The translations under genes and the position numbers were made by a program. From Acholoe squamosa (lineage: Eukaryota; Annelida; Polychaeta; Phyllodocida; Polynoidae): a stretch of 64,000 nucleotides of DNA. The stretch is from NCBI GenBank assembly GCA_949317995.1, contig OX439040.1, positions 24,857,830 through 24,921,829 on the forward strand, written 5' to 3'. The notes below the pieces were generated by a model that ran no database searches, had not been told where the DNA came from, and saw only the letters and a program-made list of their open reading frames with translations. This document shows, piece after piece, positions 1 to 64,000 of the stretch. The stretch's first letter is position 1. The number at the start of each line of letters is the position of its first letter.

Positions 1-146
1 ATTCATACCAAACCAACAGCTGCCGGGCGCCGAGGTGTGTGTACACTATGGCAGTCTTCGAGTCCTGGGGAGGGGGAACAATTTTTGTTTTCAACTTGAA
101 TTTATTGATATTCTATTGATTATCTATTGATATCTTGTAATAAAAT

Positions 147-269
147 AAGTAGTCAATGGATAATTCATGACTTGTGTGTGTTAGCAAAGGATAATTACAC
201 GAGGGCATAGCCCGAGTGTAATTATCCTTTGCTAACACACATGCGTCATGAATTATCCATTGATTACTT
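147..269. repeat. Hairpin MITE-like inverted repeat
   Basis: Two arms of about 54 nt (147-200 and 216-269) are nearly perfect reverse complements around a 15-nt spacer that is itself a small GGGCATAGCCC hairpin. There is no coding capacity. The shape is that of a miniature inverted-repeat element; the superfamily is not recognisable and no clear target duplication is visible. Confidence 0.85.
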
Positions 270-300
270 GTTCAGTAATATACTTCCTGCTAGAGGCTGA

Positions 301-2240
301 GCTAGCATAATGTTCAGTCACATGGGCTATAGCTAGAGCAAATTGGGAGCAACAAAGTACAGCATTCTTTTAAATAACCTGCTCAGAGCATGAAATAGTG
401 TACAACATTGCCTGTAAAAATCAATATAAAATGCAGTTCTTTCATCAATTATAATGTGTTAATTATGGAGTAATATCTGCAAAAAAAGATTCACCACAGC
501 CAGGCAGGTTAATCTGAATCTCAAAGAACAGGATGGAGACAGACGATCAGGGTATTGAGTCTTCAATAACCATTAAGGGCGATCTATCCCTCAAAAGATT
601 CTGCAATTCAAGAACTCTTGTACATTGTGAGCCCTGACCTCACTGCAAATTGCAAGGGATCTAATAAAGCAATGCACATTTTAAATCCCTCAGTTGCAAT
701 TAGAATGGCCTCTCAGCCTTGCAATGTAGACATAGTTAGAAAATTAAGCTTTTTTGAAGGGATTTTCCACTATTCGTTAAATCCTAAACTACCAGCAGTT
801 TCTCCAAATCACTTGGGATCATACTAGTTTTATAGTTGAAGCAATAAAAACCATGGTTCATTGTGCCAGTTTCAGATTTATTGACTTCTGAAGATGGGCA
901 ATCCTTAACTATGGCCACTTATGGGAGAAACTCCAATTTTTCATCATTTTCTCAAATATTAAAAAATTAACCAGTAATATCCCTAATGAAAATTCTTATA
1001 TGTCTATGAGACATCATTTGTACCATGACCAAGCAATAAAAATAGGTAGTCATTTGACAAACAAAAGCGCAATGAACAATTTAAGCGAAAAAAGCAGAAA
1101 TGAATAGTGTTGGAATTTTTTACAATTCTCATTACTGGAAAAATACTGACAAGAATTTGTTTACCAGACTTTGCAGGGATTAAGATGCAATCATTATGAA
1201 CATTTTATGAGCAAAGAATTAAAAGGTTACTGGCAGAATCTAGAAGATACAGATTTATGAAAAGAAAATCTTTTTCCTTAATTACAGAATTCTATGAAGT
1301 TGGCCAAGAGTGAATCTTAATATTTTGTCAGAGAAAATGCAAAAGTCTGATATTCAACTGCTTAGGGCATATACAAAGAGATATAAGCATTATCATGAGT
1401 TTAGGTAAAATTAATAGCATATATCATGAGTTAAGGTTAAATTAAGGAGTTTCAATGGTGGAAAGTCCCTTTAAACCGCAATGACTTTCTCATTGATATT
1501 GAATTTGCAAGCTATTGTGGGCAAGCCGGGTGTAGAATAAGACTGAGATTGAACTCCATGTATGAGCTCAGAATGGATGAAATTGCAACATATGGTAAAA
1601 GATTAGAGCACAAAGTGGGACTTGGTTGCAAGTTAAATGAACACATAACATACCTTTTTGTCCAGGGATTTGTCCAATTTTCTGTGAATTGCAGGAGGAT
1701 CCTGAAAATTGCAGAAACTTTTGACTTAAGCAAGGGGAAATATATAATTATAAAGATCTTAACTTGTGTCTGTATCCCTTTCAGATAGACAGGGTGCTCT
1801 GTAGCCATTATATTATGTCTTGCAATATGAGGAATGAGCCCCATTTTGCAAAAGATTACTAAATTGCAGAAACCATTTAACCAAAATTGCATCGTGGGAT
1901 TCGACTTTGTCATTCCTGATTGCGAAATAAAAGCCTGGCGGCAATTTTAAGTTGGCTTAACATTGCAACATCTACAATGTTGTTGTCAGACTCAGTGTAC
2001 AAATCGAAGGAGCGAAATCCATAATCCAGAAACTTAGGCGAAATCTTGGACAAGTTGATTTACCTATTCCCTGCAACCTCTTAGGGTGTATATTGCAAGA
2101 CTGAGAGGTTGCTCTGACTGCAACAGTGGGGGTTTGCTAGAACCTTTATAATTAGCAGTAAAGTCAAGGATCACAATGTACAAGAATTCCCAAATTACAG
2201 AACCTTTTTAGGCAAAGACCTCATTGTTGGATTCGACATT
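301..2240. other. AT-rich non-coding stretch with degenerate repeat ends
   Basis: No gene is seen; the short open frames lack any recognisable domain. Two related ~50-nt segments lie in direct orientation, around 1866-1912 and 2196-2242. Each ends in a GGATTCGAC motif that resembles the right end of the TIR family best preserved at 48977-49115, so this stretch probably contains very old copies of that family. Confidence 0.5.
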
Positions 2241-2312
2241 TGTGGATCAACACGGTAAAAGGTACGCCCGCGAGGGGGTGTGCGGGAGTACCTTTTACTG
2301 TGTTGATCCACA
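2241..2312. repeat. 72-bp palindromic MITE, copy 1
   Basis: Arms 2241-2265 and 2288-2312 begin TGTGGATCAACACGGTAAAA and are near-perfect reverse complements. The centre is GC-rich. A second copy of the same family lies at 42585-42654 in the opposite orientation, judged from the asymmetric centre. Confidence 0.85.
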
Positions 2313-2956
2313 TTTATGCCCCTTGGGAGTTCACCTATATCTACAGCTACATGCTTTGATGTCGGAACCTTAATGAATATAACCTGTGACACTTTATAAG
2401 ACTATAATATAATAGTGGCACATGCGTGCTTGTCATACTGCGATTATGATAATCAGAGAAGGCATGCCACTTTTGTTATTGATTCAGATCTCCTCATGTT
2501 GACATGCAATGAATATCTGTTGGATCTTTTCCAGGTGAGTCGGTACATCCTGATAGGTGGATAGCATTTCATGACATGGGCTCGTCTTCTCCCCTTACCA
2601 ACAAGTGTAGTATAGTGCTACTGTGTACTATAAATCTATTTATGCTATAGTTCCATCAAATTCTGTCATCATCCCTGGGTCTCTTTATTTTCTGGCCCTC
2701 TTCTTATCTATCCCAAAGCTACCTTATAGTTGGCAGAAGGCCCATCCCCTAGAAATCCTCCCACACCTGATATGTCCACCCTCAACTATCCCTTCCCCTG
2801 AAAAGAAGTCAGTAATATATTATAGGTTAGCATATACAGCGGACAGAATAGAACCGTGTGTGTGTGTGCAGCATCCCAGTCCATATATACTTCTGCTTAT
2901 ACCTCTATGCCTCAGAGACCTAGAATATCTATCAGATTTGAAGGGAGGCTACATCA

Positions 2957-3702
2957 GGAGGTTAATTCAAAACATCCTGGGATCCTAACTTCAGCGATCT
3001 TAGGAATTATTCTACCTTATCCTATTAAGCGATCTTAAGATTAGACTGCGTTCACATTTCCTAGCCAGCACTAAGATCGCATCGATCTTAGCCTCAGCCC
3101 TCCTACACTATTCCAAGATGTACTGACTAGGCACAGTGGTAAGAGTCCCAAAATAAACGAATAGCTGTGGAGCCACTCTTCTTCACAACAGTGTTTATAC
3201 CATCGTTCCCCATCCCCATATGGACTAACAAAAGAGCACAGGGTGCAGTTGACCCCTGTACAGTATTCAAGAGTTGTTCCCATGAATGTATGATTTATGC
3301 TTGGCTATTAGAAGCATTTTGCCCTCCCCCAGGATAAAGAGAGAGAAGGGAAGAATAACCTTACAGTGCATTTAATACATGACTAGCCCTAAGAGCCCTC
3401 AAGGACACTCAGGAAACGTCCTCCCTCCCCTCTATATGTATGCAGCAGGCTATTCACTCTTTCGATCAGGAGTGTTCCCTGTAAGTGCTCTTGTACTCAG
3501 GTTAAACCACTATGTAATTTTTTCACTAAGATCACAGTGATCTTAGCACTGGAAAAGGAATAGTGAAGTGATCCCAGGACTTGGTATTCCTGACAGGCCT
3601 GCAACCACTGCATTAGATAGGGTAGACTGACCAGGTCTTAAGATATGTGCCTACACTAAGATCGCTGGGGTTGCGATCCCAGGATGTTTTGAATTAAGCT
3701 CC
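2957..3702. mobile_element. Non-autonomous TIR element (~746 bp)
   Basis: The ends are inverted: the left begins GGAGGTTAATTCAAAACATC and the right is its reverse complement with about two mismatches. The similarity continues through a GGGATC and GCGATCTTAG block for about 45 nt. Internal CACTAAGATC / GATCTTAGTG palindromes recur near 3070-3092 and 3530-3552. No transposase reading frame is present. The flanks on both sides match a second, uninterrupted locus at 8566-8700, which suggests the element inserted into an older dispersed repeat. Confidence 0.75.
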
Positions 3703-4207
3703 AGACCTTGACAGCTGAGGAATGAGTGGCTGGTGAGTGCCTGCAGGGTGGTGTGTGTAGATTAGGACAGTTTGAGGTAGACAGAGCAATGTATCGAGGA
3801 TAACATGGCTTTGGGTATGTCTGGAAATGTGTTGTCAGGCAATTAGACGGTTGACAGAAGCATGCAGCTGCACAATGAAAAACCAGGAGGTGCTGGCATT
3901 ATTTTGGTACCTGGAGGGTCATGATTTTGCACCCTTTTGGGACTGCATGATACATTTTTTATATATATCTTCATGATACGCAAATCAATTAGTTAACAAT
4001 GCAGTCAACAGTGCATCGATACCATGGAGGGCCGCTAAATTTGTTTGAGTGAGTCTGGATTGGCGTATGTTCTGTAAAGAGCTAGAGGATAGCTTGTCAT
4101 ACAGATGAAGAGGACACTAACACACACTTGCAAGCAAACGATTACACACTAATTAGGCAATCACATGATGCATTCAGAGAATCCTGCATTATTATTTATG
4201 TACAACA

Positions 4208-4258
4208 GGAGGTTAATTGAAAACAGTGCTAATCTACCACTGTTTTGAATTGACCTCT
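4208..4258. repeat. Short palindrome related to the 2957-3702 element ends
   Basis: A 51-nt near-perfect palindrome begins GGAGGTTAATTGAAAACAGTG and ends with the reverse complement. It shares the GGAGGTTAATT terminus with the larger element at 2957, so it may be a two-ends-only derivative. Confidence 0.65.
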
Positions 4259-6803
4259 AGGCAGTCGAAATGTGAAGACGGATTTGTCTATTGTCTTTAT
4301 AAAACAATTACATACCTCATCTCACACTGACTGATTGAAAGAGTCTATTCAAAAGCCTCCAACATCCCACAGGGATAATGGACAAGCCATGACATTGTTC
4401 AGGTGTGCACTACACTCCTATGATGTAATCAAAGTCCCTTATATCGTCCTGTTTTTCTATAAATCAAAATAGTGTATGCATATCATAGGCATAGGGTCTG
4501 CGGATAGTACTTCAGAATTTCCTTTTGAATATTTCCCTTACAGACCAATATTTCCCCTTCAACCTCAACAATCATTTCAGTGCTATAGATCAATAATATA
4601 TAGCAATGGATTCACTTGTAAACAACAGTGATGTTTTTATGTACAGGTCTAGGACAAACAGGTAGACTCTGTACACTAAGTCCCTATGGCAGTAAATTAA
4701 GCAATAAGATGATAGGCTTTCTTGGGTATCGATGAGTGGGACGTGCTTTGAGAGAAGAGGTAGTGCTAGGACACAGGTGGTATTGATAAATGGCTTGCGG
4801 CATTGAGTACAATTGATGCTGGAGCATTGCCTGTCTCTTGTTGGACACATCTATAGCTGCACAAGTAATGGTGTAGGACTAAACAGGTACAAGCAGAAAA
4901 TTGCAGGTACAAGTGCAGGTACAATAAATGCCTATTTTATAGGACATAAAAAAGGTGTGTATACCATGGACACAACTAATAAGAAATATCAATAAAATGT
5001 GCGTGTCTCTTTTACAAAAAAGTTGCCCACAGATCGCTGTGCTCTTCAAGACACATTGACAGAAACTTGTAGGAATGGCTTAGAAGTGTCTTCCCAACCT
5101 TTTTTTACGGAAGATACTGGTATTACCAGTGCCGCAAAATGGCAGGAATGGATCCATTAGATAGGATCCTCGAAAATGTATTTGTTATTCTTAGCAAGGA
5201 TGGGAATAAGAATACAATGTTGATTCCTTTTTCCCTTGTGAGTGTATTATGGAGCAGAGGCGCTTTGTTAGTATGTATTCGCATGTTTCAAAGTAGAAAT
5301 CTTCATCTTTAATCGATTTGAAGCCTCTTTTGGGTAGTGCATATGCTACACAATAGATATTTATAACATTCAAACAGTGCAGTATTAGGCACCACCCATT
5401 TTTGTACGACCAGAGATTAACTTATGGCATCATTATTGCAATATGACCCGCAATAGGAGCGGTGTACAAGGATCACCCACGCCTTCTTACATTGTAAAAA
5501 AAGAAATACAGTGCATTCCTTATCCAAAGTTCTGAGAAACCCGTTGTTATTTTCTCAGAGATTCCTTGCATATTTGTGTACCATGGTACTGACACCTGGG
5601 GCTTCTTTCGAAAACTACAGTGGTTCAGTGCTTTTCAATTACGGTGGTCCACTGTTCAGTTTTATGATGATCCCTGGTAGATTCAACAGTTATTGACACC
5701 AGCATATTTGAAATTGGTGCCATAGTAATACTGCAGTTCTCAGGATAGTTGCCAGTGAATTCAGGCAGCATCAGGACTAGAGATACTAGAGGTCACCCAT
5801 AACTTTTGTATCCTGTAATTGAGCTAGGCTACCATTTACGTATAAGTAACATGACAAGTGCGCTTGTCACATCACTTAGCTGGTGTCTCCCGCATTGCAT
5901 GTAGACCTTCAATTTCTTGGCATATGTTCAAGTGGCCATATATTAAAAGCTTTGTCTTACATCTATTCATATCTCTCTTATCAGATATTTATTTGACCCT
6001 CCATTCCTCCCTCCCGCTCTTCATCATGGCATCCATTGTATTATGGAGGACTGGTTTATAACACATTGTCCCTGGTGGTATGTGATGAGGCCATTATGCC
6101 ATAAGATATTCATTGCTTTCTCCAGGTTATTGTTCAATAACATAACCGGAGGGCAGGTGAGACAACTGTACAGTTGTAAAGTTACACCACAATGAATAAC
6201 TATGTAGTTATTACATGGTTATACAGCAGGTAAATTGACTAACTCCCTGGACATTGCTTGTCATGAAGAGGGTACATTTGAAAGGACAGCCTATTACATG
6301 CACTAAGAAGTGTACTGGATATAGTGTACATGAAGAGCAATAGAGGTGATCTGATGGGATGGGATGGGCGTGAGTAGTAGTCTCACGGTGCCACTCAATC
6401 ACTGGTGGGCGTTGGGTGAGGATACTTTGTTTTTGTATATCTACTACTTGTGTGTTTGGGTTGGACAACTTAAGTCCAAGAGAGGAGAATTTGCAGGTGA
6501 ATGATGCTAGCTGTATAGTAGGGAAGAGGCTGACAGAGCGTAGTTTAGGGATCCAATAAAACAGACTTGGCACCTGCACCACATCACTGTCATCTGGCTG
6601 CTCTCTTCTTCCATATCTCCATGTCTTAAATTCGTATCCAACAAGACAGACGGGAGGTTCACGGGACCTGGTCTACTGTCACATGCACGGGCATGGACTG
6701 GTTACCAGGTTTAGTCTGTGTAGGTGTTATCCATATGCTATAGAAGGGTACGAAACTAAAGGGAACAGTGCTACCCTCTGGTGTTTTTATTTGCTATGCA
6801 CAT
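4259..6803. other. Non-coding stretch, no feature recognised
   Basis: Only short open frames (under about 125 codons) without domain signatures are seen. No clear inverted or tandem repeat stands out by eye. It may be intron or intergenic DNA. Confidence 0.4.
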
Positions 6804-6866
6804 ACCTTGATTACAGAGGTGAGGGGTAACTTTGGCAAAGTCACCACTCATCTCCGTAATCAAGGT
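6804..6866. repeat. 63-bp inverted repeat
   Basis: The left arm ACCTTGATTACAGAGGTGAG pairs with a right arm ending CGTAATCAAGGT, around a centre of about 20 nt. It is a MITE-like hairpin with no coding content. Confidence 0.7.
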
Positions 6867-7087
6867 CAGAGTAGGTTAATCCCAGGGGTATAATCAGCAC
6901 CCTGCCATTTTCATGGATATGAACTTAGTATAATGCAAATGAGGTTTAGAGACGCCCATTGAATCCCCTTTCTGTAAAACAACTTAGTGGAGGGTTCATC
7001 TGCAAGGACGAAAACACTAACTGCCAAAGTGGTTAATGATTAAGTATTTCCATTACTCTACATATTATATCCCAGCTGGCTAGTGAA

Positions 7088-7090
7088 ACA

Positions 7091-7140
<50 letters not shown>
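7088..7140. repeat. (CA)n microsatellite
   Basis: A nearly pure CA dinucleotide tract of about 53 nt with one interruption (ATACA) near the left end. The open frame seen on the minus strand across it is a by-product of the repeat. Confidence 0.97.
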
Positions 7141-7142
<2 letters not shown>

Positions 7143-7747
7143 GAGTTGAATAGAGACCTGCTATATCAGAGATTTCCCGATCAATAGCTGATCCAAAATG
7201 TTTGTTCTTTTCTGTCCTTTGGGATGGCATAGGCCTTTGTTCATCTAAAACGGACCTTATCTATCCTGCTGGCAGAAGAGTGGATGGGAACAGCCAGGGC
7301 TGTCCAGCATGGTCTATTTATCATATGCCAGTGGTGTGGCTAATACTGTATTTCAGACTATTGGGAGATAATAATTATGCTGAGAAAACATACTTCCAAA
7401 TGCAAAGAATTGTAAATTTATTGGTTCTAGTGCGCCTGATAAAATACAATGTTACCCAACTGCTGAAAGATGAATTAATTCAACTTCGACTGAAATGACA
7501 GGAAGCACTAAAGTTCAACACCAGGATTAAGAAGCCTTGTCAGATATCCTGAAGCCTGTACAACCTGTTAAGAACGCTCCAGTTCTTCACAATCCTGTTA
7601 CAAATCAAATCATCAATTTACTTTTTTTTGCATCTGACCACACCTCTCTCTGCATTACACCAGGTCAGATGACATAAAATGTGAGAGGCCCTCGTGACAA
7701 CAATTGCAATCTGGATGAAGTATCGCAGGGAATTTGTCCTGGTCAGA

Positions 7748-7944
7748 TACCGTAGTGGCCCGTTTAAGCGCCTGGGCGCTTATTAATGTCAATACCCTTG
7801 TACCCTGGCCCTTATATGAGACCGGCACTAATTTGAATACTGGTTTTAGTGATTAAGATTAATTTCAATGCCCTTGTACCCCCAGCGCTTATTCGAGACT
7901 GGTGCTTATTTGAGACCCCGGCACTTAAACGAGCCACTACGGTA
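7748..7944. mobile_element. TIR MITE (~197 bp), TACCGTAGTGGC ends
   Basis: The left end TACCGTAGTGGCCCGTTTAA and the right end are inverted over ~25 nt with two or three mismatches. The interior holds repeated GCGCTTATTCGAGAC-like blocks. A diverged relative of one end is visible at 41196-41313 (GAGACATTACGGTAG). Confidence 0.8.
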
Positions 7945-8565
7945 GTAATGGAAAAGCCATGCTGCCACAAATAATTATTGTCCCCCTGATTGCGAAATTA
8001 AATGTGTTGATAAACACCATCTTCACAGAAGAGACGTTGCAATGACAAGAAGTGAGCATTGGGTCAATGGGATGACAGGGATTCTGATGACCAACTGTTT
8101 TTTTGAGGCAGGGTATTTGTCTGAACATATGCTGCTACTAATGTATAGGAGATAAAAGGGAATACGCCTATAGAGTTCACATTGTGATAGGCTGGATCGA
8201 CATCTGATTTTTGCAAACAGTTATATGACAGCATTTAAAAGAGTTATTGGGTTTGCCTCTTAATTCAGACATGAAGCACTAATTTAAAAGTGTCTTCTGT
8301 ACTATATATGATATCTATAATGGCAGAAAGCTAGTACAGGGGCCAGCTGACTTGGTAAATGTCAGTCTTGTGTACAATGATAATCATATTGATGTTATAT
8401 TGATACTATGTCAACAGAATCATGCTTCCTACAGTCAAATATTCACCAGAATTAAACATCAAACGACAATTCGATAGATCTTAACTCTGATTTGATGCAG
8501 TCTCATCTTTCAATGAGACCCTTGACACAATATCCTGCCACTACTCAGTCTGTTTGACGGTAATG

Positions 8566-8700
8566 CCTCAGAGGTATAGAATATCTTGCAGGAGATCTAA
8601 TGCAGATAGGGCATCTGAGGAATGAGTGGCTCGGGGATGAGGACATATGAACTACCTTTAAGGCAGAGGGTGTAGATCAGGATGGTTTGAGACAGGCAAA
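8566..8700. repeat. Dispersed repeat; uninterrupted relative of the 2957 insertion site
   Basis: The segment from ATGCCTCAGAG through CTGAGGAATGAGTGGCT to the GTTTGAGACAGGCAAAG stretch matches the two flanks of the TIR element at 2957-3702 (about 2908-2956 and 3715-3790), but has no element between them. It looks like a paralogous empty site of an older repeat. Confidence 0.6.
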
Positions 8701-9250
8701 GTTCTGGTGTGTTATGCCAAATTATTAGGTAAAATCTGTATGTTGCCATTGCAATACATAGCAACTCTATAGACACCTTGGTAAAGGCTCAACAGATGGA
8801 AGAATTGAATCAGATTTCTTATTTTCCCACCATTTTGCATTATCAGACTATACACCAGGTTTACACAGTTATAAAGCCATGTATGAAAGGACATAATATC
8901 TGATATACTGTATTAGTTGTAGAGAACAATAGGTTGATTTCCATATCTGGTTGATATGATAGGCAAGATTATTATATTGATAATGTAATTCAGTCCCTAA
9001 AAGGTGTCCGACTTTAGGTGTCTGTCCGACTCAGGATGCCTCTACCCTATAAGGTACAGATGGTAGGGAATACACTGCCTACATCAATAACATCTGTCTC
9101 TATGACTACATGCACATGCAGGTAGGGTACGGAAAGCAGGTATATATTACAGTGATTTGGTAAATAAAGCAATAACGAGAACTTAGGATTAAAGACATAG
9201 GTGGATACCTCTGCAAATGGCTACTCTCCAGACTGCTTATGGAGGGCAGT

Positions 9251-9279
9251 TTTTCTTCTTTTTTTTTTTTGGGGGGGGG
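9251..9279. repeat. Poly(T)-poly(G) homopolymer run
   Basis: A T-rich run is followed directly by a run of about nine G. It is low-complexity sequence with nothing else attached. Confidence 0.9.
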
Positions 9280-9965
9280 AGGACCGGGATATTGTTATTG
9301 TCTTCTCATGCTGAGCAAATCAATATATCAATCAGTATGTGGCTCTGGCACGAGTTGACTGATCTGAACATTATCAAGATAAATCATTTATAAACCCTTT
9401 AGGAGCACACTATAAAAATGTAGGCCAGTACCTGACAGCTTCAATATTATTCAATATGAGTCAGAAACTGTGCAGATTTAGCACCGTTAGTGTAGATCTT
9501 ATGTCTCGACTTTCATTCTTGCACACTGCACATCAGATCATCACGTGTGATATCTGACCGAACTAAAGGTACGGAAACTTTCAACTTGCTGCTGACTTTA
9601 TAGTGTGCAGATCCTGATAAAATAGAGAGCCAATTATGTCAAGGCCACATTACCACAAGACTTCTCCGAGTGCCAGTCATCATACTGTTTAATCTCTTGG
9701 ACAAATTCCTATGCGACCAGGAGTCAGGTTACCACTTAATAATGAAAATACGATCAGTATCTCTTGCCCCTCAGTGTAAATACTGTATTCAACAGACACT
9801 AAAGACGACCCACACCGTCCCAGAGGTTATTACATCAGTCTATTCTAACAGTGATACCCTAGATAGACTGCAGTCAGGTTGCAGCCTAGCTAGTGCAATT
9901 TCCATTATGCAGCCTCCCCAGGTTGGCCCGGTTATCGTTGGACGTCTGAAGGCCAAACTATTTGT

Positions 9966-10237
9966 CTAAAGCGTTGGTTCCACAGCCATACAATCGGTCG
10001 GAATAGCCCTAATCCGACGATTTATAATATATCAAAAGTATAGAAAAAAATCGGTCGGATTAAGCGTGGTTCCACAGACCTAAATCGGTTGGATTAGCAC
10101 CAATCCGACCGATTTTTTTCTATACTTTTGATATATTATAAATCGTCGGATTAGGGCTATTCCGACCGATTGTATGGCTGTGGAACCAACGCTTTAGTGC
10201 TAATTCGATGGATTTATGCCTGTGGAACCAGCGCATT
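9966..10237. mobile_element. Fold-back element with perfect 96-bp arms
   Basis: Arms 9966-10061 and 10102-10197 are perfect reverse complements over 96 nt by eye. Between them lies a 40-nt block (10062-10101), and a matching inverted block follows the right arm (10197-10237). The order is therefore A-B-A'-B'. Both A and B begin with the same GGTTCCACAG-type terminus. No reading frame crosses it. Its perfection suggests recent insertion or ongoing gene conversion between the arms. Confidence 0.88.
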
Positions 10238-12955
10238 GGTAGGTTCAGAGAGAGCATTTCAGAAATCGCCTAGGCTATTTCAGGCATCACTGGGGAGCTA
10301 CGGCACCACTATTGTCTTAAAGTGCTGGTCTCCCATGGGTATAGTTGAAGTATTGGGGTTGGTTTTGCGACCTTATGAACGCTAACATGCTCGCCCTTCC
10401 TTTATGGCTGTTTATGGAAGTATGTGTCTCTACAAACCAGTGTCCAACTCAAAAGTCTCCTTTAGTTTCTCTGTGCTCATCGCCGCTATAAGGTTTTTGT
10501 AGCGTTTTGGCATCCATATTGACCCATCCCATTGCTTATCCCTGTTCTAGTGTACCCTAATTGTCTCTGTCGTATATATGACCGGTATTCGTCTAAGCTA
10601 GACAAATACATACTGATCTCCGAGCTTACCTCCTGCTATTGAATTAACCTTTAATGACTTCAAAGCATTCAATTCTACCTAATATGCACCTATGCAGAAC
10701 TGTCAAGTAACTCATCAGGGCTGCACCCATGGAAAATACACACCAAATGGCATGGCTGTTTCACGACATTGTAAACATAAGTAATAACTTCAGGGTAAAG
10801 TGATTTCAGGGTCTTTTTGAATGAGACCTGCTCTAGATGGTAAATCATGGAGAGTTACGGAGAAGATATTGTTTACTAGGTATATACGAGAGGGAGGTGC
10901 AGGCAGTAGTAGAAAAGAGGCTGATGACGTGCTGAGTGAGATACAAATATATGTAAAAGCATCCATTCTGGGGGCCGTCGGCATGCCCTATACGCGTGGT
11001 GGTTCAATGGTTCTGTGATAAAGGGAGACGTATAGAGCCTAACCACATCAGGGGCTTCCTGATCAATAGCTGACCAAAAATGCTCCCGCAGCAGCAGTCG
11101 TGTTTGCTTTATTCCCCCACAGAGGCCGCCACTGCTCTTTGTCAATCACTCTCTACCCAAAGTCGCTGTACTTTGAGAGAGGTCATGAAAATCACTCAGA
11201 TCTGACCAGGATAATATATCCCCACAAGTATCGCTAGTGGGCAGCTAATACACATTTGACATGAGAACTGGATATCCTGCCAAATATTATTTGGCTAATA
11301 GGAATTTGACACATCATGATGGAAAGGATTCAGATTTGAAATCAATGTAGATCAATATTCAATTTTCGAAGCAGAATATGCCTTCGTGAAAATAACCAGG
11401 GTATAAATTTGCATTTTCTTACGACAAGGTGTAACATTTTGCAAATGTTTGCTCCACCGCTCTCAATAGAGGACTAACTATGAGTAAACAACTAAAAGAA
11501 CTTTCATGAAGAATGATCAATAAAAATATTGCACCCTTCACATATTTCCACCAAGGGGCTTTAGAACCCCCCCTCCTTTATACCAGAGCTGTCAGATGTC
11601 AGCCTAGTTTAAATTTCCAGACATCCCATGTGCTTCCTTTGATCTGCCACATGTATATCACCATTGATATGTTTGACCATCCACGTAAATGCAGACATGT
11701 CGCTAAAACACAAATATTGATCTTTCTATGGTGTCTGTGCTATTCGTGGATGCAATATCTCATTCTTTTATGTCATTTCTTTAACATAAAATGAGAGTTC
11801 AGAGCAGGATGATCGAGAGATTATGATGGCATCAACACTTTCTAGTTGGAGCTCTTTGAAATAATGACATGAACGGTCATCTAACAGAAACACTGACAGT
11901 CTCTATCACTTCATGCATCGGCGCGAACTTCCAAGCAGAGTCTTAGTCTTAGTACCTTCTAACAGTAGTACAAGGGTATGTCAGTCCTAAGTCCCCAGTC
12001 TCCCCTGTCAGTAAAAGTCCCCACTCACCTCTGTGTTTACATTACTGCGGTCCTCAGAGCACATGGCTAGCTGCAGGTCACTCCTGGGTCATTTTCTATA
12101 AGTTACTCATCAGAATGGTTGACAATTATTTGAGATTTGATTGCTATGGGTCTAGACCCTTAGAATCAACAAGGTGACATGACCTTTGCTTAAAATCGAC
12201 ATGTGACAAGGTGCTTAGTGACAGGGACATGGCAAAGTGAAAAGTAAGTGACATGTGACATAGCCTTTTTTATAATCAACATGTGACATGGACCTTTTAG
12301 GGCCAAGATTGCAATGTAAACAAGCCTTAACCACCTTCGACTGATCTTATCATGCCCAGGCCATGTAATTCAATGACCTAACCATGGAATAAAGGTGATA
12401 CTGACATTCACACCTTGGGGAATACAATGTCATTGACAGGATCTTTGCAGGATGTAAGATTTTAATTTGGCAAATATATCAAAATCATTATTACTTTAAC
12501 CCCCTCCCCCCATGCAAATAAAACAAGTCTTTCTATTTTGGTGAATAACTTATAGAAAATGGACCTAACCTGCCACCTCAACACCACTCAGCCATGCAGT
12601 GTTCATTTGGACTCACAAAAATTACCTAAAACATGTAATTTATTCTCATAAATCACCATGGCCTCATGTAGAAATTCCTGTTGTGGCATATGTACTAAAT
12701 GATTTAATCATGAACTGAAGCAGAAACTAGTTAACTTAATAACCAACAGAGGGCAGCAATAAGTATCACACACTGTTCTCTATATCCACCACTTGTCTGC
12801 TTGGCGATCATATTAATTTAGTTCTCGGACGTGACTTCATGTGTAGTTCAGCATGGAACGTTAATTAAATATATTTCTGATATTGTGTGTTGGATTACCC
12901 TTCAAGGAGATCATGCCTCACGCCTTATGCCTATTGGTTGTTTAGGACTGGACTA
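10238..12955. other. Non-coding stretch with a shared 40-bp segment and ACATGT clusters
   Basis: No gene is recognised. About 40 nt near 11046-11090 resemble 7161-7200 (shared core GATCAATAGCTGA). At 12172-12298, three related blocks carry ACATGTGACA. The same motif family appears at 16264-16512 and, reversed, at 54300-54420. Confidence 0.45.
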
Positions 12956-13463
12956 CACTGCAAAAACTATGTTTAGATCCTATGCACAATACTATACATT
13001 TTCTGCAATGAAATTGTAGCTCCTAAATATGACTAATGTGCTTAGTTCTAGTATAGTGTTTAGGCAGCTGGGTGTTTAGGTCTGATTTGTTCTAAAATTT
13101 TGTGTTCAGATGTCTTAATGATTAGTTGGCAACATCAGTATTACAGATTTATGTATTAAGAGAATGAATCTTTATCTTTTTTTTTTATTTTCTTTCTGGG
13201 GGACATGTTTACAAGTGCAAAGTGTCCAAAGATGTATGTCACATGCATAGCATTTATATACATGGCACTAGAGTTAGAGGCTTGGGAAAATTCGTACTTT
13301 ATTCAAGATGTTTAAACTCTAAATATCTAAACATGTTTAGTACAGATGTTTATTTAGAAAAAAAAGTGTACCTGAATTCCTAAATATATAGTTCATGAGA
13401 CATCTATCTTACCAATATGTTTAGACTTTAAACATGTTTAATCTACCCACAATCTTTGCAGTG
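12956..13463. mobile_element. TIR element with CACTGCAAAA ends and TGTTTAG subterminal motifs
   Basis: The left end CACTGCAAAAACTATGTTTAG is inverted at the right end, which finishes in TTTGCAGTG. TGTTTAG or its complement CTAAACA recurs many times inside (e.g. near 13040-13080, 13310-13350, 13418-13440). Flanking TA on both sides could be a target duplication. There is no transposase frame. The CACTG terminus is shared with the elements at 17241 and 25840. Confidence 0.75.
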
Positions 13464-16400
13464 TATGTGTCTATGCAAACTTGCCTTGCTCCCCCTTTCA
13501 CAGAACACAGTTACATCATTGGGTAATTCACATCAGGAGTATTTGTTTGGCAATATAATTTTCAATTTTTTATTTACATGCCAGGTTATAAATGAAATCA
13601 GGAAAAATAGGTTAGTCAGATTTGTAAAGCCAGAACTCAGTTCAGAGTGCCATCTTTGATTACTTTGCGAATTGTTTGAAAAGGCCCATCCAATTCCATC
13701 ATGTCTCCACTTCAAATCAAATTACCATCTAACTTTTTGCAAGGAACCTCACTCTGTTCTGCAGTTGAAGTAAGATTATTGTGACACCAGACAAGATAGA
13801 TAAAACAAGAGACGTCTAATAATCACAATTACACTTGGGTATTTCTTTTAGGCAGGATGTAATCGAAATGTCATGGCGTGTCAGCGCTTGTTTCTGTTAA
13901 CTGAGAAAGGTTCAATTAGTTTGTGTAATTTCCCTAACAGTGATGTAAGAGGCACTTGGTATAGATGGACTTGAATCGAAATTAGGGTTGAAACCGTTTT
14001 GGATGCTTTAGGGGGCTATTGCGTTAGGTGTTAAGTCTAAATGAAAAGCATGGCGGCAGGGGGTACTTAATATATAATTATCAGTATCATGTCATTTTTT
14101 TCCATTGCTGTTAGAATTGTGCTCGATACCCTGGTGCTGACATGATCCATCAATGCAGCAAGGTCGGGTAGTTTGCTTGTGCTGGATTGTTCTTTTCAAC
14201 ATAATAGAAAATAATCAGCATGATGCAATACTGTAGGCACCTACTGTGGGTGATGTATTATGACAGCAAGGATATTGTTACATTCTAAGGACGGTACTTC
14301 AAAAGTGACTCCTATAGATGTAGTAATTGGGTGGTCTAGCTACCAGCTAACCCACATTAGTGGTCACTATCTTTGGACTGAGTTTAAAGGACTCTCATAT
14401 ACTATGCTGCGACTAGATTGTGTAAACGTTTGCCAACAAAATTTGAAAATCATAGAAATGCCTCTCCATGCCCACTATGCAACTATAGATTTGACACAAT
14501 CAGTAACACATTTAGAAATTACTTACAAAAGCCGTGGTACTGTATCCATATCGACGAGTTGGTTCACCAAGCAGTGTTTTTTTCTGTTTGAGGAATGTGA
14601 GATAATATTTAGCTTGTACATCATTCTGCTGCTCCATACTATAGGGGCGCTTCATAAATTCTTCCACGGATATGTTGCTTATAAACAGAATAGACAGAGT
14701 GAGTGTAACGCTTACTGACATTGATGTATTGCGTTAGTCATTTTCATCTAGACTTATCATATCATGACACATTTTCTATACATACATAGAATATGCGATA
14801 TAAAAGAGACAGGGAAAGGCAGTGACTATCTTCACCTTACATAATCAACCACTACCCAGATGCACATTTATGTAACATAATACACAGATCATATTATTAC
14901 TAAGTGAGTCACGTGATGTTAGTGGCACCCTCTCATTGGCTGATGGGAATATTGTTGAGGATCTGGCTAGGTTTACTCTTACAATGTCTCCCCCTGCTGT
15001 GACTCGTGCTGACATGACAGAGTGGTGTCTGCCACACCATCACCACCTTGCACATGTGGAACTCTTCTGTGACCCTTTTATATGAGGCATTATTCTGCTT
15101 TCCTGTGTGACTTAGGCCTTTCACCCACTAATGGATATACAACACTCATGAGTAATTGCAGCCCTGGCTGCACCAATCATGACTTGTGTCTAGATGATGA
15201 GGGGAGTAACATATATCTAAAAGTCTAACATGATCGAGGTACCAGTACATCCCGATGGCAAACATCATGAGGCATGAGGAAACATGGTATTCTTAAAGCT
15301 ATATGGGTATTTTGTGTACTATTGGGCAGGATATCCTTACCTATAGCCCCCCCCCCCATGTTCTCAGGGAGAACAGCAAATTTATAGAACAGTCCCTAGG
15401 GAGGCGCATAGCTTACACATTTAAGAGAGGGAAAGGGAGGTTTTCTATATAATAATCTGATAGATATAGTGCACAGCACTTTAGCACCACCTCTGCCATT
15501 GTATTAAAATTGCATTGCCAGCACGGCATTACTACACAGAGAGAAGAACAGTGATCGCTTTGACACATACTGCACAGGTCACAATTTGTCTCCCACATGA
15601 CATGTGTGAAGGCATGTCAAATGAGGTTGACCCTCTCATATTTGGTTCGTCAACTCCATTTGACATGCGTAATGAAGACACGTCACATATTTCTGATCCA
15701 TTCACCTGAGTGCTAGGTAATACTGTGAGACAATTATGTAAAGGTCAAGAGCAGTCAATAACTATGTACCAATGGTTCAATCAAGGGAGGCCTATAATAG
15801 AAGGCAGGGGATATCATAGTCCCACAGGCCTGCAACACTAAGGCACTTTTTCCTATCTACAGAACTCCTACTTGACTGAGGACCTCTATGCAGTCCATAA
15901 GACAAGGGCATGGAGGTGCATGGCAATGCCATATGTCTCCCTGTACTGTAGATACTGAGATTATAGATTGTGGGTTAGAATACAGTCCTTTGGTATTTTC
16001 ACTGACCCACACATAAGGTGTCTAACCACTCCAGTCGGAGTATTCAGGGTGGTGGGTGTCTATTTTGATATTCAATGACAAATGCAGATTTAACAATGAA
16101 ATAGAATTCACTACCATACATTGATAGTATTCACAGACCTTAGTGATCTATTCTTCATGAAAACAAAATGACACAGATACATCAAATGTCTCAAGTGTTG
16201 GTAGTACTTCTTGGTAGTGATTAGTCCTGGTACCAAAATGGTTGTTTGCTCCATCTAGTGGAATATCCTAGAACAATTATGTATGTCAAACCATCACATG
16301 TCAAGTGCCTTCGACATGGCCGTGACCCTAGTCAACTCACAGATGACATGGCATTTTAAGGCATGTCAAATCATATGAGGATTACTGTGTGCTACAGTTG

Positions 16401-17240
16401 TCATGGTGACATATGTGCACATGTCCCAATGACGTGTGCTCTCTGTGTCAAATCAAGTTGACATGGGTATACATGTCATTTTGTCAGGAAGACTTTTCTC
16501 AGTGTATGTCATACGTGTGTTACCCCTTTCAGTTGCCATTCTTCTTCAATTTATCTCCACCAAGCTAGACTGCAGGTCTACATCAATTAAAGTCTAGATC
16601 GTAGTACACTTACACATCATGTGGGCCCTAAAGGATCAACATTGCCGCTGATGACTTAACATCAGACAGACCACGGGTGATACTCCATCCTTTTAATAGG
16701 CCATCCAAACATCCATTAAGCTTTGCATGATTGGTATCATCAGTAGGTTTACATGTTTAATACTCGAAGGACAGCATGATGCTTTAGGTTCAATTTATGC
16801 GTTTAAAATGCTGTTACCTCACTGCACGGTGTGCATTAGTACATCAAGGTTACACTGAATGGGTCTGTCCAATCTGTCAGGTTAAGGCATGAATGTTGGG
16901 TTAATGAGAAGTGTTGTATCCATTCATCCAACACAATGGTGAAGGTTATTGTGATGAAAACACGAGGTTGCCCTATCAGGTCTACCCACTGTGTAAATCT
17001 AATCAAGCACTCAGCATGGATCAGACAGTAATGAGTTGCTCATAGCTTTGATTTCCTACAGGCCTCATCAACAGAAGGCCTGTACATACTGGTGGGTCAG
17101 GTAATTACGGCCTCTCAGTACCACCCTCATGTTTCATCCACAGACAACCCTAACTTAGAGAGAGAGTGCTCATTTTCTGATGAAAGCGTTGTTCTCTTGA
17201 TACATGTTTACAATAGATAAGTGGCTTAGGGCTTGGATTA
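13464..17240. other. Non-coding stretch with GACATG-rich segments
   Basis: No gene is recognised; open frames are below 155 codons with no motif. Two segments, 15594-15690 and 16264-16512, are unusually rich in CATGTC / GACATG words. A short C run lies near 15348-15357. Confidence 0.4.
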
Positions 17241-17425
17241 CACTGTTAAAAAAAACTGCTGAATCTAGCAGTGATCCTTATAAAACTGAACAGTGAACTA
17301 ATGTAGTTTCTTTTTACAAGAAGCACCAGTTGACAGTATGGTAGTACAAGGAAACTTTGTGGAAATAAAGATCGATCTTTGGCAACTTTGGGACAAGGGT
17401 TTTACTGTTATTTTAGTTTACAGTG
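17241..17425. mobile_element. CACTGT...ACAGTG MITE, copy 1 (185 bp)
   Basis: The ends are CACTGTTAAAAAAA and its inverted partner TTTACAGTG. The interior shares several blocks with the copy at 25840-26103, including AAAACTGAACAGTGAAC, a GGCAACTTTGGGACAAG block and a TTTCACCATTATTT-like right part. CACTG termini occur in CMC/Chapaev-type transposons, but assigning the superfamily from so short an end is inference. Confidence 0.8.
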
Positions 17426-18671
17426 TAAAGGGATAGTGATAGCGCTAAGTTTAGGTTTAAATTGAGGGAAATAGTGAGTCGAAAGTATTTTGTTAAAACA
17501 GATTGCAGGGGGAGGGTGGCACTGGGAAGGGAGAATCTGATGAAAGTCTTGATACTATTGACTAGCTCATCTTTTTGATTTTCCCTAAATACTTTCATTT
17601 TCATAATATAATCATTGAACGCAACTTGTTTTCGAGAATCTAAACAACAAGTAACCTTTAATGTCCGCCATTGTCTTGTATTGTGAATCAACACCTGTGT
17701 TTGCCGAAACCAGGACGCCCTTTCTTAGTATTCCCTCTCTCTGTTATTTTACACTTCCTCCACATTAAGGCTTCACTGTGAGGTTTCAGGAAGAAGGATG
17801 ATAAGAAGTTAACATTCGCTGACAACCACTCTCCTGCCATGAAGTAGGTCATGGTAGGAGGTGTCAGCACACACTTCCACTACTCAATAACACCGTGACA
17901 AATGGAGTCCTCTGCCTCTCACCACATCCTTAACCTTTCTACCCCACCCCACCCAAGTCTCACTGTGCGCGCACCATAGGGCAAAGGGCCAGAAGAGATA
18001 TCAGCCAGTTCACTCAAAGTAGGTCTAATAGACTGTACGTGTCCAAATAATTTTATTTCGACTTCCAGAGAAAGCCTGAAGAGGCACACTCAATTTTCAG
18101 AGTTTGAGCATAGTTTCATGTCTGTAGGACTTTCTGGGATTCAGGGATTTTAGTTAGTAGTAAGCTATGTAGACTAAAGAGCATTATAACATGGCTGGGC
18201 CAAGTCATAGTGTACTATCTTTAATGCTGTGTTTCTTATTGGCTGTTCGGCCATACATTATCTAGATGGATAATGCAATCCTGGCAAAGGAGATAAACTT
18301 CGTCTCACCTTTAGACTTCACAATTGATAATCATGTGCTGTCAGGTGGCTGATGGGTGATTTTTTCTGTGTTATAACGGGAATAATGTACTTGGTCATGG
18401 CTGTGCATTATTCCCTAATATTCACATTATTTCCATCGCAATGGGCCTTTCCTTAAATGTGAACGTGCTTTGCTGTGCATCTGTTGTTCAGAACCATCTT
18501 TCATATCACTATGCCCCCAAGGACACTTCTACTATGCCCTGCCTCCATCAGAAATTCAATTTGGTCACCTATCACCTCTGCCAACAGGGTCATGGTGTAT
18601 CCATGGCATGTGTCTAAGGTGATCAGTTTACAACAGACTGTGAGGGAGATACAGGGAGCGACATACCCAAG
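17426..18671. other. Non-coding stretch, no feature recognised
   Basis: Nothing recognisable. Short frames of 60-100 codons have no domain signatures. Confidence 0.35.
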
Positions 18672-18680
18672 GAGACAGAG

Positions 18681-18746
<66 letters not shown>

Positions 18747-18866
18747 CAGAGACAGACAGACAGACAGACAATGACAGCGACAGAGAGAGACAGAGAGACA
18801 GAGACAGAGACAGAAAGAGGACGGGAAGAGAGAGGAGGGAAAGAGAGAGGGAAAGAATGGAAATGG
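18672..18866. repeat. (GA)n / (GACA)n compound microsatellite
   Basis: Pure GA dinucleotides pass into GACAGA and GACA tetranucleotides and then into a degenerate purine-rich tail. The long open frames on both strands here encode only Arg-Glu or Ser-Leu dipeptides and are repeat artefacts. Confidence 0.96.
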
Positions 18867-19711
18867 AGGCAGACAGATAGAGAAAGGGAGAACATCCTTA
18901 CCTACATAAAACCAGATCAGTGTAGCCCTGAATAATAGATCAGGCTCCATATGAAGCCTCAAAGCGGAGTATTCTATCTTTGTAGTGAGTTTGATTTGGA
19001 AGCCTGACAGCAGAGCAGACCATTCAGTGCTGCCACCAGCAGGCTGTGACCAGAACTAATCCTTCAAGTGGTTTCCCTTTCACTCAAAGAGGAGAGACCA
19101 GCTGACACCTAAGTCCAATGATGTGCACATAACAAAACACATCTAACCAGAATGCACCCTATGTCTATGGAAAGGGTTATATAATTCTGTGAAATACATA
19201 TAACACATAGCTATATCAGCTTTTATACCAGCTTTAATATCTGGCTTTCCTCATTTGTTGCAATAATGCATTACCAGTATCGTATCATACTTACCCCTCG
19301 GCAGTGTATGAATGTAACCCTACTAAATGGAAAGTTGGCTTTGCATCATGATGACCAAAGGGTATTGTGCATTATGTACCATGTGGTTCTTAACGGGTTA
19401 AGAGGGTTTTGTGACGCTAGTCCATTAGCTCCCTGACCCCCCCCCCCTCCCCTGTGCTCCGTAAATCTGCAGTTAGCATCATTTGTAACATTTCGGCTCG
19501 GCACTCATGATACACATGCATGTTGGCTTATATCTCAGGGTGGATGCATATCCCAAGCTTTGTTACCATCTTACTTCTCAGGGTCAATTGACATTCAAAT
19601 AGACAAAAAGAAACTTTCAATGTTTTTCCAGTCTGTAGATGAGAGCCTTTTGCTAGCTAGCCATGCATGTACATGAGACATCCTGTGGCACAAAGGAAAT
19701 ACTGTTTATTC

Positions 19712-20203
19712 AAAGAAAAAGGCCACCCTATTTTCATGATGGAATCTTTTGGTAGTCTTTATAATGAATAAAAAAGATTCTGTCATAGTATGCCCTTCAT
19801 CTGCTATGATAAGGGCAGAGAGCAGGCTTCTCTGATGCAGCCTATGACATCACGGTTGATTAAATGCATCATGTTTTGCATTGTTTATGCATGGGGGCCA
19901 TTGCAAAACATATCATTAATTGCAGTTTTATGGTGTGTTGCCTCATTCTATCAAGTAGGATAGCTCAAATGTGTTATTTAGTCCCAATAATCAAAAGACA
20001 TCTGCAAGCAGTGTTGAAAGACAAATATCACAAAAAAAAACATTTATTTGTAAATAGACAGTACTTTGCACTCAGCAACAGGGTGCATTTGATCAACCGT
20101 GACGTCATAGGCTGCATGATAGCACATGAAGTGCAGTCTATGACAGAATCTTTTTATTCATTATAAAGAGGCCATCATGAAAATAGGGTGGTCTTTTCTT
20201 TTA
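19712..20203. mobile_element. TIR element with paired TGACGTCA-like blocks, copy 1
   Basis: A long, imperfect inverted repeat runs from the AAAGAAAAAGGCCACCCTAT left end to its complement near 20203. Paired blocks lie inside: GATTCTGTCATAG with CTATGACAGAATC, and CCTATGACATCACGGTTGAT with its complement holding TGACGTCAT at 20100. No transposase frame is present. The element at 46988-47532 has the same design. Confidence 0.8.
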
Positions 20204-20473
20204 AAGTTTGTATCCCAGCTGAAGGTTTATCATTTTTCATTCATAACTTATTTACAAGGAGTATCACTATCTAAAAGTATTCCCCAATTTCCAAAACTTT
20301 TGTCATTGTTTGACAGCTTGAAATAGGCATATTTAGAGTTAGAATAGCACTTAGTCAGTGTTTTGGTTTGCCATAAATTAGTGGTCACCTCTATAGTATA
20401 GGTTCCTATACGGCTCAATAGTGGCACCTTGTGGCTAAGGGATGCACTGCTTACCGTGACATGAATTGGGCTA

Positions 20474-20725
20474 TAATCCCAGGTAGCAAAGGTGGTGTGG
20501 CCCTACTGTGGCCCACACTTTATTTAGTGTGGCTTCCGATGTGGGCCGCAATGGGCTAACCGTTGGGCTGCTGACAGTTTCTGTCCTCAGTGAGGTGTGT
20601 GGGCCACACTGGGCTAACCAATATGGGCACAGATCAGTTTCAGAGTGGGTTTGGGTTAAACATGGGTTTTTGGTGTGGCTGAAAGTGGGCTGACCACTTT
20701 GATCAGGTCACGCCATCTGGGATAG
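20474..20725. mobile_element. GGGCC-rich repeat with CCCAGGTAGC end, copy 1
   Basis: The ends TAATCCCAGGTAGC and GCCATCTGGGATA are imperfect inverted repeats. The interior repeats GTGGGCC / GGGCTAACC words. An inverted, diverged copy lies at 21296-21597. A GCTACCTGGG end also closes the 21-bp tandem repeat at 42283, so these belong to one loose family. Confidence 0.65.
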
Positions 20726-21295
20726 ATATTATAGAAAATCTATTTTTTTCTAAAATTTTGAACCTTGAAAATGCTCTGCTAGCCTCCAGGTGCTATCCCC
20801 GCCCCTTGACCTCCATAGTTGGAAGGAGACTAAAAATACTGTATTACGCTCCCCATCATCATAATACAGTAGAACCATCAATTCGAACTTAGTTGGCCAA
20901 GGCATGTCAACCAGGCCTAGACCAGTAACATGCTAGCATTCAAGCTCATAGTGCCTCCCAATGGGTAGCATACTTCAATATAAAATGATTACCACATGAA
21001 TGGTGTAGTCACATTAAAAGCTGCTGACATCACCTAACTTTGCACATTTCAAATGTATTTTGCAAGTAGATCCAAACTCTAAGAAAAATTGTGTACTGTT
21101 ATGATTTATATGATTCATTAGCCTATTTCTGTTATATCATACTAAAGAAAATCAATACTGACATGGGGGGGGAACTGTACATCAGACATAGTGGGGTCAC
21201 CTAGTGTCAAAGTTCAGAACTCCCAGCTCAGTATGCCTTGTGCAAACCCATCCTCAGCCCTGTCTGGGGAATTATCTTTGGAACTGATCTATGCC

Positions 21296-21597
21296 TGATT
21301 CGGGGTGCCCACTTTGAAACCAAGCTGTGCCCAAAGTGTTTGCCCATTTTGAAGCTGCTCTGTGCCCAAATCATTAAGCCTTATGTGGCCCACACAACTT
21401 GCTGAGGACAAAAACTGTTGGGAGCCCAACAGTCTTAGTTCAGTTTGCCCTATTAGGGCAAGCCAATGTGGCCCTGACTGGAAACCCACCATTTGCCCAA
21501 CCTAAAATCATGAATAGTATTCTGCCCACTTTGAACCAGCCTATCTAAGCTAAAACTGATTTGGCCCTAAGCAGGGTTGCTACATGGGATAGCAGGG
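21296..21597. mobile_element. Inverted diverged copy of the 20474-20725 repeat
   Basis: Read on the minus strand, this segment aligns with 20540-20690 through blocks such as GTTGGGCT, CAGTTTTTGTCCTCAG, GTGTGGGCCACA and TGGGCACAG. The end TGCTACATGGGATA corresponds to the terminus of the other copy. The two copies form a loose inverted pair ~0.6 kb apart. Confidence 0.65.
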
Positions 21598-21813
21598 AGT
21601 AAGCTGGTGGAGCCCTCTTATGCTACATTATATCAGTACAAGCAATGTGACCTTGGATTTCCTGCCCTAGCTCATGAGTGGTTTGTACCCATCGACTAAA
21701 TTAACCCATACATAGGGGTTGACGAGAGATGCCTTCACAAACTGTGCTGTTCATCTGTACAGTATCCATCAGCCCAGAAAACATGTAGCTCATCTTCCGT
21801 TGACGGAAGGAGG

Positions 21814-22140
21814 TGATCACCTCATGTGATCATCTGATCACCCCAAGTGATCACCTTTGTGATCATCCCATATGATCACCTGATTACCCAAGTGATCACC
21901 CCCAAGTGATCACCCCGTGTGATCATTCCATATGATCACCTGATTCCATGTGATCATTCCATGTGATCACCTTATTGATCACCCTATTTGATTAGCTGAC
22001 CATTCCAAGTGATCACCTTATGTGATCACCCCATGAGATCACCTTATGTGATCACCCAAGAGATAATCTTATGTGATCATCCCATATGATCACACCATAT
22101 GATCACCTGATTATTCCAAGTGATCACTCCATGTGATCAT
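21814..22140. repeat. TGATCAC-rich minisatellite
   Basis: About 22 GATCA palindromes occur in roughly 330 nt, spaced about 10-25 nt apart and joined by CC, CCAAG, CCATG or TTATG connectors. The units are irregular, with variants in GATTACC and GATAATC. No reading frame or TIR is associated. Confidence 0.9.
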
Positions 22141-22619
22141 CTGATTACCCCAAGTGAACACACCGAGCCTCACTGTTTGAAATTCCCACACTGTGGGTGC
22201 TGTTATCTGCTTGGCTTAGAATGTAGGTTGAATTTTATAGTCAACCTGACCCCTACCCAAGTTACCAGCTTTCACTCCCTCCTCCCTCCCTCCCCCACTA
22301 ACCCACTGGAGAATGGAAGGGTGTTTCTCCATGCCCACCTCGGGAATAGCATGCTAGTACTATTCTATAGTAGACTATGTTCTTACCATGGAATGATAAG
22401 CCATACCAAAGGCTTGAAAATTGACAATTTATAGTGTAATATACCCTCGTATAAGCTGCAGCAAGACTTCTTAGAGCTTAATTTTTATTTGGGTTCTGGT
22501 ACTAGCGGAGGCTTATAGGAGAGAATTTTTGGTACATGTAAAATAAAAACCGTATCTTGGTCACATATCCTCTCCAAATCTCCTTTAAGTTACGTTTCTT
22601 TTGATATACAACATATGTT

Positions 22620-22624
<5 letters not shown>

Positions 22625-22679
<55 letters not shown>

Positions 22680-22682
22680 TAT

Positions 22683-22765
<83 letters not shown>

Positions 22766-22770
22766 TATTC
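22625..22770. repeat. (TA)n-(CA)n-(TA)n microsatellite
   Basis: Two long TA tracts flank a CA tract near 22682-22702 and end in a short CA run. The Tyr-Ile open frames in several reading phases are artefacts of the dinucleotide. Confidence 0.97.
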
Positions 22771-25700
22771 GTCAGGAGGAAGACTCCTTCCACCACCCAA
22801 GAAAGCAACAACAAAAACGACCTACCGACCCTAGCATTGCAGCTCATGTAACTGGAAACACAACTTTTTGTTGCCCTATCAGAACATTCATATGAAATTG
22901 CTAACCACCAATCTGATAATTTAGTGAGACACAGAGCAAAATGTTGGACATTGACTGCATATGGGGGAAACTCTTCCCCCGGGTCTTGTAGACATGTGAA
23001 CTTCGATTCCACACATGTATACATGTAGCAGATAGGCCCAGATAAGCCCTAATTGTAAGCCCTGTTTGTCCAATATTGTAATCAGTGTGTAGAAGGGGGC
23101 ACATGCCCCCCTCCCCTTTGTCTGACTCACAATTAGCACCATAGGCTGATGTAATTATTCACTGATAAACACAGACAGCAGTCCCCAGACAACTGGGTGC
23201 CACCAGGCAAGTTATAACCCTTTAAGAGTGGCAGATGCATATAAAGAGATCATGTATATATTCATGATCTTCATGATTACTCGGGGGATTTTTGGGTATT
23301 ATGCCGAACCTACAAAAGTGCATTCACCCATTATGGCGACGTTTGCAGCACAGATAATTTACTCATCAAGACTCACAGGTCCTCAAGCACCCCGTCTAGC
23401 TATCAATAGGAACGAAAGGGTTAGTTCACCCAACCCATTATGCCGTGCCTGATAGCCAGTATTATTTGCTTGAGCATCCATTGCTGTTTGTACTGTAGAT
23501 AGAAATTAAATACTATATTAGGATATATCACACCATAATGCATGTACATATGATGGGTTATTTACCCTTATCTTTTATGTAAACCTATATCAATATTAAA
23601 CAATATGAGTCAACTGCAAATAGTATTGAAGGCTTCTCTATGATCGTTCCTGTAGTTCCCGGAAGAAAAGAAGTTTCGTAGATGTGGATTAAAAAGGGGG
23701 GAGGGTGGACGACCAAAGAAAAGAGACGGTCTGCAGCAGGGAGAAAGGGCTGGGGCGAGAGAGAATACTAAGTAAGGGATATGGAAGGGGGAAGGGAGAC
23801 AAGAACAACAGTTACTGAGTGAGTGAGACGGCAGGTAAAGTCACTGTAGAATGGATCCATTTTGTTGAGAGTAGGGCAATAGCCAGGGGATGAATATCGT
23901 ATCTTGTAGGGAAAAAGTGACATATTCAGGGGGTACACTTGATGCTAAGCACCCCATGATAAGATCGTAGTGGGCGTATGGCGGCCAATATTCATAAGGA
24001 GGGCCAATACAGTATTGTTTGCCTAATAGATGAGGATTGGCCTGGGGGAGGGGGCTTCCCTCTCATTCCTCCCAGCAAACACACGCTGGTCCCCTGATGA
24101 ACATATTCCTTAGGTACTATCTCAATTCTGGACACACCCCCTGCAGTCACATCCACATAAATACTTTCACACTTATACTGTCTTCCAATTTTAAGATAAG
24201 GACAAACTGATCAAACTGGAATATAACTGTGGCTTACCCTGCATCACATATGCTGTCAGCCTAGCGCACCAGTTTTACAGTGGATTGCTTATTATGCGGA
24301 TCTACACTGGTAGTTGATGTTTGTACAATCCTATTGACCTGATTTGGATTGTAGTGTATGTACTACACTGGTATGTACTGCCCATTTACAATTCGGGCCG
24401 AGAGTGTAGCCCACAACGTTGTACGACTCTACATGGGATCAATGGTAATTACGGAAATGATAAGCCTCTTAGGGTTCTTTGGCCATTCAATTGTTGCAAA
24501 TGAAACATGATATTCTTTGGTTTGTAATTCGCAGTGGTCGGTTTCCATAGAGTATGAAATAAGTTGGTTATGGGTAGGAATTGAGGTTGGAATTTGGAGA
24601 TTAAATTCATAAATGGCCAGCATTCATCTAGGAACACTGCCCATGGCACTAGTAGAGGTGTAAGGCTTTAAAAGATCCTTTGCATCTCAATTTCAATCTT
24701 TAAACTCTTTTATATATATCCCATACCCATAGCTATCTTCACATTATTGAACTAGATATGTCTTTCATCCCTTGAACTCTCAGGTATTTAAATATTATAT
24801 TGAAGTATACATGATATCAATTTGATGGATTTATTCAATATAAGGAATTACTGTTTTCATGATATCAGCATGTTGTCATATAAAATTTAAGCTCAAATTG
24901 TGAGCTCTAGAATTTTATACAAGTCCTTCGTTCACTGAAATGTCTCTTTTGTTTATTTTTCCCATTTCTTGCCATCTGGTTGTTCCGATCCTACTTTCAT
25001 GTCGATGGTTTCACGGCTTGCTATGCAAAATATTTGCCTGGCTTCTTTGTCAATCGTCCATACACCAACTAAAATAACAATCATCGAGGATCATTTGATG
25101 TTTTATTACAAATGGGGCCAAAACCCAGCATAAAGAGACATTTTAGGCTGTAACTCAACACAATGGTATCAGTTGCGTACAAAGAACAGCCACCAAAATG
25201 AAAGGGAAGTTCATTTTTGATTCTGCACAGAGTGCAAAACTGATACCCAATAACTGTTGTTTTGCAGTTTTCTGATTGAATAAGAGATGATCAAAACGAC
25301 AAGGCAGAAGATTGGCTGTGTGACCAGTGTTTTAGACTCCCCTGGAATGTCCCATGGGAATAGCATTGGCATTTTGTAGTCGTAGTGCTGTGTGCGATCG
25401 TAGTGCCTTAAGAAATGGCCTCCTGAGAGACTGCATCCCTCAATCCTCTCTGTCAGATGAGGGAACTTCCACAACTGGTGTCTGATAACTAAGATATGAG
25501 GGGCTATAATAAGTATTAGTGAATATATCGGTGTATACAGATGTACATTATCTTCTATATATCTTTCTATTTATTATTGTTTGTATATAACATCCATTGT
25601 CTTATTTTCATATCATCTACTGTATATTCACACTCCATCCTCCTATGTGCGAACAGACTACTTGTCGACAACAATGGGTTTTTCATATTATTGTCAGATT

Positions 25701-25839
25701 TTATCACTTATTCTTGTAATTTGTGACTTGTCAATAAAGATATTTTCAAACCTAAAAGAAATTACAGATACTCAACTATTTAATGCTTGGTCTCCTGGTC
25801 AGCATCATGTATTATATTCCATTATGGAACTTTTAGAAG
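22771..25839. other. Non-coding stretch, mostly featureless
   Basis: No gene is recognised. A purine-rich segment lies near 23685-23835. The remaining sequence is AT-rich with short, motif-free open frames. Confidence 0.4.
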
Positions 25840-26103
25840 CACTGTAAAAAAAGGGTTGAATCTACCATGTCTCCCCGTAAAACTGAACAGTGAACCACCA
25901 TAATCATAATGCCGTGAAGTAGGCTATACGTTTCTACAATAAAGCCCCAGATGGCAGTACGGTGGCACAAAAAATCTCCATGAAATTTAATGACAGATCT
26001 CTGGCAACTGTGGGACAAGTGGTAGAGGAGGAAAGACAGCCACGTTCACTCAACTTTGGGACAAGGATTTCACCATTATTTCGACAACCTTTTTTTTACA
26101 GTG
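25840..26103. mobile_element. CACTGT...ACAGTG MITE, copy 2 (264 bp)
   Basis: The ends are CACTGTAAAAAAA and TTTTTTTTACAGTG. It shares internal blocks with the 185-bp copy at 17241, and has about 80 nt more, including a second CAACTTTGGGACAAGG block near 26060. It has no coding content. Confidence 0.82.
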
Positions 26104-26830
26104 AGATCTTGTAGATTGTGTGCTAATGCGAGTCTGGTCAGATATCTTGTTTACAGAACTAGTCATAATACTTTGATTGATTCATAAGACCTGTATTGTC
26201 TAGTTGTGCTGGCAGCGTGGACCCTGATGGAAGGATGCCGTATCACGTAGTAGTAATCGAGGCTGGGTCCTAGGATCGGTGCCTGCTACTTTCCCCAATT
26301 TCCCTATCCTACTCCCATATAGGTCGCCTGAGACATGATGCCCTTGTACTCTACTACTTACATTTGGCTATACTTGTTCTGTGTTTGGGAAGCTCTCGGC
26401 TGCTAAGATAAGCCTATTTGCTCAGGAAAATCTGGCATATATGTTTGCCTATGTTTTCTGAAAGTATATTATATCATATGAAAAATATATGCTATACAAA
26501 ACAAGTTAGTTCCGGTCATTTTCAACGGTGTTTCATGGAGGTCGCTCTTAAATAAATTTGCAGCTATAGGCATATAGAAAAATAGTTCTGGTTTTGCACT
26601 ATAGATGGTGCTACCAATACGGCTGTAGGTCTAATTCTCCAGACTAAAACTAGGTGGACGTACTGGGCTGTATCTATAGACTATTGGCAAGTCTCGGACC
26701 TCCACTCCCATACACCAAGCCTTCTAACACAAAATACATCCTCGAGTCACACGAGTCAAGATTCACTGACACCATATTAGAGCACCCATGGCATTAAGTT
26801 GAGTGACACCCGATTTGATCACTTTCATGG

Positions 26831-26904
<74 letters not shown>

Positions 26905-27782
26905 GTGTTTTGGCCGTCAGTGGGTACCCCTTCTGAAACATCCTGCAATGGTACTATAGGGAGCAGGTCCAACGCAACATAGATGCCGGCCCAATTAAAT
27001 TATCCTTGGGTTCTAAAAGCTTTGGTGCATGGCCTCCTTGTTAACCCCGAGAGTGAATATACTTTGAGTTGTTAAGCAGTTTGGGGAAGTTAGCCATAGT
27101 TTTGCTGGTGCGGCCTGCCTCCAGTTAAACCTAGTGCTTGGGCATTTAGTTCTCAGCCCTTACAACAGGATGTGTTATAACCACGGGTATAGCTCTATTA
27201 TCTACCACTAGGTGGACTTAGTGAGCTGCAATTATCTCGCTCCAAACACTGTATTAACGGCGGTTTATCTGACTAGATAGTGCTGCAAACCCAACCGGGC
27301 TATCTAGTATCTGTAGATTTAGGTTCATCATTTAGACACAAAGTGTCCTTCCATGGTGCACTGGCCCAGCTTTTCCATATACCTCATTCAAACAATGATA
27401 GTGTCCCCATTCTTTGCAGGTACCTGTATTTGAGCATTTTAAAATTCAGCTTCATTGGTTTATGAATACTGCATCAAGGTTCAATATTCCCTCTTGACAT
27501 GATCCACAAGTCACCACCACTGCATTCAGGGGTGTCAGAAGTAACTGGACTTGGGCGGGGGGCAAAGCACCTCAATAATGCATAATTTGGAGGTTTTCAC
27601 CTTTAGCATCACACTGGGAATCCTTTAGAAAATCTAAATAATTGTGTCCTGCTTGTAAGGTCAATTTGTGAATAAATGGTTGAGGTTTTGATATCCGCTC
27701 ACACTGCTTTCCAAACTTGGGGTTGGCAACAAAACACATTCCGATTGGGGGCTGGGAGCATGGCAACGCACTGTGGGTTGCT
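26104..27782. other. Non-coding stretch containing a TA tract
   Basis: Apart from the TA microsatellite at 26834-26902, no gene or repeat is recognised. Confidence 0.4.
26834..26902. repeat. (TA)n microsatellite
   Basis: An uninterrupted TA dinucleotide tract of about 69 nt. Confidence 0.98.
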
Positions 27783-28147
27783 GGGTTGATACACCCAATA
27801 GGGTCAGCATGATACATGATTGCAGACATCAATGTTGGGTTGATCAACCCTATAGGGTCAGCATGATACATGATTGCAGACATCAATGTTGGGTTGATCA
27901 ACCCTATAGGGTCAGCATGATACATGATTGCAGAAATCAATGTTGGTTTGATCAACCCTATAGGGTCAGCATGATACATGATTGCAGAAATCAATGTTGG
28001 TTTGATCAACCCTATAGGGTCAGCATGATACATGATTGCAGAAATCAATGTTGGTTTGATCAACCCTATAGGGTCAGCATGATACATGATTGCAGAAATC
28101 AATGTTGGTTTGATCAACCCTATAGGGTCAGCATGATACATGATCGT
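27783..28147. repeat. 54-bp minisatellite, ~6.7 copies
   Basis: The unit is 54 nt and begins GGTTGATCAACCCTATAGGG. Unit starts are at 27783, 27837, 27891, 27945, 27999, 28053 and 28107. The first copy has a diverged start. The first two copies share a GCAGACATC variant, and the later ones GCAGAAATC. GGTTG starts the first three copies and GTTTG the rest. Since 54 is a multiple of three, the array is open in frames on both strands; the 205-codon minus frame (27572-28189) with an 18-residue repeat arises this way. Confidence 0.95.
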
Positions 28148-28272
28148 AGAATTTACGGCTGCTGTGCATCCTTTCATGAAACCAAGCATATTCTTGGTTT
28201 CTAGTCTATAGAATAAAGTGATAGGAGATGAGGTTCGAGAGTGACAGGGTTGTTTTCTTGCTGTTCATATAT

Positions 28273-28329
28273 AGATGCACAGCTCCTCTAATAGGTCTGC
28301 TCTGTAATTATTGGGTAGCTGTGCATCTT
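28273..28329. repeat. Short inverted repeat AGATGCACAGCT
   Basis: A 12-nt perfect arm, AGATGCACAGCT, recurs inverted about 44 nt later. It could be the remnant of a small MITE; little else can be said. Confidence 0.5.
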
Positions 28330-28403
28330 TAAACCATTAATGCATGGCAGCGCTTTCTTCTGTTATAACAGGAATAAGGTCACTCAGAAGTTGAAGGGGT
28401 ATG

Positions 28404-28465
28404 CATCTATATTTCCATATAAAGACCTCGGGCTTCACCCTCGGTCTTTATTTGGGAATAGATAC
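28404..28465. repeat. Hairpin repeat around AAAGACCTCGGG
   Basis: The left arm ends in ATAAAGACC and the right arm begins GGTCTTTAT. The dyad extends for about 24 nt with a CTCGGGCTTCACCCTC centre. Its design resembles the hairpin at 147-269. Confidence 0.7.
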
Positions 28466-29271
28466 ACACTCTTTCCACTTCCTTGTAAAGGAACAAAGTA
28501 TACAATAACCTGTGTGAGGAGAATTCTATTGACTTAGCTCGAGTCTCTCAGATACACATGTGTTATGTGATTTACTAAAAAAGAACGATGGTGCGGGTTG
28601 TACGTCATTTCAAATGTCAGTTAAATGTCTTATTAGTATGGTGTGGAATCAATTTGACTTAAGTTGTCCCGGTTATCTTATACATCATTCCATTTGCAAT
28701 TGCTGTGGAATGAAATAATTTCCGTGCGCCCTCATTTCATACAAAATAGGGGAACGTATTTCTAAGGCAGTAGTGTAGATTGGATGTGGATAAACAAAAG
28801 AAATGAATTAGGAAAATCAGCTTTGAGGTTTTAGCCCTTTCAAAAGAGCATGGTGTCGCAATGCAGTTTCAGTGATAATCCTGCAGATAATTTCTCTCCA
28901 ACGCTGTGTCGATGCAATATGTCGTTGTTAGTCTTTGAGGACAGATTGTTACGTGACAATTTGAGCGATTGCCAATATGATAACTAACCTTATTTTGGTC
29001 TATGGTATGATACATTTTCACCAAACTGCATTGATGCAGCCTGTGCAGGATTAATTACAAGTGGCTCCATTCCAATTTCCATTATACATGTATACTAGCT
29101 TTAAGGTTTTTGTTGTTTTGTTGTTGTTTGGTTTATTGGCAAAACAATCTCAAAGACAAATGAATAGTTCCATTTGCGCCAGGTAATGTACAATATGCTA
29201 AGGATATGTACAAAAATTGGCATTTTGAAATGTCAAAGAAGATTAGTTATAGGCTACCCGTGCACGTATAT
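28466..29271. other. Presumed intron sequence upstream of the 29638 exon
   Basis: No exon or repeat is recognised. If the gene at 29638 continues upstream, this is intron. Confidence 0.4.
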
Positions 29272-29658
29272 ATGAGATAATAGCACGGGTGTACCTTATT
29301 TACAAAGATCTATATCTCCCCATTTTGTTATTCCTTACAGGTGGGTTAGTGGGGATATCATGGTGTACCTTTTTAACTGTAATCTATATCTCCCCATTTT
29401 GTTATCCCTTACAGGTGATATAGTGGGGATAGCATAATTCACCCTTTTAACTCTAATCTATATCTCCCCTTTTTGTAACCCTTTGCATACATGTGATCGT
29501 GGGGACAGCTTGGTGTACCTTTAAAACTGTTATCTAACCCTCCTCTTTCTGTTACCCATTACAGGTGAGATAGTGCGGATATATAGCATGGTGTATACCT
29601 TTTAATCTATATCTCCCCTTTCTATTACTCCTTACAGGTGAAATAGTGGGGATAGCGC
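29272..29658 (+). repeat. ~74-bp tandem repeat of an intron-exon boundary
   Basis: About 5.3 copies of a unit with a TATATCTCCCC pyrimidine tract, a CCTTACAG acceptor and the first ~21 nt of the following exon (GTGATATAGTGGGGATAGC type). The AG positions are 29340, 29414, a decayed one near 29492, 29564 and 29637, so the spacings are about 74, 78, 72 and 73 nt. Only the last copy runs into the long open exon. The unit is not a multiple of three, and each upstream acceptor would lead into an in-frame stop before the exon body. Confidence 0.85.
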
Positions 29659-29827
29659 TGGGTGCGGCGTGTGCCTTCTTCCTGCTGGGAGCCCTGCTGT
29701 ACCTGGCCTTCCGCCTGGTGCGGAGAAGGAGGAAGGACCAGGAGGAATATGAGAAGATCCTGCCTTCGTCCCAGGGTATCTCACCTGCCTCCTCAGAACC
29801 CAAGTCTGTCTACGTCCCTAACCTCAG
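29638..29827 (+). CDS. Exon of a single-pass membrane protein (transmembrane helix and tail)
   Basis: A 190-nt exon bounded by CTTACAG before 29638 and AG|GTAGGT at 29828. It starts with the last two bases of a split codon, then reads 62 codons and ends after two bases of the next. The peptide starts G/S-E-I-V-G. It then has a ~23-residue hydrophobic helix rich in Ala, Leu, Phe and Gly, then RLVRRRRK as a stop-transfer signal. A polar tail follows with tyrosines in EEYEKIL (a YxxI-type sorting or signalling motif) and SVYVPNL. The exon is much richer in GC than its surroundings and has no internal stop. Orientation is inferred as extracellular part upstream and short tail in the cytoplasm. 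No ectodomain is visible in the window, so the family stays unknown: an adhesion or receptor-type protein is possible. Confidence 0.75.
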
Positions 29828-32438
29828 GTAGGTGCACTTTGATGTTGGAAATGAGAGTAGAGACATCAATAAAGTTGGGTACATGTAGGGTAATTGTTTA
29901 GAATTCCTTTTTGACTGCATGCAGTATTTGTGTGGCATATTCATTGGTATATTTAAGGCATCGCTTCAGGCTAGTGCCCCAACTATGGGGGCCAAGAGAT
30001 TACTGAGGGGTGTCATGATGCGCCAATGCAGCAGCGGCAGATTGCTCATCACTTCATCACTCTAGCTTATTGATATCTCTGAATAAATACTGGAGGAAGG
30101 TATTTTACAGCCCACACTTATGTAGTTTTGCCAAAGTTCTTTGTCTTAGCGTGGTATGGTCGACCAATCAAATGGGTTGGTGAAGTCATGATTGGATACA
30201 CCTCCAATGCCCGGTGATGGCGAATGAATATTTATCCTTAGGTCAATAAGTCCTTAAATGGTGTTGTATAAAGAAAAAGGAAATAAAGAAAAAAGATACA
30301 CATTTAGAAGAGGAGATTGTTTACATCATATTTATGTTTCCACGTCTGCATATGTTCTTGCTGTGAACTTGCACTTGCTCTACCAAAACACTTGCTTCAG
30401 AGATGCGTGGCATGGTACCCAATTAAATGTCAGTCACATGGAGTATCATCTATACCCAACACGTTATTGCTATGATATTAAATTCAGGCACAAGTGCAAA
30501 ATGCGTGAGTCATTATGATTAGGAGCCTATGGTACCAGCCCACATCTGAGAGCTGTTTCACAAGGAGACTGAAATTAAGATCGATCTTTGGGCCATATGA
30601 GTGACCATTTAAGATCAGTCATTTGGGAATGACTACGAGTGTTTCAGAACAAGCTCTTACTCATATTGGGACATAAGACAGGTCCTTTAGAAACAGCTGT
30701 CAACTAGACATAGGGGCAGTAATCAAGATTTGTTGTAAGGTCACTCATAGGCCAATCATCTAGCTTGTAAGATCAATCACCCAGTTCGGAATATGTCTTT
30801 ACCTTGTAATTTCATGATAGCAAAGGGGTATTATAGAAGGGTATTTCATTGTTATATATGCCTGACATCATACATTAAAAGGATTTGTGGAAGTCCACTT
30901 ATTGATATGATTTTTCACATTTATGTGTACCCTTAACTTTCCACATAAATCAGCTACTTTATGTTGGTCATATGTCAGTCTTACACTGGCCCTTCACTCA
31001 TAAGTTTCACTCAGCATTTCCTTTCGAAACACTTCTACTGGTAGCAATAGGCCAATGATTGGTCTTAGGATGACCATATGAGTGACATTGCTCCTTTACC
31101 AATTTCACTTGTACATAGTGCTTGTGAAACAGGTCTCTGACCCCATATGACTGAGAACGTTGACTAAACGTTGAAAATGACACTAATAAACCACCTTTCA
31201 CATTGAATCAACGTTCTGTGCCAAAAGGGCATCATGTTTTTGTATTGCTATTTAGATAATGGTTTAAATGAAACATGCACTTTTTTTACTTGCCAAAAGA
31301 AAACAAGGAAATAATTCACTTCTGTGAATTATTTCAGAGAGAAAGTTAGGGTCAACGCATGGTCAAATTCGTTTTCACTGTATTGCCAAATACCCACTGA
31401 CTTGAATGGATAAAGAACATATTGAATGCACAGTATATATACATCTACCCTTCTTATATCTCAATTAATACCGGTAAATTCAACTGATAATGCTAAATGG
31501 ATTATTTAGATGACACGAGTACACTTTGAGATTTTATACCTAAGGCCGTTCTGACTGTGTGAGTTGATAAGAAAATCTACTGGGAAAATCTTTGGAAATA
31601 GATGTAAACGTGCACGTCTTACATTTTGGTTCATTTAGTGAGATGAATAAGATCGGAGTAAGCTTAGAGAAATACAGAATATATCAATCAGTGGTTACGT
31701 TTTTGCCAATTGTGAAAAAAAATCTATAATAATGCGCTGGGAAAATGTTAGAATGTTGCCACCGAGTATCTATAGGTAGCACTATTATTAGAGGTTTCTC
31801 CTGACCTCTCTTGTGGCGGAGGTGGCAGTTGATAATTTGCAATACATGAGGCTTAATTGCTATAATAATACATGGAAGTGAGAGGTGTTCAAGAAAAGAC
31901 CTTTAATATAAGAGGTGTGCTATTTCATTGTAAGATATTAGATCCCCGTGAGACTTTGAATCAGAACTTTAAGGCTCATAATACATTAAATTCATGTATT
32001 TTATGTACATGATACACCAATGCAGCACTTGCAACTAATTGAGCTAACCTGTGTTACTGGGTCATTCTGAACACTGCGGAAGTGTATCAGCCCCACACGG
32101 TTGTACTGAGCAGATGTGTATTCCTTCTTCAGAACGACACGCCTGATTAACCATACATAAGGTGGTTATCAAAGGGTTAAACATGTCATAACGTGCCCTT
32201 GCCTTTAACACATTACCATGTGTAAATTGCTTTAAAGCGCTTTTTAAAGTCTAAAGAATAATCATTTTTTAAAGAAGTGTCTTACTTTTCTCCAGTCAGT
32301 TTCCGTTATTTGTTATTGTATGTTATGTAGATTATTTTATTATTGTCATCCTATTTTATTAACACGTTATATTCAGTTCATTTTGCTAAGTTTGTTATTC
32401 AAATTTTCCCCTTTCTTTTACCTTTGTTCGTTTTCAAG
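29828..32438 (+). other. Intron between the transmembrane exon and the last exon
   Basis: It begins GTAGGT and ends TTTTCAAG after a long pyrimidine-rich tract (from about 32405). It is about 2.6 kb and contains the TIR element at 30547-31138. No other exon is seen, although an extra phase-neutral exon cannot be excluded. Confidence 0.6.
30547..31138. mobile_element. TIR element with CTGTTTCACAAG ends
   Basis: Left end AGCTGTTTCACAAGGAGACTG; right end, near 31120-31138, is an imperfect inverted partner (CTTGTGAAACAGGT). Internal CCATATGAGTGAC and ATGATTGG blocks also face each other. It is non-coding and lies inside the intron. Confidence 0.6.
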
Positions 32439-32493
32439 ATCGGAGCTGACCGGAACTACTAACCAGTCGTATAATGCGGCTGATCCTAAGTAA
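32439..32493 (+). CDS. Last exon of the membrane protein, C-terminal 17 residues and stop
   Basis: It is preceded by a polypyrimidine tract and TTTTCAAG. The first base completes the split codon left by the 29638-29827 exon (AG + A, Arg). It then reads S-E-L-T-G-T-T-N-Q-S-Y-N-A-A-D-P-K and stops at TAA, 32491-32493. The exact phase match, the acceptor and the higher GC support it. The C-terminus is polar and has a further tyrosine (QSYNAAD); it does not end in an obvious PDZ-binding motif. It is short, so an accidental match cannot be ruled out without transcripts. Confidence 0.62.
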
Positions 32494-33045
32494 AGCATGG
32501 AATGAACATACAATGACTCAGTAGTACAACATATTGCATATAAATAGTGTTTCCCTGAGAATTTCGAGGCTAAATGAAAAAAGGTGTGTTTCACGTTACT
32601 GTACCTTATACTGATCAGACCCTGGTAATTATTTTCCAATTCTTAAGAGAATTACTGATATGTTCATCTATTCACTCACTAAGAGCTGGAAGCTGCTATC
32701 TGGGCCCAGAGTAAAAAAAGAAAAAAATATTATAAAAACAATCTGACCTATCTACATCATGTAACCTGAAACACCTTTATTTCCTCTCGACCTCCTGCCT
32801 AATTTCCCACTGAGCTCTTTATAAGGAAGATGTGCATAAATGTTTAGAGACTACAGGTAATTCACACCAGCTCCTGGTGAAAACGACTCCTAGAGCAGAA
32901 CCTTTCACCTACATAAGCTATAGTTGTTATGTACTATTGTAGCCTTTGCATTTGTACACTTGCTAGTCAGTCCATTCTTTACCTAGTACTTCGTTTGGTC
33001 GTATTGGACGCCAAAGATAAAATAAAACTATGACACCAAAGGAAA
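32494..33045 (+). other. Probable 3' untranslated region
   Basis: It follows the TAA at 32491 and runs to the first convincing polyadenylation signal. No competing AATAAA was noticed between the stop codon and 33021. Confidence 0.45.
33021..33026 (+). promoter_or_regulatory. Polyadenylation signal AATAAA
   Basis: A canonical hexamer about 530 nt after the stop codon, with a GTTGTTTG GT-rich element some 20-25 nt downstream. This is the likely 3' end of the membrane-protein transcript. Confidence 0.5.
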
Positions 33046-33604
33046 ATGTTGTTTGAGATTTGCATCACTGCATCATGTTATTGTTTAAAGTGTAGAGACA
33101 TTTTGATGTTTCGTAAGCAGTGAATAGCCATAGGAGTGAAAGTATGATAGTAACATGTTTGTAGCTTGTGGTTTGTGGCAACCACTTTCATCCTCGGAGT
33201 AGAAAAAAGAGGGGACGTCTCTGATAGTCAACGGTTGCCATGTCTATATAGTGGAGCATCACCATGCCATTAAAACATGTAATGCCATGGTAGGACTTGA
33301 CAGGATATATGTTATGTCCCGTGATAGTAGATTTAGCACTGAAACAGTTAACGGTTTTGAATTATTTTCTCATAGTGCTAACCAATGGAAATTGTAGTTA
33401 TTGGCTCCAGTCTTTGGGATGCTTTATGGTTATAGGTCCTGCTTCAGAGGGTAACTCTACAAGACACCACAATCGCACACATTCCTTACGATTTGAAAAC
33501 CAACAAACTTTCTACGTGGTTGTAGGCCGATACCCTGTATGTCAAACCCTCATCTAATCAGTATAATAAGTATGGTCAAACAGTCGTATCACTGAAAACA
33601 CTAA

Positions 33605-34229
33605 GAGCCAAATCCCACTATGTGAAAATGAGCTTAAAATCTTTGTGATTTAGGTATCATGGCTCCTTAGTCGATATTGGAGGGGTAATATCATCCAAGC
33701 ACTGCCTATAATGGCTAAGGAGCCTTGCCAAAGTCTTGTTATTTATGGAGTGCACCACATCAAATTTTGATATTTTTATCAGAACAGGCCAGATATCTCT
33801 GTGATATACTGGAAATTCCTGTTGTTGAGAGGAAAACAAGACTTCCTTCTAAATCCCAAGAGTTGAGCCATTGATAAATCAGGACACAAGTTCTACACAC
33901 AGCTGTTATAAGAAGATTCTGCTTGTTATTTACACATTTAAAGCCACTACTTTTGCATTGGAAACTACTGGAAGTTAGAGGATTTAGTCAGAGACAACTG
34001 TGATATCAATATCAAATACTCTATCTCTGTGAATTAAACTAACAGTTTATCATTACAAAATGAAATTCACAGACCTTCCCTGTCCAATATTGGCTAACAG
34101 TGGGATTTGGTGAAGTTAGATATGGGGTGGGAACCCTTGTGATTTAGGATATTGGCAAGAGGCCAAGACTGCCGATATCCAAAATCATAAACATTTTAGG
34201 CCGATCTTTCGCATAGTGGGATTCGGCCT
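33605..34229. mobile_element. TIR element of the GGTCAAATCCCAC family (diverged, ~625 bp)
   Basis: The left end GAGCCAAATCCCACTATGTG and the right end (CGCATAGTGGGATTCGGCC) are inverted. A GTGATTTAGG(T)ATC block lies inside each end. It is non-coding. Members of the same family lie at 34311, 48219 and 48977. Confidence 0.7.
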
Positions 34230-34310
34230 TAAGGTTGGAAAATAGTAGCAAAATTTATTTGACCCCCCTCACCCGAAGGGCCAAAAATCGCGTGCGAATG
34301 TGCCCTTTTT

Positions 34311-34700
34311 AACCTATAAGGTTGAATCCTACATGGCGAAAAATGCCTCAAATATTTCTGCGATTTCGTCAGATGCATTTTATGGGCTTCCTGGTGCCCT
34401 AAATCGCAAGGAGTGCTAGTTACATTGTGTAATATCATAATACCAATGCAGACTCTGCTAAGGTTTTATATCCTTGCGATTTTAGGATATCAAACATGTT
34501 AGACACAGATATACCCATTAAGCAGGCCAACATATTGCATATGCTTTACAATAAAACATAACAGTGTCCTTGTGTTCTATGTACCCTACTGTAGTTATCT
34601 CCCTTGCAAATTTGGGGTGGATCCCAAAATCGCAACAGATTCAAAATCACAGAGATATTTGAGGCATTTTTTCGCCAAGTGGGATTCGACCTATAGTAAC
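34311..34700. mobile_element. TIR element of the GGTCAAATCCCAC family (~390 bp)
   Basis: The ends are inverted over ~55 nt. They contain ATCCTACATGGCGAAAAATG at left and a near-exact partner at right, followed by a TGCCTCAAATAT-TCTGCGATTT block. The centre is unique and has no gene. It lies almost back to back with the preceding family member. Confidence 0.8.
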
Positions 34701-35201
34701 GTGCAGGCTTTTTTGCTGAAATCAGGTGAAATTATTTTGACCTGCTGGTCAAGGGGTCGAAAAAATTCTCAACTTTGAGAAGGATCGCGCTCGACAGTAC
34801 TCACAATACTCTTGCTGATGAACAAAGTGTTAAAGTAACATTGAAAGATAAACATTTAGACCCTGGTTGCATAGGATCCAATATCTATCATTCGTCCCAG
34901 GATGAAAACAGTAAAAATGGTAGGAAAGTAATGAAGCCGAAGTCTGCACTCCATTACCTATTGATAGCCACAATTACTATATTCGGTGATTGCCTAGTTG
35001 CTTACCAATGAATTATTGCAAATATAAGGCATATGAAGGTATATTACCCTTGGGTACACCTGCCTCATCCAGGGCAGCCAGGTGCTCATTTGTAACGTTT
35101 CTAATCTAAAATCACGTTTTTTCCCCGAGACTAAATGCACTAATTAACTAGGACTTTGTATAAACAGCACATGTATGTATATATAACACACGAGTGCTGC
35201 G
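34701..35201. other. Short non-coding gap
   Basis: No gene or clear repeat is recognised; an ORF of 78 codons at 34775 has no motif. Confidence 0.35.
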
Positions 35202-35498
35202 ATCCGGACGGGAAGCGATATACGAACAAGGAAAAGGTGGTCACAGGACAGCACGAGAGAAAGGTGGTCACAGGACAGCACGAGGGAAGGGTGGTTTCAG
35301 GACAGCATGGGGAAAAGGTGGTCACAGGACAGCATGCGGGGAGGGTGGTCACAGGACAGCATGAGGGGAGGGTGGTCACAGGACTGCATGAGGGGAGGGT
35401 GGTTACAGGACTGCATGAGGGGAGGGTGGTTACAGGACAGCATGAGGGAAGGGTGGTTACAGGACAGTAACATTAGAGGGTGGTCACAGGACAACGCT

Positions 35499-35723
35499 AC
35501 CCAGCAAATTGTCGTCATCTGTCGCCATGATTGGTCATCAATGGTGACTCCTTTTTGAGTGATAACTCATTCCGTCATCTTTCGCCACTGTGTGTTAGAC
35601 TCACGTGGCATAGCAATTGCTATTCCTGGTGATCTTGTGCTATAACGACGTCGTGTTCCATCTAGTGACATGTGTGAGCCACTTCACACAGGTTGTTGAG
35701 AACTCACGACAATTTGCTGGGTA
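35499..35723. mobile_element. MITE nested in the fold-back element
   Basis: The ends TACCCAGCAAATTGTCGT and ACGACAATTTGCTGGGTA are inverted. It interrupts the 27-bp satellite, whose units resume just after it. Another GCTGGGTAG end lies near 36043-36051 and may belong to a second, incomplete insertion. Confidence 0.75.
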
Positions 35724-36331
35724 TAGTGAGGGTGGTTACAGGACAGACTGAGGAAGGGTGGTTACAGACACACAAAGGAGGGTGGTTAAAGGACACAAAG
35801 GGAGGGGTGGGTACAGGACACACAATGAGGGGGGGGGTCTCATGCACTCAAAACCTTCCCCTTGAATGGATTTTTTACCAACGTTTTTCAAGTGTTTTTG
35901 AAACATAGAACAACATATTTCTGACATCTAGGTATCTAAAACGTGACTAAACCTTAACGTTTTGACCTCCACATACCAAGCAAATCTATGTAGTGGGCTA
36001 CGTAGATATACCAGTGTGCAATATCTATGAATGTGTGTTTGCTGGGTAGTCCCGGGACCTTCCCTTCCTTGTGTCCTGTGACCTCCCATTCCTTGTGTTG
36101 TCCTGTGACCACCCCTACCACAGTTGTCCTGTGACCACCCATTTTCCTTGCAGTCCTGTGACCAGCCTTTCCCTGTGCAGTCCTGTGACCAGCCTTTCCT
36201 CACCTTGTCCTGTGACCACCCTTTCCTCACATTGTCCTGTAACCACCCCTGCCTCATGTTGTCCTGTAACCACCCCTGCCTCATGTTGTCCTGTGACCAC
36301 CCCTGCCTCATGTTGTCCTGTGATGTCTTTT

Positions 36332-36366
36332 TCCTCGTGCATATAGTGGCACTATATGCACGAGGA
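36332..36366. repeat. Short perfect hairpin
   Basis: CCTCGTGCATATAGT faces its exact reverse complement across a 3-5 nt loop. It lies at the outer edge of the right arm of the fold-back element and has no counterpart in the left arm. Confidence 0.8.
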
Positions 36367-36674
36367 GCTCGTTCGTATATCAGTGGCCATCCGGACGGGC
36401 CTGCTCAAGGTGGATGGAAACATTTCACAAAGAATCTAGACATAAAGTACAAGGCTTTTTAACTTTTCCTCGAGAAAATAAGTCTTAAGCAATTGCAATT
36501 TCTTTTTGTTTCAGCATAACATATAACATGATTTTTAGTTATTACAATATGGGCTCTTATGAACAGACAGGCACCAGTATTTACGTAGGTTTGCACCAGA
36601 AATTAACATCCATGTCCAATGAAACAATCATTTTGTAACTAAGATTCATTGAGCCTTATATTGTGGCGAGCCAA

Positions 36675-38435
36675 ATGTTCACCCCCTGATATCAGAGTAT
36701 CTTCATTTGATATCATAGTTTTATAATTTGTTCGTAGGGTTTTCTTACTTTGATATCATAGTTTCCTAGTGTATCAATAACCAGGCAGTCACTATTAGTT
36801 ATTGAATAACTTTAAGAATGAACATAACTTATATTTATGATAAACATCAATACAAACAAACAATTGACGGGAACACGTAAATGGCAGTCAGTGTGGAATT
36901 GTCCATCCAGACAATTGGCAAGAGGCCTTACCTGTTTATTCAAAACTTCTTTTTTTTTTGAACAAATAAACCAAACACAAAAGCAAAAAATGTCAACAAA
37001 ATGCTGCCAACAGCAGTGAACTCACATGCAGGTGGAGCCCTGAGTGGCGAGAATAGGAACTAGAGCAAGAGCAGACAGAGTCTGAATAGTGAACACTAGT
37101 GACAACCTTATTGATACCCACATAAACCTTTTATATGGCGCGATATCAGGGGTTTTCTTAAATATTGCCATAACGGGATGATATTGTGATACATTCATTT
37201 ACTCATTCTTTTTTTCCATTATATACATAGAAAACAAAGCTTTGCGTTGATTTTTATCAATTCTTTTTCATATTCTATCATTCTTATCATTTGTTTTTCA
37301 CATTCTGTAAACTCCATTCTATAAACTTCAGTATCAGGGCGAAACATGAGTTTATTGAAACTTTGGTATCACAGTTAATAACTCTGATATCAAAGTTTAT
37401 AACACGGTTAGAGATGTATTCAGTGCCGAAAATGGATAATATGAGTTCGGATATCTAGCGATGAAGCACTCAGCGGGCGTATGGTTAGGCTGGCGAACTC
37501 CTCAAACTCCAACTCTCATAGACCTACTACTGCGAACACGTCGAGACAGGGCTGCGCCAGTCTAAAATATAATCCATTCTGTACACACCAGGCGGCGCCA
37601 CCTGTAGTGTTGACAGAATGGCGAAGACGCACGGCAAGTCGCTCGATTCGAAAGTTTAATAATTTTTTATATCAAATACAGCCATAATATCAAGTAATCT
37701 ACCCGACAGGGAGTTAGAATATGGTTTCAACTATGTTATGTCCAAAGGATTTTGCAATATTTGGTCTATAAGCTTCAAAAATGGAGAATTTACTTTCGTG
37801 TCAAGGTAGGTTTCAACATCTTTGCACAACATGAAACCAAGATGGCGGAGGGCCGTCTTGTCGACTCGCATAAGAAATGAATGGATTATATCATTTTTGA
37901 AGGTAAATACTTAGAATTAATGGTGGAAACCATGTTATAAATGCAATATGTAATGCTTAGACTTGAACTCATGCCTTCCAGGGCTTATATATGCACTCCG
38001 CTGCGCGTCGTGCATATATCAAGCCCTGAAAGGCATTCGTTCAAGTCTAAGCATTATATATTACATTCATATATAACTCTGATACCATAGTTAAGACAGT
38101 GATATCACGGCTGAAATCTTTGATGTCAAAGATAAAATATATGACATCACAGCTAGACACATTGATATCAGAGTTAAAAACTTTGATATCAAAGTTTTTG
38201 AGAAACTAGTATTTCGCTCCAGTACTGGAGTTTACAAAACATGAAGAAAAATGAATGGATTGCTCTAATTAAAGCTAGTTATTTGAACCATCAGTGAATT
38301 AGCCCCTATTTATGCATTAAACCACATTATCAGCCTGTTTTCCTAGATTAACTTTGATATCAAATCCTAAAACTAATATCAATGATAGAATCTGTGTTAT
38401 CAAATTAAGAAACTGTGATATCAGGGGGTGAACAT
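36675..38435. mobile_element. 1.76-kb TIR element with dispersed TGATATCA motifs
   Basis: The left end ATGTTCACCCCCTGATATCA is inverted at the right end (TGATATCAGGGGGTGAACAT). At least ten GATATCA palindromes occur inside, mostly in the form TGATATCA(A/G)AGTT, clustered within about 100 nt of the left end and 350 nt of the right. Degenerate versions such as GATGTCAAAG are interspersed. No transposase-length reading frame is present, so it is non-autonomous. The hairpin at 37934-38077 may be nested within it. Confidence 0.82.
37934..38077. repeat. 144-bp hairpin MITE
   Basis: Arms of about 63-68 nt face each other around a 13-nt GC-rich centre (TCCGCTGCGCGTC). Each contains GCTTAGACTTGAA and AGGGCTT. 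It is a separate insertion inside the TGATATCA element. Confidence 0.85.
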
Positions 38436-41400
38436 AATCATCGCTTGCAATAAGCGTTAAGTGAGATGTCCAGTTGCATACTGTTGTCTATAGCTTATAA
38501 CCCAAGGACTAGATTTCAATGGCTTCTTGGTCAGCCGAAGGCAACAATCCACACCTATATATGAGTTACCACTTCAAAAGATTTGTTGATTCGCACCTTT
38601 TCCGCATTGTACACTCCACATGAACAAAACTTAATCTGTTTCTGGTGAGATAAGAATGACCACTCTAGAATGATGTTATACATCCATAATTATTGTTCTT
38701 TCTGTCCACTTCTTTTATAATCTTACTTCTGGTTTATAACAGACTCATTCTTCACTTGTGTAAATATATTTGCGCATCCTCTATATGGCAGATGTTATAA
38801 ACAGAATGAATGTAAGACCCCCTGCAATCTGAAGTCTTCGTGTAATTTGTTTTTGTAATTGTTGGTATTTTCTATCAGTCCCGCAAAGGTGCGCAAACCC
38901 CACAGACCGCACATATACATTACTCTAAAGTAAGCAGTCCAAACATATCTATGTTATTTTCCTAATTATAGGAAGGCTCGTGGTGAAAAAAACAGGTTCC
39001 CCGCTGTGTTGTCCACTGGATATATGAAATGGGAGTGCATTTCACGGAAGGGAGATATAACAATAAACAATTATCTATATGAACCATCCGAACTGACAAA
39101 CATATGTCATGTAGCAGCAAAACAAGCTATTAGATTAGGTTTACCCTCCACAGTCAGCTTTTACGAAATGCAATTTCTTTTTTTTTTGTTAACGAGGATT
39201 GGGTTTTACCATGTGACTGATACTACAAATGTGCCCTTTAAGACCGTTGACATTTACCATGTAAACTCTGTCGGTGCACGATTTAATCTCCCTCCCTGTT
39301 TACTGAATTGAATAAGGTTTATCTGATTATTTTAGTCTATAATTTTGTCTTCTGTATAGGTCAATGTAGTATCCTATATATTATGCAAGTAAATCGGAGA
39401 CTCTAGACGTCCAGCCATGGAATCCTGATATGATTTCTGTCAACAATAATTTGCTGCAGGGGGATTTTAGAATTTTAGAAAAAAGTAATTAAAAAAAAAA
39501 AAAAATAGAAAAAAGGGCGGCAAAGCAGAAAAGACGATCAGTTGACATCAACGTTCATTATTTTCTTTACACTTTTATTAATGATATACGCCCATTAGCT
39601 CTAAAAGATATCAAGGTATCTTAAATATCTGTCAAATATTCAGAATTTTGTTATTGCTGTTATACTTTTATACAGAAGTTCCTCCCCTTCAGGTTGCTAC
39701 AATGGTTTATAAAGGGTAGTAGGTTTGCTAACGAGTAGCTTCCGGAATGGTCACCATGGTATTGACACACTAATGTCAACTGCACGTAGTAGGTTGGTTT
39801 TTAAAGTTAAAACCATTTTAGAACTTCAAGAATTAGCCTATATCGTAAACAGTTCACTTCCTCTCAACTCCAAATACATAAACACAACTTTATCAGATGA
39901 CTTCTAATTTTGTCCCCAATCGTGATACAAAGAGTTTAATGAAATAGCAAGACTTCTATTTCTGTCACCTGTAGTATTTAATGATGTTCGGGTAAGAATA
40001 GCGCAGTTCAATGAGATAAATAGACAACGTTTGAAGCCGTGCTAAAATAGCCAGAGACATTTCCAGGCCCACATTTCCTACACCAATTACATTGGGGGGA
40101 CAGCTACTACGAAACAAAGCCAACACTTCACAGGCTTCAGGACGACTCCTTCTTTATTAGATAGGGGACAGGATTTATTTTGCCTTTTTGTTATGGTTCT
40201 CATCTTAGCTAAAATAAATGTGGATGGTATCATGTTTCAATCATAATTCCCAGAGAGTTAATCTACAAATACGAAATGAATCTAGGAAGAATTGCAGTAA
40301 GGTCCCCAATCGCCATAATTATACTGAATGTGACTAACCTGAGGGTGGGATAGGCCTGTTGTCGGACACTTTGTTGTTGTTGAGGTTAAATGTAATTAAC
40401 CAAACTGGCCTAGTCTTCAGGAAGTAGTGACTGGCAGTTGTACAGCTCAAGACAGCGAGAGGCAAGAATGAACGAGAGAACCGACTCGAGCACAGGATCC
40501 TGTTTCAAAAGTTTCCACGACAGGTTCAGCCAGCTACGACTGGAGATGGGTCAGATCTTAGCAGGTGATCTTAGGATTTTGGCCTTGGTGACTAAATAAC
40601 TGGCTACATTACTGGGTGATCTTACTGCCTGCTGGCTAAATAGCCACCACAGCAGTGACTCAATAGGGGATCCTGGTATGACAACCCTGCATGTGAATAA
40701 TTAGTGGGTAGCCTTAGCTGCTGCCCTCTGCACTCCTTTGCTCAAATGTACCCAATCTGTGCTCTTTACACTACTACCTATAACCCTGTGGCCAGTGCAT
40801 TTGGCTCTGGGATGGCAGTTTTTTTCCTAAAGAATAAAATATCATTTAGAAAAGTGTGGTGTTTCACCTAAGAATTGAGCATTTTGTTCACACATGGGCT
40901 AACTATGTAGTTACTAGTATGCAGTGGTGTAGATAGAGCACTAGGCCTTACAAAGCTGTCATGCCTGTCATACCAAGCCCTCACCCACCATGGCTTTCTA
41001 ATAAAATTACAAAGGATATCACACCTAGCTGACACCTCAGCCCTACTATTAAGAAAGAATAACAGAGCAGTTTCAATACAATTAGGTCATTAGATGTAGA
41101 TCTATCATATGTGATTTGAAAAGGAATTATCTAGAACAATTATACATCATTTGGGCTGGGGGGTCTTGGTTGTCTTCCTAAAACCACCGAAAACTGGCCC
41201 ACCAGGCCCCTATTCAGGGCCCGGCCCCTATTGATTTGACAGCCCTCCTACCCCGGCCCCTATTCAAGGGAGGCTGCTATTCAAGGCCCAGCTCCTATAT
41301 GAGACATTACGGTAGTTACTGCAGCCCTATGCTCATTTGAACACAGGAGTGCATACTAGACCATGAAGGAGGTATGACTGGTCACTATGTAGCCAATAGT

Positions 41401-42282
41401 GGCCCCTACGACTGAGTGCTATGACTTCATAGTGGTGTGTATTGAGCCAGTAGTTGAATAAATAGCAGCTGCTATTTTGAGGCCTCTACTGAAGCTCACT
41501 ATGTAGTCACTGGTATGGAGTCATTTCTTACACCTCCCACTACGCTTTGAGGGTGTCCAGTCGTGGAAACTATTGAAACACGATCCAGAGGCACATTGCA
41601 TGTAAACTGTAGTGTACAGACACTTACCAAGGATAGTATAGTATACTCTTCTTGCACTTACTTTGCGCATGTAACAATTGTATATATAGACTATAGCTTA
41701 TAAATGTATTACCCATCAAATTTTCTGTCAGAATTCTTTCATCAGCTCATCTTAGGCCTGACCAGTAGGGCTCAAAGCTCACCCATGCCTAAGCGCTAAG
41801 TAGGTCGGAAACACATATTCTTATGGTGCTAACGTTGATCCGTATAGATGCCAAATCTGAGTCGGAGACTATAGCTATAGCATTGCAGAGGGTACGATAT
41901 TTACACCGTATTGAAATCATCTCCAGGAATGGCTCACTGCTTGCTAACATTGCAGACTAATTTTCTAGGTACAGCCAGATCACTATCACAGTATTTGGTA
42001 TATGGAGGTTCAAATGTTAATGTTTAGTTACGTTCTAGATATGTAGCAGAAATGTTTTTCTACATTTTTATCCTACCAAAAAGCTACCAAAAGGTAGGGG
42101 GGAGAAAAAGTAAAATTGTGAAATTGTGTAATGTAGTTCTCGCCATGAATATGACCTTAGCTGTCGAAATGGCGTTAAACATCTATTACTCACTCACTCA
42201 CTGGTGCAGACTCTTCCACTACCATTTCAGAGCACGCAATGTCCCCAATCAGCAATAGAGCTTTAGGCCATTCTTGTCCATG
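38436..42282. other. Non-coding stretch
   Basis: No gene is recognised. It includes an A-rich run at about 39477-39508, and at 41196-41313 a CCCCTATTCA-rich segment ending GAGACATTACGGTAG that resembles one end of the MITE at 7748. The rest is unremarkable. Confidence 0.4.
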
Positions 42283-42358
42283 CTTGGCCCAATATAAGCC
42301 TACATTGGCCCAATATAAGCCAACGTTGGCCCAATATAAGCCAACATTGGCCCAATAT
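42283..42358. repeat. 21-bp tandem repeat, ~3.6 copies
   Basis: Units of TTGGCCCAATATAAGCCAAC type repeat every 21 nt, with single-base differences, and are followed by TTGCTACCTGGG. The last motif matches the terminus of the repeat at 20474. Confidence 0.9.
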
Positions 42359-42584
42359 ATCCTTGCTACCTGGGTCAGGCTATAAACTCCAGTGATTACT
42401 GACCAATATATTGGCCAATATCAGAATACTAAAATCCGAAGTAGGTTCTGCATCCATACACATTTGTTCTTTTAATAACTCTCGAGACCCAATAAACAAT
42501 GAATGATTATGAGAGGCAAACTGACAAACTGTTTAATAATGACCCTCATGAAGAATAGGGTATGGTAAGTTGCCTGTAACTTAA

Positions 42585-42654
42585 TGGATCAACGGGGTAA
42601 AAGGTATGCTCACACACCCCCTACCGGGCGTGCCTTTTACCGTGTTGATCCACA
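42585..42654. repeat. Palindromic MITE, copy 2 (inverted relative to 2241-2312)
   Basis: It begins TGGATCAACGGGGTAAAAGG and ends in the inverted GTTGATCCACA. The centre aligns with the centre of the 2241 copy only after reverse complementing. Confidence 0.85.
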
Positions 42655-43307
42655 ATTATATATAAAAATGTTTATAGTTCATCTTTGGACTTAGACATTT
42701 TCAGGCTTCTCTTTAGTCTCTCATAAATATTGTTCACTATTAAGACAGAAAAAAGATGTCCAAAGTATAATCTACCTGTGGATATATATTGACAAGTCAA
42801 GTCAGAATGATGTTAAATGCACTTTATTCTACTGATTGTACTTCATTGGTTTAACTTGAACCGTCTTTGTAGGCACCTTTCTTCAATGTTTTCAACCTTG
42901 CTGAAGCTGAACAAAATAGAACATTTCTATGAAATTCAGTGTCAGTGTTCTTCAATGACTCCTTTTTCAGGTCTATTGCTTATTCTAAGTCTACTTTTAA
43001 TCATTTTTATTCCATAGGGAAAAAAAGGTCCCAAAAATGGTAGAGGTCTAAATTGGGATTTTGTCCACCCTCTGTTATTGTCTGTCAAACTTATGTCTCT
43101 CTATGTTTCTCCGAATTAACAAGAATATAGCATTTAGGAGAAAACCCCATTGTTTTGTTGTCGTTATTTTTTTCTATATTTCCACTAGAAGTACCTTTTA
43201 GGCCTTATGCAAAGTGGTGAGCACTGCATAAAATTGCCCCTGCTTTCAAGATGGCCACCCATAGTTCCTCCCATTTCCACTAAGTGGCACCACTACTCAC
43301 ATAGGCA

Positions 43308-44065
43308 ATTTTTACCAGAGGCTTTATAGATCTAGGTTGTGAACCTAACATGGATAAGAACTACAGATTTATCATGTGGAGCAGGAGATTTTCCCCCATA
43401 ATTTTGGGGTTGGGGCCATTCACCCCAGAGCCCCCCCCCAAGAAAATTTACAATTTTTACCAGAGGCTCTATAGATCTAGGTTGCAAACCTTACAGGAGC
43501 ACAAATAAGAACTACAGATTCAGGGTGTGAGGGAAGGAGATTTTTCCCCACGTAATTCTAGGGCTGGGGCTATTTACCCCTGAGCCCCCCCCCCCTCAGA
43601 ATATTTGCAACTTTTACCAGAGGCTTTATCAGGCTTGGGAAAAGGTAACATGCTGCCAACAGTGGACAGGAGAAAAACGTTGGCCATATCTCGACTAATA
43701 ACACTGTATGTTGAGGAGCCTGGGCCACTGTTGGACAACTCCCCACTGTTGGACAGTGGGGGCCTGGGCCACTGTTGGACAACTCCCCACTGGTGGACAC
43801 TGGTCTACCACTATACAGGTTCACTTCTTTGCACAAATCATTATTGCCATGCACAAATTGAACTTTTTATATTTAACCTTAAAGCATATGAAATTCAATT
43901 GTTTATAGATCTAGGTTGCAAACCTTTCTAGCACAAATGAGAACTGCAGATTTAAAGTATGGGTGGCAGTTGTTTTTTTTTATATTTCTAGGGTTGCTAT
44001 CCTTCTAGAGCACAAGTAAACACTACACATTTAGGGAGTGGGGGTAGGAGATTTTCAACTTTGGT
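43308..44065. repeat. ~150-bp tandem repeat, four diverged copies with an insertion
   Basis: Units starting TTTACCAGAGGCT(T/C)TATAGATC recur at about 43311, 43458 and 43612; a fourth resumes at about 43898. Each has a GAACTACAGATT block, a GGAGATTTT block and a C-run. Copy three is interrupted at about 43626 by some 270 nt of unrelated sequence that itself carries a 44-nt duplication (43718-43799, starting GCCTGGGCCACTGTTGGAC). Confidence 0.8.
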
Positions 44066-44391
44066 GGCAACCTGATCTATTCTTCTTTTGCCAGACTATG
44101 GAGATTTCAGAATAAGTAAGACTTGACTCGTCCTTTATGCCTCACCAGGCAAACAATCAAAGATTAAATTTATGTTCACATGAACTCAACACTTGCTTGT
44201 TTTCTGATGGAGAACACAATAAGACTGTTCTGCAATGTCATGATAGAATTATATTGCTAATGGTTAGGCTTGAGAAAAAAAGATATTTGAGGGAAAAAAC
44301 TAACTCACACTTCTAAGCAAGTCCATTACAAGTCGTTAAATAAAAAGATATCAAACGTTCATACTTGCAATTGATACCCTGAAATTAGTAT

Positions 44392-45749
44392 TTAAAGGTA
44401 TATTCCACCATCTATTCCATCGCCACCTGGTGGCCGAAAATTTTAACTACCTAATTTTGCCTCATGATAGAGGTAAGGAGAAAGGGTGCTCCATGCAAAA
44501 GGTCAACTTTAAAATTCAGATCACTAGCTTTCCAGTGATATATTGCAAGAGAAGATACTCCTGTTAGTCTCAGGGGAATGGCTTGCTAAATATGGGTAGG
44601 TATGACCATTTCTGAATGGCAATAAGCTCTATGCCTAATTGGTCATGAGATACATCTATAATTAGCATAATTTATGCTAATTAGCTAAATTAGCATAATT
44701 TTCTTATTCTTTTGCCTATAACTTTTGATCTAGAAATGGTATTTTCGTTCTGTTTTCACCATAGTAAACCTGGTGAAAGATTCTTTCGAATGGGATCTTT
44801 GATTTACCTATTTAGAATGGAAATCATGTTTCCATGACAACAGAAATCAACAAAAATATCTATTTAGGCCCAAAAACGTTCTTTTTACAAGCCTAATTTG
44901 GAACCTTTTAACCCAAAATATAACATTCTATCAAAAATCATTGAATTCTCCATAGAAAAGTACCCTATTATTGATTTAGGCATATCTTTCCTATTCTAGC
45001 ACATAGTGGTGCCCCCTAGTGGCTAAAATAGGTACTAACTCCTGCAGGAACCCCCATTTCTGCTTGCTGGCTCACATATATGCTCATTTCCCTTTTGTAT
45101 ATTCCCTAACCCATCACTATCAAGCTGTTGAATGATAGACTTTTGCATTATCTCACCATAGCACTAAGATCAACTAAGACCTACTGACCAACTTCATAGA
45201 TTTCTGTAGTTGAGGAAAAGGAATTTTTCCCCAATAAATCTGTAGCTTCTAGATTCTGCCAGTAACCCTTCAATTCTTTGCTCATAAAATGTTCATAATG
45301 ATTGTATTTTAATTGCTATAAAGTCTGGTGAACAACTTCCTGACAGTTTCTTTCCGGTAGTGAGAAATGTAAGAAATTACACTTGAGACTTTTCATTTTC
45401 ACTTTTTTCTTTGAATTATTCATGGCTCTTTTGTTTGTCCAATGACTACTTGTTTTATTGCTTGATCATGGTAACGATGATATCTACTAGAACTATGAGA
45501 AGTTTGATTAAGATATCACTGGTCAATTTTTCAATATTTAAGAAAATGTTAGAAAATGGGGGTTTCTCTCATAAGCGGCAATAGTTCAAGACTCCCCATC
45601 TTCAGATGTAAATAGATCTTAAACTAGCCAATGAACCATGTTTTTATTGCTTTATCCATCTCATAATACACAAATCTAACATAATCCCAAGTGATTTGGA
45701 GAAACTGATTGTGCTTTAGGATTTACCGAATAGTGGAATATACCTTTAA
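44392..45749. mobile_element. 1.36-kb TIR element, TTAAAGGTATATTCCAC ends
   Basis: The left end TTAAAGGTATATTCCACCAT and the right end (GTGGAATATACCTTTAA) are inverted. The interior is AT-rich, holds a local palindrome of TAATTAGCATAATT words near 44655-44700 and has no long reading frame. It is a non-autonomous DNA transposon of unidentified superfamily. Confidence 0.75.
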
Positions 45750-46987
45750 CACTCTGCCAATAGAGCTTATAAGGTATTGTAACTGAGCCTATTGTAAGTC
45801 CAATGGGCCTTTCATAATGGAGCAATCATTATTTGATGGGTGTCAGAGTGTCAGTGCATAGAGGGGTCATGCAGTCATTAAGGTTTCCTGCATAACTTAA
45901 GATATTCATTTACTCAGTCGTGATCTACAGGACCTGAGATGACGAACATTACTGACGTCAGTGGATTCAACCCTATCAGAGCAGTATGATACCTCAGGAC
46001 CCCCAAGGTCCACGTTCGTATACACCAATATTTAGATGTCCATAATATCATTGATAATCAATGGGCCTTAACGTCTATTATATGAAAGGGTTGCTTACTT
46101 AAGACCTACACTGATTACATTAATAATTTATTTTAGTTAGTCTAAACTCCATTTAGTCCTTTCCTTTTTGGAGACCGATGCTTTGCATTGGGAACCCTGG
46201 GACTTGGACCTGGACCAGGACCTTGGCTAATAGTCCAGAACATTTAGGATTTTACCTGGAATAAATACGCAGGATCGATTGGATTTGGCATGGTTATCAC
46301 TTTCCTAAAAGTCCTGGGAACTTAAAAAAAAACGAGCAAAATCCGATATGGCTTTCAAATACTCAGAATGCCATCTCCCATAGCAGCAATATTGTTCCTA
46401 GGTCTAAAATCCTAAATCAGGTCCAAGGATTCTACTGGTGGTATGGTGCCCCCCCGCCCCTAATTCCAGAGGAGGGGTTGGGGCCTGAATGTGACCTATC
46501 CCCCTCTAAAATTTGCCAAGACCCTGTACTGAAATGCAAAAGTTTCCATAAAGCAACCTATCGGATTTGACAAAAATGTAATATGCCTTGGCTTCATACA
46601 CGAGCCAAAAGTAATTAAAGACTACGTTTGCATATAATTTAAATTTCAAATAGGCATCTACCGATGGGGACATGCTCAAGCCAATGGTTCACGGTGGGTG
46701 CAGCAGGACCCTCCCACTGCCCCCCCAAAAAAAGAAAAAAGGAAATTATGATTTGCTTCCTTTGCCTCTGCCCTCAGGGACCTCAGAGTCTAAATGATTC
46801 CATACGCAAGATATTACGGTAGCAGTAACACGTATTGCCAGTACGTGGCATGCAAGTGGATCTGTTAAAAAAGTGATGAATTGTCATTTTTTTCTGTGTC
46901 ATTTTAGCTGTTGGTCCCCATACAGTATGGCCATATCATACACTGCTTTAGGTTTCCATTATAACGTTCAGGGTTCAGCACTGGCTT
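45750..46987. other. Non-coding stretch
   Basis: No gene or clear TIR element is recognised. A C-rich run lies near 46448-46459 and another near 46720. Confidence 0.4.
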
Positions 46988-47532
46988 AAGAAAAAACCTA
47001 TCCAATTTTCAAGAAAGCTTATTTTGACGGCCTTTCAATCAAATAAAAATATCCTGGCATGGTCATTGAAATATGGTTTACCATAAAAAGAAAGCATCAG
47101 GTTTATGTGATGCATCTGACGCCCTCTCGATTGACAAAATGCATCACATTTGTGCTTGTACAGCACTGTAAGGGTGCAAACTGATGCTCTTTGTAGCTTA
47201 TTATCTGGTATGTTTTACTATTTCCCTGAACAAATATCACTATATCACCTAACAGAAGCTTCCTGTGCAGTATCATTACTCTGTACTTGGCAGATGTTAT
47301 CTTGTTAGCCTATGTTATCATTCTCAATATGATACATTTTCCAACACCTTCAATGTATTAGCAATGCAGCACCTGATGCATTTTGTCAATCGTGACGTCA
47401 TCAGATACACCAGATAAACCTGTTGTTCTCCTCTATGGGGAGTCATATTTCAATAATTGTGGCAGAATCTTTTTATTTTAGGGAAAGGCCATCAAAATAA
47501 GGGTTCTTGAAAATTGGATAGGGTTTTCCTTT
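46988..47532. mobile_element. TIR element with TGACGTCA block, copy 2
   Basis: Inverted ends contain CCTATCCAATTTTCAAGAA and the partner near 47510-47530. Inner paired blocks include GCATCAGGTTTATGTGATGCAT and a GATGCATTTTGTCAATCGTG segment next to TGACGTCA (47393-47400). Layout and several blocks match the element at 19712. Confidence 0.78.
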
Positions 47533-48218
47533 GATCCTCTATAGTACATTGATAGATTGGGATCACGGATGTAATACATAGTGCTGTCACAAAACACACG
47601 CATCCTACACATCACAGTCCCCTCTACCAATGGTCGATTCTCACAGATTGTGCCAAATGTATAGATTTGGAACATACTTTAATAGACAAGGTGGATTGTG
47701 CCAAGTGTGCATCAAAATGATCCTCTTAGTAAAGTAAAGACACCCACTTTCATTGTTTCCCAACTAAAGTGATCATTTCTCCATCTCCATTGGGGAGGAT
47801 TTAATCAAGTAGTTAGTATTTATAATGTTCGATGGTTGTGTTTGACCCAAGAGCCAGAAATAACCAATGCTCCTTCAGAAATGTTTTGGCTAACACATGG
47901 GAATTGATCGTGATATGTATGGGAACGGCCATCTGTTCTAACAGCCCCTGACTTATAGAAAGCCCTGGCCTCGGCCCCCACCAATTACACTACACAAACC
48001 AGAATCTGTTTGAGCACTGATCCGCCTACCAATGGGCCAGCCTCCACAACAGAGTATAGCCTCTTGGGGATAATATCTACTATCCCTTTCTGCTGTATCT
48101 AATGATTGCAATTACAACGCACTGACCTGAAGGTATGATTCCACTTTATGTATCGACATTTACACGTGAATAATATAAATGTAACATATACTCACAGAAT
48201 ATCAATATGTTTATATAC
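47533..48218. other. Non-coding stretch, no feature recognised
   Basis: Nothing identifiable beyond short motif-free frames. Confidence 0.35.
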
Positions 48219-48535
48219 GGTCAAATCCCACATGGCGATTTAGTGCTCTGATATCTCTGCGATTTACAGTCTGTTGCGATTTTGAGAACTACCTTTAAAT
48301 CGCCTAATCACCTAGATGAGGGAAAACAGTACAGAAGGACACTGTTGCATTTTCTGATAGACTATTTGAGATTATGCTCTGATTGATGTCTGTTGTGTAT
48401 TAAATATATATGCTGTGTCACAAAATGCTTGCCAAGGCCTACCGTGAATGGTTATCTGATCTCCGTTAGCTTCACATTCCCCATGTCCATCTCTTGGTAG
48501 TTTTTGAATATAAAGGTCAAATCCTACGTGTTCGC
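48219..48535. repeat. Two unpaired ends of the GGTCAAATCCCAC family
   Basis: GGTCAAATCCCACATGGCG at 48219 and AAGGTCAAATCCTACGTG near 48514 both read in the same direction. They may be left ends of two truncated or overlapping family members rather than one intact element. Confidence 0.55.
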
Positions 48536-48976
48536 AGCCTGGAACTCTATAGTTAATATTGTAAATCACAAGGGCTGTTATCCAACCTCTCCCTTCCCCA
48601 ACAGGTGTCTCTGATTTGGCCTTGACTGAATTCCTTAGTCTTCAACAGTTTTCAATAGATGTATTGGACTTCACTTGCATAAATCACAAGCATAACTGTA
48701 TTACAACTACTGTGTGTGGAACTCTGGTCGTGACTTGTCAAAGACAAACCTCTTGCAGATTACTGAAAAATGACCTCTTCTGGGGAAAATATCAAAATCT
48801 TTTGATTTATTCCACACCAAAAATAACAACACTGATTTAGATAGGGGAGAGGATTTATTCTTAAATACTTTCTTAGCGATTATAGGCCTTCCCTAGACGA
48901 TATTACCACCCCAATATTGGCTAAGCAACTATATATCATAAATTCTGACCATTATAGCGTTGTGGAATTCCGAAAA

Positions 48977-49115
48977 GGTCAAATCCCACATGGCGAAAAA
49001 TGGCTGAAATATCTCTGCGATCTCTTGCATTTTATGGCCTCAACAAGGGCCATACAACGCAAGGGATAAAATCGCAGAGATGTTTCAGCCATTTTTCGCC
49101 ATGTGGGATTCGACC
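48977..49115. mobile_element. 139-bp MITE, best copy of the GGTCAAATCCCAC family
   Basis: The arms are almost perfect inverted repeats of about 47 nt. They start GGTCAAATCCCACATGGCG and continue with AAAAATGGCTGAAATATCTC and TGCGAT. A 45-nt centre has a further small palindrome (GGCCT...AGGGCC). This copy defines the family found at 33605, 34311 and 48219. Confidence 0.9.
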
Positions 49116-49751
49116 ATGTAGCTCACAGGATGTGGAAAATTGGATCAGGAAGTTTGCAAACAAGTGTCAGATCAATTGCCTTCATGAGAATGACATTTTA
49201 ATTTCCGTTCGGCGATTGTATTAGTAAAGTGTACTGGGTGTTTCCTGGGCTATGTTTCTGGGAATCCTAAAGGCACGTTTTTGAAAAGAGATGTCATCGT
49301 CATCCATTTATTGTCAATACCAAATGCTAAACTATAATTTATGACAGTCTGTCACAATATAATGGATTGGTACTTCATAGAATCATACATATTTCTAACT
49401 ATCCTTGCACATGAGGAAATCATAAACCACGTCACATATTGATTGTGTATTTGGTGCTGGTACACTCCCAAGGATTGTTTGGCATTATTAGTTATTGATA
49501 AATTGCGGGTAATGAGACTGACAGGCAAATTCATACTCCACCTAGTGGTGGTTCCAAGAATTCACCAAACTCTCAAGAACTCACCCCGATGGCTCCAACT
49601 TCTGCTATTCACTGAGCAACTCTCAACCCCTGGTTGCAACGGGTGACACACTTTACCTTTTCTCACCCGGCGTTCATAATAATACGCCTTATAAACTTTA
49701 CATATTTAATCCATTACTATCACAATCTAAAATGACAATCCTACCTCTAGG
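49116..49751 (+). other. 5' flank of the tyrosine-recombinase retrotransposon
   Basis: No gene. The part nearest 49751 (from about 49550) probably includes the element's untranslated leader, but I could not identify a terminal repeat. Confidence 0.35.
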
Positions 49752-50958
49752 ATGAAGCTTACTAATACTACACCATCTACTGCTGCCCCACCTAAAAAGA
49801 AAACAGGCGGTAAGGATAAGAAGACTACTTCTATGGACAATTTAGGCGACTGTGTTACAAGCCTCTAGGACAATGTCCTCACCATCCGGTCTCAAAACAA
49901 TGAAATCCTCACTGCTATAAATGGCCTTAAACCTGCTGCTACACAGCCTACAACTACACAAGTACAGCCACAGGTCATTCAGGTCCCAACGGGACATCAC
50001 TTCAACAGAGTCAGTACCTGTAGTACAGACTCCGTCTAGGAATACTCGTGCCGCCGCAGCTGCTGCGGCCATCCCGGCTGCAGTGACGTCACAGCCTGCT
50101 GCAGGACCAGTCATCGATGAGTTTGCTGTGGCCAGACAGACTGCTACCTTCGCGGGTGAGAAATCCTTTCCTCTACCACTCAGCTACCAAGACAAAGTTC
50201 CTGCTTCTGTCACTGAGAAAGTAGGAAATATCCTCACCTCTACATCACATCAGCTGTCATCCATCAAGGGTAAGCCTATTAATGCCCACGACTTCATTTT
50301 ATGTGGCTCTACACATATTAAAACAGGTCTAAATGTCCTAGACCCTTTAGAATATTTGTTTGGTCTGTCACGGCTTATGAAAGACTGTCGTACCCTACCC
50401 CAAGATAAGCCCTGTATCGATGAGCATATCATGGACATAATAACAGCGGGCAAAGATAATCAGTGGGAGCAGATACGTGATTGGTCAGAAGAAGTCCTGT
50501 CTTCTATTGCTGATGAACTATTTACTTGGCAGGACATTGCATCTATCAGTTCATTGAGGTCAGAGGTCGCAAAGGTCAGAGCAGGTAAACTCTACCCCAT
50601 TGCCGACATAGCTGAAGCCTCACTCAAGAAGAATAAGACTAAGTCTAAAACAGAGTCTAAAAATCAGGCTGCTTCTCAGAATCAGAGTCAACCTGATAAA
50701 CAGCCTATACAGACCGCTGCTGCTTCACAACCAGCCTATAAAGTCTCTCGCAGCTCAGCTGCGTGCAGTGATGTACCCTGTCAGGCTTATAACCCTAAGG
50801 CTGGCTGCTCGAAGCCAGATGGCCATACAGAAGGTGGTATACAGTACGGCCACCACTGCATTCCGTGCAGGCGTAATATTCAGAAGCTTCATTTCCATGG
50901 CTTCACAGCATGCTGCTACAAACAACCACGAGATAAAGAGCCCTTCTTTCAGGCCTGA
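49752..50958 (+). pseudogene. gag-like gene of the retrotransposon, broken
   Basis: The start at 49752 is chosen because an ATG there opens a lysine-rich, Gag-like N-terminus (PPKKKTGGKDKK). That frame meets a TAG at 49866 after 38 codons and shifts around 50000-50020 into the frame open from 49921 to 50958. Features in order: an Ala-rich stretch (AAAAAAAIPAAV), a globular segment with DPLEYLFGLSRLMKD, a Lys/Gln-rich linker, then a Cys/His cluster around CQAYNPKAGC, HHCIPC and a later H..AC. The cluster resembles the zinc-binding end of Ngaro-type Gag proteins. The role would be packaging of element RNA. Confidence 0.75.
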
Positions 50959-51417
50959 GCCGAACAACAGGTTAGGCCCCAGACTCATATTACCATTGGG
51001 CCTCAATCTGGATGTCTGGGAAAGCAAATTAAAGGTTACCATGACTACAAAATGTGTGAATACTTATGCTATGGTTGGCCAGTGGTCAATGTTTTACCGC
51101 TACTCACCATGAAACACAGAGGCCTCTACTATATAGACACTTGCTCCTCCCTAGGGGCCAGGCTTTCCAGCTTAGCCTGTCAACGCACCACCCCAGCTAT
51201 TGCTTACCTCTTTGCTAAACAAGGGAATTGGTCCTTGAACTACCTTGACGACTTCTGTGGGGCAGCTCAGACTGTTGATGAGGCTAATCAGGCTTATTCA
51301 GACTTCCTAAGTCTGACAGCTGAACTAGTCATCGAGTTGTCCCCTAAAAAGTGTGAACCTCAGACTCAGAACATGGACTGGCTGGGATTCAGACTCAATA
51401 TATATCGCTATACCTGA
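50959..51417 (+). pseudogene. Reverse-transcriptase fragment with YLDDF, internally deleted
   Basis: It continues in the same phase as the gag frame, just after the TGA. An N-terminal piece (GYHDYKMCEYLCYGWPV, about 51040-51087) is followed almost at once by GLYYIDTCSSLGARLSS, ACQRTT and the catalytic NYLDDF (YLDDF at 51241-51255), then MDWLGFRLN. In the family, over 100 residues, including the first catalytic Asp motif, normally lie between those two parts, so a deletion is inferred. The frame ends in a stop at 51415 caused by a shift near 51400. Confidence 0.85.
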
Positions 51418-51779
51418 CTCTAAACTGCAGGAGGTTATTGATGAGTGCAAAGACTGGGAGAGGGCCAAATTTGCCACTAAGAAGCAACTTAAGTTGTTGG
51501 TAGGCAAATTATCTCACATTTTAAAATGCATTCCTTACTCAAGGAAGTACATGTGTAGGGTACTGGAAACACTAAGGAAGGCTCCAGATACCGGCATGGT
51601 CTTCCTCAACAACCCATGCAAATCTGACATAATATGGTTTGTTAAGTATGCCACCCTAGCTAATGGCATACACCTTCTACTACCACCCACTGAAACCTAC
51701 TCGTTAGAATGTGACTCTACGCTGGTGGGTGGGGGTGGCAACTTAGACCAACACTCCAACACACTCCAACACACTACAA
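51405..51779 (+). pseudogene. RT connection and start of RNase H
   Basis: This is one frame on from the YLDDF segment. IPDSKLQEVIDEC and KQLKLLVGKLSHI match the thumb/connection region of tyrosine-recombinase retrotransposons. ECDSTLVGGGGN supplies the first RNase H aspartate (codon at 51713). After this the reading degenerates into CAACACTCCAACAC-type repeats and is cut by the element at 51780. Confidence 0.8.
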
Positions 51780-52230
51780 CATCCTAACAAAGTGGTACTG
51801 AAGTCGCACATTTAGAAGCCTAGATATGGCCCTTTCAAGGGGTATAGTGTCAAAAATATCAGATTTTTCAAAATTGATATTTTAGCATTTTTATTACATA
51901 TGGGTAGATATCTTTCAGAATCCTTGCCTACTAGATTGAATTTAGGTCCCAAATGCCCAAAAGACATAGATCTTATTTTAATGGTTATATAGAATTACAT
52001 AGGAATCATAAAGGATTCATAGATTATTAAATGTTTAATATGTCAATTATCTCAGTTACATCATTTTTTAATCGATCCGACTAAATTTTCCTACAGAAGA
52101 TCTAGAGAGGACCACCTGGTTCAAATATGCAAGTGTTATATACCAAATGAAAGCTCTTGATGAGCTCAAATGAATATGACAATAACTAAACATTTTGCAT
52201 GTGCGACTTCCGAACCATTTTGTAAGGATG
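51780..52230. mobile_element. 451-bp TIR element inside the RNase H region
   Basis: The left end CATCCTAACAAAGTGGTACTG and the right end are inverted over about 32 nt, meeting at a perfect GAAGTCGCACAT / ATGTGCGACTTC block. It has no coding content. It splits the RNase H domain: the N-terminal aspartate lies left and the DN motif right. Similar TAGAAGCCTAG words stand just inside the left end (51813) and just outside the right end (52255), so the exact boundary could be shifted. Confidence 0.75.
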
Positions 52231-52277
52231 GGTAACATATGATGAAGCACAAATAGAAGCCTAGGATCATAATATAT

Positions 52278-52550
52278 TTGGACAACCTAGGATCCCAACA
52301 TGCCCTAGCATCAGGAAGAACTCAAGACAAAGTGTTATCTGCCTATGCAAGACAGCTGTGGCTTGAGGCTACTACAAATGAACACACACTAGATATTAGA
52401 CACAAGAAAGGTGAACTCATACCTCTGGCAGGTGCACTGTCCCGCCAACATGACCCAGCTAAAAGAACCTATGCTCTAGCTGAAATCACAACAAGGAATC
52501 TCACTAAACTCAAACCCACCATATCTCACCTTATGTTTGATATAATTTGA
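52278..52550 (+). pseudogene. C-terminal part of RNase H
   Basis: LDNLGSQHAL carries the conserved DN of the RNase H fold. It is followed by ARQLWLEA, IRHKKGELIPLA and GALSRQ, a very typical series for the RNase H end of DIRS/Ngaro elements (HK-G-N/E-x-x-A-D/G-x-L-S-R). About 60 residues between this and the ECDSTLVGGGG part are missing or unreadable. After 52550 the frame shifts; GLSLGDQAIALFQAL-like sequence continues to the next insertion. Confidence 0.85.
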
Positions 52551-52652
52551 ATCTATATATTTCTGGCCTTTCTCTGGGAGACCAGGCTATAGCCTTATTC
52601 CAGGCCCTGGTTTCAGAGGCCATGGCAGTAAACAGACTTAGACAAGCTGCCT

Positions 52653-53145
52653 CCCACTGGGCACATCAATGTTGATTCAGCATTGAAACAACGTTTGCAA
52701 TGTTTGCATATCAACATTGATTTAGGGTTGAAATAGAGTTGAAATTGAAAGTTGAAACAACATACTCAAAATCAACTGTGATTCAACATCTAACCATCAG
52801 CGCTGATTCAATGTTTGTGTTTCTATGTTGACTCAACATTGTTTCAACAATGTTGAAACAACATTGACAGTTGTTTTGTTGACATATCAACATTGAATCA
52901 ACATTGTATCAACATTGAAATCAATATTGTTGATTCAACATTGACAAATCAATGTTGAATCAATGTTGAGTTGACAACAATAGTTCAACATTGATATGTC
53001 AACTGTTGACTGGATGTTGAAATGGTGATGGTTGACAACGTTGAAATACAAATATTGAAAAAGTGTTGAAAACAGGTTGATCAACACCATCAACATAACA
53101 TCAACTGGTTGTCAATGTTGATGCAACATTGTGTGCCCACTGGGC
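52653..53145. mobile_element. 493-bp TIR element with CCCACTGGGCACA ends
   Basis: The left end CCCACTGGGCACATCAATGTTG and right end (CAACATTGTGTGCCCACTGGG) are inverted. The body consists almost wholly of variants of TCAACATTGA and its complement, probably a subterminal repeat expansion. It sits at the start of the tyrosine-recombinase region, after the codons for QAASHW. Confidence 0.82.
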
Positions 53146-53841
53146 TATTACCTAACCTTCACTGTGTCCTACAACACAGACATATTACATCCATCACCTC
53201 AGGCTGCTGCCCTATATCAACAATACCTGGCCAACTCACTGTCAGCGCCTTCATCCCATAGAAACTATATATCAGGGGCCAAACTTTGGATACTAACACA
53301 TGGAGGCAACCCCTCTTCATTATTACCATATGAATCAGTGGGGGTAGCTAAGGGAGCAGTCAGTCTCACCACATGAGATGGTACCAGCTCCACCATTACT
53401 ACCACAGCAGTCTGCACACTATTGGATACTTTACCAAACACATTGCACTACAAAGCAGCCCTTACAATGGGCTCCTTTGCATTCCTTAGAGTTTCTAATC
53501 TCCTCGCCCCCACTGCCTCACTGTTGTCTGGCCCACATACCTTACTCAGGAGAGAAGTAATACTGACTGAGACTGGTATTATTATAGTGATATGCTCATC
53601 AAAAACTATTGGACCAAGAGATGCCCCGGTAGTTATATCCCTACCTTCCATCCTGTCATCTTCAGCCTGCCCTACTAAAGCCTGGGTAGAATATGCAAAC
53701 TATGTACCATCGTCCCAGTTTGCTCTGGCTTTCACTCATCCCTCAGGACTACCTCTTGCCCCTCTCCAACTCACCAACATTACCGGAGCTCAAAGATTTA
53801 TTGATGAACAAATTTGTATGAAGGTCCTTATTTGCTGTTAA
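53146..53841 (+). pseudogene. Tyrosine recombinase fragment of the retrotransposon
   Basis: The N-terminal core-binding part reads ALYQQYLANSLSAPSSHRNY...SGAKLW, in the frame open to 53376. After a TGA near 53374, the catalytic part resumes in another phase: LTMGSFAFLRVSNLLAP holds the first catalytic arginine (codon 53488-53490), and CSSKTIG fits the beta-hairpin lysine. The H-x-x-R and tyrosine motifs are absent because similarity stops at about 53815, just before the stop codon at 53839. The enzyme would have inserted circular element DNA, but this copy cannot. Confidence 0.82.
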
Positions 53842-55863
53842 ACTAAGTATAATATATATTATATAAATTTGCAATAGAAACGTTCCATGGATGGCAATGT
53901 ATTTTAGTTAAATGGGGGAGTAGCTTTTTCCAAGATTCTGTAAATGTGAACGATTTTCTTGATTCATGATTTGTGAATGAAAGTCCAGTGAAACAAAGTC
54001 TTTGCACAGAACATGTCAGTGTCCTCCTGTGCACCCAAAAGATAAACAGTTGCTAGGGTCTTCTAGCTGACAACCTTAGATGACTCAGGCAGAAGGCCCT
54101 ACCCTACAACCATTGAGTGACAGGCCATGAAATTGGCACAGGCACAGCAGTTGTCAACATGAAGAGTCTGTGCCTGGCATGACAAGTGAGATAGATCTGA
54201 CAGGTCTTGCCTCATTTTATGCTGCTCTCTTTCAAGACCTTTTTTTCTGAAGACAACTTTCCCACTGTATGATCGCAATATCAGGACCTTGACAGAGGGC
54301 CGATGCCCCATGTTGACTTAAACCTAAAAGATGACTACGTCACCATGTCAATCCCAAGGAAAGGTTATGGCCCACGTTGGCAAGCACAAGAAGGTCCATG
54401 TCGCCATGTCGATTTTAGGGCCATAAAAGGTGTGATCAGAAACTCAGAATTCTAGAAATGAATGCTGAAGATCTGGCCATCCTGGTGAGGGGAAGTGATC
54501 CTGACACTGTTAGAGCACTTCTATTTGTGTATTGTAGTGCCTTTAAGCTGACAATTAATGCCAGAAAAGGGACAGCTCTCAAAGAGTGTCTTTATCCTTT
54601 CAGATTGTGATCCTCTATACTGGGAGGTAGCACTCTAAGTACAGTGAAAGAATTTGAAAATACTGGGGGGTAAATGGTATAAAGGTTGTGTTGCTTTTCG
54701 CCTGTTACTCTGCATCATTAGTAGCCTATCACTTTTTAAAGATTTGGGAAATAAAGAGAAAATGACATGCAACCGACTACAGTTCTCTGGGAAAGGGATA
54801 TGTGAAGAAAGGGAGGTCTTCAGTAGTATGGAAATATCTGAGGGTGGGGATAAAGGGCATGTGGAACCAATGCTCAGTACACTCAGTCTTATGGCCTGAG
54901 AGCATTGACTTGCTGCCATATATACTGGCATTTTAGCAGCATATGACAAGGCCACCCTTCGATTCTGCCATGTATATCTAGGAGCCAATAGATAGTAAAC
55001 ATTCATTTGTCATATCCTGTGTAGAAATTGAAGATTGGAATCTCATTGAACAGAATGTATACGTGGGTGAATAAATAACAGAAGAACAAAGAGGCTGGGA
55101 GCTGGCCAACATGTCCTTGAACTGTAGATCAATCTAGATACACATGATGAAAGTGGTGCTCCTTGTAATAACCAAGCAGAATAACATACATACCATCTAT
55201 TTAATCTCGAGTGAACCCCTCAGATTGGGGGCATTCCATCACTGTTATGTCCACAGCCAATTATTGATACTGGCTATAAGGGCATCGATGCCACATGTGG
55301 TAGATGCCTTTGTCTTTTGTCCTCACAATGAATTACATTGTTGGAATACATTGTCTTCTGTTGCGGAAATTGTAAATTTCACAGTCAATGTTGTTGGAAT
55401 GATTTTTATTGACCAAAAGGATACACACATACTTCTGCTGTTTTCATAAGGGTCAATATACAATGATGATACAAATATATCATACAAATAAACCAGTTCA
55501 ATACACAATTAAGTTGGAAAGGCAATTAGGCATGATTTAATAAACACTAACTCTATCAGCAACACTTTTGACAATATGATAATACTATTCACTGTTGACT
55601 CTTCCTCATGTTGGAGGATGACATCACCACTCCATACACAGTTTCTCTTAGTTATTTGGAACTACATATCACAGATCACATGTTTGGTTGATGCATTCAC
55701 CACACCAAATAAACTACTTCTACTGTTCACTGATGAATCACCAGCCATTAATAGATTCATAAATTACATGTTGCATATATGCCAGATTAAATTACATTAT
55801 ATAGAAGAATAGGTAAATATTAATTTCAATGGCCTATTGACATGCACATCCATACCTCGAGAT
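53842..55863. other. Non-coding stretch between the two retrotransposons
   Basis: No gene is recognised. Near 54300-54420, CATGTCGCCATGTCGATTTTA is the reverse of the ACATG repeats at 12172-12298. The remaining open frames (up to 123 codons) show no domain. Confidence 0.45.
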
Positions 55864-56160
55864 CTAGGTCAATTTAATACATCCCCTAAAACTATTGATA
55901 TCACAGGATTTTCGCTGCACCGCTGTTAGTGCCTGCCAAAGATGATTGCCTCTACATAGTGGACTATGTCTAAATAGCGCACTACGTGGCATTTCCACTT
56001 TGAGGCGAACCTTATCATGACCTCTCAACACTCTTGGTGTTTTCAGCCTTAGAAGAAATGAGGTACATGGCACACAGCAGATGCTCTTTGCGCCTTTGTA
56101 GCAATTTTTGGCATTTACATACTTCATGCAACCTTGTCCTACTGATATATCTAGGGTCAT
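55864..56160 (-). pseudogene. C-terminal region of the LINE protein
   Basis: The open frame overlaps the end of the previous one in another phase. From LRGHDKVRLKVEMPRS through LFRHSPLCRGNHLWQALTA to NSFRGCIKLT it matches the conserved tail of Jockey-superfamily proteins (S-x-x-x-RG-x-x-LWN-x-LP). A stop follows at the left edge. Confidence 0.75.
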
Positions 56161-57381
56161 AAATTTTCAGGCAAGTGCACAGGCAGTGGTTTTGTATGGT
56201 CTGCAACCCAGATATATCATGCACCAGAGAACAGTCTACTACCAGATCCCTATAGTCTAATATTGGGAGCACCATCTGCTTGTACAGTCTTAAGGATGAA
56301 TCCTTATCCATGTACTTTCGGAGGCTTCTCAGGTGTTTCAGCCTACCCCTTGCATTTACAGCCACTCTCTTGCAATGCTCTGAGAAAAACAGGAATCTGT
56401 CTACTACCACACCTAAGTAGTTGAAAGAATATACACTTTCGAGGACATTATTTCCCAGTCTGATTTAACAACCAATCAGGTCAGGAATGTCCCTGTCTGA
56501 ATAAACCCACAATACCTTGGTTTTCTCCACATTCACCGTCAATTTAAATGTGTGGCACCACCTTGCAATTCTATCTAAATCTTCTTGTTGTTTCCTACAA
56601 TTTTCATCAGGGACTTAACCGTACGTGACAATAGCCAGATCGCCTGCAAACATAAAGTAGTCTGAGTTGTCAGTAACAACAAAAATACAGATATAGGCCA
56701 AAAAGAGCAATGGGCCGAGCACTGAGGCCTGCGGCACTCCACATCCAATAGTCCTGACCTCTGAGACATGACCGATGGCCATGGTGGTCTGTGTGACAAT
56801 CTATATAGCTTTTAAACCAGTCGAGAGTATCAGCTACACACCCCAACTTTTCCAGTATCAGTAACAATAATGTGTGATTTACCTTGTCGAATGCCTTCCT
56901 TAGATCCAGAAATACTACAGAAGACCTTTTTCTAGCATTGTATAGACATTGCACCAAACTATACACAGCATCAGTGGTTGACCTTCCAGCTCTGAAGCCA
57001 AATTGTTTGTCATTCAACAGGTTATTGGTTCATTAGCTGTGTATGTACCACCTGTTCCACTAACTTTGATACACAATTCAATTGACTCACTGGCTGCCAG
57101 TTAGTCACTTTTGATAGGTCCCCAGCTTTAGGGAGGGGAACTACACATGCTTTCTTTAGTACATCAGGAAATTGACCATTTAGTATAGAGCTATTGATCA
57201 AGTTCCTAAGTGTATCAGGCCTAACCGGTAGTACATCCTTCACAACGCTAGGTCTTACATCTTCAATGCCAGATGTCTTGTGAACCTTAATTGTCTGGAC
57301 TAATCTGAGTGCAGTTGGTAAATCAATGGTTGATAGACTAAACTCTAGGTCAGCCATTGGCAGAAAGGTATTTGGATTCAT
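56015..57381 (-). pseudogene. Reverse transcriptase of the LINE, broken
   Basis: From 57381: KVHKTSGIEDVRPSVVKD, then VVPLPKAGDLSKVTNWQPVS (motif 1 and NYRP-like). After a TAA near 57022 come QFGFRAGRSTTDAV and motif A VVFLDLRKAFDKVNH (Asp codon near 56904-56906). Motif B reads GVPQASVLGPLLFLAYI in another frame. The catalytic FADD is FAGD here (56639-56650 on the minus strand), so one catalytic Asp is lost. From 56410 the thumb-like region (NARGRLKHLRSL, LYKQMVLPILDY) follows. Several stops and shifts make it non-functional. Confidence 0.88.
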
Positions 57382-57428
57382 ATCACCCCTCCCAGGCAGA
57401 AAGGCATTTGCAAGTCTAGCCCCTATTT

Positions 57429-57737
57429 CTACATAATATTTATTTCATTCCATAAATTTTTGGGGTTGTGCCTGAACTTCTCTAGGTCTGAAAGTACTTT
57501 TTTTCTGACATTATCTGTGAGGGTTTGAGCAATTTCTTTCTCAATCAGCCTCACTCCAGACAGGTAAATATTAAAGTTACCAACCCTACATTTTCGAGCA
57601 GTCCTAAATGCCTTATGCTTTTTAATTGTCAAATACTTTACATGCGGTGTGAACCCAGCTTCATTTGAAACATTAACTTGCTTTACACTGATCGGAAGAT
57701 TCCCATCCAAGTATCCAACACAAGTATCATGTATCAT
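57429..57737 (-). pseudogene. Linker between endonuclease and reverse transcriptase
   Basis: A 102-codon open segment, basic and helical in character (KKHKAFRTARKCR, VRKKVLSDLEKF, NPKNLWNEINIM). The NPK-x-LW-x-x-I motif is typical of the region just before the reverse transcriptase in LINEs. Its frame differs from the neighbours on both sides. Confidence 0.7.
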
Positions 57738-58517
57738 AGGTTTCGGAGCTATCTATGCCACCCAGTTCAGGTGCTACATTATCATAGCAATAGTCCCTCA
57801 GACCAACAACATTGTACATTGAATAGTCCCTACCAGTGATTTCCAAGGATGTTAAATGTTTCATATTCATCTGCTTTTTCACCACAAAGATAGGGGTGTG
57901 GTCTCTGTTCATGTTGTTAATTATACCATTGGATGACACATGTTCACAATTTTTATGTATTTGTTTATGAAAAAAAGTCTGTCGGGTCTGGAGATAACTC
58001 AATTTCCGTTTCCTAATGAACCGTAACATATGTTTATATTTGGGACAATTCCGGCGGGATGCATCAACATTTAGGACTCCCATCAGCCATAGCTCCTTAT
58101 TTTTTCACCCAAGCAGTCTTCAAGAAGGTGTTTAAAGTCTCATTACATTGTAACACGTTTCCCCGTTGGGGGAGATATATGCTAAACACAAGCCTAAATT
58201 TCTGATTGGGAAATTCAGTGCAGACACATATGCATTCTGTGTTTCACTGCATTTGGTCTATTAAGGTGATATAGCTTATATCCCGGTATGTCCACTTCAT
58301 AATCATATATACCATCATCCAACCAGGTTTCAGAACCTGACACATAGTAAAATTTAAAATCTAGAAGCTGAAACTTATTTATTTTATCCTTCAAACTCTG
58401 AGAGTGAAACCTATAACCTTGCCAAGCTGATTGTAATTTAACTATTTCAAAATTAACTAGTAGTAGAGGGGCAGGTGTAATTTCGTGGGAAGTGGATGTT
58501 AATTTTATCCAACACAC
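57727..58517 (-). pseudogene. Endonuclease part of the LINE
   Basis: The first frame (58517-58215) has SETWLDDGI followed by a VDIPGYKLYHLNR block, the E-T-W and substrate-loop motifs of APE-like endonucleases. The frame is lost, SPPTGKR-like sequence follows near 58155, and a second frame from 58083 reads VLNVDASRRNCP, which corresponds to the GD(L/F)N motif with Asp changed to Val. RDHTPIF near 57890 is the terminal (S/R)DH motif. The domain is shorter than the usual ~220 residues of a complete endonuclease, so a deletion is likely. Confidence 0.8.
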
Positions 58518-58704
58518 ATAAATGTATTCCTTGGGTTCCTAAGCTTCCAAAAATGTATGTTGGGAATTTTTCTTTCCTTGGCAACACTCAAAATCAGCTA
58601 AAATGCACCCTAAATTGTACAATACTGTGTCAAATGATAATACCAACCACCCCTACCCACTGATATCAAACCTATACTGTCTACTTTACATATTAGCTTG
58701 TTTC

Positions 58705-59016
58705 TAGTGACCTTGGTTGCTTAGCAACAACAGTTTTTAAAGAATTTCCCTAGCAACGCCATTAATATAATGTTATTCAGCATGTTTCTATACAAGGATT
58801 CATTCAAGCTGGCTCTATGGGTTACCCCAGTGCCCTAGATCTATCAGACACCAAGCAAGTCATATAGCAACAACCTTTTGCTATCTGGGGACCTTGGTTG
58901 TTTAGCAACAACATCTATTTAAAGGATTTCCTTAGCCACAATATCAATACAATGGTATTTACCATGTTTCTACATAAGTATTCTATTGTTACCCCAGTGC
59001 CAAGATAAATCAAAAG
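58705..59016. repeat. ~181-bp tandem duplication with X-box-like palindromes
   Basis: Two diverged units start at GTGACCTTGG (58707) and GGGACCTTGG (58888). Each has (G)TTGYTTAGCAACAAC, a TTAAA(G)AATTTCC block, CATGTTTCTA and GTTACCCCAGTGCC. GTTGCTTAGCAAC at 58716-58728 is a perfect RFX X-box-type palindrome and 58897-58909 has one mismatch. A further TTAGCAACAAC stands near 59220. Confidence 0.75.
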
Positions 59017-59241
59017 CAATCAAATATCAAAGATATATCAAAAGCAATCAAAATGATATAGAAACTAGCATTTGCTATGATTTTCTATAGCAACTGACAC
59101 TTCACCTTGCAAGAAAAATGCTAAACATTGGCCTGTAAATTTCTCAAGTGTGAAATATGTGTTTCTATCAACATAATGCTATGATCAATGGCTACATCAT
59201 TTCAAATAACCATCATAACTTAGCAACAACAATAAATCAGG

Positions 59242-60283
59242 GATATTGCCAGGATTCTTTTCAATGAGCCAATGGCGCACTTTTGGGGAAATCAATATGC
59301 CATTTAGGGAGATAATGGGCTATACTAGGTTGCACACACACATCTCTGAAAATCCGGAAATTTTAACCAGTTTTATCAAGCAAATTCTTGTAATTTCGCC
59401 CATGTTTAATAGCAATTGCCTAAAGGAATTTCTGTCATCAACTCAGAATTTCAAGAAAGTCTATCTCAGGGCCATGTATGAAGATGTTTAGAACAAATAT
59501 TTAACTTTATCATCTCAAGTCAATTCAGTCACAGAAGATCTAGCTTGGGGAAAAGCATTCTGACAGTGCAAAATTCAAGGGATAGGTAAAACTATGACAT
59601 GGGCTAGAATTACAATTTTTAGATATTTTAAAGGTATACACTAAATATATCCAAGACTTAAAACAAATGACAATGGCCCAAGAAGTTGAAATGAGCTGTC
59701 TGATTTAGATGCAAGTGGCCAGATTATCACGTCTTATTTTCTATCATTTTATTTTGTTGGGGAATAGGCTATTTTCAATTCATAAAGCATTATTTTGACA
59801 TTTCAAAGAAGGCCATTCTGAAGGAAATTGAAAAAAATGTACCCATGGTAGTATATTGAACCTGAATACATTGTACATTCTTAAGAGCACACTTTTGCTA
59901 TTCTGGACACATAAGGGCTTGTTATTTTGATGTACTGGCATCAATATCCTCCTGTCGTGGTCATCTACATTCATATTACCTGATGAAATATATTCTGTAT
60001 TGTTAAAAGAAAAATATGTTGTTGTTTTTTTGGTGTAAATTGTTAACCAAATATCGTAACAATTACAGTTTTGGGGGGTAGGAACAAATTAGCATCTCTG
60101 CCATCAGGGATTTTGTACAAAAATTCCACTTCTACTAGGAATTTTTGAAAAATTCTTTCATCTTTTGAAAGCTCTGTATTTGGAGAAGATTTATGCGCCA
60201 ATGGGCACACAATATTGCCAATTTATTGCACCATTTTCAATCTTAATGCACCTATGGCACAGGGCGCATCCCTGGCAATATCA
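59242..60283. mobile_element. 1.04-kb TIR element, GATATTGCCAGG ends
   Basis: The left end GATATTGCCAGGATTC and the right end (CATCCCTGGCAATATC) are inverted; CAATGGCGCA and TTTTCAAT blocks continue the pairing inward. It has no transposase frame; the 81-codon frame at 59246 starts within the TIR and shows no domain. Confidence 0.75.
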
Positions 60284-61028
60284 CCATTGAAATATAAGTT
60301 AAGCAGACAAGATCATGTATAACTTTGGACATTGGCATTGTCACAAAAGTATGACTGCCCTTTTATTAATAAACAGAAAAAAAACAATAATAATGATCCA
60401 CACAACATAAGGGCTTGTAGCCATGTTGCTCTCCCTGTGCTGGAGTGGTGAATGAGCTGTTTACACCTAGGTCTGACTGAGCAGCGCATTTATGTGGCGC
60501 CCTCTGTCATCAATATTTGAATCAATGATTATGGATTCTACATGATAAATTCCCAGATTTACCTAGCAACAGGCTTACTATTGTATTGTTCTACCATAGG
60601 CAGGTATGTAGGGCAGTTTGATCCCATAGAACTGTTAACGAAAACGAGGCAGCTAGGGCTTAATCCGAAGATGCCCTGGGGATAATGCCCTGCACAGTTG
60701 CTATGCATTTGGATGTGATTGTTATCCAATATGACATATGCTCAATTTCTCAATTCAAAATTGCCGGATGAGAATTTCTCAGGCATGGCACATAAATCCC
60801 TCTTCCAGCTGGTATTTTGAGACAAGATCTATTTACAGGATGACTGTCTTCAAAGTACCTCCCTCCCCAAAAAATGTTAAAATCTTTCTTTCTCAAAAAT
60901 GATCCACTCCCCTTTCACCTTCAAATATTCGAAACTTTGGATGCAACTAGTTGTTTACCCTAATATAACCAATTTAGTTTGTTTGTCTTGTAAAAGTTGC
61001 TCTTGTAAAAGTTGGTCATGTTAATTCC
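60284..61028. other. Non-coding stretch, no feature recognised
   Basis: Nothing identifiable. Confidence 0.35.
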
Positions 61029-61232
61029 TTAATCCATTGAGGGCTAGCATCAACTAAAGTCGACACCATGGTAGGCCTCACATCGACTATAGTCGACACC
61101 ATGGTGCGCCTAGCGACGGCTATAGTCGACGCCCATTATATAGGATTTGTATAGGAATTGAAAACTATACTTTTTTCAGGGGCCGTCCCCATGGTCAGGA
61201 CAACGATATTTGCTCTGCCCTCAAAGGGTTAA
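61029..61232. mobile_element. 204-bp MITE with internal GTCGAC triplication
   Basis: The ends TTAATCCATTGAGGGC and GCCCTCAAAGGGTTAA are inverted. The interior has three ~34-nt units with (A)CTATAGTCGACACCATGG-type sequence (about 61049-61140), each holding a TCGACTATAGTCGA-like palindrome. Confidence 0.75.
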
Positions 61233-61616
61233 CTGCTGGCTCCCAAATAGGATATTTGGGCCTTGAATGCCGGTCATACACTCTAGGGCAGTAGAATGGG
61301 ATTAGCATTCTCCCCCTTATTCATGCAAGAGGATAAAAAGAAAACCATGAGCATGGAGTCTTGTACCTTTCTGACCTGTATTCAAATAGGAAACATATCC
61401 ATCCATGTAAGGAAGCAGCCATCTTTAATCAATGACTGTCCCCAACAGCCATCACTCTGTACACTCTTTATATCTACACATCTAAACATGATGAATTGCA
61501 TTCCACTGATGGAAATATTCAAATTACCATTCACCATTTAATCATACTTACATACCCAAGCCATATTATGTCATTTTACTATAGTATGTGCTTATTTTGA
61601 AAGCCATTGCTCCAAC

Positions 61617-62815
61617 TGTACAATGGTGTAAGAGAAATCTCTAATGGATAATAATGTGTAATCAGCAGTGTCGACAGTAAGAGATACGTAAAGCGATTTA
61701 ATGGAGATGCGAGGAAAAAGGCAGCAAGGCAAGACAGAGTAATGAATATTTATTGGCAAAGCGGTTCGAAATGAAATAAATCGGTGGCATGTTCCACTGG
61801 AATTAGGGTGTAAATTGTAATGTTTGAGTCCATAATAGGATTTGAGACAGAAGGCTTGATTGCTCCAGCCGAGAGATGAAGGAGATAAACAGGAGATTCC
61901 ATCTGAAAATGAAAGAGAAAATTAGTTTAGGACCAGCAGAACCAGAGAGATTAATGATGAATAATGGGAAGGAGAATATTAGATTAAGAGATAACTACTT
62001 TACAAAGTTGAGCAATAAAGGGAAAATAAATATGAGCTAGTGACGTCATGAGACAACTACATGTCTCTAGGCAGGCGCATTGAGATAACAATGCCCCTCA
62101 AATGATATATTTCTGGAATTCTGAGTCGGGAACGGAGAGTTCATTCAGAGGGAGCATGGAGACAGCATTGAAAGTTAGGCACTCATGGAGATAGGAATTA
62201 AGAGCAGTGATTAACATCAGTGAACTCTCGGCCTGAAGAAGGCCTCTCCCTCTCCATGCAGGGAACTTCCCTGTGTGGACTTAGGACCCACCTTAAGGTG
62301 GGCCTATTTTAACAACTGTTCAGACTCTCCATGTGAGTACACTGCATTGCCTATTTAGGAGTTAAAGTCAGACTAAGCTTGCCTTACATCTTGCCTACTG
62401 TACAACATCATGGGATTTTAGAAAGTGGAAGTGGTCATTAAGAAACTTTGATATGGAAAGGAAATAGAAATTGTCATGATAAGACCAGATTATCCAGAGA
62501 ACATAATTGAGTGTTGACCATCTAAGAAGTGCCGGAACATTTGACGAACCTTTGTGCTCTTATTATGCTTGACATGTTAGTAGCCGAGGAGAGGAATCAA
62601 TAAAAGTCTTCAGTCAGGAGGTATCTCTCACTGGTTTTGTTTGAGTAGGACCGCTGCACAGCTTAATAGGTGTACTGGGCTGAGGTAGTGGCATACTCTA
62701 CCCTTTACAGGAAGCTAGCTCAAACCCCAAAATACGCGTTGTTACCTCTGTAGACAACGACCAGGAAATAGGGCTAAAACAACCTCAAATAAATAGAGTA
62801 AACACACAGTACACA
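61617..62815. mobile_element. 5' long terminal repeat (~1.2 kb) of a short LTR element
   Basis: It starts TGTACAATGG and ends in ACACA directly before a primer-binding-site candidate. The first ~570 nt match 63168-63737 at a constant offset of 1551 with only a few percent differences by eye. It carries AATAAA (62599-62604), suiting an LTR polyadenylation signal, and TGACGTCA (62041-62048). Relative to the 3' copy it lacks a net 213 nt after 62186, then resumes at GATTAACATCAG (62209). Confidence 0.75.
62599..62604 (+). promoter_or_regulatory. LTR polyadenylation signal AATAAA
   Basis: A canonical hexamer within the presumed R/U5 part of the 5' LTR, followed by a TG/GT-rich stretch (62634-62646). 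It also fixes the likely + orientation of the element. Confidence 0.5.
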
Positions 62816-63167
62816 GTGGTGGAGAACCCGGGTAGTCAGGGTAGACAACATATTAAGATAGAAAACATGTGTAAGTAAAAGTAGAAGTAGATAGAAACAC
62901 AAAATTGGTCTTTAAGGGTTTCAAGTCACAAAGTGATAAAATGTACATAAAATGTTAAGTGAGCTAATAGATAGAAGAGTGATGTATGTAAACATATAAA
63001 TGTAAGTCCAGAAATACTTTCTGCAAAGAAATACAAAATTAGTTGAAGCTTCAGTAGTGAAACATATGAAGTATCAAATAAGGAAAGAAAAAAGGGCATT
63101 ATATGGAAGAACAAGAAAAGAAAGTATCCTTGGACAAGAAAAACATAAAAAAGTATGCGTCGGCGGG
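62816..63167 (+). mobile_element. Non-coding interior of the short LTR element, with primer-binding site
   Basis: TGGTGGAGAACCCGGG (62817-62832) starts one base after the LTR and begins with TGG, as expected of a tRNA primer-binding site. The implied tRNA 3' end would be a CCCGG T-arm strand, GTTCTCC acceptor strand and ACCA; I cannot name the tRNA. The remaining ~330 nt are A-rich with no gag-pol coding. A short GGCGGG precedes the 3' LTR in place of a good polypurine tract. Size and content suit a TRIM-like or internally deleted derivative. Confidence 0.6.
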
Positions 63168-64000
63168 TGTACGCTGGTGTAAGAGAAATCTCTAATGGAT
63201 AATAATGTGTAATCAGCAGTGTCGACAGTAAGAGATATGTAAAGTGATTTAATAGAGATGCGAAGAAAAAGGCAGCAAGGCAAGACAGAGTAATGAATAT
63301 TTATTGCCAAAGCGGTCCGAAATGAAATAAATTGGTGGCATGTTCCACGGGAATTAGGGTGTAAATTGTAATGTTCGAGTCCATAATAGGATTTGGGACA
63401 GAAGGCTTGATTGCTCCAGCAGAGAGATGAAGGAGATAAACAGGAGATTCCATCTGAAAATAAAAGAGATAATTAGTTTAGGACCAGCAGAACCAGAGGG
63501 ATTAATGATGAATAATGGGAAGGAGAATATTAGATTAAGAGATAACTACTTTACAAAGTTGAGCAATAAAGGGGAAATAAATATGAGCTAGTGACGTCAT
63601 GAGACAACTACATGTCTCTGGGCCGGCGCATTGAGATAACAATGCTCCTCAAATAATATATTTCTGGAATTCTGAGTCGGGAACGGAGAGTTTTTTTAGA
63701 GGGAACATGGAGACAGCATTGAAAGTTAGGCACTCATATCTGAGCTAACAGTTAACAGCCAGATCCTATTAGATCACAGTAGGGAGCAGCTTATACATAT
63801 TAGGGAACAAAGCATTAAGTTAGAGGAGATTGACATGCACATTCAGAGATAGCACCCTCACCTTTCACCGCTGAGGAGATTTAGAAGTTTCTCAGACATA
63901 TTCATTCAGGACTCAGAACAGCACTGCCTGGGAATGATTGAGTTTCAGCCTAGGAACTTCATACAATATGGAGATTAACATCAGCGAACTCTACGCCTGA
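63168..64000. mobile_element. 3' long terminal repeat, cut by the window end
   Basis: It starts TGTACGCTGG and matches the 5' LTR to 63737. It then has about 235 nt (63738-63972) where the 5' copy has 22 nt, and again matches from GATTAACATCAG to the window edge. TGACGTCA recurs at 63592-63599. About 400 nt more are expected outside the window. Confidence 0.75.

Follow-up and report, generated by a model that had tools for sequence, protein, structure and literature searches.

The acceptor of a predicted transmembrane exon in Acholoe squamosa is preceded by tandem copies of itself. The locus raises the question of whether these copies are a passive product of duplication, an aid to the removal of the intron, a switch that regulates the message, or a plain intergenic repeat to which splicing has no relevance.

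Positions 29272-29658 of the window, i.e., of the whole 64,000-nt stretch of DNA that was analysed, contain a unit of about 74 nt in about five tandem copies. Tandem Repeats Finder delimits the array to 29308-29656 (period 74, 4.7 copies, 72% matches, score 321), and this result, together with an alignment of five units, bears out the repeated splice-acceptor unit that a preliminary description of the locus had proposed. In the alignment the unit begins with an intron end (a pyrimidine tract and TTACAG), continues with about 20 nt similar to the exon start, and ends with a linker. As judged from repeat detection and alignment, the unit straddles the predicted intron/exon border. The array is probably a mirage, that is, a minisatellite produced when an intron/exon border is duplicated in tandem, the border in this case being the acceptor of the predicted transmembrane exon, and it would be passive, decaying and tolerated. 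The features are as follows; splice matrix scores are in parentheses.

29272-29307, + strand: partial copy 0, a remnant of the exon start plus linker, with no acceptor; read by eye
29308-29381, + strand: copy 1, predicted decoy acceptor AG at 29339-29340 (9.75) and donor-like GTGGGT at 29341 (5.94); splice matrices
29382-29455, + strand: copy 2, predicted decoy acceptor AG at 29413-29414 (9.1) and donor-like GTGATA at 29415 (2.82); splice matrices
29456-29531, + strand: copy 3, decayed, without AG; unit alignment
29532-29604, + strand: copy 4, predicted decoy acceptor AG at 29563-29564 (6.48) and donor-like GTGAGA at 29565 (6.89); splice matrices
29605-29658, + strand: last copy, with the true (predicted) acceptor AG at 29636-29637 (8.58; donor 3.08) and the exon start; matrices and alignment
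29638-29827, + strand: predicted coding exon, in phase 1 and out phase 2, with a hydrophobic helix, RLVRRRRK and a cytoplasmic tail; exon scans
32439-32493, + strand: probable terminal coding exon, (R)SELTGTTNQSYNAADPK and a stop (acceptor 4.35), frame-compatible with the 29638 exon and joined to it by inspection
33021-33026, + strand: possible poly(A) signal AATAAA; sequence read

Age and origin of the array

The acceptors at 29340, 29414 and 29564 are intact and one copy is decayed, as described earlier: three of the four full upstream copies have an intact AG/GT (the slash marks the junction), and the copy near 29490 has no AG. Over the whole unit, the four upstream copies are pairwise 58-84% identical, and because of this degree of divergence the array looks old, with little recent turnover. 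TTACAG is kept in at least three of the four decoys with a probability of 0.138, given the divergence of each copy. The motif thus displays no excess conservation, and selective upkeep of the decoys is not supported. The divergence between copies, the one dead copy and the P value of 0.138 all speak for a passive array. A passive minisatellite was one of the options in the preliminary description and is the best supported of them, with mirages as a named precedent. The tuning of productive splicing, which was offered beside it, finds no support in the TTACAG result.

The array would have originated by slippage or unequal exchange and would now be in decay. In a search of the 1.48-Gb assembly (63 contigs), with very common words skipped, a 629-nt stretch gave one match at E <= 0.001, and a transposon, satellite or dispersed-element origin of the array was rejected on this basis. 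An Rfam search of the window gave zero matches.

Other repeats are present in the window. A 54-nt minisatellite, open on both strands, occupies 27782-28151 (6.9 copies, 97% matches). Arrays of a 27-nt minisatellite are found in opposite orientations (fold-back) at 35219-36345 of the window and at L027:3017-3623; the arrangement recurs on contig C1, and the fold-back minisatellite is for this reason probably a dispersed element. Within it, at 35499-35722, is a short insert that resembles a small transposon and has the inverted ends ACCCAGCAAATTGTCGT. Intron minisatellites termed "reflective" are described from earthworms in the accessible part of PMC12783039. On the minus strand, a reverse transcriptase fragment is found at 56673-57029 (Pfam RVT_1, E 5.9e-13).

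Splice-site strength and the fate of decoy use

The splice matrices consist of generic frequencies and are not trained on Acholoe squamosa. By these scores, the acceptors at 29340, 29414 and 29637 rank 2nd, 3rd and 4th among the 4000 AGs of the + strand of the window, and 22 of the 4000 score at least 6.48, the value at 29564. The top + strand acceptor AG of the window is at 43991 (10.19), outside the array, and exon scans show no exon after it. When those of the 126 tandem arrays in 264 kb that have a period >= 30 are compared, the 29308-29656 array has the best consensus acceptor (8.5, the next being 8.2). It should be noted that decoys 1 and 2 outscore the true acceptor, which counts against a purely passive array.

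The intact copies also have a donor half, a feature absent from the preliminary description. The exon starts with GTGAAA and the intact copies with GTGGGT, GTGATA and GTGAGA, giving CAG/GTG, so that each acceptor is donor-like as well. The array thus has four dual AG/GT sites, with acceptor scores of 6.48-9.75 and donor scores of 2.82-6.89. On the + strand of the window, these four are the only AG/GT sites with an acceptor score of at least 6 and a donor score of at least 2.5, and the minus strand has two. In the 229 kb upstream of the array, a similar mixed cut-off is passed by 6 of the 1090 AGGT sequences of the + strand and by 7 of the 1054 of the minus strand. Two + strand sites, C6:24833224 (L020:5395) and window position 2535, have TTTCCAG/GTGAGTCG in common (acceptor 9.3 and 5.7, donor 8.5 each) and are candidate recursive splice sites or repeat copies.

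In the frame of the true exon, every decoy acceptor leads to a stop ahead of the helix. The earlier reading to this effect holds, with its counts of 24-25, 6 and about 13 codons becoming 27, 7 and 13 for 29340, 29414 and 29564 when the junction codon is included. The stops, at 29421, 29435 and 29603, leave 404, 390 and 222 nt, respectively, up to the predicted junction at 29827. Nonsense-mediated decay follows, as a usual rule, from the distance between a stop and a downstream junction, and 222-404 nt has the geometry that the rule describes. Decay of a decoy message would be likelier than a secreted form, and the secreted form suggested earlier is unlikely because the decoy stops lie so far upstream of 29827.

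If the array is a passive mirage, splicing would occur mostly at 29637, because, by exon definition, the last copy is the only one that leads into a real exon, complete with a donor; an open coding exon is found only downstream of this copy. Occasional use of a decoy would be tolerated, since its product would be either re-spliced or removed by nonsense-mediated decay. A used decoy could recreate a donor, with the upstream half supplied by the previous exon, and a second splice from GTGGGT or GTGAGA to 29637 could then restore the normal message. The distances left over between the decoy donors and the true site are 297, 223 and 73 nt.

An alternative, which appears unlikely, is that the array actively aids the removal of a long intron: the stronger early decoys would be used first, each would recreate a donor, and the rest of the intron would leave by a second, recursive splice. 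Copies 1 and 4 would suit this role, as they fuse good donors (5.94 and 6.89) to acceptors of 9.75 and 6.48, but the donor of copy 2 is poor (2.82). The intron does extend to the left edge of the window, if the missing 5′ exons are outside the window. Against this role, known ratchet points are situated within long introns and not within 300 nt of an exon, and copy 4 and the true site are 73 nt apart, a step near the minimum intron size. The second border repeat of the assembly, described below, is of no help to this alternative, as its copies are poor acceptors (0.48). According to the accessible part of PMC10809524, human introns between dual-specific sites are 8.4-fold enriched in tandem-repeat genes, but dual-specific sites are under-represented among annotated splice sites, 2.7-fold at 5′ sites and 4.7-fold at 3′ sites. 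If decoys were cleared in this manner, border minisatellites would persist preferentially at exons that start with a donor-like GT, and their tolerance in the genomes of distant phyla would be explained.

It is quite improbable that the array is a regulated switch, whereby the use of decoys, tuned by copy number, sets a non-productive or secreted fraction. The stop that follows each decoy acceptor before the helix would serve such a switch, and, in the single-unit fold, a hairpin (-17.8 kcal/mol, z -3.25) encloses the acceptor of copy 2. The stop-to-junction distances predict decay and not secretion, however, TTACAG has no excess conservation, and folding of the whole array is no better than that of shuffled sequences (z -0.24). 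Nor does the hairpin separate decoys from the true site: in single-unit folds, copy 2 and the true copy (z -2.23) fold better than most shuffles, a result graded weak, and copies 1, 3 and 4 have z values of -0.39, 0.25 and -0.19.

The predicted transmembrane exon and its gene

The 190-nt open frame at 29638-29827 has a GC content of 0.59 and a GC3 of 0.73, in surroundings of about 39% GC, and ends at a donor scoring 6.1. It is the top + strand exon candidate in two scans of the whole window and in a scan of its first 40 kb. A search of the assembly with the exon peptide (10 candidates scored) gave a sole match at E <= 10, the exon itself, and paralogues or a multicopy gene were rejected accordingly. 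Assignment to a named protein family was likewise rejected, the two Pfam matches (E 0.034 and 0.047) being below cut-offs. A PDB search with the exon product gave one match, at E 2.5 and over the helix only, and no clear relative.

In the window, no 5′ internal exon that leaves in phase 1 passed the cut-offs of the splice/ORF scan, and the three initial-exon candidates that passed are weak. Pfam searches of the three + frames of 1-29298 gave no domain above cut-off, with one match under it at E 0.079. In the 200 kb upstream of the window, where the ORF scan alone was applied, 10 + strand candidates passed the cut-off; several are retroelement-like or repeat-like and none is convincing. This lack of a convincing 5′ exon in the regions scanned counts against the passive mirage. 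The 5′ exons may be missing because the intron is very long, because the ectodomain is low in GC or because the gene is dead.

It is very improbable that the 29638 exon is a relic whose 5′ gene has been lost, which would make the array a plain intergenic minisatellite and its splice logic moot: the upstream scans and the Pfam and PDB results are in line with such a relic, but the GC3-rich open frame with good splice sites at both ends, the helix with its basic stretch and the frame-compatible exon at 32439 argue for a live exon.

Border repeats elsewhere and known systems

Other repeated borders were looked for among exons of CUB genes, a sample chosen by domain and not at random. A CUB family search of the assembly gave 498 candidates, with 150 scored and listed. 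Among those listed, 33 matches fall in a 39-kb cluster on contig C14, where 24 predicted exons overlap a match; weak exons are below the score cut-off. Of the 48 borders in this cluster, one lies in a tandem repeat, and GT is the start of 4 exons out of 24. Chance overlap would place 0.34 borders within arrays whose period is 20 or more. The case shows that the assembly also has a border repeat at a donor, which speaks for the mirage reading, and one case against 0.34 expected is no evidence of enrichment, a point that weighs against the passive reading. In 30 kb of the cluster, 39 borders listed by hand had been probed earlier, and this repeat was the only one to emerge. The repeat is at the donor of a CUB exon, C14:37402198-37402311 (L025:1199-1312), in a gene on the minus strand, and has a 37-nt unit in 3.1 copies with 97% matches. 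Its donors score 8.46 (true), 7.59 and 6.39, and with such poor acceptors it is not a dual-site array.

Outside the 48 borders, L027 and L028 have 0 predicted exons and L029 and L030 have 9 (18 borders). Two probe flags in L029/L030 correspond to a low-complexity false exon and to a single 20-nt match. An intronic 74-nt minisatellite is found at C1:93640235-93640603 (L031:236-604), with 5 copies, 99% matches and an acceptor-like TTCTTCCCTTGCAG in each unit; it was rejected as a border repeat, as it lies before, and not at, the next readable exon.

The gene order of the mitochondrial contig, nad3-S-nad2-cox1-N-cox2-D-atp8-Y-cox3, fits annelids (cox1 by Pfam, tRNAs by ARAGORN, and nad3, nad2, cox2, cox3 and atp8 by eye). 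On this contig nad3 adjoins nad2, and nad1 was not seen. According to the accessible part of PMC2639372, annelids and related groups feature nad3 between nad1 and nad2.

A comparison with recursive splice sites, or ratchet points, shows a common arrangement, i.e., an acceptor directly followed by donor-like sequence. The array differs in being tandem, less than 300 nt from an exon and predicted from sequence only. Tandem dual-specific splice sites have been described for human UBC and VCX3A, and their repeat unit, like that of the array, contains AGGT as a potential acceptor or donor; the UBC unit is an in-frame coding module, whereas the array units are intronic, carry stops and have a predicted dual role (accessible part of PMC10809524). 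The authors argue there that expansions of dual sites are less harmful, since they can be removed by splicing. By score, an AGGT core in both acceptor-like and donor-like context is found at four sites of the array.

The closest likeness is to mirages, the original paper on which reportedly dates from 2002 and dealt with Adh. The array is also a natural experiment on the choice that the spliceosome makes between acceptors of almost identical sequence in a stretch of 300 nt, and if decoys are re-spliced, exons that start with a donor-like GT should have border arrays more often than others. As described in the accessible part of PMC3087553, mirages are minisatellites of intron/exon borders in the amphioxus Adh3 and globin genes, and RT-PCR data for both are cited there as a sign that mirages leave regular splicing undisturbed. 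The amphioxus mirages (Adh3, BflGb6 and BflGb9) and the array share minisatellite-like copies of a border, many but not all of which keep AG/GT, and the BflGb6 mirage is likewise on the acceptor side (PMC3087553). According to PMC3087553, mirage units are 10-72 bp in Adh3 and 150-160 bp in the globins, and mirages have RT-PCR support in cephalochordates; the annelid array has a unit of 74 nt and is known as sequence. In the array, every intact copy scores as both acceptor-like and donor-like, which sets it apart from mirages. The difference in host group, an annelid in place of cephalochordates, limits the known range and is not a structural feature. Searches of the open-access literature, partly aimed at annelids, found no report of border minisatellites in this group; the earthworm metallothionein genes have minisatellites in the first intron and not border repeats, according to the accessible part of PMC12783039. 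The array thus probably extends border minisatellites from amphioxus to an annelid, a new phylum for a known kind.
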